A stretch of DNA of 64,000 nucleotides from Hyphomicrobiales bacterium (GTDB lineage: Bacteria > Pseudomonadota > Alphaproteobacteria > Rhizobiales > Rhizobiaceae). Under the pieces are notes generated by a model, which worked only from the letters and a program-made list of their open reading frames with translations, did no database searches and had not been told where the DNA came from. The position numbers were made by a program, and so were the translations under genes. Shown here in pieces: positions 1 through 64,000 of this stretch (position 1 is the first letter of the stretch; each line of letters opens with the position of its first letter). The stretch is taken from contig UCNE01000009.1 of the NCBI GenBank assembly GCA_900473685.1, positions 1-64,000 of the forward strand. The letters run 5' to 3'.

Positions 1-93
1 GCCCATATCCACCACCGCACCTTCATCAACGGCAACCGCACCGTGGTGTTTCCGGCAAGCCCGGGATCCTATGCCTCCGAGCGCATGGGCTGA
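1..93 (+). CDS. C-terminal end of an unidentified protein (5' part outside window)
   Basis: The first frame is open from base 1 to a TGA at 91-93 and encodes about 30 residues rich in His, Arg and Ser, ending SYASERMG. It is followed 38 bases later by a strong rho-independent terminator, as expected for the end of a transcription unit. The fragment is too short for me to assign a family. The next gene starts more than 400 bases on and has its own upstream region, so this is probably a separate unit from the importer operon. Confidence 0.6.
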   Translation, partial: AHIHHRTFINGNRTVVFPASPGSYASERMG

Positions 94-130
94 TTTCAGA
101 GGGTTTGAGGAATTTTTCATCACCTGTTCA

Positions 131-167
131 AAACACCGCCGAAAGCTCCGCGCTTTCGGCGGTGTTT
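131..167 (+). terminator. rho-independent terminator, probably bidirectional
   Basis: A perfect 16-bp stem (131-146 with 152-167) closes on a 5-base loop. The stem begins with AAAC and ends with GTTT followed by T-rich sequence, so it can end transcription from either side. It sits just after the stop codon at 93. Confidence 0.9.
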
Positions 168-300
168 TATTTTCAGCGATTGCTCGGGGATCGCCGTAGC
201 GAACACTTTGTTTAGTCGATCATAATTCCATTTCATGCAGATTCTGCCCGTTTGTGGTGCATCGCAATGGTTGCGGTGCAGCAACGATTGTCTCTTGTCA

Positions 301-328
301 TGTTTAGTAAAATGGATATCACTAAACA
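301..328. promoter_or_regulatory. candidate operator: 8-bp inverted repeat TGTTTAGT / ACTAAACA
   Basis: TGTTTAGT at 301-308 is matched by its exact complement ACTAAACA at 321-328 with a 12-base spacer. The same octamer occurs a third time, in direct orientation, at 209-216. TTGTCA at 295-300 lies where a -35 box could be, so a bound protein would block RNA polymerase. This is a site inferred from symmetry and position. The regulator is unknown; candidates in the window are the LacI protein (13760-14794), whose own palindrome is different, or the helix-turn-helix-like protein at 10836-11246. Confidence 0.5.
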
Positions 329-516
329 TATTGCTCAACATGGCGGAGGTTAGGCCGATGGGCGAAGGGCGAGGAGCTCAGTGGAATTTTTGAGTTTGAT
401 GCCGCTCCGGCTGGGGCGCCGGTGATATTTTCCCTTGAGGGGGGTACGCCGCCGGGCCGGGCAGTCGGAATTCGCGAGGACGGCGTGGTGCCGGCTTCTG
501 TATCTGGGAGGAATAC

Positions 517-1842
517 ATGCGGAGATTCACCAAGGCCCTTTTGGGCGCGACAACGGTTCTGACGATCTCGACGGCGCTGCCGTCGGTCTCGCAGGCCGAA
601 CAATTGACCCTATGCTGGGCAGCCTGGGATCCGGCCAACGCGCTGGTCGAATTGTCCAAGGATTTTACGGCCAAGACCAAGATCGACATGAAATTCGAAT
701 TCGTGCCGTGGACGAGTTATGCGGACCGGTTCCTTAACGAGCTCAATTCGCACGGCAAGCTCTGCGACCTGATTATCGGCGACAGCCAGTGGATTGGCGG
801 TTCGGCCGAAAACGGCCATTACGTCAAGCTCAACGAGTTCTTCGACAAGGAAGGCATCAAGATGGATGACTTCGTGCCGGCGACCGTCGTGGGTTATTCC
901 GAATGGCCGAAGAATACCCCGAATTATTGGGCACTGCCTGCGATGGGCGACGTGGTCGGCTGGACCTATCGCAAGGACTGGTTCGAAAAGCCGGAGTTGC
1001 AGAAGGAATTCCAGGAGAAATACGGCTGGAAACTGGATGCTCCGAAGACTTACGACCAGCTGAAGCAGATCGGCGAGTTCTTCCAGAACCGCAAGATCGA
1101 CGGGCAGACGGTCTATGGTGCCTCGATCTATACCGAGCGTGGCTCGGAAGGCATTACCATGGGCGTTACCAACGTTCTTTATGACTGGGGCTTCCAATAC
1201 GACAATCCGAAAAAGCCGTACGAGATGGAAGGTTTCGTCAACTCCGAGGACGCCGTCAAGGGGCTCGAGTTCTACAAGTCGCTCTACGATTGCTGCACGC
1301 CGCCCGGCAGTTCCAATGTCTACATGACGGAATCGGCCGACGCCTTCAAATCCGGCCAGGTGGCAATGCAGATGAACTTCGCCTTCACCTGGCCTGGTCT
1401 CTACAAGGATGAAAAGGTCGGCGGCGACCGGATCGGCTTCTTCCCTAATCCGGCCGAGAAGGCGCACTTCGCTCAGCTTGGCGGCCAGGGTATCTCGGTG
1501 GTTGCCTATTCTGACAAGCAGGAACAGGCGCTGCAATATATCAAATGGTTCGCGCAGCCTGACGTTCAGGCGAAATGGTGGGAGCTCGGCGGTTATTCAT
1601 GCCTCAAGGCCGTCGTTAACGCACCAGGTTTTGCGGCCAGCCAGCCCTATGCCCAGGCATTCCTGGACTCCATGGCTATCGTCAAGGATTTCTGGGCCGA
1701 GCCGAGTTACGCGCCGCTGCTGCAGGCCATGCAGAAGCGGGTCCACAATTACGTGATTGCCGGTAACGGAACAGCCAAGGAGGCCCTCGACGGCCTCGTC
1801 AAAGACTGGACTGAAACCTTCCAGGACGACGGCAAGATCTGA
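517..1842 (+). CDS. ABC transporter extracellular solute-binding protein (CUT1 type)
   Basis: A 441-residue periplasmic binding protein of the family-1 sugar-binding class, the ligand receptor of the importer encoded by the next five genes. Residues 1-27 form a Sec signal peptide (basic MRRFTK, hydrophobic core, VSQA cleavage site). The mature protein has the usual two-lobed pattern with many aromatic residues, and lengths fit the family. The start is set by GGGAGGA 5 bases upstream. A stable stem-loop follows the stop codon, often seen after the highly expressed binding-protein gene. The ligand is not readable; the downstream dihydroxyacetone-kinase-family genes suggest a small ketose or polyol (inference). 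Confidence 0.9.
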   Translation: MRRFTKALLGATTVLTISTALPSVSQAEQLTLCWAAWDPANALVELSKDFTAKTKIDMKFEFVPWTSYADRFLNELNSHGKLCDLIIGDSQWIGGSAENGHYVKLNEFFDKEGIKMDDFVPATVVGYSEWPKNTPNYWALPAMGDVVGWTYRKDWFEKPELQKEFQEKYGWKLDAPKTYDQLKQIGEFFQNRKIDGQTVYGASIYTERGSEGITMGVTNVLYDWGFQYDNPKKPYEMEGFVNSEDAVKGLEFYKSLYDCCTPPGSSNVYMTESADAFKSGQVAMQMNFAFTWPGLYKDEKVGGDRIGFFPNPAEKAHFAQLGGQGISVVAYSDKQEQALQYIKWFAQPDVQAKWWELGGYSCLKAVVNAPGFAASQPYAQAFLDSMAIVKDFWAEPSYAPLLQAMQKRVHNYVIAGNGTAKEALDGLVKDWTETFQDDGKI

Positions 1843-1876
1843 AAATGACCTTGCCACAGGGGACACCTCCCCGGAT

Positions 1877-1907
1877 GGCGGCCCGGACCGGAAATGGCCG
1901 GGCCGCC
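1877..1907 (+). promoter_or_regulatory. intercistronic stem-loop after the binding-protein gene
   Basis: A perfect 10-bp GC-only stem (GGCGGCCCGG at 1877-1886 with CCGGGCCGCC at 1898-1907) and an 11-base loop. There is no T tract, so a simple terminator is unlikely. mRNA stabilisation of the upstream binding-protein message, or partial attenuation, fits better and would give more binding protein than permease. Confidence 0.65.
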
Positions 1908-1941
1908 AGCTTGATCATGTCCATGAAGACCAGGTGACGCT

Positions 1942-2910
1942 TTGACACTTTCTCATTCTTCCATTGTCGACAAGGCAGCCGAGACGGCGGCAAAGGCCAC
2001 GCCCGCGCCGATCGCGGTCCGTGTCCGGGGACTATCGGACCGGGCAATCGCCTGGCTGTTCATTGCTCCCGCCATCAGCCTGCTGCTTGCGATCAATATT
2101 TTTCCGCTGCTTTGGGCGGTCTATCTCTCTTTCACAAACTATCGTGCCAACCGGCCGAATGCGGTGGTGGAAGGGGTGGGCTTTCGCAACTACCAGCGTG
2201 TGCTGACCGACCCGGATATCTGGCAGGCAATGCAGACGACAGCGCATTTCGTCTTCTGGACGATCCTGCTGCAGATGCTGATCGGCTTTGCGCTCGCCTA
2301 TCTGATCGACCGGAAATTCCGTGGCCATGCCTTCTGGACGACCATCGTGTTGATCCCGATGATGCTGTCGCCCGCCGTGGTGGGCAATTTCTGGCGCTTT
2401 CTCTATGAGCCGCAGATCGGTTTGTTTGCCTATGCGGTGTCTTTCCTCAGTGGCATTCCCACATCGCAGATCCAGATGCTCGGCAACGTATCTTTGGCGC
2501 CCTGGGCCATCATCATCGTCGATACGTGGATGTGGACTCCCTATGTCATGCTGATCTGCCTTGCCGGCCTGCGTTCGATCCCGGATTATATCTATGAAGC
2601 CGCGGAGGTGGACCGCGCCTCGGCGTGGCGGCAGTTCTGGTCGATCACCGTGCCGATGGCATTGCCCTTCATCATGCTGGCCGTGCTCTTCCGCGGCATC
2701 GAAAACTTCAAGATGTTCGACATGGTCACGCTTCTCACCGGCGGCGGGCCGGGCTCGGTGACCGAGGTCGCATCCATCACGCTGAAGCGTGAAGCCTTCG
2801 AGACATGGGCGACCGGACGTTCTTCGGCATTCGCCATCGTCCTCTTCGTCGCGGTGTTCGGCCTCGCCAATATCTATGTCAAAGCACTCAATAAGGTGAA
2901 GCAACGATGA
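1942..2910 (+). CDS. sugar ABC transporter permease (CUT1, first subunit)
   Basis: A 322-residue inner-membrane protein with about six membrane segments and the conserved EAA cytoplasmic loop (YEAAEVDRASAWRQFW) that docks on the ATPase. The long N-terminal tail before the first membrane span (about residues 1-35) is Ala/Pro rich. The start is a TTG at 1942 behind an AGGTGA-like site; no better ATG is present upstream. It overlaps the next gene by 4 bases (ATGA), so the two permeases are translationally coupled and probably form a heterodimer. Confidence 0.9.
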   Translation: MTLSHSSIVDKAAETAAKATPAPIAVRVRGLSDRAIAWLFIAPAISLLLAINIFPLLWAVYLSFTNYRANRPNAVVEGVGFRNYQRVLTDPDIWQAMQTTAHFVFWTILLQMLIGFALAYLIDRKFRGHAFWTTIVLIPMMLSPAVVGNFWRFLYEPQIGLFAYAVSFLSGIPTSQIQMLGNVSLAPWAIIIVDTWMWTPYVMLICLAGLRSIPDYIYEAAEVDRASAWRQFWSITVPMALPFIMLAVLFRGIENFKMFDMVTLLTGGGPGSVTEVASITLKREAFETWATGRSSAFAIVLFVAVFGLANIYVKALNKVKQR

Positions 2911-3860
2911 GCGCGATCAATTCAGCCCATTCGGTTGTCGAACCGAGCCCCACCGCCAAGCGTATCGCCGGTGCGATCGTCATCCTGTATGCGCTGATCA
3001 CCATGGTGCCGCTTGCCTGGATCTTTCTCACCAGCATCAAGTCACCGCCGGATTCGATCAGCTATCCGCCCAAGGTGCTTTTCTCGCCGACGGTTGAAGG
3101 CTATTGCAACCTCTTTACCACCCGGACCCGGCAGACACCTGATTATATCGCGGCATTGCCGGCGCCAACGAGCACCTGCGACGAGGTGACCCGCAAACGC
3201 AACATGGTGATTGCCGGTCCGTCGAACTTCCTGCCGCGCTTCGTCAATTCGCTGGTGATCGCTTTCGGTTCGACCTTTCTTGCCGTCTTTCTCGGCACAT
3301 TGGCGGCTTACGGGTTCTCGCGCTTCAAGGTGCCGCTTGCCGATGACCTGCTGTTTTTCATCCTGTCGACCCGGATGATGCCGCCCATCGCCGTCGCAAT
3401 ACCGATCTTCCTGATGTACCGCGAGCTCGGTCTGTCCGACACGGCGCTGGGAATGATCCTGCTCTATACCGCCGTCAACGTCTCGCTCGCCGTCTGGCTC
3501 CTCAAGGGCTTCATCGACGAGATTCCCCGGGAATATGAAGAGGCAGCGATGATCGACGGTTATACGCGGCTGCAAGCGTTCTGGAAGGTCGTGCTGCCGC
3601 AGGCGACAACCGGCATCGCAGCGACAGCCATCTTCTGTCTGATCTTCGCCTGGAACGAATATGCGTTCGCCGCCCTGCTGACCTCCGGCTCGGCTCAGAC
3701 CGCTCCACCCTTCATCCCGACGATCATCGGTGAAGGCGGGCAGGACTGGCCGGCGGTTGCCGCCGGGACGACGATCTTCCTGGTGCCGATCCTTGTCTTC
3801 ACCATTCTTCTGCGCAAGCAGCTGCTGCGCGGCATCACATTCGGAGCGGTGCGCAAATGA
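2907..3860 (+). CDS. sugar ABC transporter permease (CUT1, second subunit)
   Basis: A 317-residue permease with six predicted membrane segments and the EAA loop (EYEEAAMIDGYTRLQAFW). Between the first and second spans it has an extended periplasmic stretch of roughly 70 residues containing two Cys-flanked or charged patches, longer than in a typical CUT1 permease. It starts inside the stop of the previous gene and overlaps the following small gene by 4 bases, so the whole set is one tightly packed operon. Confidence 0.9.
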   Translation: MSAINSAHSVVEPSPTAKRIAGAIVILYALITMVPLAWIFLTSIKSPPDSISYPPKVLFSPTVEGYCNLFTTRTRQTPDYIAALPAPTSTCDEVTRKRNMVIAGPSNFLPRFVNSLVIAFGSTFLAVFLGTLAAYGFSRFKVPLADDLLFFILSTRMMPPIAVAIPIFLMYRELGLSDTALGMILLYTAVNVSLAVWLLKGFIDEIPREYEEAAMIDGYTRLQAFWKVVLPQATTGIAATAIFCLIFAWNEYAFAALLTSGSAQTAPPFIPTIIGEGGQDWPAVAAGTTIFLVPILVFTILLRKQLLRGITFGAVRK

Positions 3861-4060
3861 CCACGGACACGACGAAAACCACCAGGAAACGCTCCTTCTT
3901 TTTCCGCCGGGGGCCGATGGAAAATATCGCGACGGCATTGATAGCAATCGGTTTCCTGATGCTGTTCCAGCCGTTTGCGCTGGTCCTCTACACCTATTCG
4001 CTGGTGACGCTTCTGGCAGGCACCATGATGTTCATCATCGTTTCGAAATTTCCGGAGTGA
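3857..4060 (+). CDS. small integral membrane protein of the importer operon
   Basis: A 67-residue protein with a basic N-terminus (TRKRSFFFRRG) and two closely spaced hydrophobic stretches (about 23-41 and 44-62). Its ATG overlaps the preceding permease stop by 4 bases and it ends 3 bases before the ATPase gene, so it is co-translated with the importer. Small membrane proteins at the same place are known in rhizobial glycerol importers that also have two ATPases (Glp type). A role in assembly or as an accessory permease subunit is inference; I cannot name the family with certainty. Confidence 0.75.
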   Translation: MTTDTTKTTRKRSFFFRRGPMENIATALIAIGFLMLFQPFALVLYTYSLVTLLAGTMMFIIVSKFPE

Positions 4061-4063
4061 CCC

Positions 4064-5161
4064 ATGGCTGAAATCCGGATTGAAAACCTGCGCAAGCAAT
4101 TCGCCGATTTTACTGCAGTGCAGGATTCGAGCTTTACGGTCGGTGACGGCGAGTTTCTGGCATTGCTGGGCCCGTCGGGTTGCGGCAAGACCACGACGCT
4201 GAGGATGATCGCGGGCCTGGAGTTGCCAACCAGTGGCAAGATCTATCTCGACGGCGAGGACGTGACCTTCAATCGGGCCAGCGCCCGGGATATCGCCTTC
4301 GTCTTTCAGCTCTTTGCGCTTTACCCGCATATGAACGTCCGAAAGAACATCGGCTTTCCGCTTTTATCTCAGGGGTTACCGAAGGCGGAGATCAAGGCGC
4401 GGGTCGAAGAGACGGCAAAGCTTCTGCAGATCAGCCATATCCTTGAAAAGTCCGTCTCCGGCCTTGCCGGCGGTGACCGGCAGCGGGTTGCGCTCGGCCG
4501 CGCGATCGTGCGCCGGCCGAAATGCTTCCTGATGGACGAGCCGCTCGGAACGCTCGATGCTGAATTCCGCGAGGTCATGGTTCATGAGCTGAGGGAGCTG
4601 CACAATCGTATCCATGCGACGACCGTCTACGTTACCCATGATCAACATGAGGCAATGGCGATGGCCGATAAGATCGCCGTGATGAATCATGGCATCATCG
4701 AACAGTTCGGAACGCCGCAGGAAATCTACAATCTGCCAGCCTCTATGTATGTCGCCGATTTCATCGGTTCGCCACCGATGAATTTCCTGAAGTTCACGGC
4801 CGGTGTGCAGAAAGGCTCCCGTTCCGTTTCCGTCGAGGGTATCGATATCGCCCTTCCGGAAGTGCATCAGGATCTCGCTGTTGGCGAACTGGCGCTGGGC
4901 GTACGGCCGGAGCATATCCGCTTCAACGACAGTTCCGCCCTGCGCGGGTCGGTCTACGGTGCGGAATATCTCGGGACCAACCAGATCGTCGCGGTCGAGA
5001 CCGGCAAGGGGCTACTCAAGGCGCGGGTACCGGCCGATCATACATTCCGAATCGGCGAGACCGTCGGGCTCGAACTCGATAGCGCAAAACTGTCCCTGTT
5101 CGACTGCGCCTCCGGCCGGGCGGTAAAATCATCCCTCTATACGGAGGCCCGTCATGGCTGA
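4064..5161 (+). CDS. ABC transporter ATP-binding protein with degenerate signature motif
   Basis: A 365-residue MalK-like ATPase: Walker A GPSGCGKTT (about 39-47), Q loop in FVFQLFALYPHM, Walker B FLMDEPLGTLD, H loop YVTHDQHEAM, then a C-terminal TOBE-like regulatory domain (about 240-365). The signature loop reads LAGGDRQR rather than LSGGQ, with Ser to Ala and Gln to Asp changes at positions that contact nucleotide in the partner. It is followed by a second ATPase gene overlapping by 8 bases. The pair probably forms an asymmetric heterodimer with one weak ATP site, as in Glp-type glycerol importers of rhizobia (inference). Confidence 0.9.
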   Translation: MAEIRIENLRKQFADFTAVQDSSFTVGDGEFLALLGPSGCGKTTTLRMIAGLELPTSGKIYLDGEDVTFNRASARDIAFVFQLFALYPHMNVRKNIGFPLLSQGLPKAEIKARVEETAKLLQISHILEKSVSGLAGGDRQRVALGRAIVRRPKCFLMDEPLGTLDAEFREVMVHELRELHNRIHATTVYVTHDQHEAMAMADKIAVMNHGIIEQFGTPQEIYNLPASMYVADFIGSPPMNFLKFTAGVQKGSRSVSVEGIDIALPEVHQDLAVGELALGVRPEHIRFNDSSALRGSVYGAEYLGTNQIVAVETGKGLLKARVPADHTFRIGETVGLELDSAKLSLFDCASGRAVKSSLYTEARHG

Positions 5162-6164
5162 GGTATCGCTGCAAAACATCAGCAAGTCTTTCGGTGAATC
5201 GGAGGCCGTCCGTAACCTGACGCTGACTATTCGCGACGGCGAGTTTGTCGTGTTGCTCGGCCCGACCGGTGCTGGCAAGACGACAACATTGAGGCTGATT
5301 GCCGGACTGGAAAAACCGGACACGGGGCGGGTGACGATCGGTGGGCAGGACATGGCGGGTGCCGCACCTGCCAGCCGCGACGTCGCCTTCGTCTTCCAGC
5401 AATATTCGCTCTATCCGCATCTGACGGTGTATGAAAATCTTGCATTTCCGCTGCGATCACCAGCGCGCCGTTTGGCCACCGAGGAGATCGATCGCCGCGT
5501 TCGCGACGTCGCCAGGATGGTTCGGATTGATCACAAGCTGGAAAACCGTTCAACCCGTCTGTCGGGTGGTGAGATGCAGCGTGTCGCCATCGGCAGGGCA
5601 TTGGTGCGTAAACCGGCGATCTACCTGATGGACGAGCCGCTGTCCTCCCTTGATGCAAAGCTGCGTGGCGAACTGCGGTTGGAGCTGAAGCGCATCCAGC
5701 GCGAACTCGGCTCGACCTTGCTCTATGTTACCCATGACCAGATCGAGGCGATGACGATGGCCGACCGGATCGGCATTCTCAACGACGGGGAGCTGGTGCA
5801 GCTTGGAACGCCACGGGAAATTTACAGCAATCCCGTCAATCTGCATGTGGCAGCACGTCTCGGCCAACCGCATATCAACCTCATTCCGATGGGCCTTGTG
5901 CCTGGCGGACGCGCGCCCCACGGCACGAGGACCGTCGGTGCCCGGACTGAGCATCTGGAAATACATACGGGCAATGGCTCCGCCAATGCGGAGATCGACT
6001 GGATTGAGCATCTTGGCGACCAAAGCCATCTGCATTTGCGTATCGCCGGTCATAAGCTGGTTACGCTTGCCAATCCGTATGTGCCGGTACGGCCGGGAGA
6101 CAAGATTACCTTGACGTTGAAGGACCCGCTCTATTTTGGATCGGACGGACAACGGCTTGTATAA
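5154..6164 (+). CDS. ABC transporter ATP-binding protein (second, canonical)
   Basis: A 336-residue MalK-like ATPase with canonical motifs: Walker A GPTGAGKTT, signature LSGGEMQR, Walker B YLMDEPLSSLD and H loop YVTHDQIEAM, followed by a shorter TOBE-type C-terminal domain. It starts within the last codons of the preceding ATPase gene. Two different ATPases in one sugar importer is the less common CUT1 arrangement; most use a homodimer, as in the second importer of this window. Confidence 0.92.
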   Translation: MAEVSLQNISKSFGESEAVRNLTLTIRDGEFVVLLGPTGAGKTTTLRLIAGLEKPDTGRVTIGGQDMAGAAPASRDVAFVFQQYSLYPHLTVYENLAFPLRSPARRLATEEIDRRVRDVARMVRIDHKLENRSTRLSGGEMQRVAIGRALVRKPAIYLMDEPLSSLDAKLRGELRLELKRIQRELGSTLLYVTHDQIEAMTMADRIGILNDGELVQLGTPREIYSNPVNLHVAARLGQPHINLIPMGLVPGGRAPHGTRTVGARTEHLEIHTGNGSANAEIDWIEHLGDQSHLHLRIAGHKLVTLANPYVPVRPGDKITLTLKDPLYFGSDGQRLV

Positions 6165-6237
6165 ACGACATGGGAGGTTGCATCGCTTCCGCCATGGCGG
6201 AAGGATGCAGATCAGTAAGAACTGGATGAGTAAGGCC

Positions 6238-7884
6238 ATGAAACATTTCTTCAACCGCCGGGAAAATATCGTCACCGAAGCGCTGGATGGTCTGTTGCGA
6301 ACCGCGCAGCCAGGGACGCTTGCGCGCCTCGATAGCTATCCCGACATCAAGGTGATCGTGCGGGCCGATTGGGACAAGTCCAAGGTTGCCGTCATTTCCG
6401 GCGGCGGTGCGGGGCACGAGCCGTCACACGCCGGGTTCGTCGGCCGAGGCATGTTGACGGCGGCCGTCTCCGGCGAAATTTTTGCTTCTCCCAGCGTCGA
6501 TGCCGTGCTGACTGCGATCCGTGCCGTCACCGGCGCGCCAGGTTGCCTGCTGGTGGTCAAGAACTATACGGGTGACCGGCTGAATTTTGGCCTGGCGGCG
6601 GAAAAGGCGCGGGCCGAAGGCTTCGCCGTCGAGATGGTCATTGTTGCCGACGACATCGCGTTGCCGGAAATCAACCAGCCACGGGGCGTTGCCGGAACGT
6701 TGTTTGTCCACAAGATCGCCGGGTATCTGGCCGAAAGTGGCAAGAGCCTTGCAGTGGTGGCGGCAGCCGCGAAGGCGGTCGCAGCCGATATCGTTTCGCT
6801 CGGAGTTTCCTATTCGTCCTGCTCCATCCCCGGCCAGCCCTATGAAGAGCGTCTTGGAGAAAATCAGGGCGAACTCGGGCTCGGTATCCATGGTGAGCCT
6901 GGCGTCGAAAAGATAACCGTCCAGGTCGCTGATAGCATCGTTTCGCTCATGACCGAGCGATTGTCGGCCGCAATGCCACCGGAGGGGAAGTATGCGCTGC
7001 TGATCAATAATCTCGGTGCCGTTCCGCCGGTGGAGATGACCTTGATCGCCAATGCGGTCCTCTCGTCGTCCTTTGCCACGCGGGTGGCGCTGACGATTGG
7101 ACCGGGGCCGATGATGACCGCGCTGAACATGAACGGCTTTTCGCTGTCTCTGGTCCGGCTCGACACTGAGCGTGAGACGGCGCTGCGCTCTGTCGTCGCG
7201 CCGCATGCGTGGCTGCCGGCGGTGGTGCCGCATGCCGTCGATATTCTGCCTGCCCCAAAGGTAGCGGCGGCTGGAAAATCTGCCGCGGCTAGCCGTGATG
7301 CAGGAGCGGAGCGGGTGCTTGCCGCCATTTGCGAACGGCTGGTGGCGCTCGAGCCGGAATTGAACCGGCTGGATGCCAAGGCGGGAGATGGCGATACCGG
7401 ATCGACGGTGGCGACCGGCGCCCGCAGTATTCTTGCCCAATCGAAAAGCCTGCCCTTTGCCGACCGGGCAGCTCTTTTCGCCGTGATCGGCGATACGCTG
7501 GCGACGGCGATGGGTGGGTCCAGCGGTGTTCTCCTGTCGATCTTCTTCACAGCCGCGAGCAAGGCGAGTGGCGATGGCGCAAGCCTGGCTGCCTCTCTTC
7601 TGGCCGGCCTCGACCGCATGACCTTTTATGGTGGGGCCCATCCGGGCGACCGCACCATGGTCGATGCGCTTTCCCCGGCGCTGCATGCGCTGTCCGTCTC
7701 CGGTATTGGCGCAGCCGCCGATGAGGCGCGCAAGGGCGCTGATGCCACCAAGGCGATGCGAAAGGCCAAGGCCGGCCGGTCGGCCTATATTGGCGAAAGT
7801 GATCTTGATGGTGTCATGGATCCCGGCGCCCATGCCGTGGCCGAAGTATTCGCTGTGGCTGCCGGCGTTCTGGAGACCGCATGA
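6238..7884 (+). CDS. dihydroxyacetone kinase family protein, fused DhaK-DhaL (ATP type)
   Basis: A 548-residue fusion like the ATP-dependent dihydroxyacetone kinases. The DhaK (DAK1) half, about 1-330, has GHE at 59-61, the NYTGD catalytic Asp at 113 and GIHGEPG with the substrate-linking His at 218. The DhaL (DAK2) half, about 360-545, has the nucleotide/Mg motif AKAGDGDTGSTV and GGSSGVLLSIF. It would phosphorylate a short ketose in the cytoplasm. The start at 6238 (MKHFF) follows TAAGG and matches the start of the DAK1 fold; an upstream in-frame ATG at 6136 overlaps the ATPase gene and looks unused. Relatives act on dihydroxyacetone, erythruloses or apulose, so the true substrate is open. 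Confidence 0.92.
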   Translation: MKHFFNRRENIVTEALDGLLRTAQPGTLARLDSYPDIKVIVRADWDKSKVAVISGGGAGHEPSHAGFVGRGMLTAAVSGEIFASPSVDAVLTAIRAVTGAPGCLLVVKNYTGDRLNFGLAAEKARAEGFAVEMVIVADDIALPEINQPRGVAGTLFVHKIAGYLAESGKSLAVVAAAAKAVAADIVSLGVSYSSCSIPGQPYEERLGENQGELGLGIHGEPGVEKITVQVADSIVSLMTERLSAAMPPEGKYALLINNLGAVPPVEMTLIANAVLSSSFATRVALTIGPGPMMTALNMNGFSLSLVRLDTERETALRSVVAPHAWLPAVVPHAVDILPAPKVAAAGKSAAASRDAGAERVLAAICERLVALEPELNRLDAKAGDGDTGSTVATGARSILAQSKSLPFADRAALFAVIGDTLATAMGGSSGVLLSIFFTAASKASGDGASLAASLLAGLDRMTFYGGAHPGDRTMVDALSPALHALSVSGIGAAADEARKGADATKAMRKAKAGRSAYIGESDLDGVMDPGAHAVAEVFAVAAGVLETA

Positions 7885-8516
7885 ACCTTGTCCACGAACC
7901 GGGGCTTTCCTTCGATACCGTGGCATTGGTCTGCCGCGTGATCGAAGCGTGCCGGGATGCCGCCGTTTCCCAGGAGGCCTATCTGTGTGATCTCGACCGC
8001 GCCATTGGTGACGGTGATCACGGCACCAATATGCGCCGCGGACTGGAAGCTCTGGCCGCCGAACGCCAGCTGCTTTCGGCGATGCCACTTTCAGACGCGA
8101 TGATTGCCGCCGGTACGATCCTGGTGATGAACATTGGCGGCGCCGCCGGACCTCTCTACGGCACGCTGCTGCTGGAAACAGGCAAAGGGCTTTCTGCCGG
8201 GCAGATACCGTTTCCTCAGGCATTCTTGCAAGCCGTCGGGGCAGTCGCGCAACGGGGCAGATCATCTCCGGGGGACAAGACGTTGCTGGACGTGCTTGTT
8301 CCACTGAGCGAAGCGCTGGTAAAGCAGACGGACATGCGCTGTCTCGCTGAGGAAATTCAGGGTTTTGCCGACATGACAATTGATATGAAGGCCGTGCGTG
8401 GACGCGCCTCTTTCCTCGGAGAGCGTTCCATCGGGCATATGGATCCGGGGGCGGCCAGTTGCGCGCTGTTTGCAACGACGGTTTGCCACGAATTGATGGA
8501 GACAGCACGCTCATGA
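7881..8516 (+). CDS. dhaL: dihydroxyacetone kinase subunit DhaL (ADP-binding)
   Basis: A 211-residue single DAK2 domain. The DRAIGDGDHGTNMRRG motif (about 39-54) carries the Asp cluster that holds two Mg ions and the tightly bound nucleotide, followed by NIGGAAGPLYG (about 76-86). In PEP-dependent enzymes DhaL keeps ADP/ATP as a cofactor that is rephosphorylated by DhaM. The gene overlaps the fused kinase gene upstream and dhaM downstream by 4 bases each. A free DhaL beside a fused kinase that already has this domain shows that two distinct kinase systems are present. Confidence 0.93.
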   Translation: MNLVHEPGLSFDTVALVCRVIEACRDAAVSQEAYLCDLDRAIGDGDHGTNMRRGLEALAAERQLLSAMPLSDAMIAAGTILVMNIGGAAGPLYGTLLLETGKGLSAGQIPFPQAFLQAVGAVAQRGRSSPGDKTLLDVLVPLSEALVKQTDMRCLAEEIQGFADMTIDMKAVRGRASFLGERSIGHMDPGAASCALFATTVCHELMETARS

Positions 8517-8914
8517 GCGATAGACGGGAGAATGTCGGCATCGTCATCGTCTCGCACTCGCCTCTTGTGGCGAAGGGCGCTGCCGATATGGTGCGCCAGA
8601 TGGTCGGCGACAGCGTGCCGCTTGCCTGGTGCGGCGGCAACCCGGCGGGCGGGCTTGGAACCGACATGGAAGCGATCCTGAGAGCGATCGAAGATGCGTG
8701 GTCCGAGGCGGGCGTTGCCATCTTCGTCGATCTCGGCGGCGCGGAAACCAACAGCGAAATGGCGATTGAAATGATCGGCAAGGGCCGGGCGGCGCGCATT
8801 GTCGTCTGTAATGCGCCGATCGTCGAAGGCGCGGTCATCGCCGCCGCCGAGGCTTCCGGCGGTGCATCGCTGGCCAAGGTGGTGGCAACGGCACAGGAGT
8901 TGTCTCCATCATGA
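8513..8914 (+). CDS. dhaM: PTS-dependent dihydroxyacetone kinase phosphotransferase subunit DhaM (EIIA-like)
   Basis: A 133-residue domain of the mannose-EIIA/DhaM fold. The phosphorylated His is expected at residue 15 in VSHSPLVAKG, followed by the conserved glycine-rich GGNPAGGLGTD and the FVDLGGAETN segment. It passes phosphate from HPr to the nucleotide on DhaL. The start at 8513 overlaps the dhaL stop (ATGA). In Escherichia coli DhaM is a single chain with HPr and enzyme I domains; here these are three consecutive genes. Confidence 0.92.
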   Translation: MSDRRENVGIVIVSHSPLVAKGAADMVRQMVGDSVPLAWCGGNPAGGLGTDMEAILRAIEDAWSEAGVAIFVDLGGAETNSEMAIEMIGKGRAARIVVCNAPIVEGAVIAAAEASGGASLAKVVATAQELSPS

Positions 8915-9255
8915 CCGGCAAGGGGCACGATGTTCTGGGCGTGGCCAGCGCGGCGGTGGGCAATGCATCCGTCGAGTTGCTCATCACCCATGGTGTCGGC
9001 TTGCATGCGCGACCGTCGGTAGTTTTCACCCGCCTGGCAAAGTCGTTTCCCTGCACCATCGAGATCGAGGTCAATCGCTCCGGGCTGTGGCTGAATGCAA
9101 AAAGCATCGTCAAGGTGATGGGAGCCCGCATACGCCAGGGCTCGACACTCAAGATCAGGGCGCAGGGCCTCAGAGCAGAGGAAGCGATTGCCGTACTCGA
9201 GGCCCTGTTTGTCAATGATTTCGTCGAGGAAAGACCACATGTCCGGGGCGCTTAG
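8911..9255 (+). CDS. HPr family phosphocarrier protein dedicated to the Dha kinase
   Basis: A 114-residue HPr domain with a 19-residue N-terminal extension. The active-site His is residue 32 in GVGLHARPS. AKSIVKVMG (about 63-71) keeps a Ser near the regulatory Ser-46 position of classical HPr, so regulation by an HPr kinase is possible but unproven. It overlaps dhaM by 4 bases and the enzyme I gene by 17. Its position suggests a private relay, enzyme I to HPr to DhaM, separate from the nitrogen PTS of rhizobia. Confidence 0.9.
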   Translation: MTGKGHDVLGVASAAVGNASVELLITHGVGLHARPSVVFTRLAKSFPCTIEIEVNRSGLWLNAKSIVKVMGARIRQGSTLKIRAQGLRAEEAIAVLEALFVNDFVEERPHVRGA

Positions 9256-10834
9256 GCTGCAGGGGCAGGGCAATGGCTGCGGTTGCGTGATCGGGCCTGT
9301 CTACCTGGCAGCTGAACCCTTGAGCCCTCACGGCGGCCAGGCTTCTCCATCACAGGAGTTCGAAAGCCTCGACCGGGCGATTGCCGGATCTGTTGCGGCG
9401 CTGGAGGCGCTGATGGTGGCAACGGATCAGGCCAGCGCCGACATCCTCGAGTTCCAGATCGAAATGCTGCGCGATCCGGTGATCGGTGAAATGGCGGCCG
9501 AGCAGATCGGCAAGGGACAGAACGCCGCCTTTGCCTGGGTCACAGCGCTGGAAGAGTATATTGCCGGCTTCGAGCAGTCGGAGGACGAAGACATCAGGGC
9601 GCGCGCGGTCGATATGATCGACATCCGCGACCGCGTCCTTCGCGCACTCGAAGGTGCACCTGCCGATGCCGATGGCTTTCCTGCGGGATCGATTTTCGTC
9701 GGGCGGGACATGGCGCCCAGTCTTTTTCTTGCCCATGACTGGATGCAAGGTGGTGGCATTGCTCTGGAAGCAGGCAGCACCGCCAGCCATGTGGCGCTGC
9801 TCGCGCGCGCCAGGGGCGTGCCGATGGCGGTGGGTATCGGCAGGTTTGCAGTCGACGCCGCGACGCTGGTTCTGGTTGATGGAGACAGCGGTCTTGTCAT
9901 GGTTCATCCGTCTGATGCAGACATTGCAGCCTTGGCGAAGCCTGCGCTGGTGATTGCCGAAGATGCCCCTGCTCTTGGACCTGCGGATGCTACGGCTCTG
10001 TCCGTTGGTGGTGTCGAGCTTCTGGTCAATATCAGTGGTATCGCCGATATCCGCGATCGCGATCCGGGCACGTGCGATGGCATCGGCCTCTTGCGGACGG
10101 AATTTCTGATTTCGTCGGTTGCTGATCTCGCCAATGAGGAAAAGCAGTTTCAGCTTTATAGCGAGATCGTGCGCTGGGCGGCCGGCCGGCCGGTGACCAT
10201 CCGGCTGTTCGATCTGGGGGGAGACAAACCACTCGGCGGTTTCAGTGCCGAGGAACGTAATCCATTTCTCGGTCTACGTGGTATACGGCTGCTTCTCTCC
10301 ATGCCGGTCATGCTGAAAATTCAGGCGCGGGCGCTTTTGCGGGCCGGTGCGCTCGGAACGATCAAGGTTTTGCTGCCGATGGTCACCGTCGCCAGCGAGG
10401 TCGAGGAAACCCGGCGTCTGTTCGAGGAGGAAGCCGCAGGTCTCGCGCAGCGGCATGTGGCAATCAGTATGCCCGCTATCGGAATGATGGTCGAAGTGCC
10501 GGCGGCGGCGATCATGCTCGAGACGTTCGAACGGGCCGATTTCTTTTCGCTTGGAACCAATGATCTGGCCCATTATCTCAGTGCCACCGCACGCGACAAT
10601 CCCCGGGTCGCGGACCTTCATCGGCAGGCGGCACCTGCCCTGTTGCGGTTGATCGCGCAGGCGGTGGCGGTGGCGCGGGAGATGGGGAAGCCGATCGGCA
10701 TCTGCGGCGATATGGCTGGTCAACCGGAGTGTCTTGCGTTGCTGATCGCCAGTGGGATTCGGCAGATTTCCGTTGCCCCTTCACAGCTTGCGGCCGTAAA
10801 GACCGCACTTGCGCAGGCAGGAGTGGACGGCTGA
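9239..10834 (+). CDS. phosphoenolpyruvate-protein phosphotransferase (enzyme I)
   Basis: A 531-residue enzyme I that takes phosphate from PEP. The N-terminal swivelling domain has the phospho-His at 184 in GSTASHVALLARARG; the C-terminal PEP-binding barrel has LLRTEFL, RLFDLGGDKP, FSLGTNDLAHYLSAT and the catalytic Cys near 489 in GICGDMAG. There is no GAF domain, which distinguishes it from the nitrogen-PTS PtsP. The start at 9239 has GAGGAAAG upstream and lies inside the HPr gene. With HPr and DhaM it completes the phosphate relay for DhaK/DhaL. Confidence 0.93.
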   Translation: MSGALRLQGQGNGCGCVIGPVYLAAEPLSPHGGQASPSQEFESLDRAIAGSVAALEALMVATDQASADILEFQIEMLRDPVIGEMAAEQIGKGQNAAFAWVTALEEYIAGFEQSEDEDIRARAVDMIDIRDRVLRALEGAPADADGFPAGSIFVGRDMAPSLFLAHDWMQGGGIALEAGSTASHVALLARARGVPMAVGIGRFAVDAATLVLVDGDSGLVMVHPSDADIAALAKPALVIAEDAPALGPADATALSVGGVELLVNISGIADIRDRDPGTCDGIGLLRTEFLISSVADLANEEKQFQLYSEIVRWAAGRPVTIRLFDLGGDKPLGGFSAEERNPFLGLRGIRLLLSMPVMLKIQARALLRAGALGTIKVLLPMVTVASEVEETRRLFEEEAAGLAQRHVAISMPAIGMMVEVPAAAIMLETFERADFFSLGTNDLAHYLSATARDNPRVADLHRQAAPALLRLIAQAVAVAREMGKPIGICGDMAGQPECLALLIASGIRQISVAPSQLAAVKTALAQAGVDG

Positions 10835-10835
10835 G

Positions 10836-11246
10836 ATGGCACGCGATGCAAATGAAGATGCCATTGTGGCTTACAAGACCATTCTTGCCTCGATCATCGA
10901 CAACCGGCCCTCCGGAACGCGGCAACGTCTCGCCGTGGCGCTTGGCAAACACCGCAGTTTCGTTACGCAGATCACCAGCCCTGGCTATGCAACCCCCTTG
11001 CCCGCCCGGCACCTCGCAACGATTTTCCAGGTCTGCCATGTCAGCAAGGCTGAGCAGGATCGCTTCTTGCAGGCCTATCAACTGGCGCATCCGGGAAAGC
11101 TGCCTGATCTCGGCAATGCCGGAGGCTTGCGGCAGTTGACAGTAATGGTCGCCGATTTCGGTGACGAGAAAAAGAACCGGCTGCTTGACGAGGCGATTCA
11201 GGATTTCATTCAGAAGATCGTGCTCCTTTCCGGCGAGGCAGATTGA
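10836..11246 (+). CDS. unknown protein with XRE-like helix-turn-helix pattern, in the Dha kinase operon
   Basis: A 136-residue protein whose first 75 residues resemble a lambda-repressor-type DNA-binding fold: TRQRLAVALGKHRSFVTQI followed by LPARHLATIFQVC, with an aromatic FLQAY helix. The remainder is helical and charged. It starts one base after the enzyme I stop codon and precedes dhaK, so it is made with the kinase subunits. I do not recognise a named family. It may be a regulator of the operon or a protein that senses the phosphorylation state of the relay; both are inference. Confidence 0.7.
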   Translation: MARDANEDAIVAYKTILASIIDNRPSGTRQRLAVALGKHRSFVTQITSPGYATPLPARHLATIFQVCHVSKAEQDRFLQAYQLAHPGKLPDLGNAGGLRQLTVMVADFGDEKKNRLLDEAIQDFIQKIVLLSGEAD

Positions 11247-11326
11247 ATGGACTGCGCCGCCGATCCGCCAGCCATTGCACTGGAAAATTCGTCCGGCTCG
11301 GATACGATTGCTGCTGGGAGCCGGAG

Positions 11327-12322
11327 ATGAAGAAGTTCATGAACAGTGCCGGAACGCTGGCGCAGGACAGCCTGGAGGGGTTCGTCGCGGCGCATGACGA
11401 TATCGTCATGTTCGGCGCGGGGCGAAAATACGTCCGGCGCCGGATTCTGAGCCCTGGAAAGGTTGCGATCATCTCAGGTGGTGGGGCAGGCCATGAGCCG
11501 ATGCATACCGGTTTCGTCGGCTATGGTATGCTGGATGCGGCATGTACAGGCCATGTCTTCACCTCGCCGACACCCGATCACATCCAGGCAGCCATTCGCG
11601 AAACGGACGGCGGTGCCGGAACACTGCTGATCGTCAAGAATTACGACGGCGACGTGATGAATTTCGAGATGGCCGCCGAGATGGCGATGGCCGAAGGAAC
11701 GCACCGTGTCGAGACCGTAATCGTCAATGACGATATCGCCGTTGAGCGCTCTGCAAGGGGAACGGGCCGTCGCGGGGTGGCTGGCACGCTCGTGGTTGAG
11801 AAGATTGTCGGTGCGGCTGCGCAGGCTGGTGCCACCCTGGACGACCTGAGGGTTCTGGGAGACGCCGCTGTTGCTGCAACTCGCACGATGGGCGTCGCCC
11901 TAAAAGGCACGACGGTTCCGCAGACAACGCGCGAGACATTCTTGCTTGGGCCGGATGAAATGGAGGTCGGTATCGGCATACACGGGGAGCCGGGCCGCTC
12001 ACGCGAGAAGGTCGCGGATGCGTCGGCGATTGTTGCCTTGATCTGCACGCATATTCTCGATGATTTCGGCTCGCTGGACGGGCAACCGGTGTTGCTGTTC
12101 GTCAATGGTCTCGGCGGTACGCCGCAGTCGGAACTCTATCTCGTCTTCGGTCTCGCACGCGCCTTTCTCCAGGCGCGCGGTGTCATAATCGCCCGCAGCC
12201 TTGTCGGCACCTATGTCACATCGCTCGATATGGCCGGGATTTCAATCACCGTTACGCATCTGGATCAGCGCCTGATCGGCCTCTGGGACGCGCCGGTCCT
12301 AACGGCAGCGCTGCGCTGGTAA
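11327..12322 (+). CDS. dhaK: dihydroxyacetone kinase subunit DhaK
   Basis: A 331-residue DAK1 protein closely patterned on Escherichia coli DhaK from its first residues (MKKFMN). The active-site residues are all present: His56 in GHEPMH, Asp109 in NYDGD, and His219 in GIGIHGEPG, which binds the ketose carbonyl covalently. The start at 11327 is preceded by GGGAGCCGGAG; a TTG at 11243 would add 28 residues not matched in DhaK. It is the last gene of the operon and lies about 2.8 kb from its partner dhaL. Its stop codon abuts the stop of the convergent oxidoreductase gene with no base between. Confidence 0.93.
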   Translation: MKKFMNSAGTLAQDSLEGFVAAHDDIVMFGAGRKYVRRRILSPGKVAIISGGGAGHEPMHTGFVGYGMLDAACTGHVFTSPTPDHIQAAIRETDGGAGTLLIVKNYDGDVMNFEMAAEMAMAEGTHRVETVIVNDDIAVERSARGTGRRGVAGTLVVEKIVGAAAQAGATLDDLRVLGDAAVAATRTMGVALKGTTVPQTTRETFLLGPDEMEVGIGIHGEPGRSREKVADASAIVALICTHILDDFGSLDGQPVLLFVNGLGGTPQSELYLVFGLARAFLQARGVIIARSLVGTYVTSLDMAGISITVTHLDQRLIGLWDAPVLTAALRW

Positions 12323-13654
12323 TCAGACCGGCGGCGCGATCTCGATCGGCGTTCCATCTGAAAAACGGTTGAAGCGGAATGGTGCGGGATCAACGATCGG
12401 GGTGGTTCCCATGACCAGATCGGCGGTGAGATGGCCGGCGCCTGGGCCGATGCCGAAGCCGTGGCCTGAAAATCCTGTCGCGATGGTCAGTCCGGGGATG
12501 GCTTCCAGTGTCGAAATGATCGGCACGGCGTCCGGCGTCACATCGATCAGGCCAGCCCAGATCTGCTCCACCCTCGCATCGCGCAGCACCGGCAACGCTT
12601 CCGTGGCGGCTTGGAGCGCGCGCAAGACGGCCTTGCCATCCGGTTTCGGATCGAGAATCCTGTGGCGCTCGAATGCGCCCGCCCGGTCGAGGGGGACTGC
12701 GGAGATTTCGAAGAGTTCATTCCAGCTCTGGGCACTCAGGCCCAGTTGTACCGCGTCCCCTTCGGCTTTTCTGGCAGGCTGGAAATCCCGGAAGAAGGCA
12801 AAACTGTCCGGCACCAGCGCATGCATGTTGATGCCGCCGTTGGCGATGGTGTAGCCGCCGTCGAGGCGTTTGCGGTAGGCATAGGAGGCGGTGGCGCCCG
12901 CACCGCCCGGTCCACGGTTGACTGCGCTGGTGCGCAGCACCGAGTTGCGCACTTTCAGTTGTGGCAGCCGGATGCCAAGTCCCTTGCAGAACAGCCGTGA
13001 CCATGCACCACCGGCAAGCACGACGGCGGAGGTTTCGATGCGGCCTCTTTCGGTGATCACGGCGCTGATGCGGCCGGCACTTTTTTCGATGCCGCGCACG
13101 GCGCAGCCGGTCAGGATGCGGGCACCGGCCCGGCGCGCGCCTGCCGCAATCGCCGGAACTGCCTTTTGCGGTTCGGCGCGGCCATCGCTTGGCGTGTAGA
13201 GTGCGCCTTTGTATCGTTGCCCGGCTCCGAGCATCACGGCCGCCGTCTCGTCTGGGCCGATCTGGCGTGTGTCGAGCCCATGGGCTTGCGCCAGTTTCAG
13301 CCAGGCATCGCGATTGGCGATATCCGTTTCGGTCTCGGAGATATAGGCAATCCCGGAACGGTGAAATCCGGTCTGTCCACTGACGCGTACATCCAGCTCG
13401 TCCCAGATTTTCAAGGCTTCGATCGCCAGCGGAATTTCGCGCCGGTCACGGCCCATGACGCGAACCCAGCCCCAGTTGCGGCTCGACTGTTCGCCCCCAA
13501 GCACGCCCTTTTCGCAGAGCACGACATCGACACCGCGTTCGGCCAGGAACAGCGCCGTGCTCACCCCGATAATGCCGCCGCCGATGATGACGACGCCTGC
13601 TTTCTTTGGCACGGCGTGGTCGGTTTCAATGCGATCGAGAATGGGGCCGGGCAT
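12323..13654 (-). CDS. FAD-dependent oxidoreductase, D-amino-acid oxidase (DAO) fold
   Basis: A flavoprotein of about 443 residues with the N-terminal dinucleotide-binding motif VVIIGGGIIGVSTALFLAER and the C-terminal GFSGHGFGIGPGAG that closes the FAD site. The family oxidises amines, amino acids or hydroxyacids with FAD. It lies on the minus strand downstream of the LacI gene, which suggests a role in the same sugar pathway, but the substrate cannot be read. The start at 13654 (MPGPIL) is chosen as the nearest ATG before the Rossmann fold; an upstream start at 13726 is possible. Confidence 0.85.
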   Translation of the reverse strand: MPGPILDRIETDHAVPKKAGVVIIGGGIIGVSTALFLAERGVDVVLCEKGVLGGEQSSRNWGWVRVMGRDRREIPLAIEALKIWDELDVRVSGQTGFHRSGIAYISETETDIANRDAWLKLAQAHGLDTRQIGPDETAAVMLGAGQRYKGALYTPSDGRAEPQKAVPAIAAGARRAGARILTGCAVRGIEKSAGRISAVITERGRIETSAVVLAGGAWSRLFCKGLGIRLPQLKVRNSVLRTSAVNRGPGGAGATASYAYRKRLDGGYTIANGGINMHALVPDSFAFFRDFQPARKAEGDAVQLGLSAQSWNELFEISAVPLDRAGAFERHRILDPKPDGKAVLRALQAATEALPVLRDARVEQIWAGLIDVTPDAVPIISTLEAIPGLTIATGFSGHGFGIGPGAGHLTADLVMGTTPIVDPAPFRFNRFSDGTPIEIAPPV

Positions 13655-13759
13655 GGGCGAAGGTTCCGTGCGTCGAAGGAAGTTATCTCCGATGTGCACG
13701 GTATCTTGCCGTTGTTCAAGTCGCAAAGACTGGCCGGTTATCGGGTCTGCGTCCTGCCG

Positions 13760-14794
13760 TCAGGTGGGCAGTGAAAAAGCATCGCTTTCGCCTTCGACAA
13801 GGTCTTCAGGCCAGACTTTGCGAGGCTCTACATCCGGGTAGAAATGGCTGAAGGCCGGCATGGTCGCGAGCAATGCTTCCGCGAGCGCGATGCCAAGATC
13901 ACGCCGCGACAGCGTGAAGCCGGTCAGGCTTGGCGACAGGAAATGCGATTGCGGGCTCTGGCGGCCAATGACGGCGATGTCGCGCCCGGGCTTGAGACCC
14001 GCTTCGCTCAGCCCACGATAGAAGCCGATGGCGATCGTCTCGTTGACCAAAAGGATGGCGGTTGGCCGGTCCTTCATAGTGAGCAGCTGCTGGGCGACAT
14101 GATAACCACCCGCTTCGTTCGGCTTCGAACTGAAGATGAGACCGGGGTCCAGCGCCAGCCCATGCGCCGCCAGCGCCTTGGCGCTTTGATCGACGAAGAG
14201 GTGGCCAAGGTTGACGTCATCGTGCGGCCGCGTCACGGCAATCCGTCGATGACCCTTGGCCACCAGCCGGTCGATCGAGGTTTGCGCCATGCCTTCGAAA
14301 TCGAGATCGAGCCAGGGCTGGCCGACATCGGTCAGGCTGCGCCCCAGAGTGACGAATGGAATCTTGCGCGTGGCGAGAAACTCGAAACGCGGATCGTGCC
14401 GTTGCGTCGCCGACAGGATGAGACCGTCGGCAAAACCACGGGCGACGACGCGGCGGAGATAGTCGTCGGGATCTTCTTCCGACGAGCAGAGCAGGGCGAC
14501 GAGATCGAGGTGATGGCGGGCAAACACTGTCTGCACGCCGTCGAACACGCTCATGAAGAACGTATCGCCCTGACCGGTAATCTCCGTGCCGGTCTGCATC
14601 ATGAAGCCGATGATGTTGGTGGTGCCCTGACGCAGGCTGCGGCCGGATTGATTGGGCACATAGCCGAGTTCTGTGGCGGCTTCGAGAACCTTGCGGCGCG
14701 TTTCCTCGTTGACGTCGGGGCGTCCGTTCAAGGCCCGCGATACGGTGCCGATGGAAATATCCAGATGTTGCGCAAGCCTGCGTATGCCCGTCAT
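13760..14794 (-). CDS. LacI family transcriptional regulator
   Basis: A 344-residue LacI-type repressor. The N-terminal helix-turn-helix is RRLAQHLDISIGTVSRALNG (about 4-23) with hinge PNQSGRSLRQG, followed by a periplasmic-binding-protein-like effector domain to about 330. It is divergent from the dehydrogenase gene at 14935, and the spacer holds a perfect 16-bp palindrome typical of LacI operators. The start at 14794 leaves room for the divergent promoter; a start at 14854 would run into it. It probably represses the sugar locus 14935-21254 and may repress its own gene. Confidence 0.92.
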   Translation of the reverse strand: MTGIRRLAQHLDISIGTVSRALNGRPDVNEETRRKVLEAATELGYVPNQSGRSLRQGTTNIIGFMMQTGTEITGQGDTFFMSVFDGVQTVFARHHLDLVALLCSSEEDPDDYLRRVVARGFADGLILSATQRHDPRFEFLATRKIPFVTLGRSLTDVGQPWLDLDFEGMAQTSIDRLVAKGHRRIAVTRPHDDVNLGHLFVDQSAKALAAHGLALDPGLIFSSKPNEAGGYHVAQQLLTMKDRPTAILLVNETIAIGFYRGLSEAGLKPGRDIAVIGRQSPQSHFLSPSLTGFTLSRRDLGIALAEALLATMPAFSHFYPDVEPRKVWPEDLVEGESDAFSLPT

Positions 14795-14840
14795 TCCAGC
14801 CGCTTCCAACGTGTGATTTCGGTTGCCCAATGCTTCTCTA

Positions 14841-14885
14841 TTGACACGTTTCAAAAATCGTTCATAGTCCCGTAAACGTTTACGG
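14841..14885 (+). promoter_or_regulatory. promoter with LacI-type operator for the second sugar locus
   Basis: TTGACA (14841-14846) is followed after 16 bases by CATAGT (14863-14868), a good sigma-70 match. Directly after it, 14870-14885 reads CCGTAAACGTTTACGG, a perfect 16-bp palindrome with the central CG of LacI-family operators, placed over the expected transcription start. Binding there would block initiation of the plus-strand operon. Confidence 0.85.
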
Positions 14886-14934
14886 TGGCCGAAAAGGAGC
14901 GAAAACCGTAGACTTTGAGGAGGAGAATCCCATT

Positions 14935-15957
14935 TTGCGTGCAGTTCTGTGCGGGTGCGGAGCCATGGCCAAAGGCTGGCTCAAGGCGATCGCTGAAACC
15001 CCTGAAATTCGCTCGGCAGTCGTGATCGCCGGGCTCGTCGATGTCAATCCGGCAGCGGCAAAAGCGCTGGCCGATGAGTTCGGATTGGCGAATGCCGTTA
15101 TTGGTTCCGACCTTGCCGACGTGTTGGAAAAGACCTCAGCCGAAATCGTCTTCGATGTTGTCATTCCGTCTGCCCGCCACGATGTGGTGGGAACGGCGCT
15201 CGTCCATGGCTGCCACGTGCTCAGCGAAAAGCCGATGGCGGCGTCGATCGAGGCCGGCCGTTCGCTGATTGCGCAAGCCGAGGCCGCCGGGAAAGTTCAC
15301 GCCATCGTTCAGAATCGCCGGTTCATCTCAGGCATTCGCCGCATCCGCCGTCTGGTGGAAAGCGGTGCGCTCGGCGAATTGACGGCGATCCATTGCGACT
15401 TCTTCATCGGTGCGCATTTCGGCGGGTTCCGCGAAGAGATGGATAATGTGCTGCTGCTCGACATGGCGATCCACACATTCGATGCCGCCCGCTTCGTGGC
15501 GGACAAGGTGCCTGTGGCGGTCTATTGCCACGAAAGCAATCCGCGCGGCTCCCGGTATGCGCATGGCGCCGCTGCCAATGCGATCTTCGAATTTTCCGAC
15601 GACGTGACGTTTACCTATCGCGGCTCCTGGTGTGCCGAAGGGGCCAATACCAGCTGGGAAAGCCAGTGGCGGATCATTGGCACCAAGGGCACGCTGCTTT
15701 GGGATGGTGCGGACGAATTCAAGGCGGGCGTGATCGCAGGCTCTGAAGGCTTCTTCCGTCCAATCGAGGCTATCGACGTGCCGCAAGCGGCAAACGAGGC
15801 GCAGACCCATGGCCATGCCAGCGTGATCGCCGACTTCCTCGCCGCCATCCGGACCGGCGCCAAGCCGGAGACGGTCAGCAGCGACAATATCAATAGCCTT
15901 GCCATGGTGTTTGCGGCGATCGAGAGCGCCCGCACTCGGCAGCGCGTGACCCTATGA
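14935..15957 (+). CDS. Gfo/Idh/MocA family NAD(P)-dependent sugar oxidoreductase
   Basis: A 340-residue oxidoreductase. An N-terminal Rossmann fold (RAVLCGCGAMAKGW, about 2-15) is followed by the family motif SEKPMA near residue 100, whose Lys is catalytic, then the alpha/beta substrate domain. Family members oxidise a sugar or polyol hydroxyl with NAD(P). The start is TTG at 14935, 9 bases after a very strong GAGGAGGAG; no ATG is suitably placed. It is the first gene of the LacI-controlled operon and is followed 16 bases later by an isomerase gene. Confidence 0.88.
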   Translation: MRAVLCGCGAMAKGWLKAIAETPEIRSAVVIAGLVDVNPAAAKALADEFGLANAVIGSDLADVLEKTSAEIVFDVVIPSARHDVVGTALVHGCHVLSEKPMAASIEAGRSLIAQAEAAGKVHAIVQNRRFISGIRRIRRLVESGALGELTAIHCDFFIGAHFGGFREEMDNVLLLDMAIHTFDAARFVADKVPVAVYCHESNPRGSRYAHGAAANAIFEFSDDVTFTYRGSWCAEGANTSWESQWRIIGTKGTLLWDGADEFKAGVIAGSEGFFRPIEAIDVPQAANEAQTHGHASVIADFLAAIRTGAKPETVSSDNINSLAMVFAAIESARTRQRVTL

Positions 15958-15973
15958 AGAACAGGACAGTTTG

Positions 15974-16876
15974 ATGAGCAATCCGGCAAAAGCCATCCGC
16001 ATCGGTACCATGATCAGTGCATCCGCAGGCAAGGCGGCGGAGCGCATCGGCAAGGTGGCCGACATGGGCTTCGAAAGCTTCGAACCCTTCTTCTGGCAGA
16101 CAACCAATGGTCAGAACCTTGCCGAACTCGGCAAGCGTTGCGCCGACGCGATCGGCGATCGCGATATCACCATCTCAACGCTTGGAATGTTCGGCAATCC
16201 GCTGGAAACGACCGACATCGACCGCGATACGCTGCAGGGCTGGAAGGATTGCATCGACAACGCCCATCATTTCGGCGCCACCTGCGTTGCCGGCTTCACC
16301 GGCCGTATCCGCAACAAGCCGCTGACCGACAGCCTGCCGCGCTACAAGGAAATCTGGAGCGAACTTGCCAAGCGCGCCGCCGACAAGGGCGTGAAGATCG
16401 CGTTTGAGAATTGCGCCATGGATGGCAACTGGGCGACCGGCGACTGGAATATCGCCCACAATCCGGATGCCTGGGAGCTGATGTTCAACGAGACACCGGA
16501 CGATAATATCGGGCTCGAATGGGAGCCCTGCCACCAGATGGTCTATCTCATCGACCCGCTGCCGCAGATCCGCAAATGGGCGAAAAAGATCTTCCACGTG
16601 CATGGCAAGGACGCGACGATCCGCTGGGATGTCATTCGTGAGCACGGTATTTTCGGCAAGGAAAAGTTCGTCTTCATGCGCACGCCGGGCTTTGGCGATA
16701 CCAACTGGACGGACGTGATTTCCGAACTGCGGCTTGCCGGCTGGTCCGGCTCGGTCGACATCGAAGGCTGGCATGATCCGGTCTATCGCGATGCGCTCGA
16801 AATGACCGGCCAGGTGCATGGCCTCAATTATCTGAAGGCGTGCCGAGGTGGCGATTTCGTCACCGATCCCGCCTGA
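15974..16876 (+). CDS. sugar phosphate isomerase/epimerase-like TIM-barrel protein
   Basis: A 300-residue protein of the xylose-isomerase-like TIM-barrel superfamily. Likely metal ligands are Glu in IAFENCAMD, Glu in LEWEPCHQ, His in FHVHGKDA and Glu in SVDIEGWHD, spread along the strands as in ketose/aldose isomerases and 3-epimerases. It is coupled to the upstream dehydrogenase and sits before the importer genes, so it should interconvert the imported sugar or its oxidised form. Some relatives isomerise apiose or erythrulose phosphates, but I cannot fix the substrate. The ATG at 15974 is preferred to the adjoining TTG at 15971. Confidence 0.85.
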
Positions 16877-16965
16877 TTGATCGGGCAAGCTTGAGAGACT
16901 GGAATGGACTGAAGAAGGCCGGCATGGAGGATGTCGGCCGACAGGATAACCACAAGGAGGAAATC

Positions 16966-18198
16966 ATGGGTATCCGCAAATATGCAGTCATTGGTGCAAT
17001 GGCGCTGGCAGGCGTCTCTATGTTCGGCCTTTCGGCAAAGGCGGAAGACGTGAAGCTCACCGTCTGGTCGCTTGACCGGGACATCCAGCCGGCACCGCAT
17101 CTGGTGGCCGATTTCAACAAGCTCAACAACGGCATCCAGATCGAGTACCGCCAGATCCAGTTCGATGACGTGGTGAGCGAGGCGATGCGCGCTTATTCGA
17201 CCGGCCAGGCGCCGGATATCATTGCTATCGACAACCCCGAGCACGCCCTATTTTCGTCGCGCGGCGCTTTCCTCGATCTGACCGACATGATTTCGAAATC
17301 GACGGTGATCAAGCCGGAAAATTACTTCCCCGGCCCGCTGAAATCGGTTGAATGGGACGGCAAATATTACGGCGTGCCGAAAGCGACGAACACGATCGCG
17401 CTCTACTACAATAAGGACATGTTCAAGGCGAAGGGGCTTGACCCGAACAAGCCGCCGCAGACCTGGGACGAGCTTGTCGAGGATGCGCGGAAGCTGACCG
17501 ACCCGGCGGCAAACGTCTATGGTCTGGCTTTCTCGGCCAAGGCCAATGAAGAAGGCACCTTTCAGTTCCTGCCCTGGGCGCAGATGGGTGGCGGCAGCTA
17601 TGAAAACATCAATTCCGAGGGTGCCGTGAAGGCACTGACCGTCTGGAAGACGATTATGGACGAGAAGCTGGCTTCGCCGGATAGCCTGACCCGTGGCCAG
17701 TGGGATTCGACCGGCACGTTCAACTCCGGCAATGCCGCCATGGCAATCTCCGGTCCGTGGGAACTTGACCGCATGTCGCAGGAAGCGAAATTCGACTGGG
17801 GCGTGGCGCTTTTGCCGGTTCCGCAGGAAGGCGCAGAACGTTCGTCGGCCATGGGCGATTTCAACTGGGCGATCTTCGCCTCGACCAAGCATCCGGAGGA
17901 AGCCTTCAAGGCGCTCGAATATTTCGCCTCGCAGGATGACAAGATGTTCAAGAACTACGGCCAGCTTCCGGCCCGCTCCGACATCTCGATCCCGGAAACC
18001 GGTCATGCGCTGAAGGATGCCGGTCTCAAGGTGTTTCTCGAGCAGCTGAAATACGCCAAGCCGCGCGGCCCGCATCCGGAATGGCCAAAAATCTCCAAGG
18101 CGATCCAGGATGCCATTCAGGCAGCGCTGACCGGCCAGTCGAGCCCGAAGGACGCGCTTGATCAGGCGGCTGAGAAGATCAAGGCTGTGCTGGGCTGA
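16966..18198 (+). CDS. ABC transporter extracellular solute-binding protein (second importer)
   Basis: A 410-residue family-1 sugar-binding protein with a clear signal peptide (1-26, ending LSAKA) and typical mature sequence (TVWSLDRD near the N-terminus, [18 protein letters not shown] in the middle). AAGGAGG lies 5 bases before the ATG. It belongs to the LacI-controlled operon and delivers ligand to the permeases at 18464-20190. It is followed by a 159-bp palindromic repeat rather than directly by the permease gene. Confidence 0.92.
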
Positions 18199-18206
18199 TT
18201 TCTGCT

Positions 18207-18365
18207 CCTCTTCTCCCCAGCGGGGAGAAGATGCCCAACGGGCAGATGAGGGGGACGAGGAGCGGCAGCGACGAACGCTTTCGTGAAAGCCATAAGCGAT
18301 TGGCAGTGCGCACCGCCCCCTCATCCGACCCTTCGGGCCACCTTCTCCCCGCTGGGGAGAAGAGG
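18207..18365. repeat. palindromic intergenic repeat, RIME-like
   Basis: Two imperfect inverted arms of about 48-50 bases (18207-18254 and 18316-18365) flank a 61-base centre. Each arm itself contains a near-perfect small palindrome, CTTCTCCCCAGCGGGGAGAAG at the left end and its counterpart at the right. This mosaic of large palindromes between genes matches the rhizobial intergenic mosaic elements (RIME) in style; the exact subfamily was not checked. It lies inside the operon, between the binding-protein and permease genes. Confidence 0.75.
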
Positions 18366-18463
18366 CTTCGCCGATGGCCGGTCGCCATCATCATTTCCTC
18401 CCGGAAGGGGTTGTCTCTCGCGCGAATGCGCCGGGCAGCCCCGTTCGGAGCATCGGAGGCCCC

Positions 18464-19366
18464 ATGAAGAGGCTGCTTTCCAGCATCCGGGATGGCAACG
18501 GTTTCGATATCGTGCTCGTCGCCTTTCCGCTCGGTTTTCTGTTCCTGATGGCGGGTCTGCCGCTGCTCTACAATATCCTGATGAGCTTTCAGGAAGTCGA
18601 TATGTTCAGCCTCGGCACGTTCCTGCGGCCCTTCGTCGGCTTCAAGAACTATCAGGACCTGTTTGCCCAGCCGGAGACATGGCCGATCCTTGGCAATACG
18701 GCGATCTTCGTCATCGGGTCTATTGCCGGCCAATTCCTGATCGGCTTTGGGCTCGCCCTGTTCTTCTGGGTGAATTTCCCTGGGGCTTCCTGGCTGCGTG
18801 GCCTGTTTCTCGTGTCCTGGGTGATGCCCGGTCTCGTCGTCGGTGCCATCTGGAACTGGATCCTGTCGGGCGATTTCGGCGTGTTGAATTTCATGCTGCG
18901 GGAAACCGGCATCATCTCGGGCAACATCTTCTGGCGCTCCGATCCGAACTATTCGCTCTATGCCGTCATCATCGCCAATGTCTGGCTGGGCACAGCCTTC
19001 AACATGATCCTTTTGTCGGTTGGTCTGGCCAGCATTCCCGGCGATCTTTATGAAGCCGCCGAACTTGACGGTGCCAATGCCTGGCAGCGGTTCTGGACGA
19101 TCACCCTGCCGATGATGCGCTCGACCATCGGCGCGATCATATCGCTCGGCCTGATCTTCACGCTGCAGCAATTTGACCTTTTTGCCGCCATCACCTCCGG
19201 CGGGCCGAACAATTCGTCCAACGTTACGCAATACTGGGCCTGGGACCTGTCGTTCAGGCAGTATGACTTTGCCAAGGGCGCGACGATCTCGGTCATCATG
19301 ATCGTCTTCGTGATGTTTGCCTCGGTCGTCTATGTTCGCTCCACACGGCATGAGGTGCGCGGATGA
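18464..19366 (+). CDS. sugar ABC transporter permease (second importer, first subunit)
   Basis: A 300-residue inner-membrane protein with six predicted spans and the EAA loop (YEAAELDGANAWQRFW). The start at 18464 is supported by GGAGG 5 bases upstream; the open frame extends further upstream into the palindromic repeat but lacks a good start there. It overlaps the next permease gene by 4 bases. Confidence 0.92.
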   Translation: MKRLLSSIRDGNGFDIVLVAFPLGFLFLMAGLPLLYNILMSFQEVDMFSLGTFLRPFVGFKNYQDLFAQPETWPILGNTAIFVIGSIAGQFLIGFGLALFFWVNFPGASWLRGLFLVSWVMPGLVVGAIWNWILSGDFGVLNFMLRETGIISGNIFWRSDPNYSLYAVIIANVWLGTAFNMILLSVGLASIPGDLYEAAELDGANAWQRFWTITLPMMRSTIGAIISLGLIFTLQQFDLFAAITSGGPNNSSNVTQYWAWDLSFRQYDFAKGATISVIMIVFVMFASVVYVRSTRHEVRG

Positions 19367-20190
19367 GTGACACCAACCGCAATCGGCTGATGCTCGTCAT
19401 CGCCCTCATCATGGCGGCGATCTATCTGTTTCCGCTCTACTGGATGTACATCACCGCACTCAAAAGCGGCTCGGAGATGTTTGCCACGCCGCCGAGCTTC
19501 TGGCCGTCGGAGCCGCAATGGGCCACCTATGCCTTTGTCTGGGAAAGCCGGGGCATGGGCCGCTATCTGTGGAACTCGCTGGTCATCGCCTTCGGCTCGG
19601 TCACCCTGATCACCGTGCTCGGTGTCGGCTGTGCCTATGTACTGGCGCGGTACCGCAATGTCTGGGTCGATATCGGCCTGTTCCTGATCCTGATGCTGCA
19701 GGTCCTACCGGCATCGCTGATGATCACGCCGATCTTCGTCGGTTTCTCGCAGTTGGGAATGCTGAATTATCCGCGCCTGGCGGTGATCATCGCCATTGCC
19801 GCCAAAAGCATGCCGTTCTTCGTCGTGCTGGTGCGCGCCACCTTCATGGCGGTGCCGCAGGAACTGGAAGAAGCAGCCCTTGTTGACGGCAATTCGCGGG
19901 TCGGTGCGTTCTTCAATATCGTCCTGCCGCTGGCCCGCAACGGCATTCTCGTCAGCGCCATCCTGATCTTCATGCAGGCCTTCGGCGAGTTCGTCTATTC
20001 GAAATCGATCATCCAGGCGGTGGAACTGCAGCCCGCCAGTGTTGGCCTCAACTCGTTCATGGGGCCGAACACCAATGAATGGAACAACATCATGGCCTAT
20101 GCCACGATCTATGTGACCCCCATTCTCGCCATCTTCGTGCTGCTGCAGCGGCGCATCGTCTCCGGCCTTACTTCGGGAGCCATCAAATGA
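19363..20190 (+). CDS. sugar ABC transporter permease (second importer, second subunit)
   Basis: A 275-residue CUT1 permease with six membrane segments and the EAA loop (ELEEAALVDGNSRVGAFF). ATGA overlaps join it to both neighbours, so the two permeases and the ATPase are made as a unit. It pairs with the preceding permease to form the channel. Confidence 0.92.
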   Translation: MSDTNRNRLMLVIALIMAAIYLFPLYWMYITALKSGSEMFATPPSFWPSEPQWATYAFVWESRGMGRYLWNSLVIAFGSVTLITVLGVGCAYVLARYRNVWVDIGLFLILMLQVLPASLMITPIFVGFSQLGMLNYPRLAVIIAIAAKSMPFFVVLVRATFMAVPQELEEAALVDGNSRVGAFFNIVLPLARNGILVSAILIFMQAFGEFVYSKSIIQAVELQPASVGLNSFMGPNTNEWNNIMAYATIYVTPILAIFVLLQRRIVSGLTSGAIK

Positions 20191-21254
20191 CCAAGCAGAT
20201 CGAGCTCTCGGGCGTCAACAAATATTACGGCGCTTTCCATGCCCTGAAGAACATCGAACTCAGCATTGAAAAGGGCAGCTTCGTCGCGCTTGTCGGTCCG
20301 TCCGGCTGCGGCAAGTCCACGCTGCTGCGCTCACTCGCCGGGCTGGAAAGCATCTCGACGGGCGATCTGAAAATCGCCGGTGAGCTGATGAACAACGTGC
20401 CGCCGCGCAAGCGCGATATTGCCATGGTGTTCCAGTCCTACGCGCTTTATCCGCATATGACGGTGGAGCAGAACCTCACCTACAGCCTGCGTATCCGTGG
20501 AGTTCCAAAAGCTGAAGCCAAGAAGGCGGCGGAAGAGGTTGCGGCCACAACCGGGCTTTCTCAGCTTCTCGGCCGCTATCCGCGCGAGCTTTCCGGCGGC
20601 CAGCGCCAGCGTGTCGCCATGAGCCGCGCGATCATCCGCCACCCCAAGGCGTTTCTCTTCGACGAGCCGCTTTCCAACCTCGATGCGGCGCTGCGTGTTC
20701 ATATGCGCAAGGAAATCCGCACTCTGCATGACCGGCTCGGTGCAACGTCCGTCTACGTGACGCATGACCAGATCGAGGCGATGACCATGGCCGATCATGT
20801 CGTGGTGATGAAGGATGGCGTCATTGAGCAACAGGGCGCGCCACTCGAACTTTACGACCGGCCAGCCAACAAGTTTGTTGCCGGTTTCATCGGTTCACCG
20901 GCGATGAATTTCGTGCCTGCTGTTGTCGGCGAGGATGGCCGTTCGCTGGCGGTCGATGTCGGCGAGAAGCAGACCATCACGCTCGACCAGCAGCTACAGC
21001 CGGGGCGCAGGGTGACGGCGGGGCTGAGGCCTGAACATCTGCATTTCGTTGAGCCGGGGCAGGGTGTTTTCCGCCTGCCGGTCGGCATTGTCGAAAGCAC
21101 CGGCTCGGCGACTTACATCACGACAGCCACTGCGGCGGAGGTGACGATTGTTGAAACGGCGCGCAGACCGGTGAAGACCGGCGATATCATCGATGTGTCG
21201 ATCCGTCCCGCCGACGTACATGTGTTTGATGGCGAGACCGGATTGCGGGTGTGA
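20187..21254 (+). CDS. sugar ABC transporter ATP-binding protein (MalK/UgpC type)
   Basis: A 355-residue ATPase with Walker A GPSGCGKST, signature LSGGQRQR, Walker B FLFDEPLSNLD, H loop YVTHDQIEAM and a C-terminal TOBE regulatory domain (about 240-355). All motifs are canonical and there is only one such gene in this importer, so it should act as a homodimer. It is the last gene of the LacI-controlled operon; no obvious terminator separates it from modE 77 bases on. Confidence 0.93.
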   Translation: MTKQIELSGVNKYYGAFHALKNIELSIEKGSFVALVGPSGCGKSTLLRSLAGLESISTGDLKIAGELMNNVPPRKRDIAMVFQSYALYPHMTVEQNLTYSLRIRGVPKAEAKKAAEEVAATTGLSQLLGRYPRELSGGQRQRVAMSRAIIRHPKAFLFDEPLSNLDAALRVHMRKEIRTLHDRLGATSVYVTHDQIEAMTMADHVVVMKDGVIEQQGAPLELYDRPANKFVAGFIGSPAMNFVPAVVGEDGRSLAVDVGEKQTITLDQQLQPGRRVTAGLRPEHLHFVEPGQGVFRLPVGIVESTGSATYITTATAAEVTIVETARRPVKTGDIIDVSIRPADVHVFDGETGLRV

Positions 21255-21331
21255 GGGCAGCCATTCCAAAGTGACGGCAACGCTATACATCGGCAGGCCG
21301 GCGCGATAATCTCTCGCCGATCAGCCAAGGT

Positions 21332-21739
21332 ATGCAGAACCGCATGACACAGACAAAATCCAGCAGTCTCCACCCTGTTTTGCGGGTCGATTTTCCACAT
21401 GCCGAACGGCTGGGGCGGGGCAAGATCGAACTGCTCGAGCATATCCGCGAGACCGGCTCGATCTCCGCTGCGAGCCGGGCCATGGATATGTCCTACCGGC
21501 GGGCCTGGCTTTTGGTGAGCGCGCTCAACAGCATGTTCAGGCAAGAGGCGGTGGAATCGCAGCGCGGTGGAAAACAGGGCGGCGGCGCGGTTTTGACGCC
21601 TTTCGGTGAGGAACTGATCCGTCAGTTCCGCGCGATGGAGGAGAAGGCACAGGCGGCGCTGGCATCGGAACTGGCCTGGCTGCAGGACAATCTCAGCGCC
21701 AGCGCGCCGGCGGTCAGAGATCCAGAGCCACGCTCTTGA
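21332..21739 (+). CDS. modE: single-domain ModE-like molybdenum regulator
   Basis: A 135-residue winged-helix protein like the N-terminal half of ModE: KIELLEHIRETGSISAASRA (about 31-50) is the DNA-reading helix-turn-helix and MSYRRAWLLVSALN the recognition segment. It lacks the C-terminal molybdate-binding Mop/TOBE domains. One-domain ModE proteins are known in Agrobacterium. It is convergent with modC, overlapping by 26 bases at the 3' ends, and a palindrome of the right type precedes modA. Start codons at 21332 and 21344 are both possible; neither has an ideal ribosome site. Confidence 0.85.
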   Translation: MQNRMTQTKSSSLHPVLRVDFPHAERLGRGKIELLEHIRETGSISAASRAMDMSYRRAWLLVSALNSMFRQEAVESQRGGKQGGGAVLTPFGEELIRQFRAMEEKAQAALASELAWLQDNLSASAPAVRDPEPRS

Positions 21740-22781
21740 TGATCGCGTAAACCGGCTTGCCGGGATTGAGCCCGAGCATGTCGCGGGACAGCACCGTCAC
21801 ACGCGAGATGATCGTCACACCATCGCAATCCAGCCGTACATCGACCATGCCCTGCGCCGGTTCGCCGATCTCGATGATCATGGCATGCAGAATGTTGAGC
21901 GCACTCAGCCCTTCTGGCCGGCTGGTTGCCAGCATGACGTCGCGGGCGGCAATCTGCAGCCGGACGTGTTTGCCAATGGGGACATTCAACTGCGGCACGC
22001 GGATTTCGACATTTTCGGCCTTGATGACCGTGATCTGGTGTTCCATGTCCGTCGTCTCGACGGTGCCGTCGATGACGGCACGGGCCTCGCGGCGGTCGAT
22101 GGTCGAGGAGGGCTGGCTGAGAATGGTTGCCGCATCGCCGGACGCGCTGATGCGGCCGTTTTCCAGGATGATGACCTTTGTCGCCAGCCGGGCGACCTCG
22201 GCGACCGAGTGGCTGACATAGATGATCGGAATATCCGCTTCATCCCGCAGCCGCTCCAGATAGGGCAGGATTTCGGCCTTGCGCTCCTCGTCGAGCGCGG
22301 CCATGGGCTCGTCCATCAGCAACAGCCGTGGGTTAGATAACAACGCCCGGCCGATGGCGATACGCTGCTTTTCGCCGCCGGAGAGATTGGCAGGTGCGCG
22401 GTCCAGCAGGGCACCAACGCCGAGCAGGTCGACGACCCGGTTGAAATCTGCTGCCCCCTGGCTATGACGGGCAAACCACCGGCCATAGCCGAGATTACGC
22501 CGCACGCTCAGGTGCGGAAACAGTCGTGCCTCCTGAAAGACGTAACCGAAGCGGCGTTTATGCGCGGGCACGAAAACCCGCTTGTCATCGTCGAAAAGAA
22601 CGTCCCCGTTAAAGGAAAGACGCCCGCCGCCCGGCCGCATCAGCCCAGCAATGATATTGATCAGCGATGTCTTGCCGGAACCCGAGCGGCCGAAGAGGGC
22701 GGTGACGCCCTTGTCTGCTGTGAAGGCGGCTTCAACGGAAAATGCGCCGAGCTGATGGCGGATATCGACCTTGAGGCTCAT
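21714..22781 (-). CDS. modC: molybdate ABC transporter ATP-binding protein ModC
   Basis: A 355-residue ATPase with Walker A FGRSGSGKTSL, signature LSGGEKQR and Walker B LLMDEPMAALD. The region after about residue 285 is a Mop/TOBE domain that binds molybdate in ModC proteins, consistent with the length. It overlaps modB by 4 bases and energises molybdate import through ModB. Confidence 0.95.
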   Translation of the reverse strand: MSLKVDIRHQLGAFSVEAAFTADKGVTALFGRSGSGKTSLINIIAGLMRPGGGRLSFNGDVLFDDDKRVFVPAHKRRFGYVFQEARLFPHLSVRRNLGYGRWFARHSQGAADFNRVVDLLGVGALLDRAPANLSGGEKQRIAIGRALLSNPRLLLMDEPMAALDEERKAEILPYLERLRDEADIPIIYVSHSVAEVARLATKVIILENGRISASGDAATILSQPSSTIDRREARAVIDGTVETTDMEHQITVIKAENVEIRVPQLNVPIGKHVRLQIAARDVMLATSRPEGLSALNILHAMIIEIGEPAQGMVDVRLDCDGVTIISRVTVLSRDMLGLNPGKPVYAIIKSVALDL

Positions 22782-23479
22782 GCGGTATACATTTTCTTCG
22801 CGGCAAGATTTGCCAGGATTTCGGACACGATCAGCGCGGCCATCGAAATGACAATGGAAATAAGGGTCAGACGAAACGCACCGGCGTCGCCACCGGGGAC
22901 CTGGGTGAACGTGTAGATCGCCGCTGAAAGGGTCTGGGTTTCACCGGGAATATTGGAGACGAACGTAATTGTCGCGCCGAATTCGCCCATCGCCTTGGCA
23001 AAGGCGAGCACCATGCCTGCGATGATGCCCGGCAGCACCAGTGGCAGGGTAACGGTCAGGAACACCCAGAAGGGTCCGGCGCCCAGCGTCGATGCGGCCT
23101 GTTCCAACCGTCGGTCAACGGCTTCGATCGACAGCCGAATGCTGCGCACCATCAGCGGGAAGGCCATCACGCCGCAGGCAAGGGCAGCGCCTGTCCAGCG
23201 GAAGGAAAAGACGATGCCGGTGTATTCGGCGAGAAATGCGCCGATCGGGCCACGTTTGCCGAATAGGACGAGAAGGAGAAAGCCGGTAACGACCGGCGGC
23301 AGGATTAGCGGAAGATGGACCACGCCGTTGAGGATGGATTTACCCCAGAAACGCCGGCGCGCCAGAAGCATGGCAATGGCAATGGCGAAGGGCAGGCTGA
23401 CGATCATTGCGACCAGGGATACGCGCAGGCTGAGGCGGATCGCCGTCCATTCCGCCTCGCTTAAAGTCAACCAATCCAA
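22778..23479 (-). CDS. modB: molybdate ABC transporter permease ModB
   Basis: A 233-residue inner-membrane permease with about five membrane segments and the ModB-type cytoplasmic loop around TLGAGPFWVFLTVTLPLVLPG. It follows modA after 88 bases and overlaps modC, the standard modABC order. Confidence 0.95.
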   Translation of the reverse strand: MDWLTLSEAEWTAIRLSLRVSLVAMIVSLPFAIAIAMLLARRRFWGKSILNGVVHLPLILPPVVTGFLLLVLFGKRGPIGAFLAEYTGIVFSFRWTGAALACGVMAFPLMVRSIRLSIEAVDRRLEQAASTLGAGPFWVFLTVTLPLVLPGIIAGMVLAFAKAMGEFGATITFVSNIPGETQTLSAAIYTFTQVPGGDAGAFRLTLISIVISMAALIVSEILANLAAKKMYTA

Positions 23480-23567
23480 ATGCGCGTGCTCCGTCCCTGA
23501 CGGTCAGACGATATGCGCTCCGTCCATTCGCGAATAGAGCGCATTGAAGTCTTATTTCCTGTCTGTC

Positions 23568-24362
23568 TTACTTTAGAACCGTAAAGCCTTGGGCCTCGAA
23601 CAGTGCGGCGGCCTTGGCAGACTTGACGAAGTCGACATAGGCGGCTGCGTCCGGGTTCTTGCTGTCGGTAGTGATCGCGATCGGATAAACGACCGGCGGA
23701 TGGCTATCTTCCGGGAAAGTGCCGGCGATCGTCACATCTTTGTCGGCAGCGGCATCCGTCTGGTAGACGATGCCGTAGGGTGCTTCACCCTTGGAGACGA
23801 GCAGAAGGGCTGCGCGGACGTTTTCAGCACCAGCCACATTCTTTTCGACGGAAGACCAGATGCCGAGCTTCTCAAGTGCTGCCTTGCCGTACTTGCCGGC
23901 CGGAACGGAATCGACAGCGCCCATGGCAAGCTTTTCGTCGCCGAGAAGAGCCTTCAAATCCAGTCCCTGCTTGATATCCACCGGAGCCGCGTCCTTCTTG
24001 CCGGTGACCAGAACGATGCGGTTGCCGAGCAGGTTGGCGCGAGTATCGTCCTTGATCAGCTTCTTTTCGGCGACGTAATCCATCCAGGCAAGATCGGCAG
24101 AGATGAAGACGTCGGCCGGTGCGCCGGATTCGATCTGCTTGGCGAGCGCCGAGCTTGCCGCATAGGAAACGGTGGTTTCCTTGCCTGATTCCTTCTTCCA
24201 TTCGGCATCGATGGCATCGAGTGCGTTCTTGAGGCTTGCTGCGGCAAAAACGGTGACCTTTTCGGCTGCACGTGCAGGCTGGGCAAGCGCCGCGCCACCG
24301 ATCCAGAGTGCGACGGCTGCAGTTCCGAGAAATTTCAGCAAGGTACGACGTTCAGTGCGCAT
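23568..24362 (-). CDS. modA: molybdate-binding periplasmic protein ModA
   Basis: A 264-residue binding protein with the ModA pattern: VFAAASLKNALDAI at the mature N-terminus (Ser for molybdate), SYAASSALAKQIESGAPADVF and the GYGIVYQTDA-like segment. The signal region (about 1-33) begins ERRTLLKF, which resembles a twin-arginine motif but may equally be a Sec signal. The start at 24362 has GGGGA 4 bases upstream; a start 12 bases earlier is possible. It is the first gene of modABC and lies just below a ModE-type palindrome. Confidence 0.95.
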   Translation of the reverse strand: MRTERRTLLKFLGTAAVALWIGGAALAQPARAAEKVTVFAAASLKNALDAIDAEWKKESGKETTVSYAASSALAKQIESGAPADVFISADLAWMDYVAEKKLIKDDTRANLLGNRIVLVTGKKDAAPVDIKQGLDLKALLGDEKLAMGAVDSVPAGKYGKAALEKLGIWSSVEKNVAGAENVRAALLLVSKGEAPYGIVYQTDAAADKDVTIAGTFPEDSHPPVVYPIAITTDSKNPDAAAYVDFVKSAKAAALFEAQGFTVLK

Positions 24363-24381
24363 GCGGTTCCCCATTTGGTTT

Positions 24382-24405
24382 CGAGATATCCATTTAGATA
24401 TAACG
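24382..24405. promoter_or_regulatory. candidate Mo-box (ModE operator) upstream of modA
   Basis: Read on the minus strand, CGTTATATC and GATATCTCG form an inverted repeat separated by six bases. The core ATATC/GATAT is exact and the outer CG pairs match. It lies 20 bases upstream of the modA start, so binding of ModE would block transcription. The assignment rests on symmetry, position and the nearby modE gene. Confidence 0.7.
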
Positions 24406-24551
24406 GTATAATCTGCTTGGCCAGCGTTATGTTTGTCAAAATATATTGAAACTCATTCGCACAGGCCTGCAGCGCGCGGCTTGCTATCGATGCGGCGGAA
24501 GTTAAATTCGGCGACACAAGATTGACCGGAATGGAACAGGGCGGGGATGCG

Positions 24552-25253
24552 ATGGAATCGAGTGTGAAGATCGAGGAGAGCTGGAAGGCAGCTCTGAGCG
24601 CGGAATTTTCCAGCCCCTACATGGCCAGCCTGAAGACATTTCTGCTGGAGGAGAAAAACAGCGGCAAGCAGATTTTTCCCAGAGGGTCGGAGTATTTTCG
24701 CGCACTGGACCTGACGCCGCTCGACAAGGTGCGCGTCGTCATTCTCGGGCAGGACCCCTATCATGGCGAAGGGCAGGCGCATGGGCTGTCGTTCAGCGTC
24801 AAGCCGGGCGTGCGCTCGCCGCCGTCACTGGTGAACATCTACAAGGAACTGCTCGGCGATCTCGGCATTCCTCCGGCCCGCCACGGCTTTCTCGAAAGCT
24901 GGGCGCGGCAGGGCGTGCTGCTGCTCAACAGCGTGCTGACGGTCGAGCGGGCGATGGCGGCATCGCATCAGGGCAAGGGTTGGGAGAAGTTCACCGATGC
25001 AATCATCCGGGCGGTCAACGATCAGGAGCACCCCGTGGTCTTCATCCTCTGGGGGGCCTATGCGCAGAAAAAGGCAGCCTTCGTCGACCAGTCGCGCCAT
25101 CTGGTGATCCGCTCGACACATCCGTCGCCGCTTTCGGCCCATAATGGCTTTTTCGGCACAAAGCCTTTTTCCAGAGCCAATGATTTTCTGGTCTCGAAAG
25201 GCCGCCAGCCGATCGAGTGGGCTCTGCCGGAAAATCCGGACGTTCCGGCTTAG
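24552..25253 (+). CDS. ung: uracil-DNA glycosylase, family 1
   Basis: A 233-residue base-excision enzyme that removes uracil from DNA. The catalytic Asp is residue 68 in [13 protein letters not shown], and the DNA-intercalation loop [13 protein letters not shown] is present near 193. Length and motifs match family 1 throughout. The start at 24552 (MESSVK) follows GCGGGGA; in-frame starts at 24531 and 24522 would add 7-10 residues. Its stop overlaps by 3-4 bases the stop of the convergent transporter gene. Confidence 0.95.
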
Positions 25254-26170
25254 GTCAGTGTCTGGGAGGAGGGTGGTTCGGGATTCTTGGCATTGCGGCG
25301 GGCAACGATGCTTTCGCGCCAGACGGTGAAAATGCCAGCGCAGACGACGATCACCGACCCGAGGATCATGTTGAGGTTCAGCGTTTCGCCGAAGATGGAA
25401 ACACCGATGATCGAGGCGAAAACCAGCTGCAGATAGGTTAGCGGTTGGACCTCGGACGCGTCGAGCAACTCATAGGCCTTGATCAGGAAGAAATGGCTGG
25501 TCGTTCCGGTGATGCACAAGAGCAGCATCCAGGCCCAGTCCTGCGGCGCAAGTGTCGTCCAGTAGAATGGTCCGATCAGCGTAATCGCAACGGCACCGGC
25601 GATGCCGGTATAGAAAAAGCTGGTGATCGAGCTATCGTCGCGGCTGACCAGCCGGGTCGAAATCACATAGATCGCAAAGATCAGCGCCGATGAGATCGGG
25701 ATCAGGAAGTTGATGTCGAAGCTGCTGTCGTCCGGTTTCAGGATCAGCAGAACGCCAAGCAGCCCGACGATGATTGCCGTCCAGCGCCGCCAGCCGACGC
25801 GTTCGCCCAGGAGCGGCATGGAAAGCAGTGCCACGAAAAGCGGGCCGGACGAAAAGATTGCCTGCGAATGGGCAAGGCCGACCCGCGAGAACGAGATGAT
25901 GACGATGACGATCTGTCCGACCAGCAGGATGCCGCGCAGGATCTGCAGCACCGGGCGTTTTGTCCTTGCGGTGACCGCAAGGCCGCCGCGCGAACGGGCT
26001 GCCAGCGCGATCGCAAACGCAGCAAAGGCCCAATAGCGGATCATGGTGATGAAAACGGGAGGGTAGAGACTGCCCAGATGCTTGGAAATCGCGTCCTGTA
26101 TCGAGAAGATAACAAGGGCAAGCAGGACGAAAATATAGCCGGTGCGCTTCGAGGTCATGCCAACGGTCAT
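25250..26170 (-). CDS. DMT superfamily (EamA) transporter
   Basis: A protein of about 306 residues with ten predicted membrane segments in two EamA repeats (about 10-145 and 155-295), typical of drug/metabolite exporters. The C-terminal tail is short and basic. Substrate unknown. Starts at 26170 or 26158 are equally plausible. It is convergent with ung. Confidence 0.88.
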
Positions 26171-26242
26171 ACACCGGCGGTGCCGGAAGCAGCCACGCGA
26201 TTTTCGCGGTGCAGCAATGTTTGTTTGAAACCGGCACTTTCC

Positions 26243-26277
26243 GGCAACACGGCGATAATCGGCACCGCCGTGTTGCC
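26243..26277. terminator. stem-loop between the secretion pair and the DMT transporter gene
   Basis: A perfect 12-bp inverted repeat, GGCAACACGGCG (26243-26254) and CGCCGTGTTGCC (26266-26277), with an 11-base loop. It lies 8 bases beyond the stop of the adaptor gene on the minus strand. There is no T tract, so it may end transcription weakly or protect the 3' end. Confidence 0.55.
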
Positions 26278-26285
26278 TGTCTGAA

Positions 26286-27605
26286 TCAGTCCTCGCGGAA
26301 TGTATGCTGGATCTGTTCGGTCAGCGGTTTCGCGAGATAGGAGATTACCGTGCGATCGGCGATCTTGATGAAGACTTCGGCCGGCATGCCGGGATAAAGG
26401 GTCAGCCCCTTCAGACCCTTCAGGCTCTCGGCCGTCGGCTTGATGCGCAACGGATAGTAGGTCATGCCGGTGCGCTGGTCAGTTACAAGGTCGGGCGCAA
26501 CGGTGACAACTTCCGCTTCAACGATCGGCGTCGTGCGCTGATTGAAGGCGCTGAACCGAACCTCAACCGGCTGGCCGACACGAATCTGGTCGATATCGTG
26601 CGTGGCGATCTTGGCTTCGACCGTCAGGCCATCAGCGCCGGGAACGACAAGCATCAGGACTTCGCCGGGGTTGATAACGCCGTTTACGCTATGGACTGCC
26701 AGCTGATAGATCCTGCCGTCCAGCGGCGCGCGAATGTCGATACGCTTCAACTGGTCCATCGCAGCGATGCGGCGGTCCTCGTATTCGGCAATCTTGCCTT
26801 CGACATCCGTCAGTTCCTTGGCGTTCTCGGTGCGGCGGTCCTCATCCAGCTGCAGGATCTGCAGGTCGATCTCGCTCGATTTTCCGGCTGCCTGCGCCCG
26901 CGCCGCAATGCGGGCACCGCGGTCACCTTCAAGCTGGGCGCGGTCACGCTTCAGCTCGGTCAGGCGCTGCATCGAGACGAGACCCTTGCCATAGAGCTTG
27001 TCGAGACCGGTCAGTTCTTCTCCGATCAGTTTCAGCGCGTCTTCGATGGCGGCCAACTGAACCGTCAGCCCCTTGGTTTCATCGACAAGCTGGCTTTTGC
27101 GTGATGCAAGCTGGCTTTTCATGCCAACGAGTGCATTCTTTCGGCTGATGAACAGCTTGCGCTCGCTCTGCTCCAGGACCTCACCCGGCGTACTGGTGTC
27201 GGATATCAGCTGGCTCAGGTCTTCGGGGATGGTAAAGTCGTCTGATCCGAGCTGCTCCGCCAGCAGACGGGCGCGGCGGGCATAAAGCTGTGCCAGGGTG
27301 TTTTGCACGATCGACAGGTTGGCGCGCACGGTCGTGCCGTCGAGCTTGATCAGGACTTGCCCTGCCTTGACGGCATCGCCTTCCTTGACCAGCACTTCCT
27401 GAACGATGCCACCGGTCAGGTGCTGGATCTTCTTGACGTTGTTCTCGACCACAACGGTGCCGCTTGCGACGATCGCACTCGAGAGTTCGGTTGTCATGGC
27501 CCAGCCGCCGACGCCGAAGACGAGTGCGATGCCGAGGACAGTTACGGCGGTGATGTGCCGGCCGAGCGAACGGTGGGAGCTTACTGGTTTTGCTGTATTG
27601 GTCAC
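26286..27605 (-). CDS. type I secretion membrane fusion (HlyD/PrsE-type) protein
   Basis: A 439-residue periplasmic adaptor. One membrane span near residues 18-37 is followed by a biotinyl-lipoyl half (VVENNVKKIQHLTGGIVQEV), a long coiled coil (about 100-290) and the second lipoyl half plus beta-barrel domain (IRAPLDGRIYQLAVHSV and after). It bridges the inner-membrane ABC exporter to an outer-membrane TolC. It overlaps the ABC gene by 4 bases. Length and arrangement match the rhizobial PrsDE system, which exports glycanases and Rap-type adhesins; the cargo here is not encoded nearby. Confidence 0.9.
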   Translation of the reverse strand: MTNTAKPVSSHRSLGRHITAVTVLGIALVFGVGGWAMTTELSSAIVASGTVVVENNVKKIQHLTGGIVQEVLVKEGDAVKAGQVLIKLDGTTVRANLSIVQNTLAQLYARRARLLAEQLGSDDFTIPEDLSQLISDTSTPGEVLEQSERKLFISRKNALVGMKSQLASRKSQLVDETKGLTVQLAAIEDALKLIGEELTGLDKLYGKGLVSMQRLTELKRDRAQLEGDRGARIAARAQAAGKSSEIDLQILQLDEDRRTENAKELTDVEGKIAEYEDRRIAAMDQLKRIDIRAPLDGRIYQLAVHSVNGVINPGEVLMLVVPGADGLTVEAKIATHDIDQIRVGQPVEVRFSAFNQRTTPIVEAEVVTVAPDLVTDQRTGMTYYPLRIKPTAESLKGLKGLTLYPGMPAEVFIKIADRTVISYLAKPLTEQIQHTFRED

Positions 27606-29371
27606 GATGCGGACTCCTGTCCTTCACCCACGACTTTCAGCGATGCGTGGCTTGCAATTTGCGGCGTGCGGTTTTCCTTGCGCAGGATTTGCGCAAGCAC
27701 TTCGTCCTTCGGCCCAAAGGCCTGCATCCGTCCCTCGTTCATCATCAACACCATATCCGCCGCAGCGAGCGCACTTGGCCTGTGGGCAATGACGACGACA
27801 ATGCCGCCACGTGCCCGCACGCTCATGATGGCTTCGCTGAGCGCTTGCTCGCCCTCTGCATCCAGATTGGAGTTGGGTTCATCGAGGACAACGAGGAAGG
27901 GCTCGCCATACAGGGCGCGGGCAAGAGCCACGCGCTGGCGCTGACCGGCGGACAGGGCTGCACCACCTTCGCCGATCTCGGTCTCGTAGCCGTTCGGCAG
28001 CTTGAGAATGAGGTCATGCACACGGGCTGCCTTGGCGGCGGAAACAATGGCATCCGGCGTTGCATTCTCGGCTAGGCGGGCAATGTTCTGCGCCACGGTC
28101 CCGGCGAAAAGTTCAACATCCTGCGGCAGATAGCCAATGTACTGGCCGAGCCTGTCGGTATCCCATTGATCGAGCGCTGCCCCATCGAGGCGCACCGAAC
28201 CGCGGAAGGCGGGCCAGATGCCGATCAGGGCGCGCGCAAGCGAGGACTTGCCGGAGGCACTGGGGCCGATGACGCCAAGCGCACTGCCTGCTTTTACGGT
28301 GAAGTTCACTTCGGCAAAGGTCAACCGCTGTGCGCCGGGAGGGCCGCCTGCAAGGCCTTCTGCGCTCAGTCTTTCCCTCGGTACCGGCAGTTCCAATGGT
28401 GTGTCGCGCTCCGGCAGGGCCTTGAGCAACTCTTTCAGCCGGGCCCAGCTCTGACGGCAGGACACATAGCCGCGCCAGTTGCCGATCGCCAGTTCCACTG
28501 GTGCCAGCGCCCGTGCGGTCAGGATCGAGCCGGCGATGATGATGCCCGGCGAAGCCATGCCCTCGATGACGAGAACCGCACCTGTTGCGAGCACCGCGGA
28601 TTGCAGCGCCATACGGAACACCTTCGACAGCGCGCCGTAACCGTTACCGACGTCTGATGTTTCGCGGTTCTGTTCACGGTAGGTGTTGTTGCGCTGTTCC
28701 CAGAGCTGCGACATCCGGCCCAGCATGCCCATGGCCTGCATGACTTCGGCATTGCGCTGCGATGCCTGGGCAAAGGCGTTGCGCTGATTGCCGGCCTCCG
28801 ATGCCTTCTTCGACGGTCCCTGCGTCCCGCGGTTGGTCAGGAACGTCAGGGCAATAAGGATGATCGAGCCGACGATCGCGACAATGCCGATCAGCGGATG
28901 GAACAGGAAGCAGATGCCGATATAGAACGGTAGCCAAGGCAGATCGAAGAATGCGGCGGGGCCAGTGCCGGACAGGAAGGAGCGCACCTGATCGAAATCG
29001 CGCAAGGCCTGCAGGCCGTCCCCCTGGGTGCGCAGCTTCAAGGGCGCCTGAACCACGGCGCGATAGATCCGGGCGCTCATGGCTTCGTCAAGTGCGCCCG
29101 CAATGCGTACCAGCATGCGGCCGCGCACCATTTCGAAGGCGCCCTGGAATGCATAGAGCAGCAGTGCAAGCAGGCAGAGCGCGATCAGAGTGGGGATGCT
29201 CCGGCTCGGCAGGACGCGGTCATAAACCTCCAGCATGAAGAAGGAGCCGGTCAGATAGAGGATGTTGACAAGCGCGCTGGCGATAAAGATGCCGATGAAG
29301 CCCGCCTTGCAGTTCCACAAGGCTTCGGCCGGATCGGACGCGCTGACTTTGGTCTTCGATGGATTCGTCAC
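27602..29371 (-). CDS. type I secretion ABC transporter, permease/ATPase (PrsD/PrtD-type)
   Basis: A 589-residue fused exporter. The N-terminal half (about 20-310) carries the six-span membrane domain; the C-terminal half is the ATPase with Walker A GPSASGKSSLARAL, the PrtD-style signature LSAGQRQR, Walker B VVLDEPNSNLD and H loop IAHRPS. There is no N-terminal peptidase domain, so cargo is recognised by a C-terminal signal. It is the first gene of the pair and follows a 353-bp AT-rich region. Confidence 0.92.
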   Translation of the reverse strand: MTNPSKTKVSASDPAEALWNCKAGFIGIFIASALVNILYLTGSFFMLEVYDRVLPSRSIPTLIALCLLALLLYAFQGAFEMVRGRMLVRIAGALDEAMSARIYRAVVQAPLKLRTQGDGLQALRDFDQVRSFLSGTGPAAFFDLPWLPFYIGICFLFHPLIGIVAIVGSIILIALTFLTNRGTQGPSKKASEAGNQRNAFAQASQRNAEVMQAMGMLGRMSQLWEQRNNTYREQNRETSDVGNGYGALSKVFRMALQSAVLATGAVLVIEGMASPGIIIAGSILTARALAPVELAIGNWRGYVSCRQSWARLKELLKALPERDTPLELPVPRERLSAEGLAGGPPGAQRLTFAEVNFTVKAGSALGVIGPSASGKSSLARALIGIWPAFRGSVRLDGAALDQWDTDRLGQYIGYLPQDVELFAGTVAQNIARLAENATPDAIVSAAKAARVHDLILKLPNGYETEIGEGGAALSAGQRQRVALARALYGEPFLVVLDEPNSNLDAEGEQALSEAIMSVRARGGIVVVIAHRPSALAAADMVLMMNEGRMQAFGPKDEVLAQILRKENRTPQIASHASLKVVGEGQESAS

Positions 29372-29724
29372 TGTTGAGGTCCTCGCGAGACGTCCGCCGT
29401 CTCAAATGGAGTGCACAATGTGCCACAATTTCTCTAAGGCCGCATTACCTGGGATTCTGTCACCGGGGGAACATGCGAACTGCAACGGCGTATCGCATCG
29501 CCGGTTGCCGGATTTGCGCGTCTATGTAAATGATTTCTCGCTAATGTAAACGAATTTGTCGGTTTTATAGTGGAACTATCGGACTGTTGCCATGGCGGTT
29601 GTAGTGTTTTGGTAAAGTATTTTTTCTGTTTTACCAGATGCTTAGACTTGATGATAGATGCTTCTGCCTTGCGCTCCTTTCATCAATCGGCCAAACACCC
29701 CGATAAGTTGGAAAAGGTTGCGAC
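29372..29724. other. 353-bp divergent intergenic region, AT-rich
   Basis: Lies between the secretion exporter gene (minus) and cobF (plus); I see no gene in it. It contains two direct ATGTAAA copies exactly 20 bases apart (29524-29530 and 29544-29550), and a hairpin TGGTAAA...TTTACCA (29610-29636) with a T-rich loop. No cobalamin riboswitch hallmark was found. It is noticeably more AT-rich than its surroundings and probably holds both divergent promoters. Confidence 0.6.
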
Positions 29725-30495
29725 ATGAAAAACATCCTGGTCGTCGGGATTGGTGCCGGAAACCCTGAACATATGACGGTTCAGGCGATCAATGCGCTCA
29801 ACAAAGCCGATATTCTGTTCATTCCTACCAAGGGCGATGCGAAGGTGCAGCTCGCCGATGTCCGCCGCGATATCGTGTCCCGATATGTCACCAATCCGCA
29901 CAGCCGCGTGGTGGAATTCGAGGTTCCAGTGCGCAAGGTGGCGGATCGGTCCTATCATCGCAGTGTCGACGACTGGCATGCCGCGATCGCGACGGCTTAC
30001 GAACGTTTGCTGATCGAGGAACTGGCTGAAGGTCAGACCGGCGCCTTCCTCGTCTGGGGCGATCCGATGCTCTATGACAGCACGCTGCGTATTATTGAAC
30101 GGGTTCGCGCGCTGCAGACGGTTGCGTTCGATTATGCGGTCATTCCCGGCATTACCAGCATTCAGGCGCTTGCCGCCAGCCACAGGATACCGCTCAATCT
30201 TGTCGGCAAGCCGGTCGAAATCACCACCGGCCGTCGTCTGGCCGAGAGCTTTCCACACAAAAGCGAGACGGCCGTCGTCATGCTCGACGGCGAGCAGGCC
30301 TTCATGAAGATCGACGATCCGGAAGCGCGGATCTATTGGGGTGCCTATCTGGGCACGGAACAGGAGATCATCATTTCCGGCCGGCTCGCCGACGTAAGGG
30401 ACAATATCCTCGCAACCAGAGCGGCGGCGCGGGCGCAGCACGGCTGGATCATGGATATCTACCTGCTGCAGAAAGGCGAGGATTTCGAGGAGTAA
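29725..30495 (+). CDS. cobF: precorrin-6A synthase (deacetylating) CobF
   Basis: A 256-residue SAM-dependent methyltransferase of the tetrapyrrole family, with GIGAGNPEHMT at the N-terminus, the WGDPMLYDST glycine loop near 112 and IPGITSIQALAA. CobF methylates C1 and releases acetate in aerobic B12 synthesis. It heads the cob block, 142 bases before cobG. Its presence identifies the oxygen-dependent pathway. Confidence 0.95.
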   Translation: MKNILVVGIGAGNPEHMTVQAINALNKADILFIPTKGDAKVQLADVRRDIVSRYVTNPHSRVVEFEVPVRKVADRSYHRSVDDWHAAIATAYERLLIEELAEGQTGAFLVWGDPMLYDSTLRIIERVRALQTVAFDYAVIPGITSIQALAASHRIPLNLVGKPVEITTGRRLAESFPHKSETAVVMLDGEQAFMKIDDPEARIYWGAYLGTEQEIIISGRLADVRDNILATRAAARAQHGWIMDIYLLQKGEDFEE

Positions 30496-30637
30496 CGGCG
30501 AAGGCGGCGCTTCACTTTGACCTGTAACACGGCATGGCGGCCGGTTTGCCGGTGTTGTAGAGTGCCGTACCGGCGGGCTACCATAGGCCGCACTTTGGAC
30601 CACCCTTTTGAAGACTGGAAATGGCCAGCTGCCTGTC

Positions 30638-32011
30638 ATGACGTTTAGTGCCGCACCATCCGAGAAACCAGTGGAACCCGCGCAGCTATCGCCGATGCGG
30701 CGCGGCGCCTGCCCATCCCTGTCTGCGCCGATGATGACGGGCGATGGCCTTTTGGCGCGGCTGCGGCCTGTAAAAGCGGGATTTGCGCTTGGCGAAATGA
30801 CGGCGATCGCGAATGCGGCGGCGGTGTGCGGCAACGGCATCCTCGAAATCACCGCGCGGGGAAACCTGCAAATCCGTGGGTTGGCGGCGCAAACGGTCCC
30901 GCTCCTGGCTGAAAAAATCGCCGAGGCCGGCATAGATATTGCGCAAGGGCTGGCGATTGAAACGCCGCCGCTGGCCGGGCTGGACCCGGCCGAGATTACT
31001 GACGCTGTTTCCGCTGCCGACCGGCTGCGTCTGGCGGTGACCGCGCATCAGCCGCAAATGATCCTGGCCCCGAAGCTGTCGGTTGTCGTCGATGGCGGCG
31101 GACAGCTGAATCTGGGCGCGGTTACGGCCGATATCCGGCTGCGTGCCGTGCGCTTCAACGGAGAAGTGCGCTGGCTGCTGGCTCTGGCTGGCACGGAAAT
31201 GACGGCAAGACGGATTGCCGTGTTGGAGGAAGCAGCTGTCGTCCCGGCGGTGATGGATATCCTGAAGAACCTTGCCGCCATCGGCAGGGATGCGCGGGCG
31301 CGCGATATCGTCGGGGCTGTTTCGACCTGCTGGGCGGTGGCGCCCGATCTTGATCGGGTCGCGCCCATGCCGCTGGCGCCAAATGCCGCTGGCATTCATG
31401 TCATTAATGAGCGGCACTGCGTTTTGGGTATCGGTCTTCCGTTTGGACAAATTCGCGCGCAGGATCTGTGCGCATTGCTTGAAGCGCTGGAAATTCTGGG
31501 GGCCAGGGAAATCCGGCTTTCCCCCGGCCAGGCGATGATGGTGCTGGGAATTGCACCTGACCGGATAGGCGCAGCGCAGGCTCTGGCCCTCGGCCATGGA
31601 TTGCGGGCCTTTCCGCGCGATCCCCGCAATCATATTGCCGCTTGCGCCGGTATCGGCGCTTGCCGCTCGGCGGGGATCGATACGAGATCCATCGCGCAAA
31701 TGGTTGTCGATACGGCACCGGCGTTGCTTGACGGATCGCTGACGGTCCATGTTTCCGGCTGTGCCAAGGGCTGTGCGAAGCCATCCGCCTCGGCGCTGAC
31801 GATCACGGCTGCGCCAATAGGCTACGGGCTTGTCGTAAATGGCCCAGCGTCAGCGCCGCCAACCGCTTACATCAAGGAAAACAACATAAGAACCGCGTTG
31901 GGACACCTCGACAAGCTGGTGTCCGAGCGGAAACAGGGTGGCGAATCGGCCCGGTCCTGCCTTACACGGCTCGGAGCGGACGCGATCACAGCCGCGGTTC
32001 AACAGGGATAG
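30638..32011 (+). CDS. cobG: precorrin-3B synthase CobG
   Basis: A protein of about 457 residues related to sulfite/nitrite reductases. It holds the Fe-S cysteine motifs CAGIGACRSAG and SGCAKGCAKP in the C-terminal third, and two ferredoxin-like half-domains (MRRGACPSL...; APNAAGIHVI...). CobG uses O2 to hydroxylate precorrin-3A at C20, the defining step of the aerobic pathway. The ATG at 30638 is preferred; an in-frame TTG at 30608 would add ten residues. Confidence 0.93.
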   Translation: MTFSAAPSEKPVEPAQLSPMRRGACPSLSAPMMTGDGLLARLRPVKAGFALGEMTAIANAAAVCGNGILEITARGNLQIRGLAAQTVPLLAEKIAEAGIDIAQGLAIETPPLAGLDPAEITDAVSAADRLRLAVTAHQPQMILAPKLSVVVDGGGQLNLGAVTADIRLRAVRFNGEVRWLLALAGTEMTARRIAVLEEAAVVPAVMDILKNLAAIGRDARARDIVGAVSTCWAVAPDLDRVAPMPLAPNAAGIHVINERHCVLGIGLPFGQIRAQDLCALLEALEILGAREIRLSPGQAMMVLGIAPDRIGAAQALALGHGLRAFPRDPRNHIAACAGIGACRSAGIDTRSIAQMVVDTAPALLDGSLTVHVSGCAKGCAKPSASALTITAAPIGYGLVVNGPASAPPTAYIKENNIRTALGHLDKLVSERKQGGESARSCLTRLGADAITAAVQQG

Positions 32012-32013
32012 AG

Positions 32014-32646
32014 ATGCCTGATTACGATTATATCCGGGATGGCGATGCCATCTACGAACGCTCGTTTGCCATCATTCGCAACGAAACCGATCTGTCCCGC
32101 TTTTCCGAGGAAGAGGCCGATCTCGCCGTCCGCATGGTGCATGCCTGCGGATTGGTCGAGGCCGCGCAATATTTCGAGTTTTCTCCCGGTTTTGTTCCGG
32201 CTGCCCGTCAAGCCCTGAAGAGCGGCGCGCCGATTTTTTGCGATGCCTTCATGGTTTCCCATGGCATTACCCGCGCACGCCTGCCGGCCGACAATGACGT
32301 GATCTGCACCTTGCGCGAACCGCAGACGGCCGATATCGCCCGTGAGGTCGGCAACACCCGTTCTGCCGCCGCGCTGAAACTGTGGGTCGAGCGTCTGGCC
32401 GGTTCCGTGGTTGCCATCGGAAATGCGCCGACAGCACTTTTCTTCCTGTTGGAACTGCTGCGCGACGGGGCGCCAAAACCAGCAGCGATCATCGGCATGC
32501 CGGTCGGCTTCGTCGGTGCAGCGGAATCGAAGGATGCGCTGGGGGAAAATTCCTATGGCGTACCCTATGCCATCGTGCGCGGCCGTCTCGGCGGTAGCGC
32601 CATGACGGCGGCGGCCGTCAATTCGCTGGCGAGGCCGGGCCTTTGA
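32014..32646 (+). CDS. cobH: precorrin-8X methylmutase CobH
   Basis: A 210-residue CbiC/CobH protein. The catalytic His is in MVHACG (about 42-47), and RARLPADNDVICTLREP and IGNAPTALFFLLELL are family-typical. It moves the C11 methyl to C12 to give hydrogenobyrinic acid. It starts 2 bases after the cobG stop and overlaps cobI by 4 bases. Confidence 0.95.
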   Translation: MPDYDYIRDGDAIYERSFAIIRNETDLSRFSEEEADLAVRMVHACGLVEAAQYFEFSPGFVPAARQALKSGAPIFCDAFMVSHGITRARLPADNDVICTLREPQTADIAREVGNTRSAAALKLWVERLAGSVVAIGNAPTALFFLLELLRDGAPKPAAIIGMPVGFVGAAESKDALGENSYGVPYAIVRGRLGGSAMTAAAVNSLARPGL

Positions 32647-33380
32647 GCGGCGCTTCGATCGGCAGGCTGATTGGTGTCGGTACAGGCCCGGGTGATCCGG
32701 AGCTTTTGACCCTCAAGGCCATCAAGGCGCTGGCGGCAGCCGACGTGCTTGCCTATTTCGCCAAGGAAGGCCGCCGCGGCAACGGACGCGCGGTTGTCGA
32801 CGGGCTGTTGAAGCCCGGTCTTGTCGAGTTGCCACTCTACTATCCGGTGACCGTCGAGATCGACAAGGATCACGACGACTACAAGAGCCAGATCACCGAG
32901 TTCTACGATGCCTCGGCAGCCGCTGTTGCCGAACATTTGAACGCGGGCAAGACCGTCGCGATCCTCAGCGAAGGCGACCCGATGTTTTATGGCTCCTACA
33001 TGCATCTGCATGTGCGGCTGGCCGGGCGTTTTCCGGTCGAGGTCATCCCCGGGATCACCGCCATGTCCGGCTGCTGGTCGTTGGCGGGATTGCCGATCGT
33101 ACAGGGCGACGACGTACTCTCCGTGCTTCCGGGCACGATGGGTGAGGACCAGTTGACCCGCCGTCTCGGCGATACCGAAGCCGCTGTCATCATGAAGGTC
33201 GGCCGCAACCTGCCGAAGATCCGGCGGGCGTTGGTTGCTGCGGGAAAGATCGATCAGGCCGTTTATGTCGAGCGCGGCACGATGGCGAACTCCGCTATGA
33301 TCCCGCTGGCTGAAAAAGCCGATGATATCGCGCCATATTTTTCGCTGGTGCTGGTTCCCGGTTGGAGTGGCAGGCCATGA
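32643..33380 (+). CDS. cobI: precorrin-2 C20-methyltransferase CobI
   Basis: A 245-residue tetrapyrrole methyltransferase: GVGTGPGDPELLTLKA at the N-terminus, LSEGDPMFYGSYMHL in the middle and VIPGITAMSG. It uses SAM to methylate C20 of precorrin-2. Translation starts at a TTG (32643) overlapping the cobH stop (TTGA), an unusual but common coupling form. Confidence 0.95.
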   Translation: MSGASIGRLIGVGTGPGDPELLTLKAIKALAAADVLAYFAKEGRRGNGRAVVDGLLKPGLVELPLYYPVTVEIDKDHDDYKSQITEFYDASAAAVAEHLNAGKTVAILSEGDPMFYGSYMHLHVRLAGRFPVEVIPGITAMSGCWSLAGLPIVQGDDVLSVLPGTMGEDQLTRRLGDTEAAVIMKVGRNLPKIRRALVAAGKIDQAVYVERGTMANSAMIPLAEKADDIAPYFSLVLVPGWSGRP

Positions 33381-34141
33381 GCGGCACGCTTTATGTGATC
33401 GGCACAGGCCCCGGCGGTCTGCAGCAGATGACGCCCGAGGCGCTTGATGCGGTCTCGAAGTCCACCGATTTTCTCGGGTATGGCCCCTATCTCGACCGGC
33501 TGTCGCTGCGTCCCGATCAGAACCGGATCGCCTCGGACAACCGCGAAGAACTCGACCGAGCGCAGGCTGCGATCGTTCGCACTGTAGCCGGCTCCAATGT
33601 CTGCGTCGTCTCCGGCGGCGATCCCGGCGTCTTCGCCATGGCGGCCGCTGTCTGCGAGGCGATCGACAATGGCCCGGACGAATGGCGCGGGATCGACCTC
33701 GTCATCGTGCCGGGTGTCACCGCCATGCTAGCGGTTGCCGCCCGCATTGGCGCCCCGCTCGGACACGATTTCTGTGCCATCTCGCTGTCGGATAATCTGA
33801 AGCCGTGGGATGTGATCACCCGCCGCCTGAAGCTGGTGGCAGAGGCCGGTCTGGTGATCGCGCTCTACAATCCGATCAGCAAGGCGCGGCCCTGGCAGCT
33901 CGGCGAAGCATTCGAAATCCTGCGCACCGTTTTGCCTGCGGAAACACCGGTCATCTTCGGCCGTGCGGCTGGCCGCCCGGATGAACGCATGCTGGTCATG
34001 TCGCTTGGAGAGGCGGACGCCCAGAAAGCGGATATGGCGACCTGCGTAATCATTGGCTCGCCGGAAACCCGGATCATTGCGCGTCCGGGCAAGCCCGATC
34101 TCGTTTACACGCCGCGGTTCATTTCCGGGGAGAAAAGGTGA
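33377..34141 (+). CDS. cobJ: precorrin-3B C17-methyltransferase CobJ
   Basis: A 254-residue tetrapyrrole methyltransferase with GTGPGGLQQMTPEA, VVSGGDPGVFAMAA and IVPGVTAMLA; it performs the ring-contraction methylation at C17. ATGA overlap with cobI. Its last 37 bases overlap the 3' end of cobK on the other strand, so the cobJ and cobK messages are complementary there. Confidence 0.95.
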   Translation: MSGTLYVIGTGPGGLQQMTPEALDAVSKSTDFLGYGPYLDRLSLRPDQNRIASDNREELDRAQAAIVRTVAGSNVCVVSGGDPGVFAMAAAVCEAIDNGPDEWRGIDLVIVPGVTAMLAVAARIGAPLGHDFCAISLSDNLKPWDVITRRLKLVAEAGLVIALYNPISKARPWQLGEAFEILRTVLPAETPVIFGRAAGRPDERMLVMSLGEADAQKADMATCVIIGSPETRIIARPGKPDLVYTPRFISGEKR

Positions 34142-34875
34142 TCGATAAGGCCGAGCGCGTCTTTGACAGTCTCAACCGTGCGGACATCGGCCGGTTGCTG
34201 GCGCTCGACCATGATCACCGCGATATCGAGCGCGCGCGCGGCGGCGATCTTGCCATAGGTGGCGGTGCCGCCGCTGTTCTTGGCGACGATCGCGTCGATC
34301 CGGTTTTCAATCAGCAATTCCCGTTCGTCGCTCTCTTTGAACGGACCGGTCGCGAGAATGTAATGCGCTTCAGGAATTTCGAGCCGGGGCGTGACGGGAT
34401 CGACGCTACGGATCAGGTAGTTGTGCTGCGGCGCGCTTTCGAAATGGAACGCTTCCTGCCTGCCGATGGCGAGGAAGACGCGTTTCGGGCTCTTGCCGAG
34501 AGCCTCGACCGCGTCTGCGACGGAGCGAACGTTGGTCCAGTGATCGCCGGCTTCGGGCTTCCACGCAGAGCGCCGCAGCGCAAAAAACGGAATTCCGGTT
34601 TGACCCGCCGCGATGGCGGCGTTGTGCGAGATCCGCGCCGCATAGGGATGCGTGGCATCGATCATAAGGTCGAATTTTTCAGCTGCCAGGAAACCGGCAA
34701 GTCCGTCGCTGCCACCGAAGCCGCCGCTGCGGGTTGCGACCGGCTGGGTCATCGGTTCTGCCGTTCGTCCGGCCAGCGAAAGCAGGCTGTCGCAATCGGT
34801 GCGCACGACCAACGCGGCCGCCAGTTGACGCGCTTCGGTCGTGCCGCCAAGGATCAGGATGCGGTGTTTGCCCAT
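34105..34875 (-). CDS. cobK: precorrin-6A reductase CobK (opposite strand)
   Basis: A 256-residue reductase with the N-terminal ILGGTTEARQLA, the DATHPYAARIS motif near 78 and a KNSGG motif near 208. It reduces precorrin-6A with NADPH. It is the only cob gene on the minus strand, lying between cobJ and cobL; its ATG (34873-34875) shares two bases with a possible cobL ATG at 34874. Expression must come from a promoter inside cobL. Confidence 0.93.
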   Translation of the reverse strand: MGKHRILILGGTTEARQLAAALVVRTDCDSLLSLAGRTAEPMTQPVATRSGGFGGSDGLAGFLAAEKFDLMIDATHPYAARISHNAAIAAGQTGIPFFALRRSAWKPEAGDHWTNVRSVADAVEALGKSPKRVFLAIGRQEAFHFESAPQHNYLIRSVDPVTPRLEIPEAHYILATGPFKESDERELLIENRIDAIVAKNSGGTATYGKIAAARALDIAVIMVERQQPADVRTVETVKDALGLIDHLFSPEMNRGV

Positions 34876-36115
34876 GGGTGACAATCAGACCTTTACTCGT
34901 GGTGACACAGCGCCATGGCTGACGATTGTCGGCCTTGGCGAAGACGGTTTAACCGGTCTCGGAGACGAGGCCAAGCGCTGCATCGCCGCTGCCTCGGTCG
35001 TTTTCGGCGGTGTCCGCCATCTGGAACTCGCCGCGCCGCTGATATCCGGTGAGCAACAGAGTTGGCTGAGCCCGTTCGAGCGCTCCGTCGAGGCTGTGGT
35101 TGCGCGGCGCGGAACACCTGTCGTGGTGCTCGCTTCCGGCGATCCCTTCTTCTTCGGCGTTGGTGTGACGCTGTCGCGACAGATCGATCGTTCGGAAATG
35201 TGCGTTCTTCCCGCACCGTCCTCGTTCAGCCTTGCCGCCTCCCGTCTCGGCTGGGCGTTGCAGGATACTGTAATCATCTCGCTGCATGGCCGCCCGCTCG
35301 ATCTGGTCCGGCCGCATCTGCAGCCGGGGTCGCGGATTCTGGCGCTGACATCGGATGAGTATGGTCCGGCAGAACTTGCCCGGCTGCTTTCGGCAAGCGG
35401 GTTCGGGCAATCCCGCATGACGGTGCTCGAAGCGCTTGGTGGCGGACGGGAACGCATCACCGTGCAGATCGCAGCGGAGTTTTCGCTGACGGAGATCAAC
35501 CCGCTCAACATCTGCGCCGTCGAGGTTGTGGCGGAACCAAGCGCCCGCATCCTGCCATTGGTATGTGGCCTTGATGATGGGCTGTTCGAACATGATGGCC
35601 AGATCACCAAACGCGAAGTGCGCGCGCTGACACTGTCGGCACTTGCGCCGCGGCGCGGTGAATTGCTCTGGGATATCGGTGGCGGATCCGGTTCGATCGG
35701 CATCGAGTGGATGCTGTCTGATCCGGCCATGCGCGCAATTGCCATCGAAGGCTCTGCCGAGCGGGCAGAGCGTATCAAGCGGAACGCGGCGAATTTCGGC
35801 GTGCCGGGTTTGACCGTCGTGCATGGTACCGCACCGGATGCTCTTGCAGGATTGCCATCTCCGGATGCGATCTTTGTCGGCGGTGGCGGCAGTGAAGAGG
35901 GCGTGATGGCAGCGACCATCGCTGCCCTGAAGACTGGCGGCCGGTTGGTCGCCAATGCGGTCACGACACAGATGGAGATGGTGCTTCTCGATCATCACGC
36001 GCGTCTCGGCGGTTCGCTGATCCGTATTGATATCGCCCGCGCGTCTCCTGTCGGCGCCATGACCGGCTGGCGGCCTGCGATGCCGGTGACGCAATGGTCA
36101 TGGGTAAAACCGTGA
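34859..36115 (+). CDS. cobL: precorrin-6Y C5,15-methyltransferase (decarboxylating) CobL
   Basis: A bifunctional enzyme of about 418 residues. The N-terminal CbiE-like domain ([13 protein letters not shown]..., [12 protein letters not shown]) methylates C5; the C-terminal CbiT-like domain ([16 protein letters not shown] motif near 275) methylates C15 and decarboxylates. ATG 34859 has AAGGA 5 bases upstream, better than ATG 34874; both lie inside the start region of cobK. Confidence 0.93.
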
Positions 36116-36140
36116 TTTCGGAATTTCAAAAGGAAAGAGC

Positions 36141-36905
36141 ATGACCGTTCATTTCATCGGAGCAGGCCCGGGCGCCGCAGACCTGATCACCGTGCGCGGC
36201 CGCGATCTGATCGCCCGCTGCCCAGTCTGCCTCTATGCCGGTTCGATCGTCTCGCCGGAATTGCTGCAGTACTGCCCGGACGGTGCGCGCATCGTCGATA
36301 CGGCGCCGATGTCACTTGACGAGATCGAGGCGGAATATGTGAAAGCCGCCGCCGCTGGTCACGATGTGGCGCGGCTGCATTCGGGCGATCTGTCGGTCTG
36401 GAGTGCGGTCGCCGAGCAGATCCGCCGGTTGGAAAAACATGGGCTGGACTACACGATGACACCCGGCGTGCCGGCATTTGCGGCCGCTGCTGCAACGCTT
36501 GGCCGGGAACTCACCATTCCTGCCGTTGCCCAGAGCCTTGTTTTGACCCGTGTCTCCGGCCGTGCATCGCCAATGCCGAATGCCGAGACCTTGGCCGGGT
36601 TTGGTGCCACCGGTGCGACGCTCGCCATCCATCTGGCCATTCATGCGCTTGCACAGGTGGTCGAGGAGCTGACACCGCTTTACGGTGCGGATTGCCCGGT
36701 CGCCATCGTCGTCAAGGCTTCCTGGCCGGATGAGCGGGTGATCCGCGGTACGCTGGCCGATATCGAGGCCAGAGTGGCGGCCGATCCGATCGAGCGGACG
36801 GCGCTGATCTTTGTCGGCCGCACGCTTGGGGCCACTGACTTCCGTGAGAGCTCGCTTTATGATGCGGCCTATCAGCGGCGGTTTCGCGGTCGCGACGGGC
36901 TGTAG
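36141..36905 (+). CDS. cobM: precorrin-4 C11-methyltransferase CobM
   Basis: A 254-residue tetrapyrrole methyltransferase: [34 protein letters not shown] and the [15 protein letters not shown] segment. It methylates C11. AAAGGAAAG lies 3 bases before the ATG. It is the last cob gene here; its stop is 6 bases from the stop of the convergent phaG and no terminator separates them. Confidence 0.95.
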
Positions 36906-36911
36906 AAAGCC

Positions 36912-37292
36912 TCAGATATCCATGCCTGTCGTGTCTGGCTGCTCGCCTGCTGCCTTGCGGGGAACGTCGTTCTGTCCCTCGATCCGGTCGCGGTAAAGTG
37001 CGGATTGCCCGAGCAGCATCAAGGTCACCGGCGTCGTCAGGATGACGAAAACGATGATCAGGATCTCATGAAGGATCCAGCGATTCTGCAAGACGGCGAA
37101 GGTGATCATCGATGCGATGCAGATCAGGATTGTGCCGGCGCTGGCGCCGAGCGTTGGCGCGTGCAGACGGCCATAGAAGGTCTTCAGGCGGATCAGCCCC
37201 ATCGAACCGATAAGGGTAATGGCGGAGCCGGCGAGAAGAAGAATGCAGACCGGAATTGCAGCCCAGGTTGGAAGATCAGTCAGATGGCTCAT
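36912..37292 (-). CDS. phaG: Na+(K+)/H+ antiporter subunit G (MnhG/PhaG)
   Basis: A 126-residue protein with three membrane segments and the family pattern SMGLIRLKTFYGRLHAPTLG. The start at 37292 overlaps the phaF stop by 4 bases. The hydrophilic tail (about 105-126) is longer than the minimum for the family. It is the last gene of the pha operon. Confidence 0.93.
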   Translation of the reverse strand: MSHLTDLPTWAAIPVCILLLAGSAITLIGSMGLIRLKTFYGRLHAPTLGASAGTILICIASMITFAVLQNRWILHEILIIVFVILTTPVTLMLLGQSALYRDRIEGQNDVPRKAAGEQPDTTGMDI

Positions 37293-37570
37293 TCGATCAC
37301 CTCGCCCCGCATCAGGAATTTGGCAAAGGCGATCGATGAAACGAAGCCGAGTATGGCGATGATCAGCGCCGCTTCGAAATAGATCGAATTGGCGGTGCGG
37401 ATGCCGAATGTCAGCAACAGCAACATGGCGACGATATAAAGCGCATCGAGACCAAGAATGCGGTCCTGCGCCCGCGGGCCGCGAACCATGCGGAACAATG
37501 CACATCCCATTGCCAGCCCGAGCAGAACCTGGGACGCAAGGATAGACCAGATGATGAAGAGCTCGTTCAT
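37289..37570 (-). CDS. phaF: antiporter subunit F (MnhF/PhaF)
   Basis: A 93-residue subunit with three membrane spans and the conserved MVRGPRAQDRILGLDAL between spans 1 and 2. It overlaps phaE and phaG by 4 bases on each side. Confidence 0.94.
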   Translation of the reverse strand: MNELFIIWSILASQVLLGLAMGCALFRMVRGPRAQDRILGLDALYIVAMLLLLTFGIRTANSIYFEAALIIAILGFVSSIAFAKFLMRGEVIE

Positions 37571-38055
37571 TCGAATATCTCCTTCAACGGGGTTTCATAT
37601 CGGCGTTTGATCAGGTCGGACCAAACCGCGCCGTTTTCCAGGTCCAGCACATGGATCATCAGCACGCCGGTTTGGCGGTCGAATTCGAGCCAGGCGGTAC
37701 CGGGCGTCGCCGTCAGGATACAGGCAAGCAGTGCCAGTGCATTCTCGTCGCGCAGGCTGATGTCGATAGCGACGAAGCCGGAATTCACCGGCCGCTTTCC
37801 TGCGCGCAAGATGACACCCATCACGGCGATGTTGGAGCGAATAACATCGACGGCGACGTGTCCGGCCAGGACGGCAATACGGCGGTAATTCTTCAGCCGC
37901 GTCTTGTCGGGCTGGAGATTGACCATGGCCCAGGCGAACGCGATGCCGAGCATGGATCCCAGCACGATCTGCCCGGGCGACACCGACTGGTTGATCAGCA
38001 GCCACAGCATCAAAAGGGCTAGCGAAAGCAGCGGATAGGGGAACCAGTAGCGCAT
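37567..38055 (-). CDS. phaE: antiporter subunit E (MnhE/PhaE)
   Basis: A 162-residue subunit: two or three N-terminal membrane spans, then a cytoplasmic region containing RSNIAVMGVIL and LACILTATPGTAWLEFD, both characteristic of MnhE. It follows phaD by 3 bases. Confidence 0.93.
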   Translation of the reverse strand: MRYWFPYPLLSLALLMLWLLINQSVSPGQIVLGSMLGIAFAWAMVNLQPDKTRLKNYRRIAVLAGHVAVDVIRSNIAVMGVILRAGKRPVNSGFVAIDISLRDENALALLACILTATPGTAWLEFDRQTGVLMIHVLDLENGAVWSDLIKRRYETPLKEIFE

Positions 38056-38058
38056 GGC

Positions 38059-39684
38059 CTATTCCCCCGCTGCCGGGCCGGCGCGCGGTGCCGACATCAC
38101 GCGTCCGATATAATTCTGCGGTTCGCCAAGTGATTTAGCGGTCGCGTCCATGTAGCGCATGGCGGGGCCAGCCTGGAAGCTCAGGAACACACACGCTGCA
38201 AGAAGCAGCAGAACCGGCGTGATTTCGATCAGGAAGACGCGCGGAATAGTGCCTTCGATCGATGTCCAGAAGGTGCGGATGCCGACGCGGTTCATGGCGA
38301 TCATGGCTGCAAGACCAGACAGGATAAGCAGGGCAGTATAGGTCCATTCGGCGCCGGAAACCGGAGCATCGCCGCCAAAGCTGCCGGGATTGAACACCCC
38401 GTGCAGCATGGCGAATTTGGCGAGAAACCCTGACAGCGGCGGCAGGCCGGACAAGAGGATGGCGCAGGTGCAGAAGCACAGGCCGAGCACGGCCATGGTA
38501 CCGGGCACGGCGACGCCGCCCTCCTTTTCGTCCTCATTCTCGTCGACGTCGCCATAAGCTTCCATCGTCACGGCCAGAACGTCGGCACCGGCGTCGCGGG
38601 CGCGTTCCACCAGTTCGATCAGAAGGAAGAAGGCGCAGATCGTCAACGTCGAGCTGACCAGATAAAACAGCGCGCCGCCGATGACGGCGCCATTGCCAAG
38701 GCCGATTGCCGCCATCAGCGTGCCGGAGGAGACCAGCACGCAATAACCGGCAAGCCTGCCCATCGCCTGCGAAGCGAGAACGCCGATGGCGCCGAACCCG
38801 ATGGTCAACAGCCCGCCGTAGAGCAGGACAGATTGCCCGAAGCCGAAGGAGGCGCCGGCATCGCTGCCAAACAGCAACATGGAGAGCCTGAGAAGAATAT
38901 AGACGCCGACCTTGGTGAGGATGGCAAAGATTGCAGCGACTGGCGGGGTTGCGGCCGAATAGGTGGCTGGCAGCCAGAAGCCGAGCGGCCACATGCCGGC
39001 CTTGACGAGGAACGCGATGCCAAGAAGGGCTGCACCCGCCTCCATCAGCATCCGGCTTTCCGGACCGACCGTGGAGATGCGCATGGCAAGATCGGCCATG
39101 TTCAACGTGCCGGTCGCGCCGTAGATCAGGCTGACGCCGATCAGGAACAGCGACGAGGCTGCAAGATTGACCGCGATATAGTGCAGGCCCGCCTTGACCC
39201 GCATCGGCCCCGAGCCATGCAGCAGCAGTCCATAGGACGCGGCCAGCATCATTTCGAAGAAGACGAACAGGTTGAACAGGTCGCCGGTCAGGAAGGCGCC
39301 ATTCAGACCGGCCAGCATCAGCTGGAACAATGAGTGGAAGTGATAGCCGGCCCGATGCCATTTCGCCATCGAGAACACTTGCGTCGCCATCGCCAATACG
39401 CCCGTCAGCACCAGCATCAGGGCCGACAGCCGGTCGAGCACCAGAACGATGCCGAAAGGCGCAGGCCAGTTTCCCAGCAGGTAGACGCTGGCGCCCGTTT
39501 CGCCTTCTCCCGAGGAAGCAGCCATCCGCATCAGCAGAAGGCTGATGATGAAAACCACGACGGTTGAGGTGAAGGCGATCACGCCCTTCAGCGTCCGGTT
39601 TCGCTCATCAACGGGAATGAGCGCAGCAGCCGTGATGATCGGCAACAGGATCGGCAGGATGATCAGGTGGTGAAGCCAGTTCAT
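38059..39684 (-). CDS. phaD: antiporter subunit D (MnhD/PhaD)
   Basis: A 541-residue integral membrane protein with about 14 spans, homologous to the proton-pumping NuoN/ND subunits of complex I. FNLFVFFEMMLAASYGLLLHG contains the functional Glu in span 5. It starts 6 bases after phaC. The acidic insert DVDENEDEKEGG (about residue 383) is an unusual charged loop. Confidence 0.94.
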   Translation of the reverse strand: MNWLHHLIILPILLPIITAAALIPVDERNRTLKGVIAFTSTVVVFIISLLLMRMAASSGEGETGASVYLLGNWPAPFGIVLVLDRLSALMLVLTGVLAMATQVFSMAKWHRAGYHFHSLFQLMLAGLNGAFLTGDLFNLFVFFEMMLAASYGLLLHGSGPMRVKAGLHYIAVNLAASSLFLIGVSLIYGATGTLNMADLAMRISTVGPESRMLMEAGAALLGIAFLVKAGMWPLGFWLPATYSAATPPVAAIFAILTKVGVYILLRLSMLLFGSDAGASFGFGQSVLLYGGLLTIGFGAIGVLASQAMGRLAGYCVLVSSGTLMAAIGLGNGAVIGGALFYLVSSTLTICAFFLLIELVERARDAGADVLAVTMEAYGDVDENEDEKEGGVAVPGTMAVLGLCFCTCAILLSGLPPLSGFLAKFAMLHGVFNPGSFGGDAPVSGAEWTYTALLILSGLAAMIAMNRVGIRTFWTSIEGTIPRVFLIEITPVLLLLAACVFLSFQAGPAMRYMDATAKSLGEPQNYIGRVMSAPRAGPAAGE

Positions 39685-39690
39685 GTCGCG

Positions 39691-40026
39691 CTACTCCCTG
39701 CCATCGACATGGTCGGTGCCGGTAAAGCCGCGAGAGGCGAGAAGGACGACGAGAAACAGCGCCGTCATGGCGAAACCGATGACGATGGCTGTGAGCACCA
39801 GTGCCTGGGGGATGGGATCGGTATGGGTCAAAAGCCCACCCACACCACCGGGCTCAAGCACCGGCGGCGCGTTGACCCTCAAACGGCCCATGCCAAAGAT
39901 GAAGAGATTGACGGCGTAGGAGAGCAGTGACAGGCCGATGATGACCTGATAGGTGCGCGGCCGGAACAGAAGCCAGACGCCGGAGGCTGTCAGGACGCCG
40001 ATGCCGGCGGAGAGAACGAGTTCCAT
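39691..40026 (-). CDS. phaC: antiporter subunit C (MnhC/PhaC)
   Basis: A 111-residue NuoK-like subunit with three spans (about 1-20, 25-47, 68-93) and the DPIPQALVLTAIVIG motif typical of MnhC. The ATG overlaps the phaA stop codon by one base. Confidence 0.94.
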   Translation of the reverse strand: MELVLSAGIGVLTASGVWLLFRPRTYQVIIGLSLLSYAVNLFIFGMGRLRVNAPPVLEPGGVGGLLTHTDPIPQALVLTAIVIGFAMTALFLVVLLASRGFTGTDHVDGRE

Positions 40027-42932
40027 TATGTGTTCTCCTTCGCAGCCAGTTTCGCGGCCCTGATCTGAGCGCGGGGAGCACGCACCGACTGGTGGGCGAG
40101 AGCGATCAGGATCAGCACGGTGGCGCCGAGCACCAGCGAGAATACGCCAAGATCGAACAGGATCGCGCTTGCCAGCGGAATCTTGCCGAGGATCGGCAGG
40201 CTTGCGTATTGTGCGTGCGATGTCAGGAACGGATAGCCGAACACCCAGGACCCAAGGCCGGTCGCGGTGGCGACGATGAGGCCGATCGCCATCCAGCGTA
40301 GCGGATGGATCCGCAGCCGTTCCTCGACCCAGCGGGTGCCGCCCGCCATGTATTGCAGGATGAACGCGATCGACATAGCGATGCCGGCTGCAAAGCCGCC
40401 GCCTGGCAGGTCGTGGCCGCGGAAGAACAGGAAAGCTGCCAGCATGCCGATGACGGGGAACATCCAGCGCATGATGACCGAAGGGACGAGCAGGTATTCG
40501 GCGATGCTGTCGCCTTTCTTTCGATCCGGGTGATCGTCGTCGAACGCGTTCTGGACGCGCTGCTGCTCCGGCGCTTCGAGGCTTTCGGTGGCGGGGCGGA
40601 AACGCAGCAGAAGTGCGAACACGGTCAGGGCGACGATGCACAGGACGGCAATCTCGCCCAGTGTATCGAAACCGCGGAAATCGACGAGGATGACGTTGAC
40701 GACATTGGTGCCGCCGCCTTCGCTATAGGCGCGTTCGAGGAAATAGCTGGAGATGGTCTCCGGCATTTCCCGGCTCATGATTGTGTAGGAGATGAGCATC
40801 ATGCCGAGGCCGGCAAACACGGCAAAGCCAAGGTCACGCAGGCGCCGCAGGCGCGTGGAGATGGTCATCAGCTGGTCGTCCGGATCCTCGATCCGCTTTG
40901 GCAGCCAGCGCAGGCCGAGCAGGATGAGAACCGTCGTGACGATTTCGACCAGCAATTGCGTCGCTGCGAGGTCCGGTGCTGAAAGCCAGACGAAGGTAAT
41001 GCAGGTGACGAGGCCGGCGCCACCGAGCAATACGAGCGCTGCGAGCCGGTGGAATTTCGCCTGATAGGCAGCGCCGACGGCGCAGACCATGCCAACCAGC
41101 CAGAGCAGCGCGAAGGCCGGATCGATGTTGCGCAGGATGATATTTGCCGGCTTGAAGCCCTGCGAGAGAAGCGTGACTGCGCCGGCGAGCAGCGCGACCC
41201 CGACAAGGAGCCGCATCTGTGGCTGCAGGCGCCGGGTACCAGCACGCATCTCGATCGAGCGTGCCCATTTCCACGACAGGGTTACCAGCACGCGCTCGAA
41301 GATGCGTTGGCCCTCCAGGCGGCGGAAGAAGGGTGGTCCCTCGATGCTGGTGGCAAGATAGGGCCGCATGATGAAAAACAGCCCGATGCCGCCGACAAGC
41401 GCGATCAGGCTCATGAACAGCGGCAGGTTCCAGCCGTGCCAGACCGCAAGGCTGTAGACCGGCGTTGCCTCGCCCAGTACCGACTGGACGGCGGTATGAA
41501 GGAAGGGGCCGATGGTCAGGGCCGGGATGACGCCGACGACGAGGCAGGAGAACACCAGGAAATAGATCGGCGCCAGCATCCAGTGCGGCGGCTCGTGCGG
41601 TGTCTTGAGCAGGTCCTGCGGTGGCGGGCCGAAGAAGACGCTGTAAATGAAACGCAGCGAATAGGTAACGGCGAACATGCTGGCGAGCGTCGCGACATAG
41701 GGTGTGAGCGTGTCGAGCAGATTGTATTTGTGGGTTTCGATCGCCTCGGCAAAGAACATTTCCTTCGACAGGAAGCCGTTCAACAGTGGCACGCCAGCCA
41801 TTGAGGCGCTGGCGACCATGGCCAGCGTTGCGGTGATCGGCATGTATTTGAACAGCCCGCTCAGCTTGCGCATGTCGCGCGTGCCGGTTTCATGGTCGAT
41901 GATCCCCGCTGCCATGAACAGCGAAGCCTTGAAGGTGGCGTGGTTCATGGTGTGGAAGATCGCGGCCACGGCCGCCAATGGGCTTCCGAGGCTGAGCAGG
42001 ACGGTGATCAGGCCGAGATGACTGATCGTCGAATAGGCGAGCAGCCCCTTCAGGTCCTGCTGGAAGATGGCGAAATAGGCGCCGAGCAAGAGTGTGCTGA
42101 GCCCGGCCAAGCCGACGAGCCAGAACCACTGGTCGGTGCCTGCCATGACAGGCCACAGCCGGATCAGCAGGAACACACCGGCTTTGACGAGGGTGGCCGA
42201 GTGCAGGTAGGCCGACACTGGCGTTGGCGCTGCCATGGCGTGCGGTAGCCAGAAATGGAATGGAAACTGCGCGCTCTTGGTGAGTACACCCAGCAGGATG
42301 AGGACCAGCACGGGGGTATAAAGTGGGTCGTTGCGGATCAAATTGCCCGACGAGAGTACGACATCGAGATCGTAGCTGCCGACGATATGGCCGATCAGCA
42401 TCAGCCCGACGAACATGCACAAGCCGCCGGTGCCGGTGACCGTCAGCGCCATGCGGGCGCCGTCACGGGCATTGGCATTGTGATGCCAATAGCCGATCAG
42501 AAGGAAGGAGATGATGCTGGTCAGCTCCCAGAAGATCACCAGGAGAATGAGATTGCCTGATAGAACCATGCCGAGCATGGCGCCCATGAAGGCAAGAAAA
42601 AGTGCGAAGAAGCGCGGCACGGGGTCATTGGCCGACATGTAATAGCGCGCGTAGATAACGACGAGCAGGCCGATCGCGGTGATCAGGCTTGCAAACATCC
42701 AGGCGAAGCCGTCCATGCGCAACGAGAAGTTCAGGCCCAGTTCTGGAAGCCAGTTGATATCGTAGCGAAGCACTTTGTTCGCAGCGACGATCGGGTAGAG
42801 GCCGGCCGATATGGCGAGGCAAAACAGGGCGATCGAGCCTGAAAGCCATGCGCTGGCGGTACCCTTGTGCGCCGGAATGCAGATTGCAACAAGGCTCCCC
42901 GCGAAAGGCGCAAGAACCAGAATCAGAAGCAA
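40026..42932 (-). CDS. phaA: antiporter subunit A fused to subunit B (PhaA/MnhAB)
   Basis: A subunit of about 968 residues. The first 780 residues or so form the NuoL-like MnhA core (ARYYMSANDPVPRFF, FWELTSIISFLLIGYWHHN, KSAQFPFHFWLPHAM, SATLVKAGVFLL). The last 200 are a complete MnhB domain (FRGHDLPGGGFAAGI), as in rhizobial PhaA. The pha system exchanges K+ or Na+ for protons and supports alkali and cation tolerance. No ATG exists near the expected start: TTG 42932, just before the first span, is the best fit, and a GTG at 43058 would add 42 unlikely residues. Confidence 0.9.
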   Translation of the reverse strand: MLLILVLAPFAGSLVAICIPAHKGTASAWLSGSIALFCLAISAGLYPIVAANKVLRYDINWLPELGLNFSLRMDGFAWMFASLITAIGLLVVIYARYYMSANDPVPRFFALFLAFMGAMLGMVLSGNLILLVIFWELTSIISFLLIGYWHHNANARDGARMALTVTGTGGLCMFVGLMLIGHIVGSYDLDVVLSSGNLIRNDPLYTPVLVLILLGVLTKSAQFPFHFWLPHAMAAPTPVSAYLHSATLVKAGVFLLIRLWPVMAGTDQWFWLVGLAGLSTLLLGAYFAIFQQDLKGLLAYSTISHLGLITVLLSLGSPLAAVAAIFHTMNHATFKASLFMAAGIIDHETGTRDMRKLSGLFKYMPITATLAMVASASMAGVPLLNGFLSKEMFFAEAIETHKYNLLDTLTPYVATLASMFAVTYSLRFIYSVFFGPPPQDLLKTPHEPPHWMLAPIYFLVFSCLVVGVIPALTIGPFLHTAVQSVLGEATPVYSLAVWHGWNLPLFMSLIALVGGIGLFFIMRPYLATSIEGPPFFRRLEGQRIFERVLVTLSWKWARSIEMRAGTRRLQPQMRLLVGVALLAGAVTLLSQGFKPANIILRNIDPAFALLWLVGMVCAVGAAYQAKFHRLAALVLLGGAGLVTCITFVWLSAPDLAATQLLVEIVTTVLILLGLRWLPKRIEDPDDQLMTISTRLRRLRDLGFAVFAGLGMMLISYTIMSREMPETISSYFLERAYSEGGGTNVVNVILVDFRGFDTLGEIAVLCIVALTVFALLLRFRPATESLEAPEQQRVQNAFDDDHPDRKKGDSIAEYLLVPSVIMRWMFPVIGMLAAFLFFRGHDLPGGGFAAGIAMSIAFILQYMAGGTRWVEERLRIHPLRWMAIGLIVATATGLGSWVFGYPFLTSHAQYASLPILGKIPLASAILFDLGVFSLVLGATVLILIALAHQSVRAPRAQIRAAKLAAKENT

Positions 42933-43338
42933 TGTCGCTGCGATCTCTATGTGCCCGTTTCCCTTAATCTTTCCGAAATGACAGGACCGCGGAGGTCCGT
43001 GAATGCTGCAGCATTTGTGCGCTGCGGCCGGTGCCAGAAGCGCGCCGCGAAACGGCACGAAAGCACCTTGTTTTTATGTCTGCTTTCGACCGCCGTGCCA
43101 ACCCGCAACAGCGATAAAATTGACTGCCTGCGGCAATTCGTTGCCCGGTGTACCGCGAAACCACAGTTTGATGGTTGATCGATGCTAGCGCTTGCCGGTC
43201 CGTGTTTGGAAACATCAGGCTGTGTTTTTTGTAACGAATTGTAGGATCGATGTGGCCGGAAATATTTCGACACTGAAAGCGGCTGATAGGAGTGAGTACG
43301 GCCCGTGCGTTTTTCCCTGCTGCTGCTATAGATACGGC
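42933..43338. other. 406-bp divergent regulatory region (pha operon / two-component genes)
   Basis: I see no gene here. The region carries the pha promoter on the minus strand and the response-regulator promoter on the plus strand. It contains a short hairpin GGACC...GGTCC (42984-42998) and a perfect 14-bp palindrome AATGCTGCAGCATT (43002-43015), a possible operator for pha. AAGGGA lies upstream of phaA on the minus strand at about 42961-42966. Confidence 0.55.
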
Positions 43339-44052
43339 ATGGATACGATACCGCACATTCTGGTCGTCGATGACGATCCCGAGATTCGCCGCCTGCTTGG
43401 AAAGTATCTCGACGGGCAGGGCTTCCGCATCAGCCTGGCCGGCAGCAAGGGCGAGTGCGAGGCAAAGCTCGCCGAACTGAAGATCGATCTTCTGGTTCTC
43501 GATGTCATGCTGCCGGATGGTTCCGGGCTCGATCTCTGCCGTTCGTTGCGGGGAAGAATGCCGCAACTGTCGATCATCCTTTTGACGGCGCTCAAGGAAG
43601 ATGTCGACAGGATTATCGGTCTTGAATTCGGCGCCGACGATTATCTTGGGAAACCGTTCAATCCGCGCGAACTGTCTGCCCGTATCCGTGCGGTGTTGCG
43701 CCGTGGGCGTGCCGAACCGCAACCCTCCGGCAGCCGTCAGTATGTCTTCGCTAATTATATTGCCGATATCGAAAGCCGCACGTTGCTGGCGCCCGATGGC
43801 AGTACCGTCGACCTGACCGGCGGCGAGTTCGAGCTGCTGGTGGTCTTTCTCCAGCGTCCGGGCCGGGTTCTGTCGCGCGATTCGCTGCTTGACCTGACAC
43901 AGGGGCGTACGGCCGATCCCTTCGACCGGTCGATCGATATTCTTGTCAGCCGCCTGCGCCGCAAGCTGGGCGATGCCAGCGTGTTTGCCATGCTGAAGAC
44001 CGTGCGCAACAAGGGGTATCAGCTCGCGGTTCCGGTTGAGCGGAGCAACTAG
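43339..44052 (+). CDS. OmpR-family response regulator
   Basis: A 237-residue regulator. The receiver domain (1-120) has the acidic pair DDD at 11-13, phospho-Asp 55 in LLVLDVMLPDG, Thr in LLTA and Lys in GKPF; the C-terminal winged helix (about 135-232) binds DNA. The start at 43339 is the only ATG that places the receiver correctly. No Shine-Dalgarno is visible before it, and a TATAGA lies at 43327-43332, 6 bases upstream. The kinase gene follows immediately. The target is unknown; the adjacent pha operon is one candidate. Confidence 0.92.
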   Translation: MDTIPHILVVDDDPEIRRLLGKYLDGQGFRISLAGSKGECEAKLAELKIDLLVLDVMLPDGSGLDLCRSLRGRMPQLSIILLTALKEDVDRIIGLEFGADDYLGKPFNPRELSARIRAVLRRGRAEPQPSGSRQYVFANYIADIESRTLLAPDGSTVDLTGGEFELLVVFLQRPGRVLSRDSLLDLTQGRTADPFDRSIDILVSRLRRKLGDASVFAMLKTVRNKGYQLAVPVERSN

Positions 44053-45312
44053 ATGCTGTCGCTTCGCACGCGCTTTACCGCCCTGCTGATCATTTCGGTC
44101 GTTCTGGTGCTGGTAATCGCCGCCGTCATCACGGCCTGGCTTCTGCGCAAGCCGCCGGAAGTGATGTACGATCGTGTTCTTGCTGAAAAGGCCGAACTTG
44201 CCCAGCTGCTGCTTCGCGCCGATCCCTTGGCGGCACGGACGCTGCATATTGAAATTCAAGCCAAGCCCGCAAAAGATCGGATCGATCATGAGCGGACCGA
44301 GAACATTCTGGCAGAAGGGCGCCGCAAAGGTTACTCGGCCGATGTAGTCGTGTTGAAAAGCTTCAATCCGCATCGCTGGGATATGGCTGTTGAACTGGAC
44401 GATGGCCGCTGGGCCTATCTGGACTTCCCTGATCCCGCGCCTTTCCCCTATCTGCCGCTGGCGGCCTATCTGGGGCTGGTTGCAATCGGGATGGCGGGTA
44501 TTTCGATCTACGCCAGCAATGTGATGATGCGGCCATTGCGCATCCTTGAGGAGACGATCACCAAGATCCGTCCGGATGGCATTATTCCCGAGCTGCCGGA
44601 GACCGGACCGATGGAAGTCCGCACCACCGCCAAGACCATCAACCGGCTGGCAACGCGCCTCAATGCGGCGGTCTCCAGCCGCATGCGGATGATTGCGGCC
44701 GCCGGGCACGACATGCGCACGCCGATGACGCGGATGCGGTTGCGTGCCGAATTCGTCGGTGATGGCGATGACCGGCAGTCCTGGCTGAAGGATCTCGACG
44801 AACTCGATCATATCGCCGACAGTGCGATCCGGCTGGTGCGTGAGGAAATCAGCCCGGCTGCGCAGGAACAGGTATCGCTGGACGCCGTTCTGCGGTCCGT
44901 GGCCGAGGAAATTCGCGAGACGGATCTGCCCGTCGAGCAGGGGGCGATCAGACCGGCTCTGGTCAAGGGCGCGCCGTTTGCGCTCAAACGTGCGCTGCGC
45001 AATCTGGTGGTCAATGCGGCAACGCATGGCCTCGGTGCCAGGGTTTCGCTTTCCAGCTATGGTGGAGAGGCGGTCCTGACCGTTCTGGACAGTGGCCCCG
45101 GTATTCCGCAGAACCTGCTCGATCGCGTGTTCGAGCCGTTCTTCCGTGTCGATCAGGCTCGGCGGCAGCTTGTGCCTGGCGCCGGTCTCGGCCTCGCCAT
45201 CTCACAGGAAATCATCGAAAACCACGGCGGCACGATCACCATCGTCAATCGCCGGGAGGGCGGTCTGCTGCAGACGGTACGCCTGCCTTTGTGCAAGCCG
45301 GAGCGGGGTTGA
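44053..45312 (+). CDS. sensor histidine kinase
   Basis: A 419-residue membrane kinase. Two spans (about 9-30 and 133-154) bracket a periplasmic sensor domain of about 100 residues with no family I recognise. A HAMP-like linker follows (MMRPLRILEETI), then the H box with His219 in AAGHDMRTPMTRMRL, N box NLVVNAATHG, and the G boxes DSGPGIP and GAGLGLAIS. It starts on the base after the response-regulator stop codon, so both proteins form one pair. Confidence 0.92.
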   Translation: MLSLRTRFTALLIISVVLVLVIAAVITAWLLRKPPEVMYDRVLAEKAELAQLLLRADPLAARTLHIEIQAKPAKDRIDHERTENILAEGRRKGYSADVVVLKSFNPHRWDMAVELDDGRWAYLDFPDPAPFPYLPLAAYLGLVAIGMAGISIYASNVMMRPLRILEETITKIRPDGIIPELPETGPMEVRTTAKTINRLATRLNAAVSSRMRMIAAAGHDMRTPMTRMRLRAEFVGDGDDRQSWLKDLDELDHIADSAIRLVREEISPAAQEQVSLDAVLRSVAEEIRETDLPVEQGAIRPALVKGAPFALKRALRNLVVNAATHGLGARVSLSSYGGEAVLTVLDSGPGIPQNLLDRVFEPFFRVDQARRQLVPGAGLGLAISQEIIENHGGTITIVNRREGGLLQTVRLPLCKPERG

Positions 45313-45522
45313 TCGGCACACCGCTTTCGTAAGCCGATGCCGAAAGCCAATGTGGCACGGTGAAATGGACTGGGGCCTGCTTTTTTGCGCTGATACAGAC
45401 GTTACCGCAACCGGCAGGCAGCGGCTGGTGTGCATTGTGCCGGGCGCATTCCGGTGAGTGCGCCGCCAGGTTAATGGCATTCAGCCGCTGCCTTCCCCCG
45501 TTCACCAACTGCTACCAGAACG

Positions 45523-45556
45523 AAAAAAAGCGCAGCCGATTGACATCGGCCGCGCT
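45523..45556 (-). terminator. rho-independent terminator of the efflux lipoprotein gene
   Basis: Read on the minus strand, AAGCGCGGCCGAT and ATCGGCTGCGCTT form a stem with one mismatch, followed by a run of seven T. It lies 55 bases past the stop of the gene at 45611-47023. Confidence 0.85.
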
Positions 45557-45610
45557 TGATTTGGATATCGATATCCCAGCTCACCCTGATGGGGGCTGGA
45601 ATCTTTCGTC

Positions 45611-47023
45611 TTATTGTCCGACAGCCTGGATGCCTGCGCCGCCACCGATGGCGACGTTCAGAGCAACGTAGTTGTTGGACAGGTTGCGGATGCTGGCTGC
45701 AAGCGCGATGCGTGAGTTCGCAAGGTTACGTTCCGCATCCAGTACGTCGAGCAGCGAGGTTGCGCCGCCCTTGTAGCTTTCGCGCGCCAGGCCCAATGCC
45801 TCTTCGTAGGAATCGACGACCTTACGCAGGGCTGCCACGGTCTGGTAGTTGTTGCGCAGCCCGACGAGTGCGTTTTCGACTTCCTCGATCCCGTTCAGGA
45901 CCGTTTGCTTCCAGGCGAGATATTGCTGCTGTGCGCCGGACTTGGCGATATCGACATTGGCCTTCAAACGGCCGCCGTTGAAGATCGGAATGTTCAGGCT
46001 TGGGCCGAAGGACCAGGAGCCAAGCCCGCCTGCAACCGACGAGACGATGCGCGAACCGTCGATCGTGCCGCTGAGGCTGAGGCTCGGATAGAGCTGAGCT
46101 TCGGCAACGCCGATCTGGGCCGTGGCCGCAGCGAGCAGGCGCTCCGCCTTGCGGATGTCGGGGCGGTTACGCACGAGATCGGCCGGAACCCCGATCTTCG
46201 TGTTGTAGCGCGGGGTAGGCTGCGATGCACCGTTGCGCAGGCTTGCCGTAACGGTCGTCGCGGGCAACCCGAGCAAGGTGGCGATGTGGTTTGCCGCCTG
46301 GTTGAAGCCAGTCTGGTAGCCAGGCAATTCGGCAAGCGTGGTGTTGACCAGGCCTTCAGCCTGAACAACGTCGAGGCTGGACGCTGCGCCGGCTGCCTTG
46401 ATGTCATTGGTCAGCTTCAGGGTTTCGCGCCGCGAAGCCAGGCTCTTCTGCTGCAGGGCATAAGCTTCCTGATTGTAACGCGCCTCGATGTAGGAGGTGG
46501 TCAGATCGGATAGGTAGGCGAGGCGGGCAACATTGATGTCGGCATAGGCAGCATCAAGCGAGGCGTTGGCCGATTCCTTGGCGCGGGCATACTGGCCGAA
46601 CAGATCGATCAGCCAGGAAGCATCGCCGCCGCCGCCGATTGTTTTGGTCTGGCTGTGGTCGCGGCCGGTGTTCTTTCGCGGATAGGAACCGTCCTGGCCT
46701 GCGACGCTACCGGAGCCGCTCGCATTGATCTGTGGCAGGCCGCCGGACGCTGCGACGACGACATTGGCGCGGGCTTCGACGATGCGTTCGATCGCCTGCT
46801 GGACATCAAGGTTTTCGCCCATGCCCTGGGCGACGAGGCCGTTCAGCTTCTTGTCGCGGAAGGCTTCCCACCATGGCTTCAGCGTTACGTCTGCTGCTTC
46901 GGCTTGGCCCCCCTCCGAGAATTTTGCCGGCACAGCCGCGTTCGGAGATTGATAGTTAGGACCGACAACGCAGCCCGAAAGAAGAACGAGGCTCAAGGGA
47001 AAGAGCACTTTAGCAATTTTCAT
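45611..47023 (-). CDS. efflux transporter outer-membrane factor lipoprotein, NodT family
   Basis: A 470-residue TolC-like channel anchored as a lipoprotein. The signal peptide ends in the lipobox LLSGC (Cys at about 18), followed by VVGPNYQSP, the family hallmark. Two repeated coiled-coil halves carry the YIEARYNQEAYALQQ and ANSRIALAASIRNL segments. It would serve an RND or MFS pump, none of which is adjacent, so it works with a pump encoded elsewhere. The start at 47023 has GGGGA 7 bases upstream; a second ATG at 47035 would sit right beside a GC hairpin. Confidence 0.92.
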   Translation of the reverse strand: MKIAKVLFPLSLVLLSGCVVGPNYQSPNAAVPAKFSEGGQAEAADVTLKPWWEAFRDKKLNGLVAQGMGENLDVQQAIERIVEARANVVVAASGGLPQINASGSGSVAGQDGSYPRKNTGRDHSQTKTIGGGGDASWLIDLFGQYARAKESANASLDAAYADINVARLAYLSDLTTSYIEARYNQEAYALQQKSLASRRETLKLTNDIKAAGAASSLDVVQAEGLVNTTLAELPGYQTGFNQAANHIATLLGLPATTVTASLRNGASQPTPRYNTKIGVPADLVRNRPDIRKAERLLAAATAQIGVAEAQLYPSLSLSGTIDGSRIVSSVAGGLGSWSFGPSLNIPIFNGGRLKANVDIAKSGAQQQYLAWKQTVLNGIEEVENALVGLRNNYQTVAALRKVVDSYEEALGLARESYKGGATSLLDVLDAERNLANSRIALAASIRNLSNNYVALNVAIGGGAGIQAVGQ

Positions 47024-47405
47024 CTGGGTCCCCATCCGGCCCGTATGGGCCGGTAACAAACGATTCACTTTTTTCGTCTTTAACATTTTCCGCGTCGCTT
47101 GCGAGGGAACAATTGCAAAGTTGCCCCCGAAAAGGGCTATCCCCAGCTTTGGTGTTCCCCAAGTGCCACGGCTTGGACGTTTTGGCGGCGATTTCAAGAG
47201 CGGTTTGAAAAATATCCGCGCAGAAATTGACTTTTGTTCAACTGCCACGCTGGCCTGAGATTGGCAGCCATCTCAACCCATTAACGAGTGCACGTGTCCG
47301 GCGTTTGTCGGCATGGTGTCGAATTGTTTCCGGAATGCGGAAAGGTTTTCGGCACAATGGACGCGAATGCACGCGCGGCCGGCTGTTGCGGAGCCGGACT
47401 GGAAA
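47024..47405. other. 382-bp intergenic region upstream of the efflux lipoprotein gene
   Basis: I see no gene here. On the minus strand it is the leader of the lipoprotein gene and ends in a hairpin CCGGCCC-atac-GGGCCGG (47036-47053) directly before the Shine-Dalgarno. On the other side lies the 3' end of the GGDEF/EAL gene at 47406, with no clear terminator. Confidence 0.5.
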
Positions 47406-50090
47406 TCAGGCTGCGAGCCAACGGCGCTCGCGGGCAAAATTTGCCAGGTCGGTGCCGCTCATTGGTCTGGCGAACGCATAGCCTTGCAGCCCGTGGCAAC
47501 CCAGTTCCTTCAGAATTCGGGCATGTTCCATGGTTTCGACGCCTTCGGCGATGACGTCGATGCCGAGCGATATGCCGATGTCGATGATGGAGGCGACCAG
47601 CCGGCGCTGTTTGGTGGAGGTCAGGATCGGGATCACCAATTGTCTATCGATCTTGAGGCGCTGCGGAGTGAGCTTCAAGAGGCTGACGATTGAGGCATAT
47701 CCGGTGCCGAAGTCGTCGATTTCGATATCGATGCCAAGGTTCTTGATCTGCTCGATATTGGAAAGAACGGTCATGTCGCTTTCGTCGAACGAAATCGACT
47801 CCAGCAGTTCGAACGAGATCTTACCACGTGGAATGGACATCTGATTGAGGCGATCGATCAGCTTTTCATCGTGCAGGCGGTGATAGGAAAGATTGACCGA
47901 AACCTTGGGGATATCTATCCCGCTTGCCTCCCAGCGCGTCGACTGGAACAGAGCCTGTTGCAGAATCCGCTGGTCGATTTCCGAAAGAACATTGATGTCT
48001 TCGGCCGTCTTCAGAAACGCGTAAGGAGCAAGTAATCCCTTGGTCGGATGGTCCCAGCGGGCCAGGGCCTCGACACCGATGATATCGAGAGTGTTGGGAC
48101 AAAACTGCGGCTGGAAATGGGCGATGAACTCGTTCTGTTCGAGCCCACGCAGGATTTCGTCGGCCGTCTGCTTTGTCTTGAAAACTGCAGTCTTCAAGGA
48201 ATGCGTGAAGAATTCGCAGCGATTGCGGCCACGGCGTTTTGCTTCATAAAGCGCGATATCGGAATTGACCAGAACCTGGCTGAGCTCTTCCTCTTGTCCC
48301 GTCTGATGGGCAATGCCGATGCTGACGCCGATGCGGCATTCCTGTTCCTTGTATCGGACAGGTATGCTCATGGCGTCGATGATCCGTTGCGCCAGCGCCG
48401 TTTCATGGCCCTCGATCTCGCTCGTCCGTGAAATGATGACAAACTCGTCTCCGCCGATGCGGCCAACGAAATCGTCATCGCCGGTATTGGCGCGAAGGAT
48501 CTGGGCGGCATGCCTGAGGATTTCGTCGCCGGCCGCGTGGCCGAGCGTGTCGTTGATTTCCTTGAACCGGTCGAGATCGATATGGAAAATACTGGCAAGG
48601 CCCGGCTTCAGGCCGCTGGCATGTTTTCTCGCAAGAATTTCATCGAGGTACCGCCGGTTTGGCAGTGCGGTCAGCGGGTCATGCAGAGCATTGAATTCCA
48701 TCCGGTGCCGGGCGGCTTCCAGTTCGGCATTGTGGGCTTCGGCCTGCCCCTTGGCGGCTTCAAGCCGTTCGTTCTTTTCAACATCGGCGGTCACGTCCCA
48801 GTTGACGCCGACGATTTTCTCGGTGCCGCCTGCGCCGGTATATGTCGAGCCGACCGTGCGGATATGCCGGATGCGGCTGCCGGGAAGGCGGATGCGAAAT
48901 TGCGAGACGTAATTTTCGCCGTGGTGCAGGGCATTGCTGAATTCCTGCTCGGCGCGCTGCAGGTCGTCCGGGTGCAGAGCGTCGCGCCAGTCCTCATAGA
49001 CTTCGCGGGTGTTCTGCCGCAATCCGTACAATTCCTTCATGCGCTCGTCCCACAAGAGCTTGCCCGAGGCGATGTCGAGTTCCCAGATGCCGATCTGCGA
49101 GGCATCCAGCGCGATCTTCAGCCGGTGAGACAGTTCCTGGAGCTGGTCCTTGTTACTTTGCAGAACCTGGATATTGCGTTTGCGTTCCTCGACCAGCCGC
49201 CCGCTGATGAACATTGGCACGAGGATGAAAAGACCGCCGATCAGGATGAGAGTGCGGATCAGTCCGGCGTTTGGCGGAGTGTCGTCCCAGCCACCTTTCG
49301 GCACCGCGCTGATGACCCAGGACCCACCCGGCAAAAAGAGGCTCACCTCGACGGGGTCGGCCGCCTTGACGCGGCTATCGCCATAAAACAATGCGCCGTC
49401 TTCGCCCAGGCCATCACGGCCGGAGATCGCCACGTCGATATCGAGCGCCGGGGAGAGAAGGCCGCTGTCCTGATAGAGCCGCTCCACGTCGATGACCGCG
49501 GAAACGACACCCCAATACCGGTTCGATTCGCCACCATCGGAGATCGTGACAGGAAAGCGGCCGATAAGGCCTTGGCCGCCCTGGACCAGATCCAGAGGAC
49601 CGGCAAGAATCATCTTGCCGAGTTCACGAACCTTGAGCGCTGCCGCGCGCTGATTGCTGTTCTTGCGGTAGTCGAGGCCCAAAATCGTCTTGTTGCCTTC
49701 CAGCGGGTAGACGAGCGAGACGATCAGGTTGGGGGCGGCCGCGATGTTGCGCAGACGAGACCGCTCATTGAAGATGTTGCGCGCCAGATCGGAGAACCGC
49801 TTCTGGTTCATGCCGGGTTCCGTGGCGATCGCAGCGATCAATCCGCGCACGAGTTGGACGTCGCCGTTGATATTGGCTTCGAGCTTGGAGCGGATCGGAT
49901 TAAGCTCGGCGATAACAGCTGCACGCATTTTCGCTGCGTGAACCGCTCGGTTCTGCTGCTCGGCAAACAGGCCAGCAGCGATCACCACGATCAGTGCAAC
50001 ATAGGTCGGCAGATAGTTCGGCTTGATGAACCGGACTATTGTTGATTTTTTGAGTGCACTCGACAGTCCGGAAAACACGTTATCCCCCAT
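47406..50090 (-). CDS. CHASE-PAS-GGDEF-EAL cyclic-di-GMP signalling protein
   Basis: A membrane protein of about 894 residues. A first span near 27-45 leads to a periplasmic CHASE sensor domain (about 75-245; LVYPLEGNKTILGLDYRKN is typical), then a second span (about 280-302) and a PAS domain (about 325-450) whose KEL-YG-WRDALHPDD pattern is a PAS fold-3 type. GGDEF follows with intact RIGGDEFVII and an intact EAL domain: VEALARW, the Mg-binding DDFGTGYAS and EGVET. Both the synthase and hydrolase sites look complete, so net activity cannot be predicted. ATG 50090 is used; a GTG 9 bases upstream is an alternative. Confidence 0.93.
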   Translation of the reverse strand: MGDNVFSGLSSALKKSTIVRFIKPNYLPTYVALIVVIAAGLFAEQQNRAVHAAKMRAAVIAELNPIRSKLEANINGDVQLVRGLIAAIATEPGMNQKRFSDLARNIFNERSRLRNIAAAPNLIVSLVYPLEGNKTILGLDYRKNSNQRAAALKVRELGKMILAGPLDLVQGGQGLIGRFPVTISDGGESNRYWGVVSAVIDVERLYQDSGLLSPALDIDVAISGRDGLGEDGALFYGDSRVKAADPVEVSLFLPGGSWVISAVPKGGWDDTPPNAGLIRTLILIGGLFILVPMFISGRLVEERKRNIQVLQSNKDQLQELSHRLKIALDASQIGIWELDIASGKLLWDERMKELYGLRQNTREVYEDWRDALHPDDLQRAEQEFSNALHHGENYVSQFRIRLPGSRIRHIRTVGSTYTGAGGTEKIVGVNWDVTADVEKNERLEAAKGQAEAHNAELEAARHRMEFNALHDPLTALPNRRYLDEILARKHASGLKPGLASIFHIDLDRFKEINDTLGHAAGDEILRHAAQILRANTGDDDFVGRIGGDEFVIISRTSEIEGHETALAQRIIDAMSIPVRYKEQECRIGVSIGIAHQTGQEEELSQVLVNSDIALYEAKRRGRNRCEFFTHSLKTAVFKTKQTADEILRGLEQNEFIAHFQPQFCPNTLDIIGVEALARWDHPTKGLLAPYAFLKTAEDINVLSEIDQRILQQALFQSTRWEASGIDIPKVSVNLSYHRLHDEKLIDRLNQMSIPRGKISFELLESISFDESDMTVLSNIEQIKNLGIDIEIDDFGTGYASIVSLLKLTPQRLKIDRQLVIPILTSTKQRRLVASIIDIGISLGIDVIAEGVETMEHARILKELGCHGLQGYAFARPMSGTDLANFARERRWLAA

Positions 50091-50178
50091 GCTGCTCACT
50101 ATTCGACAGCAATTGGACCGGATTGTCGCAAGGGCGCCTTAACAAGATGTGCTTGAGAGCCCTGTCAATTCTGATGGT

Positions 50179-50367
50179 TTATTCGGATTTCTTCTTGACC
50201 GGCAGTTTCTTGCCGCCGGTTTCCGCGAGATCCTTCAACTCTTTTTCGGACATGGATCTTTCCATGCTCTTCGATGCGCCCTTGAGCTCGGATTTTTTCG
50301 TGTCGCCGCGTTTGGCGGATAGTGCCGCGCCGGCGGCTTTTTGCTGGGCTTGGGATTTTGCAGGCAT
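50179..50367 (-). CDS. DUF3008 family small basic protein
   Basis: A 62-residue lysine-rich protein with the pattern MPAKSQAQQKAAGAALSAKR near the N-terminus and KSMSEKELKDLAET later, matching DUF3008. Its function is not known. AGGAGAAAG precedes the ATG (minus strand). It lies alone between the ligase gene and the GGDEF/EAL gene. Confidence 0.88.
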   Translation of the reverse strand: MPAKSQAQQKAAGAALSAKRGDTKKSELKGASKSMERSMSEKELKDLAETGGKKLPVKKKSE

Positions 50368-50409
50368 CGTCTTTCTCCTTTGATCGGATGCCTCTTCAAC
50401 CGTAATTTT

Positions 50410-52059
50410 CTAGATTGGTTCCGCAGGTGGCGCCAAATTGCCTTCTGCGGTGCCGATCATTGCCAGCAATGTCTCCAGCCGATCGGCATCGCTTGGCAGC
50501 TTGTCGGTTCGCAGCCGCGATATGCGTGGAAAGCGCATGGCAACGCCGGACTTGTGACGGCTGGAAAAGTTGATGCCCTCGAATGCCACCTCGACGACGA
50601 ACCCGTGACCGGCTTCGGCCCGGATCGAACGGACGGGGCCAAAACGCTCGATGGTATTGTTGCGCACGTAGCGGTCCAGCACCTCAAGCTCTGCGTCGGT
50701 AAATCCGAAATAGGCCTTGCCGACGGGCACCAGAACATCCTTGCCGTCAATTTCCGTCCAGACCCCGAAGGTGAAGTCGGAATAGTAGCTCGATCGCTTG
50801 CCGTGGCCGCGCTGGGCATACATCAGCACCGCATCGACATTGTAGGGCTCGCGCTTCCACTTGAACCACGGCCCCTTCGAGCGCCCGGAGGTATAGGGCG
50901 AATCCAGGCGTTTCAGCATGATGCCCTCGATCACCGGATCCGGTGGCTCCTTGCGCAGCCGGTCGAGTTCCTCCCAGCTGGAAAAGGGGACGAGTGGCGA
51001 GAGATCGAAATGTGAAGGCACAGCCTTTTCGATCAACGCGGAAAGTGCAGCGCGCCGGGTCAGGAAGCTTTCGGGGCGCATGTCGCGCTCGCCGGAAAAC
51101 AACAGGTCGTAGCCACGGATGAAGGCGGGATACTCTTCCAGCATCTTTCGCGTCACGGTCTTGCGGTTTAGCCGCTGCTGCAGATCGGAAAATGTCCGCG
51201 TCGCCCGGTTGGTTCGCATGGTGCCACCGACGAGAAGCTCGCCGTCGACAATGCCCTCGAAATCGGCCGCTTCGAGGATATCCGGAAAGGCGCCGGAAAT
51301 ATCGTCACCGCTGCGTGAATAAAGCCGCCGCGTGCCGGCCAGATTGGCAAGCTGCACACGAATGCCGTCCCATTTCCACTCGGCGGCAAAATCCTTCGGG
51401 TCGAGCGAAGCAAGATCATTGTCACCCACTGGTGTGGCCAGCATCACGGCGTGGAAAACCGCGGGCATATCCAGTTTGGGCTTGCCGGCCTTTCCGTCAA
51501 GCCATTGGAACAGGGAAACATAGGGCGGCGAAAGGCCGTGCCAGAGTGTCTCGATCTCGGTGACATCGACATTACCCATGTCTGCCAACGCCTGTTTCAC
51601 CAACCGCGCCGAGACGCCGATGCGCAGGCCGCCGGTAATCAGCTTCAGAAAGGCAAATCGGCTTGAGCCTTCGAGTTGATCGAGGAGATCGCGCACAAGG
51701 CCATGAACATTGGCCCGTCCTGCCGTTTCCAGCTGGTGCATGACGGCACCGAGCGACAGATCGGCGGACGCTGGTTTCCCTGTGGCTGCAGGCTCCCAGA
51801 CGAGCGAGATCGTCTCGGCAAGGTCGCCGACGTAGTCGTATGAGTAGCGGAACAGCACCTCGTCCATTCGTTCCAGCACCAGTTGCCTGAGCACATTCGG
51901 CTTCACGGTCTTGAGCGTCAGCGTGCCGGCAATGGCGGCGAGCGCGTAGCCGCGATCCGGGTCGGGGGCTGCGCGAAAGTAATCCGTCATCAGCTTGATC
52001 TTGGCATTGCGCTGCGGGGTGAGGACCAGACGGTCGAGCAGGTCGGCGAAGGGGCGCAT
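50410..52059 (-). CDS. ATP-dependent DNA ligase
   Basis: A 549-residue ATP-dependent ligase, distinct from the essential NAD ligase LigA. An N-terminal DNA-binding domain (about 1-200) precedes the catalytic core: adenylated Lys229 in EWKWDGIRVQ, then EGIVDGELL and EGIMLKRLDSPY, and an OB-fold after about 420. It starts 3 bases after the exonuclease gene. This pair is the core of the DNA-ligase-associated repair cassette of many bacteria. The usual helicase (Lhr-like) and phosphoesterase members are not adjacent. Confidence 0.93.
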   Translation of the reverse strand: MRPFADLLDRLVLTPQRNAKIKLMTDYFRAAPDPDRGYALAAIAGTLTLKTVKPNVLRQLVLERMDEVLFRYSYDYVGDLAETISLVWEPAATGKPASADLSLGAVMHQLETAGRANVHGLVRDLLDQLEGSSRFAFLKLITGGLRIGVSARLVKQALADMGNVDVTEIETLWHGLSPPYVSLFQWLDGKAGKPKLDMPAVFHAVMLATPVGDNDLASLDPKDFAAEWKWDGIRVQLANLAGTRRLYSRSGDDISGAFPDILEAADFEGIVDGELLVGGTMRTNRATRTFSDLQQRLNRKTVTRKMLEEYPAFIRGYDLLFSGERDMRPESFLTRRAALSALIEKAVPSHFDLSPLVPFSSWEELDRLRKEPPDPVIEGIMLKRLDSPYTSGRSKGPWFKWKREPYNVDAVLMYAQRGHGKRSSYYSDFTFGVWTEIDGKDVLVPVGKAYFGFTDAELEVLDRYVRNNTIERFGPVRSIRAEAGHGFVVEVAFEGINFSSRHKSGVAMRFPRISRLRTDKLPSDADRLETLLAMIGTAEGNLAPPAEPI

Positions 52060-52062
52060 CGG

Positions 52063-53073
52063 CTATTCTCCCTCGTCGTCATAGCCGACCAGATGCAGCG
52101 GCCGGGCGGCGATACCCTGCAACTCGCACCAACGGACGAGGGCTTCTTCGCGGCCATGCGTGACCCAGACCTCGGCTGGCTTGATCTCGTTGATTGTCGC
52201 GGTCAGTTCCGGCCAGTCGCAGTGATCCGAAATGATCATTGGCAGTTCGACGCCGCGCTGCTTGGCGCGTTGGCGCACCAGCATCCAGCCGGAGGCGAAG
52301 ATGGGCATGGGGTCGGGAAAGCGCCTGGCCCATTTGTCGGCGAAAGCCGAAGGCGGGCCGACGACCACGGCACCGGCGAAGGACTGTTTGTCCTTTGCAT
52401 CGATCGTGGCCGGGCGAAGATCGCCCAATGCGATACCTTCACTTTCGTAATAGTCGCAAAGCCTGGCCATCGCGCCGTGGATGAAGATCGGCGCGTCGTA
52501 GCCCGCTTCACGCATCAAGGCGATGATGCGCTGGGCTTTGCCAAGGGAATAGGCGCCGACCAGATGAGCGCGCTCGGGAAATTGTTTGAGCGAGGTCAAC
52601 AGCTTGGCGATTTCGCCGCGGTCGTCCGGGTGATGAAATACCGGTAGGCCAAAGGTTGCCTCGGTGATGAAGACATCGCAACGCACGGGCTCGAAGGAGA
52701 GGCAGGTTGGATCGCGGCGGCGCTTGTAATCACCCGAGACGACGATGCGGGTACTGTTGGCTTCCACCGCAATCTGGGCGGAGCCGAGAACATGGCCGGC
52801 TGGGTGAAAGCTGGCTGTCACATCGCCGATCGTCGTGCGGGTACCGAGGATGGCTTCCTGCGTACTCACGCAGAATGCGTCGCCATAACGGCTACGCATG
52901 ATATCCAGCGTCTCGCGCGTCGCCATCACATGTGTGTGGCCGGCGCGCGCATGATCGGCGTGCCCGTGAGTGATCAACGCCCGTTCGACAGGCTGAACTG
53001 GATCGATATAAAAGCCGCCCTTCTCACAAAAGAGACCCTTGGGCGTCGGATAGAGCAGCGTTTCCGGTTTCAT
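52063..53073 (-). CDS. ligase-associated DNA exonuclease (metallo-beta-lactamase/beta-CASP fold)
   Basis: A 336-residue nuclease of the MBL superfamily. The metal site HGHADHARAGH is at about 36-46, with further ligands in FHPAGHVLGSAQ, VSGDYKRR and the C-terminal THGREEALV. Family members are exonucleases encoded beside ATP-dependent ligases. The start at 53073 (MKPETL) is preferred over one 27 bases upstream. It is the first gene of the two-gene unit. Confidence 0.92.
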   Translation of the reverse strand: MKPETLLYPTPKGLFCEKGGFYIDPVQPVERALITHGHADHARAGHTHVMATRETLDIMRSRYGDAFCVSTQEAILGTRTTIGDVTASFHPAGHVLGSAQIAVEANSTRIVVSGDYKRRRDPTCLSFEPVRCDVFITEATFGLPVFHHPDDRGEIAKLLTSLKQFPERAHLVGAYSLGKAQRIIALMREAGYDAPIFIHGAMARLCDYYESEGIALGDLRPATIDAKDKQSFAGAVVVGPPSAFADKWARRFPDPMPIFASGWMLVRQRAKQRGVELPMIISDHCDWPELTATINEIKPAEVWVTHGREEALVRWCELQGIAARPLHLVGYDDEGE

Positions 53074-53132
53074 GCAGGTGAAGATAGCTGGCAAATGCAC
53101 GACTGCCAGCTATCGCAGCGAATTTTTCGAGA

Positions 53133-54092
53133 TCAGGCTGCCGGGTTGTGGCCGAGCGTCTTGGAAATCAGCTCAAGTACGCCCTCGGCATTCACGTCGA
53201 CGCAGATGTTCTGGCTTGGCAAGTTGTCCCAGGCGCTCGGCGGGAAAATATGGTCGTCGGCTTTCTGGATGGTCTGGCCGTCGGCAATGCCGCCGCAAAC
53301 GACGCGGATCGCACCACTACGGAGGGTGAAGAGTTCTGGCGCCACGACATAGACGCAGGCGCAGCTGTCATGCACGACCATGCCATCATCGACATGCTGC
53401 TCGTAGAAATCGATGTAGAACTGCGAAATGTCCGACAGGAGCTTGGCGCGCTTGCCGCCGGCCGCAACGATGGCTTCCAGCCTGGTGCGTGTCATCACCG
53501 TCTTTTCCGTCACGTCGAGACCGACAACGACGACCGGCCATGGCGCGGTCATCACCACGTCCGCGGCTTCCGGATCGCCATGAATATTGGCTTCGGCCGC
53601 GGGCGTGATGTTGCCGCGCATATCAAACGCGCCGCCCATGATGACGACGTCCTTGACGAGGACCGCAATGTCCGGATCGTCGCGTAGTGCAAGCGCCAGA
53701 TTGGTCATGCGGCCGACGGCGACGATGGTCACTTCGCCGGGGTTTTCACGGACGGTGTCGATGATGAAACGATGGGCCGGACGCGGGTCGCAGGCCAGAT
53801 CGACTGTTTCCGGAACGCCGATATTGCCGAGACCGTCATCGCCATGGATGAAGGTCGGCCAGCCGACATGGGCGCGTGACGGATCGAGTGTTTCGCCGAG
53901 CCCCTTGGCAACAGGCGCTGCAATATCCCATTGCTGCTTCAGATAGAGCGCGTTGCGCGTCGTCGTTTCGATCGAGGCATTGCCGAAGACGGACGTGATG
54001 CCGATCAGGTCGATATCCGGATGATTGTGCAGGAATAACAGGGCCATCGCATCATCGACGCCGGGGTCCGTATCAAAAATTACCTTATGCAT
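53133..54092 (-). CDS. inosine/uridine-preferring nucleoside hydrolase
   Basis: A 319-residue nucleoside N-ribohydrolase. The calcium and ribose-binding signature DTDPGVDDAMAL starts at residue 7, and the later VGRMTNLALAL, GGAFDMRGNITPAAEANI and HDSCACVYVVAPELF motifs are complete. It releases the base from nucleosides for salvage. The start at 54092 is set by the family N-terminus; the upstream site is a weak A-rich sequence. Confidence 0.93.
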   Translation of the reverse strand: MHKVIFDTDPGVDDAMALLFLHNHPDIDLIGITSVFGNASIETTTRNALYLKQQWDIAAPVAKGLGETLDPSRAHVGWPTFIHGDDGLGNIGVPETVDLACDPRPAHRFIIDTVRENPGEVTIVAVGRMTNLALALRDDPDIAVLVKDVVIMGGAFDMRGNITPAAEANIHGDPEAADVVMTAPWPVVVVGLDVTEKTVMTRTRLEAIVAAGGKRAKLLSDISQFYIDFYEQHVDDGMVVHDSCACVYVVAPELFTLRSGAIRVVCGGIADGQTIQKADDHIFPPSAWDNLPSQNICVDVNAEGVLELISKTLGHNPAA

Positions 54093-54394
54093 AATGTGTT
54101 CTTTTCTTTGTTTTGAAAGCCAGCCGCAGCTTGCTGAAGGGGCGACGTCCAGCGTTGCGTCACTTTTAGCGGCGCGGCGGCCAAGAGCAACCCATTTTCC
54201 GGAGCCATTGAGGGCAGAGTGCCAAAACAAGGCAAATCCTTCTTCGGACCCGAAAAAGCGCCGTCAAGCTTAAACTTTCCGAAACATGGCCGCGATAGGG
54301 TGGACGCTTAATCGATAGGCGGGGCCGTTCCCTGCATCCGCGCAGACGCGCGGTGACAGGCGAGGGAGTTCAAGCTGATGACGGAGCAGTGCAC
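54093..54394. other. 302-bp divergent intergenic region
   Basis: Lies between the nucleoside hydrolase (minus) and the unknown membrane-anchored protein (plus). I see no gene, repeat or clear operator; it should contain the two divergent promoters. A CGGAG at about 54382-54386 serves the gene at 54395. Confidence 0.5.
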
Positions 54395-55246
54395 GTGAAG
54401 TCGGTCCTTAAAAAGATACGTCTCCCCCGCAAGGTGATGTTCCTTATTACAGGTATTCTTGTGCTGTCTGGCGCGTCCGGCGCCTATGCCGTCTATTCCG
54501 GCAAGGAAACCTTTCTTGGCATGACCGGGCCGCAAAGGCCGTCGATCTCGGGACTTGCCTGCACCACGATCGAAACGCTGAAGATGCGTCGCAATGGCCA
54601 GCGCTGGATTCGCAAATATGTGAGCACGGAATCTGCTGGCGGTGTCGATCGTGTCCGCACTGCGTTGCGCATTACCGGGTTGCTCGCCAAGGAAGAGCAG
54701 GCCGATCTCTATCAGGTCGTCGTGCTTGATTCCGCCGGGCCGTCGGATCGTGCCGGCCGGCGCGGTGCGGCCATCGGCGCCCAGGTTCTGTTTGCCCCCG
54801 ATCCATCCAAGCTATCTGGAATGAGCACGCCATTTACGGCCCGTTATACGGACGCAAAGGCAAACACCGTCGGTCTGTTCTATGGTGCCGAAGTGGCTCT
54901 CTCGACCGATGACATCAAGACCACGCTGACGGCGATGGACGACAAGTCGGATTGTTTCGATCCGGTCGCGGCCGCTGCTGCGGCCGAGCCTGGGGCCACC
55001 GGATCAAAAAGCGGTGGTCATGGTGAAGCGCCGGCTGCTGCACATGGAGAAGACGCCGCTGCGCCGGAACATGACGCTGAGATAGCGTCAGAACAGAGCG
55101 CGGCAAAGCCTGAAGAAAAGGGATTCTTGGGCTCCATGCTGGCCATGGTGCTGGGCAGTGATACCGAAAAACCGTCGAGCCCGAGCGCTGAGCCCGCGAC
55201 GGAAAATCCGGCCGAGAGCCCGCTGGAAAAGCCAGCGGGATATTGA
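54395..55246 (+). CDS. unknown membrane-anchored protein with acidic Ala/Pro/Glu-rich tail
   Basis: A 283-residue protein of no family I recognise. One N-terminal span (about 14-34, after a basic KSVLKKIRLPRK) would anchor it with the rest in the periplasm. A folded region follows to about residue 190, with two Cys residues (SGLACTT and SDCFDP) that could pair. The last 90 residues are low complexity, rich in Ala, Glu, Pro and His. The GTG at 54395 has a CGGAG 8 bases upstream and is preferred to an in-frame GTG at 54353 without a ribosome site. Confidence 0.7.
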   Translation: MKSVLKKIRLPRKVMFLITGILVLSGASGAYAVYSGKETFLGMTGPQRPSISGLACTTIETLKMRRNGQRWIRKYVSTESAGGVDRVRTALRITGLLAKEEQADLYQVVVLDSAGPSDRAGRRGAAIGAQVLFAPDPSKLSGMSTPFTARYTDAKANTVGLFYGAEVALSTDDIKTTLTAMDDKSDCFDPVAAAAAAEPGATGSKSGGHGEAPAAAHGEDAAAPEHDAEIASEQSAAKPEEKGFLGSMLAMVLGSDTEKPSSPSAEPATENPAESPLEKPAGY

Positions 55247-55276
55247 CACGGCCAATCCGCCTGCCGGTCTTCCGTG

Positions 55277-55450
55277 TCAGACGATGGCGTTGCCGGCGAT
55301 GACGGCGAGAACAACGAAAATCAGGAAGATGATCACGGCGATGGCAAACAGCACACGCGCGATCGTCGCGCTTGCGGCTGAAACGCCGGAAAACCCGAGA
55401 AAACCGGTAATCAGCGAGATAACCAGGAAGATGAGCGCCCATTTCAGCAT
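55277..55450 (-). CDS. DUF1328 family small membrane protein
   Basis: A 57-residue hydrophobic protein, translated here by hand: [20 protein letters not shown] at the N-terminus and a second span ending [10 protein letters not shown]. Two closely spaced spans with a Gly-rich turn match the DUF1328/YtjA family, whose function is unknown. AAAGGA lies 7 bases before the ATG on the minus strand. Confidence 0.85.
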
Positions 55451-55517
55451 GGAGGGTTCCTTTCAGATCTGCGGGAGTAGACGCGCAGGAGCCTGAAAAG
55501 TTCCGTCGGCTGATGGG

Positions 55518-55551
55518 GAACGCGCCATCCGTTTAACAGAATGGCGCGTTC
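55518..55551. terminator. stem-loop downstream of lysS
   Basis: A perfect 11-bp stem, GAACGCGCCAT (55518-55528) with ATGGCGCGTTC (55541-55551), and a 12-base loop, 13 bases past the lysS stop. There is no T tract; it may act as a weak terminator or 3' stabiliser. Confidence 0.5.
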
Positions 55552-55564
55552 ATAACTGACCCGG

Positions 55565-57058
55565 TCAGTCCGCCTTGTTGCGGCGGGCCGGGAAGAGGAT
55601 GATGTCGCGGATCGATGGGGCGTTGGTGAGCAGCATGATCAGGCGATCGACGCCGATGCCGAGGCCACCGGCCGGCGGCATGCCCTGGTCGATGGCATCG
55701 AGGAATTCGTCGTCCAGCTGCTTGTCCTTTTCGCCGCGGGCGTGGGCCTGCTCGAGCTGCTCAACCATGCGCTTGCGCTGCTCTTCCGGATCGTTCAGTT
55801 CCGAAAATGCGTTGCCCAGTTCCCAGGCATTGCAATAGGTCTCGAAACGCTCGACCAGGCGCGGCTCACCCGGCACTTCCTTGGCAAAGGGCGAGATGTC
55901 CTTCGGGAAATGCGTGACGTGTGACGGCTGGATCAGCGTGCTCTCGACCTTTTCTTCAAAGATGAAGGCCAGGCATTCGCCCCAGGTCGCGTCCTTCTCG
56001 ACTTCGAAACCGGCAGCCTTGGCGGCAGCGCGTGCTTCTTCGTCGGTCTTCATCGCCAGGAAGTCGATACCGGTCGCCTCCTTGACGGCGTCGGGCATCG
56101 GCACGCGCTTGAACGGACCCTTGAAGGAGATTTCCTTGTCGCCGAACATGAATTCGGTCGTGCCGTGGATCGACATCGCGAGCTTGGAAAACAGCCGCTC
56201 GACGAGATCCATGATGTCCTCGTAGTCGGCATAGGCCCAGTAGCATTCCATCATGGTGAATTCAGGATTGTGCCGGGTGGAAACGCCTTCGTTGCGGAAG
56301 TTGCGGTTGATCTCGAACACTTTATCGGTGAGACCGGAAACCAGCGTACGCTTCAAAAACAGTTCCGGCGCGATGCGCAGATACATATCGAGCTTCAGCG
56401 TATTGTGATGCGTCTTGAAGGGCTCGGCGGTTGCGCCGCCATAGACCGAATGCAGCATCGGCGTTTCGACTTCCATGAAGCCATCGTCTTCCATGAAACG
56501 GCGGATGCCGGAGACGATCTTCGAGCGCTGCTGGAAGCGGAGCTTGGATTCCTCGTTGGTCATGATGTCGAGGTGGCGCTTGCGGTAGCGCTGCTCGATG
56601 TCGGACAGGCCATGCCACTTTTCCGGCATCGGCAGCAGCGACTTGGTCAGCATGGTGATTTCTTGCGCGTTGATCGACAGTTCGCCGCGCTTGGTGCGGC
56701 GCACCACGCCGGTAACACCGATGATGTCGCCGATATCGATCATCGGCAGCAGCGCGCGGGCGTCTTCCGGGGTCGTGTCCTTGTGAGAGAAAATCTGGAT
56801 CTTGCCGCCGGCGTCATGGATATCCATGAACATGCCGGAATTGCGCGAGGAATAGACGCGGCCGGCCACCGTCACGGTATCTTCGGTGACGACGTCCGCT
56901 TCCAGGGTCTCGTATTTCGCTGCCAGTTCCGCATTGGTGATCGTGCGGTGGAAATGCGCCGGATAGACGTCGCCGATCTTTTCGCGCAGCATTTTCAGCT
57001 TCTGGGCGCGCACTTCGGTGACGTCGGAGGAGAGGGCGGTTTCGGTCTTGTCGGTCAT
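55565..57058 (-). CDS. lysS: lysyl-tRNA synthetase, class II
   Basis: A 497-residue class II synthetase. An N-terminal OB-fold binds the anticodon (VTVAGRVYSSRNSGMF region), and the catalytic domain has motif 2 FRNEGVSTRHNPEFTMMECY and motif 3 GLGIGVDRLIML. It charges tRNA-Lys in the cytoplasm. The start at 57058 (MTDKTE) is preceded by AGGCGA; the longer frame upstream is unlikely to be translated. Confidence 0.95.
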   Translation of the reverse strand: MTDKTETALSSDVTEVRAQKLKMLREKIGDVYPAHFHRTITNAELAAKYETLEADVVTEDTVTVAGRVYSSRNSGMFMDIHDAGGKIQIFSHKDTTPEDARALLPMIDIGDIIGVTGVVRRTKRGELSINAQEITMLTKSLLPMPEKWHGLSDIEQRYRKRHLDIMTNEESKLRFQQRSKIVSGIRRFMEDDGFMEVETPMLHSVYGGATAEPFKTHHNTLKLDMYLRIAPELFLKRTLVSGLTDKVFEINRNFRNEGVSTRHNPEFTMMECYWAYADYEDIMDLVERLFSKLAMSIHGTTEFMFGDKEISFKGPFKRVPMPDAVKEATGIDFLAMKTDEEARAAAKAAGFEVEKDATWGECLAFIFEEKVESTLIQPSHVTHFPKDISPFAKEVPGEPRLVERFETYCNAWELGNAFSELNDPEEQRKRMVEQLEQAHARGEKDKQLDDEFLDAIDQGMPPAGGLGIGVDRLIMLLTNAPSIRDIILFPARRNKAD

Positions 57059-57110
57059 TATATTTCGCCTTTTTGGGCAGGTTGTTTTCTGTCGCTGGGG
57101 CCAATGAGAC

Positions 57111-57368
57111 TTAGCTCTTTTTGGGGACATCCAATAGCCACAGCCGTTCTTTCGCTTCAGCGATTGCGGTCATGAAATCATCAAGGTCGGTAAGCTGCGG
57201 ATCATCACTCAATTCACCACTATTGCTATGGTGGGCGTAGAAACTCACTTCGAAGAGGCTGCGGCTGCGCTCCTGGCTTATGACGACTATTGAGCCATCG
57301 CCAAAAACAATCTCAGCAATGAGTTCCTCATAAGCAGTGTCGGAGGTGATGTTTAGTTCGTAACTCAT
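57111..57368 (-). CDS. small hypothetical protein between gltX and lysS
   Basis: An 85-residue acidic protein: an alternating beta-like N-terminal half (YEELIAEIVFGDGSIVVISQ), then a helical C-terminal half (DFMTAIAEAKERLWLLD). It has no signal or membrane span. It lies in the gltX-lysS gap in the same orientation, 29 bases after gltX. Its sequence style resembles small immunity-type or orphan proteins, but I cannot name a family and the resemblance is weak. The ribosome site is poor. Confidence 0.6.
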   Translation of the reverse strand: MSYELNITSDTAYEELIAEIVFGDGSIVVISQERSRSLFEVSFYAHHSNSGELSDDPQLTDLDDFMTAIAEAKERLWLLDVPKKS

Positions 57369-57397
57369 CAGCTAACCAAGCGTGTTCTCACAAGCCG

Positions 57398-58855
57398 TTA
57401 TTTCCCGCCACCCGCCATGGACGCCGCCACCTGACCCGCAACCTTTAGGCGCTGGCGCACGACGGAGCGGCCAAGGATGGCCATCGAGTCGAACAGCGGC
57501 AGCGAACGGGTCGATCCGGAGACCGCAACGAACAGCGGTGCCACGATGACTTTCAGCTTCTTGCCCATGCGTTCGGAAATCGCACGCAGTTCGGCTTCGA
57601 TCGACTCGACATTCCATTCGAGGATCTTTTCCAGGTCCGGCTGGACCGTGTTGAAGATCTCGACCAGTTCTTCCGGGCTCGATTTGACCTTGGCGAAGGA
57701 TGCGGCGTCAAGCGCGAGATCGGATTTGAACAGGAAGCCCGCCAGGTCCGGCAGTTCGCCCAGCTTGGAAATGCGCGACTGCGAGAGCTTGAGGCCCTGC
57801 TTGATGCGGTCGTTTTCCATCGCCCAGCTGAGAACGCGGGCGGAGAACTCGTCTTCGCTCAAGCCTTCGCGTAGCCAGCGGCCGTTCAGCCAGTCCAGCT
57901 TCTGCACGTCGAAAATCGCGCCGGCCTTGGACAGGTTGGCCGGATCGAATTTCTCCGCCAGCTGTTCCATGGTCAGCATTTCCTCGCCTTCGGCAATCTG
58001 CACGAAGAACAGACCGAGGAAGTTCATCAGCGCTTCCGGCAGGTAGCCGAGTGCTGTGTAATAGGAAATCGAGGTCGGGTTCTTGCGCTTCGACAGCTTC
58101 GACTTGTCATGGTTGCGCATCAGCGACAGGTGCATGAACACCGGCGGCTCGAGGCCAAGATACTGGTAGATCAGGATGTGCTTCGGCACCGAGGACAGCC
58201 ATTCCTCGCCGCGCGCCACATGGGTGATCTTCATCAGATGATCGTCGACGACATTGGCCATATGATAGGTCGGCATGCCGTCGGCCTTGAGCAGAACCTG
58301 CATATCGACCGCATCCCACGGGATATCGACTTCGCCATAGACGCCATCGACGAACTTGCAGGAGCCTTCCGTCGGGATTTTCATGCGCACGACATGCGGT
58401 TCGCCGCTGGCGACCCGGGTGGTGACTTCTTCCGCCGAGATATGCAGGCAGAGACCATCATATTTTGGTGGCTTGCCGGCGGCGCGCTGGGCTTCGCGCA
58501 TTTCCGTCAGGCGCTCGGGCGTGCAGAAGCAGCGGAAACCGTGGCCGTTGGCAACGATCTTTTCGACGTAGGGCTTGTAGAGATCCTTGCGGTCGCTCTG
58601 GCGGTAGGGGCCGTAGGGGCCGCCGATATCCGGGCCTTCCGACCATTTCAGGCCGCACCATTTCAGCGCGTCGAGAACCTTGGTTTCGAACTCGGGGGTC
58701 GAGCGGGTCGCGTCGGTGTCCTCGATTCGCAGGATGAACTCGCCACCCATCTTCTGTGCGAAGAGATAGTTGAACAACGCGATATAGGCGGTGCCGACAT
58801 GGGGTTCGCCGGTGGGGGAAGGTGCGATGCGCACCCGGACTGGTCTGTCTGTCAT
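57398..58855 (-). CDS. gltX: glutamyl-tRNA synthetase, class I
   Basis: A 485-residue synthetase with the class I HIGH-type motif PSPTGEPHVGTA (about 12-23), LRIEDTD near 42 and the KMSKS-type KLSKRKNP near 255. The C-terminal third is the anticodon-binding bundle. Alphaproteobacteria often have two GltX paralogues; whether this one is discriminating cannot be told here. Followed by a small gene and lysS on the same strand. Confidence 0.95.
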   Translation of the reverse strand: MTDRPVRVRIAPSPTGEPHVGTAYIALFNYLFAQKMGGEFILRIEDTDATRSTPEFETKVLDALKWCGLKWSEGPDIGGPYGPYRQSDRKDLYKPYVEKIVANGHGFRCFCTPERLTEMREAQRAAGKPPKYDGLCLHISAEEVTTRVASGEPHVVRMKIPTEGSCKFVDGVYGEVDIPWDAVDMQVLLKADGMPTYHMANVVDDHLMKITHVARGEEWLSSVPKHILIYQYLGLEPPVFMHLSLMRNHDKSKLSKRKNPTSISYYTALGYLPEALMNFLGLFFVQIAEGEEMLTMEQLAEKFDPANLSKAGAIFDVQKLDWLNGRWLREGLSEDEFSARVLSWAMENDRIKQGLKLSQSRISKLGELPDLAGFLFKSDLALDAASFAKVKSSPEELVEIFNTVQPDLEKILEWNVESIEAELRAISERMGKKLKVIVAPLFVAVSGSTRSLPLFDSMAILGRSVVRQRLKVAGQVAASMAGGGK

Positions 58856-59073
58856 GATCCTGGCCCGTGCTTTTACGTGCTTTCGGCCTTCCGCCGGAAA
58901 GGAGACGTCCGGATGTGAAGGCGCATGCTTTTAAGGGAAGGAAATGCCCGATCGATGCCTGAAACGGCGGAAAATACCGGAAATTCCATATGGCTGGCGT
59001 GAGACCATATTCAAAAGGGCGCGTCAAGGAAAACTGCGTTTCCAGCATTGGCCGGGAACTTTTCAAACAGCCG

Positions 59074-59127
59074 TTGACATCCGCGTGAAATCGATTTATT
59101 TAACCGTTAAGTTAATTAACTTACCGG
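59074..59127 (+). promoter_or_regulatory. promoter and palindromic operator of the ArsR/SRPBCC operon
   Basis: TTGACA (59074-59079) and TATTTA (59097-59102) are 17 bases apart. A 24-bp palindrome with a single mismatched pair (59104-59127) follows at once; its core AAGTTAATTAACTT (59109-59122) is perfect. It ends 9 bases before the ArsR start codon, so the dimeric repressor encoded there would bind at the transcription start and autoregulate the operon. Confidence 0.85.
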
Positions 59128-59136
59128 CTAAATAAA

Positions 59137-59484
59137 ATGACCCAGGATCAACTCAGTACAACCCTTTCGGCGCTCGCCGATCCGACACGCCGGGCGATTC
59201 TGGCGCGGCTGGTCTTGGGAGAGGCGTCGGTCAACGAACTGGCCGAGCCTTTTGCGATGAGCCTGCCTGCCGTGTCCAAGCATCTGAAGGTGCTGGAGAA
59301 GGCGGGGCTGATCAGCCGTGGGCGGGAGGCGCAGTGGCGTCCCTGCAAGCTGGAGGCTGGGCCATTGAAAGATCTGAACGCCTGGCTCGATAACTATCGG
59401 CAATTTTGGGAGGAGAGTTTCGACAAGCTGGACCTCTACCTGCAAAAACTTCAAAAGGGAGATGGAAATGAACGCAAGAGCTGA
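59137..59484 (+). CDS. ArsR family transcriptional repressor
   Basis: A 115-residue winged-helix regulator: LADPTRRAILARLV (about 12-25) and the recognition segment MSLPAVSKHLKVLEKAGLI (about 45-63). There are no Cys residues for a classical metal site, so it is probably not a metal sensor. ArsR genes coupled to SRPBCC genes are common; the ligand is unknown. The 3' end overlaps the next gene by 17 bases. Confidence 0.93.
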   Translation: MTQDQLSTTLSALADPTRRAILARLVLGEASVNELAEPFAMSLPAVSKHLKVLEKAGLISRGREAQWRPCKLEAGPLKDLNAWLDNYRQFWEESFDKLDLYLQKLQKGDGNERKS

Positions 59485-59956
59485 CGTGGTCCCGGCCGAC
59501 AAAGCCAATCTTGTCCTTGCCCGGACATTCAATGCCCCTGCGGCGCTGGTCTACAAGGTCTGGACCGATCCGTATCATCTGGCGCAATGGTGGGGGCCGC
59601 ACCACTTTACCAATCCGGTCTGCGAGGTCGATCTGCGGCCTGGCGGCGTCATCCGCATCCACATGAAGGGGCCGGACGGCCAGATGTATCCGTCCAACGG
59701 CGTCTTCAAGGAAATCGTCGAGAACCAGCGCCTGGTCTTTACCAGCACCTATGACAATGAAGACGGCATCACCATGCTCGAAGCGCTCAATACGGTGACG
59801 TTTACGGAGAAAGACGGCAAAACCGAGATGACCCTGCATGCGCAGGTGCTGAGGGCAACCGAAGCTGTTCTGCCCGCGCTCGATGGCATGGAGGAAGGCT
59901 GGAGCCAGAGCCTCGAAAAGCTCGCAGCGGTCATCGCCACCGTCTCGGCTGCCTGA
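59468..59956 (+). CDS. SRPBCC (AHSA1-like) domain protein
   Basis: A 162-residue START/SRPBCC-fold protein with the AHSA1 signature: RTFNAPAALVYKVWTDP, WWGPHHFTNPVCEVDLRPGG and EGWSQSLEKLA at the end. The fold binds hydrophobic ligands in a deep cavity. AAAGGGAG 7 bases before the ATG at 59468 supports that start over 59462. It is co-transcribed with ArsR and is the likely target of its control. Confidence 0.92.
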   Translation: MNARADVVPADKANLVLARTFNAPAALVYKVWTDPYHLAQWWGPHHFTNPVCEVDLRPGGVIRIHMKGPDGQMYPSNGVFKEIVENQRLVFTSTYDNEDGITMLEALNTVTFTEKDGKTEMTLHAQVLRATEAVLPALDGMEEGWSQSLEKLAAVIATVSAA

Positions 59957-59974
59957 AATCCTTACTACCCAACA

Positions 59975-60009
59975 TGCCCCTGACGTCCGCAACGGGCGCT
60001 TCAGGGGCA
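59975..60009 (+). promoter_or_regulatory. intercistronic stem-loop between the two SRPBCC genes
   Basis: A perfect 9-bp stem TGCCCCTGA (59975-59983) with TCAGGGGCA (60001-60009) and a 17-base loop, 18 bases past the upstream stop. It is followed by pyrimidine-rich sequence but not a T run. It may attenuate transcription into the second gene or stabilise the first. Confidence 0.55.
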
Positions 60010-60039
60010 CTTATTCCCTTACGCAACAGGAACCTGAAT

Positions 60040-60576
60040 ATGCTGAAAATTCTACTGATTATTCTTGCCGTCATCGTCGTGCTTCTGCTTGCCGTGGTCG
60101 TCTTCGCATCCACCAAACCAGACACATTCCATGTCGAGCGCAGTGTCACCATCAATGCCCCGCCGGAAAAGATCTTCCCGCTGATCAATGACTTCAAGCA
60201 GTGGCAGGCCTGGTCGCCCTACGAAATGAAGGACCCGGCGATGAAGCGTACCTACGATGGTGCGACAGGTGGTCAGGGTGCCGTCTACAGCTGGGACGGC
60301 AACAAGGATGTCGGCGCTGGCCGGATGGAAGTCACTGAAGCGACGCCGTCCTCGAAGGTTGCGATCAAGCTCGACTTCATCCGTCCCTTCGAAGGCCATA
60401 ACGTCGCCACGTTCACGCTTTCGCCCGCGACACAAGGTACGGCGGTCACTTGGGCGATGGATGGACCGAGCCCGCTCATTGCCAAGATCATGGGCCTGTT
60501 CTTTAACATGGACACGATGATCGGTGGCGATTTTGCCCAGGGACTGCAAAACCTCAAAGCCATTGCCGAAAAGTAA
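60040..60576 (+). CDS. membrane-anchored SRPBCC family protein
   Basis: A 178-residue protein: an N-terminal span (about 2-24) followed by an SRPBCC/polyketide-cyclase-like domain (HVERSVTINAPPEKIFPLINDF, WSPYEMKDPAMKRTYDG). The anchored form differs from the soluble paralogue upstream. The ATG at 60040 has CAGGA 9 bases upstream. It lies 83 bases after the first SRPBCC gene; co-transcription is likely but a stem-loop intervenes. Confidence 0.88.
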   Translation: MLKILLIILAVIVVLLLAVVVFASTKPDTFHVERSVTINAPPEKIFPLINDFKQWQAWSPYEMKDPAMKRTYDGATGGQGAVYSWDGNKDVGAGRMEVTEATPSSKVAIKLDFIRPFEGHNVATFTLSPATQGTAVTWAMDGPSPLIAKIMGLFFNMDTMIGGDFAQGLQNLKAIAEK

Positions 60577-60763
60577 GCGGCACATAAAACGGGAACCAAT
60601 GTTGGCCTGAGCCGTTTCCGTCATGAGGAGTGCGGGCCGTGCCAACCGGACCTGAGGGAGATGGAGAACGCGGAGATTTTTCCGGTTTCTCTTCGCGGCC
60701 AACGAAATGGCAGGCGAGCTTCTTACCCCTTCGGCCTCGTTCCTCGAATGCCCATGTGGAATT
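60577..60763 (+). ncRNA. candidate small RNA or long 3' leader ending at the 60764 terminator
   Basis: No protein gene fits this 187-base stretch. It contains a GAGAA..CGGA/TCCG..TTCTC hairpin (about 60664-60693) and ends in a very strong terminator. It is either the 3' untranslated region of the SRPBCC operon or an independent small RNA. I see no clear promoter of its own, so the call is tentative. Confidence 0.3.
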
Positions 60764-60794
60764 GCCCCGGGACAACAGTCCCGGGGCTTTTTTG
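60764..60794 (+). terminator. strong rho-independent terminator
   Basis: A perfect 10-bp stem GCCCCGGGAC (60764-60773) with GTCCCGGGGC (60778-60787), a four-base loop AACA and a run of six to seven T. It ends transcription from the ArsR/SRPBCC side and isolates the following leader and VOC gene. Confidence 0.93.
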
Positions 60795-60861
60795 ATGCTC
60801 ATTTCGTGGTCGCCCAATGATTGCAATCCGGGCTTCTTTCAATTAGGAGAAAGGCGTCGAA

Positions 60862-61034
60862 AAAGGCAGGACCGGATATGGTAAGCCCGGTCCCTTGAGG
60901 GATACCCCAAGCTCTGCTCGAACATCTGTTCGAACCCGCGGCGTAGTCCCGGTGCATCCGCACCGGTCTGCGGCGGGCTGTGCCTTTGGATTCGTGCAAT
61001 CCGCCGTTTGTTTTTTGAAAAACGGAGATTGCAC
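60862..61034 (+). promoter_or_regulatory. structured RNA leader (riboswitch-like) of the VOC gene
   Basis: A closing stem AAAGGCA (60862-60868) with TGCCTTT (60981-60987) encloses four hairpins: GGACCGG/CCGGTCC (60869-60893), CTTGaGGG/CCCCAAG (60894-60911), TCGAAC/GTTCGA (60918-60933), and a two-part arm with CCGGTGC/GCACCGG (60949-60966). Downstream, CGGCGG/CCGCCG (60971-61006) plus a T-rich tail forms a terminator-like hairpin. An alternative stem GTGCAATC/GATTGCAC with CCGTTT/AAACGG (60994-61034) traps the CGGAG ribosome site. The last two structures exclude each other. This is the architecture of an aptamer and expression platform; no known riboswitch class is recognised. Confidence 0.6.
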
Positions 61035-61415
61035 ATGCGATTGAATCATATCGACCTTTATAGCGCCGACGTTGCTGCGACGGCGACTTTCTTCCTCGAT
61101 CATCTCGATTTTCTGCTGGTTGAGAAGCGCGGCAACGATCAGTTCTACCGTCTGACGGACGGTTTCGGAATGGTCTTCGTCGTCAGCCCGCCGATCGAAA
61201 AGCTCGGTGGCGCCGATCAGGTGGCGCTGGACGCCCAGACCTACCATATCGGTTTTCTTCTGGGGAGTTCCGCTGAGGTGGATGGCATATTCGGAAAGCT
61301 TGCAACGGCTGGCTTTTCTATGGCAGCGCCGCGAACCATGCACGGCGCCTATGCGTTCTATGCCGTCATTCCCGGCAATATCCTAGTGGAATTTGCCCAT
61401 CGCGCGGATGCCTGA
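61035..61415 (+). CDS. VOC (glyoxalase/bleomycin-resistance) family protein
   Basis: A 126-residue vicinal-oxygen-chelate domain: MRLNHIDLYSADVAATATFF at the N-terminus, with His5 as a likely first metal ligand, and GNILVEFAHRAD at the C-terminus supplying Glu. Family members are metal-dependent lyases, dioxygenases or drug-binding proteins; the reaction is not readable. Its Shine-Dalgarno CGGAG (61023-61027) lies inside a long stem of the leader, so translation is probably gated. Confidence 0.88.
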   Translation: MRLNHIDLYSADVAATATFFLDHLDFLLVEKRGNDQFYRLTDGFGMVFVVSPPIEKLGGADQVALDAQTYHIGFLLGSSAEVDGIFGKLATAGFSMAAPRTMHGAYAFYAVIPGNILVEFAHRADA

Positions 61416-61432
61416 CGTCAGCACAAAAAAGC

Positions 61433-61460
61433 GGGAGCGCAGCCAAACGGATGCGCTCCC
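61433..61460 (-). terminator. rho-independent terminator of terC (minus strand)
   Basis: A perfect 9-bp stem GGGAGCGCA (61433-61441) with TGCGCTCCC (61452-61460). On the minus strand it is followed by a run of six T (61425-61430). It lies about 45 bases past the terC stop and can also end VOC transcription from the other side, followed there by TCTCTC. Confidence 0.88.
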
Positions 61461-61506
61461 TCTCTCACATCGAAATCGGGACGGTAGCCCCGATCCTGAT
61501 CCATGA

Positions 61507-62256
61507 TCAGTGTTTTGCGGCCTTGTCCTTTTGCCGCTTGTTGCGCGACAGCATGTTGAGCACCTCGACAAGCGCCGAGAAGGCCATGGCGGCGTAGACA
61601 TAACCCTTCGGCACATGCAGGCCCATGCCTTCGGCGATCAGTGTCGTGCCGATCATCAACAGGAAGGCCAGCGCCAGCATGACGATGGTCGGGTTCTTCT
61701 CGATGAAGCGGGCAAGCGGACCGGAAGCGACGAGCATGACGGTAACGGCAAAAATGACGGCGATGACCATGATCGGCAGGTGCGGCGTCATGCCGACGGC
61801 AGTGATGATGCTGTCGACCGAGAAGACCAGGTCGAGCAGCAGGATCTGGCCGATGGCGGCGCCAAAGCCGGTTGTCACCGAGCTGGCGATGAAATCCTGC
61901 TCATGATCGGCCGGATCGACATTGTGGTGGATTTCCTTGGTGGCCTTCCAGACGAGGAACAGGCCGCCGGCAATCAGGATCATGTCCTTCCACGAGAATG
62001 GATGGTCGAACACGGTAAAGACCGGCGTCGTCAGCTGGACGATCCAGGCGATGGTGCCAAGCAGCCCCAGCCGCATCAGCAGCGCAAGGCCGATGCCGAT
62101 CTTGCGCGCCTTTTCCCGGTGTTCGGGCGGCAATTTGTTGGTCAGGATCGAGATGAAGATCAGGTTGTCGATGCCAAGCACGACTTCCATGACGATCAGG
62201 GTGATCAGGGCAATCCAGGCAGTCGGATCTTGCATCAGGAGCAAAATATCCTGCAT
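61507..62256 (-). CDS. TerC family integral membrane protein
   Basis: A 249-residue TerC/YkoY-type protein with seven or so membrane spans. The conserved [15 protein letters not shown] with its acidic residues and the [17 protein letters not shown] repeat are the family signature. Members export manganese or protect metalated exported enzymes. The start at 62256 (MQDILL) has AAGGAA upstream; the longer frame to 62280 is less likely. Several TerC genes in bacteria follow a Mn riboswitch; I do not find that consensus here. Confidence 0.92.
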
Positions 62257-62404
62257 CGGGGGTGGTTCCTTCCTCGGCAATCAGCGTGCATATGCGGGAA
62301 CCCGCGCCGCCGGATGGCAACGCGGGTGTAATTGATGTTTCTTATGTATGTGGAAACGGCAGCAAGGCAAGCGTCGAGGGGGGCACAAACCGGCCGCGAT
62401 ACCG

Positions 62405-63244
62405 TTAACTCTTTACCGGAAGCCAGATTTCGGTCAGGCCCATCCCTGTTCTCGGGTCAAATCGTTCGTCATAGCGTTCCATCAGATCGGGAAGCCCGGA
62501 ATGCGTATAGCCGGATGTGGGCAGCCATTCGGTAAAGATCGCGTTGCAGGTTGCCTGGATGCCGGAAATATGGCCGCGATGGGCAAAGATCGCATAGGTC
62601 TGGGCGGGAAGTTTCAGAATTTCAAAGCCTTCGGGCAGTTCGTCGGTGTCGCGAACCTCGACGGCGGTCATATATTGAAAGCTGCTGTCCTGTCCTTCTT
62701 CCTGCGTGCAGATGCCGTAGGCGGCATGCCCGGCCTGGCCGGTAATGCTGCCATCATGGGCGTTGAACCGCTGCCATTGCGAGGGGATACCGGCATTGGC
62801 GCCGTAATTGTAGGTCTGCTGCAGGCCGGCCATCAGCATGGCTGGCGTGGTTTCAAATCGCGGTTCGTCCAGTCTTGGAAGGGGTGCGGTGTTCATGCGG
62901 AGAGGCTCCATAAGATCGAGATCGCCAATATGCCCTCTGTTGCGAACCTCTTCCGGTGTTACGCCGAAATGCTCGCGAAAGGCACGGGTGAAGGCTTCAT
63001 GCGAGCTGTAACCCGCATCAAGGGCGACTGCGAGAATGCTGGATGCGCCACCGGCAAGGGACAGAGCCGCGGTGCTCAAGCGCTGCGCCCTGATATAACC
63101 ACTGATCGAAAAGCCCGTCGTCAGGCCAAAGACACGCGACAGGTGATAGCGGGAAAGTCCCGCCGTCTCCGCGATATCCTCCAGCGAGATATCCCCGGCG
63201 TAATGGCTTTCGATAAACCAGAGGGCCTTGCCGATTGCATTCAT
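62405..63244 (-). CDS. AraC family regulator with GyrI-like effector domain
   Basis: A 279-residue regulator. The DNA-binding AraC domain is at the N-terminus (two helix-turn-helices, about 5-105; LEDIAETAGLSRYHLSRVFG and VALDAGYSSHEAFTRAFREH). The C-terminal GyrI-like/Rob-type domain (about 125-279) binds small hydrophobic compounds. This arrangement is that of Rob and related drug- and stress-responsive regulators. No target is evident from the neighbours. Confidence 0.92.
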   Translation of the reverse strand: MNAIGKALWFIESHYAGDISLEDIAETAGLSRYHLSRVFGLTTGFSISGYIRAQRLSTAALSLAGGASSILAVALDAGYSSHEAFTRAFREHFGVTPEEVRNRGHIGDLDLMEPLRMNTAPLPRLDEPRFETTPAMLMAGLQQTYNYGANAGIPSQWQRFNAHDGSITGQAGHAAYGICTQEEGQDSSFQYMTAVEVRDTDELPEGFEILKLPAQTYAIFAHRGHISGIQATCNAIFTEWLPTSGYTHSGLPDLMERYDERFDPRTGMGLTEIWLPVKS

Positions 63245-63329
63245 TCAACCTCCCGCAGCAAACCGGATATGATCTTAGTGCCGATCAGTCGGCTTCATTT
63301 GATCGTGGTTGCGCGATTGCTGACGGCTC

Positions 63330-64000
63330 TCAGGCCGTTGCCCGGGTTCCATACGCGGCCATGAAGACGCGAACGGCGCCGCTAATGACCCGGTCGATTT
63401 CGTCCGGCGACGGCGGGGCCTCCATGGTTCCGAACAGGCGAAACTTGAAAAAGCCGCCACTGGCGAGGTCAAGAAACTGACCTGCGGCCAGATCGAGGTC
63501 ATCGATCTCGACGCTGCCGATGTCGACCTGGTGCGCCAGGAACTCCTGGAGGACTGTTCGCAGGTTTTCCGGCCCCTTGAAGAACCGCTGACACAGAACC
63601 GGCATGCGATCGCGGACACCCAGAACGGTGCGCATCGCGCTGATCACCTTTTCATCGGTCACGTGGGTAACGAAGCTGACGCCGAATTTGTAAAGCCCGG
63701 CTTCGACATCCTCGTGAGCGGCCAGCACCGTGCGGACAGCTGCCAGAAAAAGCGCGCGCTCGTTTTCGATGATCGCCGAAAACAGATCTTCCTTGTTCTG
63801 GAAGTAAACGTAGATCGTGCCTTTGGAAACGCCGGCTTCCCGCGTGATGTCGTTCATGCTGGCGGCGTCGAAACCGACGCCCATGAAAACGCGTTTTGCA
63901 CCCTCGATGATCTGTTCGCGCTTCGCCGGGTCCTCGCCCGCGGCACGGCGGCCGGAAAGGACCTCGCCCGGACAGTCTAAGGTCTCCGTTGCTTCTGCCA
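63330..64000 (-). CDS. TetR family transcriptional regulator (start just outside window)
   Basis: A TetR regulator of about 223 residues, read from the right edge. The helix-turn-helix is MNDITREAGVSKGTIYVYFQ. The frame stays open to base 64000 with AEATETLDCPGEVLSG before it, and no in-window ATG, GTG or TTG precedes the helix-turn-helix region. The final two bases (CA) give TG on the minus strand in frame, so if base 64001 is T the start codon is ATG followed by GCA GAA. The C-terminal ligand domain ends at 63330. A start at 63884 would cut into the DNA-binding domain. Confidence 0.9.
   Translation of the reverse strand, partial: AEATETLDCPGEVLSGRRAAGEDPAKREQIIEGAKRVFMGVGFDAASMNDITREAGVSKGTIYVYFQNKEDLFSAIIENERALFLAAVRTVLAAHEDVEAGLYKFGVSFVTHVTDEKVISAMRTVLGVRDRMPVLCQRFFKGPENLRTVLQEFLAHQVDIGSVEIDDLDLAAGQFLDLASGGFFKFRLFGTMEAPPSPDEIDRVISGAVRVFMAAYGTRATA

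What the first reader, a model, noticed from the sequence alone, without database searches (positions are those of the whole stretch)
60862..61034. Riboswitch-like leader: multi-helix domain, terminator-like hairpin and buried ribosome site
A 7-bp closing stem encloses four hairpins, and the 3' part can fold in two exclusive ways: a GC terminator stem with T-rich tail (60971-61016), or a 14-bp stem (60994-61034) that traps the Shine-Dalgarno of the VOC gene. The terminator strand 60971-60976 also competes with the fourth arm of the multi-helix domain. This coupling is what a ligand-controlled RNA needs. I recognise no known class, so it may be a new one, possibly sensing the VOC enzyme's substrate. 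The alternative is a separate small RNA ending at about 61016.
Basis: partly seen in the sequence, partly recalled or inferred. Interest (0 to 1): 0.8.

Follow-up and report, generated by a model that had tools for sequence, protein, structure and literature searches.

The report
New riboswitch candidate before detoxification genes
The leader of a small enzyme gene in a soil bacterium is a conserved RNA switch that matches no catalogued RNA family, recurs in many proteobacteria in front of enzymes and pumps of the kind that act on aromatic toxins and antibiotics, and may sense such a compound to switch them on.

Summary
60855-60977 is a structured RNA without a match in Rfam 15. Its covariance model finds it in 39 of 397 genomes of the order and 11 of 398 of the phylum, own genome included, and a pattern scan in many named alpha- and betaproteobacteria. 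On 100 sequences 29 of 36 pairs change on both sides, covariation score 0.540 against 0.186 shuffled. The gene directly downstream is nearly always one of four kinds: two VOC families, ABM monooxygenase, FAD aromatic hydroxylase; rarer are NmrA, SDR and Tet-family efflux. P0 competes with P4, and forcing it eases opening of the Shine-Dalgarno in 80 of 96 leaders, beyond a shuffled control in 69 of 80. Best reading: a new riboswitch-class candidate acting on translation, probably ON, for an aromatic polyketide- or quinone-like compound. Ligand, direction and in-vivo control are untested. Termination near 61016 is not a general feature.

The parts
60855..60977 (+). Conserved RNA domain (P0, P1, P2, P3, P4)
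   Evidence: Models R1 and R2 match 60855-60985; covariation on 57 and on 100 sequences
60856..60859 (+). P0, 5' strand GUCG; pairs with 60939-60942
   Evidence: 97.8% of cells paired in 100 sequences; pair types GC, UA, AU, GU at the fourth pair; 99.1% in an alignment made without P0
60939..60942 (+). P0, 3' strand CGGC; overlaps the P4 5' strand
60869..60893 (+). P1 hairpin with conserved loop letters GGUAAGC
   Evidence: 98.4% of cells paired, 5 of 7 pairs changed on both sides; the 80 pattern-found loci were selected for part of these letters
60894..60911 (+). P2 hairpin
   Evidence: 88.6% of cells paired, 5 of 5 pairs changed on both sides
60912..60917 (+). Junction CUCUGC between P2 and P3, partly conserved (60914 C 0.95, 60916 G 0.94)
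60918..60933 (+). P3 hairpin (variable in length)
   Evidence: 72.4% of cells paired, 5 of 5 pairs changed on both sides; not proposed by RNAalifold
60935..60977 (+). P4: lower part 60935-60938 with 60974-60977, upper part 60942-60946 with 60968-60972 and 60949-60955 with 60960-60966; exclusive or pseudoknotted with P0
   Evidence: Upper part 89.6 and 90.9% of cells paired, 11 of 11 pairs changed on both sides; lower part weaker, 65.2%, 1 of 4 pairs
60971..60976 (+). CGGCGG of the P4 3' strand; can pair with 61001-61006 instead
   Evidence: sequence; length test supportive in the VOC1 group only
61001..61006 (+). CCGCCG: 5' arm of the Shine-Dalgarno hairpin and alternative partner of the P4 3' strand
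60994..61034 (+). Hairpin that sequesters the Shine-Dalgarno
   Evidence: MFE fold; SD opening cost 9.25 kcal/mol with P0 forbidden, 4.18 with P0 formed
61024..61027 (+). Shine-Dalgarno GGAG
61035..61415 (+). Regulated gene: 126-aa VOC (glyoxalase/bleomycin resistance/dioxygenase) protein
   Evidence: PF00903, 31.8 bits against a cut-off of 20.6; nearest solved chain 1xqa

Best explanation
60855-61034 is the leader of a new riboswitch-class candidate that controls translation. In the resting mRNA P4 is formed, the next segment pairs with the Shine-Dalgarno, and the gene is OFF. P1-P3 closed by P0 are transcribed first; a ligand that locks P0-P3 takes away the 5' strand of P4, the freed P4 3' strand pairs with the 5' arm of the SD hairpin, and the ribosome site opens (ON). 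In leaders of the second VOC group the SD lies in the P4 3' strand itself, a shorter form of the same logic. Shown: conserved covarying structure, conserved gene context, computed coupling of P0 to SD access. Inferred: that a small molecule is the signal, that it switches ON, and that it is an aromatic polyketide- or quinone-like compound removed by the encoded enzymes and pumps.
For: Covariation: 30 of 36 pairs with both-sided changes on 57 sequences, score 0.489 against 0.174 shuffled and at most 0.104 when slid; 29 of 36 on 100 sequences, 0.540 against 0.186; RNAalifold proposes P0, P1, P2 and P4 on that alignment, 21 of 25 pairs compensated. No Rfam match. Gene context: 101 of 108 matches precede one of four families on the same strand; in 97 leaders the start codon is 129-218 nt after the motif start. 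Coupling: P0 makes SD opening easier in 80 of 96 leaders, harder in 6, same in 10; 69 of 80 exceed the mean of their own 8 shuffled controls. Direction: P0 is favoured in transcripts cut after its 3' strand in 21 of 29 VOC1 and 31 of 34 FAD leaders. Ligand: nearest solved relatives are rifampin monooxygenase and polyketide oxygenases for the FAD group, anthrone monooxygenase and ActVA-Orf6 for the ABM group; Tet-family MFS genes in L053, L069 and L188.
Against: No ligand was tested. P0 costs a median of about 9-12 kcal/mol in the full leader, so the ON state needs a strong ligand or folding before P4 is made. In cut transcripts P0 is favoured in only 6 of 17 ABM and 5 of 16 VOC2 leaders, and in the window itself its probability is 0.42. 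P4-lower covaries in 1 of 4 pairs only. The alternative P4 3'-strand helix is longer than in 90% of shuffles in 16 of 27 VOC1 leaders but 4 of 17 ABM and 0 of 34 FAD leaders, where it has a mismatch. Six leaders go against the model. The energy model cannot score a P0+P4 pseudoknot.
Confidence: 0.6

Rival explanations
1. Riboswitch of opposite sign: P0 and P4 coexist as a pseudoknotted aptamer; the ligand stabilises both, the SD hairpin forms, and the gene is switched OFF.
For: Conserved letters CCC, G and C (60935-60937, 60940, 60942) lie at the P0/P4 crossing; P4-upper covaries strongly; the full leader already favours P4.
Against: Forcing P0 opens the SD in 80 of 96 leaders; an OFF switch fits poorly with efflux and detoxification genes (inference).
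Confidence: 0.18
2. A cis-regulatory leader that binds a protein or a small RNA rather than a small molecule.
For: Conserved structure alone does not identify the ligand; the first genes differ in kind.
Against: The same RNA occurs in many genera and on plasmids before unrelated gene families, so any protein partner would have to be shared by all hosts (inference). No search for such a partner was made.
Confidence: 0.12
3. Leader-peptide attenuation: ribosomes stalled by an antibiotic on a short upstream frame rearrange the leader.
For: Resistance-like genes; an xTGGT string, mostly in the P1 loop, is present in 65 of 100 motifs, and 33 of 100 hold a closed ATG/GTG frame of at least 5 codons.
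Against: ATGGTAAG is in 7 of 100 and no start position is shared by all; conservation follows the helices, not codons.
Confidence: 0.05
4. RNA thermometer or general stress-responsive SD hairpin.
For: The SD is buried in a hairpin.
Against: A thermometer needs no 120-nt covarying multi-helix domain with near-invariant loop letters.
Confidence: 0.03
5. A separate small RNA ending at about 61016.
For: T-rich stretch 61007-61016.
Against: Not listed by the terminator scan; a T-run occurs in 17 of 97 leaders; the RNA stays directly before a start codon on the same strand.
Confidence: 0.02

Closest known systems
yjdF riboswitch (azaaromatic compounds)
   Same: Works alike as proposed here: a translational ON switch for aromatic compounds (openings of the abstracts of PMC4793209, PMC9142559 and PMC10987639 seen in the listing).
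   Different: No match to any Rfam model, the yjdF motif being in Rfam by recall; found mainly in Firmicutes before yjdF (abstract opening), whereas this RNA is in Proteobacteria before oxygenases, reductases and pumps.
Guanidine riboswitches
   Same: Switch on removal of a toxic compound, including by exporters (abstract opening of PMC7736828).
   Different: Different sequence and structure (no Rfam match) and different target genes.
Alphaproteobacterial leader RNAs of Corbino et al. 2005 (SAM-II and four others)
   Same: Structured leaders found in Agrobacterium and relatives (abstract opening of PMC1273637).
   Different: No Rfam match here; that all five are in Rfam is recalled. Gene contexts were not compared.
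Atu_At1 sRNA (RF02496)
   Same: Lies just upstream, at 60630-60737.
   Different: Separate family with a terminator of its own at 60764-60793.

Membership tests
Riboswitch (general kind) | Conserved covarying structure in the leader | tested here: met
Riboswitch (general kind) | Same strand, directly upstream of a coherent set of genes | tested here: met
   101 of 108 matches before four families; domains rare in the own genome: 39 VOC, 5 ABM, 25 FAD_binding_3 matches
Riboswitch (general kind) | Exclusive folds that link the conserved domain to the ribosome site | tested here: met
   in silico only: 80 of 96 leaders, 69 of 80 beyond own control
Riboswitch (general kind) | Purified RNA binds a small molecule without protein | not testable with these tools
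   needs in-line probing or SHAPE
Riboswitch (general kind) | The ligand changes expression of the downstream gene | not testable with these tools
   needs a reporter
Any Rfam 15 family, yjdF and guanidine riboswitches included | Match to the family's covariance model | tested here: not met
   Gathering thresholds: window and 19 loci. Low thresholds: the window stretch gave only chance-level overlaps (chrB-b E 1.6, mir-4766 E 4.4, Atu_Ti4 E 8); 20 loci gave none over the motif
Transcription attenuator with intrinsic terminator | Conserved stem followed by a U-run before the gene | tested here: not met
   T-run in 17 of 97 leaders

The most novel reading that the evidence does not exclude
A first natural riboswitch class for aromatic polyketide- or quinone-type toxins (tetracycline-, anthrone-, rifamycin- or naphthoquinone-like): a modular RNA alarm that soil and plant-associated proteobacteria place before whichever enzyme or pump removes the compound, and that travels on plasmids with it.
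Probability: 0.3. Interest if true: 0.92.

Novelty: new member of a known kind. Interest (0 to 1): 0.8.

Why it matters
Natural riboswitches for antibiotic-like or phenolic toxins are hardly known (my knowledge). This RNA is widespread, has a clear covarying core and an explicit switching model, and its gene context points to a group of ligands that can be bought and tested. It links a candidate RNA sensor to Tet-family efflux and rifampin-monooxygenase-like genes of environmental bacteria and to a plasmid cassette, so it bears on how such genes are switched on without a protein regulator.

Tried and rejected
Rejected: the closing stem 60862-60868 with 60981-60987 as a conserved part; a terminator near 61016 as the general mechanism; membership of an Rfam family; chance structure; a link to Atu_At1. 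A leader peptide is not supported but not fully excluded. Led nowhere: blastn of the window leader against plasmids (no match); a contiguous-helix length test of the alternative P4 pairing, which helped only in the VOC1 group.

Dropped and biased rows. The pattern asks for letters of the 5' end and of the P1 loop, so their conservation in those loci is partly by selection; model-found loci are free of that. Of 118 alignment rows 10 were dropped before the gene census (6 weak second matches, 4 repeats of a place); five of the 108 left look like one genome met twice (L054/L026, L056/L027, L110/L023, L111/L021, L113/L030; equal scores). A7 used 57 chosen well-aligned sources; A8 used 100 sources that mostly had a match before and is fitted to a model that holds P0. 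Of 116 leaders a start was called in 103, 97 were kept with a Shine-Dalgarno and 96 tested; L080 and L183 were put in the VOC1 group by the start pattern although their genes differ. Genes of the 16 later loci were named by eye. My note says L008 lacks the RNA; that was a strand error, L008 has it. Search tallies include the own genome.

Full report
What is there. The window lies in a genome of 5.5 Mb in 49 contigs. The leader before a 126-aa VOC gene (61035-61415; PF00903) folds at -91.4 kcal/mol, z -4.86 against 200 shuffles. Rfam 15 gives nothing at gathering thresholds at 60855-61034; its one match in the window is the sRNA Atu_At1 at 60630-60737. At a lax threshold only chance-level matches overlap the leader (chrB-b E 1.6, mir-4766 E 4.4, Atu_Ti4 E 8).

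Finding relatives. By DNA search the leader is in 3 of 26 genomes of the genus, own genome included. The VOC protein was found in 11 of 199 genomes of the family, own included; diverged copies of the RNA lie before it in G096, G178, G217, G054 and G152, while the core pattern is absent from the loci of the other five. A model from seven sequences (R1) matched 27 of 397 genomes of the order at E 0.001 and 4 of 385 of the class at E 0.01. By my count of their titles these come from 31 named genera, such as Rhizobium, Bradyrhizobium, Mesorhizobium, Methylobacterium, Sphingomonas, Caulobacter, Paraburkholderia, Variovorax, Massilia, Chromobacterium and Rhodanobacter. A refined model (R2) matched 39 of 397 genomes of the order (16 of 142 genera) and 11 of 398 of the phylum at E 0.001. 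The RNA is widely but patchily spread, with one match in the own genome.

Structure. On A7 (57 sequences, aligned with R1, which held P1-P4 but not P0) 30 of 36 pairs show changes on both sides, 89.4% of cells are paired, the score is 0.489 against 0.174 for shuffles and at most 0.104 when slid; P0 is 99.1% paired, 2 of 4 pairs changed on both sides. On A8 (100 sequences, aligned with R2, which holds P0 but not P4-lower) 29 of 36 pairs, 87.1% of cells, score 0.540 against 0.186; for the count of pairs changed on both sides 12 of 500 shuffles reach the observed value, for the other measures none. RNAalifold on A8 proposes P0, P1, P2 and P4-upper, not P3, with 21 of 25 pairs compensated. P0 joins 60856-60859 to 60939-60942 and encloses P1-P3; its fourth pair is G-C in 82, U-A in 6, A-U in 3, G-U in 2 and unpaired in 7 of 100 sequences. 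Read by a pattern in 107 sequences, 98 form all four P0 pairs and 9 lack one. P4-lower, which crosses P0, is the weakest helix: 65.2% of cells, 1 of 4 pairs.

Gene context. Among 108 matches the downstream gene on the same strand falls in VOC type 1 in 30, ABM in 19, FAD monooxygenase in 39, VOC type 2 in 13, and none of these in 7. The seven: NmrA (L036) and DUF4440, just under its cut-off (L080); SDR (L053) followed by an MFS gene; a Tet(A)-family-like MFS gene (L069; 417.7 bits, below the 475 cut-off); a small membrane protein by eye (L032); and two loci cut by the record end (L088, L104). Sixteen further loci add, by eye, nine VOC type 2, two ABM, one VOC type 1, one NmrA, one MFS-like frame that looks broken (L176), one small membrane protein (L179) and one quinone-reductase-like gene (L186). 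On plasmids a query from L069 found 10 records; R2 matches 4 of 5 fetched stretches, L192 not. In Pantoea dispersa the RNA precedes an SDR and a TCR/Tet family MFS gene between two IS903-type transposases. Nearest solved relatives: rifampin monooxygenase and polyketide oxygenases for one FAD protein, anthrone monooxygenase and ActVA-Orf6 for one ABM protein, proteins of unstated function for the VOC types. In the own genome these domains give 39 VOC, 5 ABM and 25 FAD_binding_3 matches, many of the last short, so the association is not chance.

How it most likely works. For 96 leaders I computed the energy needed to free the Shine-Dalgarno with P0 formed and with its 5' strand kept unpaired. 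P0 made it easier in 80, harder in 6, and within 0.3 kcal/mol in 10; medians go from 6.70 to 3.87 (VOC1), 7.11 to 4.04 (ABM), 9.05 to 6.99 (FAD), 5.56 to 1.33 (VOC2); the window from 9.25 to 4.18. With the segment between P4 and the SD shuffled, the mean effect falls from -2.68, -3.23 and -2.36 to -0.31, -0.10 and -0.16 (VOC1, ABM, FAD), and 69 of 80 leaders beat the mean of their own 8 shuffles (VOC2 was left out of this control because its SD lies in P4). The sequence shows why: the P4 3' strand has an alternative partner in the 5' arm of the SD hairpin (window 60971-60976 with 61001-61006). A contiguous-helix length test supports this partner in VOC1 (16 of 27 leaders above 90% of shuffles) but not in ABM (4 of 17) or FAD (0 of 34); in FAD leaders both strands are nearly invariant and pair with a mismatch. 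In transcripts cut after the P0 3' strand P0 has a probability above 0.5 in 21 of 29 VOC1, 31 of 34 FAD, 6 of 17 ABM and 5 of 16 VOC2 leaders, and 0.42 in the window. In the full leader P0 costs a median of 9.2, 9.1, 11.6 and 8.9 kcal/mol, so a ligand, tertiary contacts or early folding must hold it. This is the ON model. An OFF model with P0 and P4 together as a pseudoknot is not excluded, because nearest-neighbour folding cannot score it.

What is known. Rfam at gathering thresholds on 19 loci and at E 3 on 20 loci shows nothing over the motif. Eight literature searches listed no report of such an RNA; there I saw listings and abstract openings only. I saw the abstract and passages of PMC11109978 ('oxygenase' and 'Rhizobi' 0 times in the main text) and passages of PMC2864571 ('monooxygenase', 'glyoxalase', 'quinone' 0 times). 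Supplements and most subscription papers could not be read, and the paper I looked up as the 2017 motif collection is not held (its content is recalled). So the claim of novelty rests mainly on Rfam.

Verdict. A real, conserved, cis-acting RNA (near certain); a riboswitch of a new class (likely); ON with a toxic aromatic ligand (plausible and directly testable).

Noticed in passing
60630-60737 and 60764-60793: Rfam sRNA Atu_At1 (RF02496, 108 bits) on the + strand, followed by a strong terminator, just upstream of the leader.
   Followed up: partly
59137-60576 (+); L005 900-1276: ArsR-type regulator, AHSA1 and polyketide-cyclase-like genes upstream of the leader; in L005 an ArsR-like frame, seen by eye, also ends shortly before the RNA.
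   Followed up: partly
61507-62280 (-): TerC-family gene converging on the VOC gene; its nearest NCBIfam models are subfamilies named for riboswitch control, all below their cut-offs.
   Followed up: no
L188 (Pantoea dispersa plasmid NZ_CP045217.1) 3500-5624: The RNA heads an SDR and TCR/Tet-family MFS operon between two IS903-type transposases.
   Followed up: partly
L083 457-583 (-): A copy before an ABM gene in an assembly labelled Mycobacterium sp. ENV421, outside Proteobacteria; transfer or contamination was not checked.
   Followed up: no
L176 1501-1646 (-): The downstream MFS-like frame looks broken; described only.
   Followed up: no
L186 2001-2125 (-): A weak member (37.8 bits) about 145 nt before a quinone-reductase-like gene.
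   Followed up: no
A9, FAD-group leaders: The segment GCUCCGGUCGRAC before the Shine-Dalgarno is nearly invariant in 32 FAD-group leaders although untranslated, more than simple pairing would need.
   Followed up: partly
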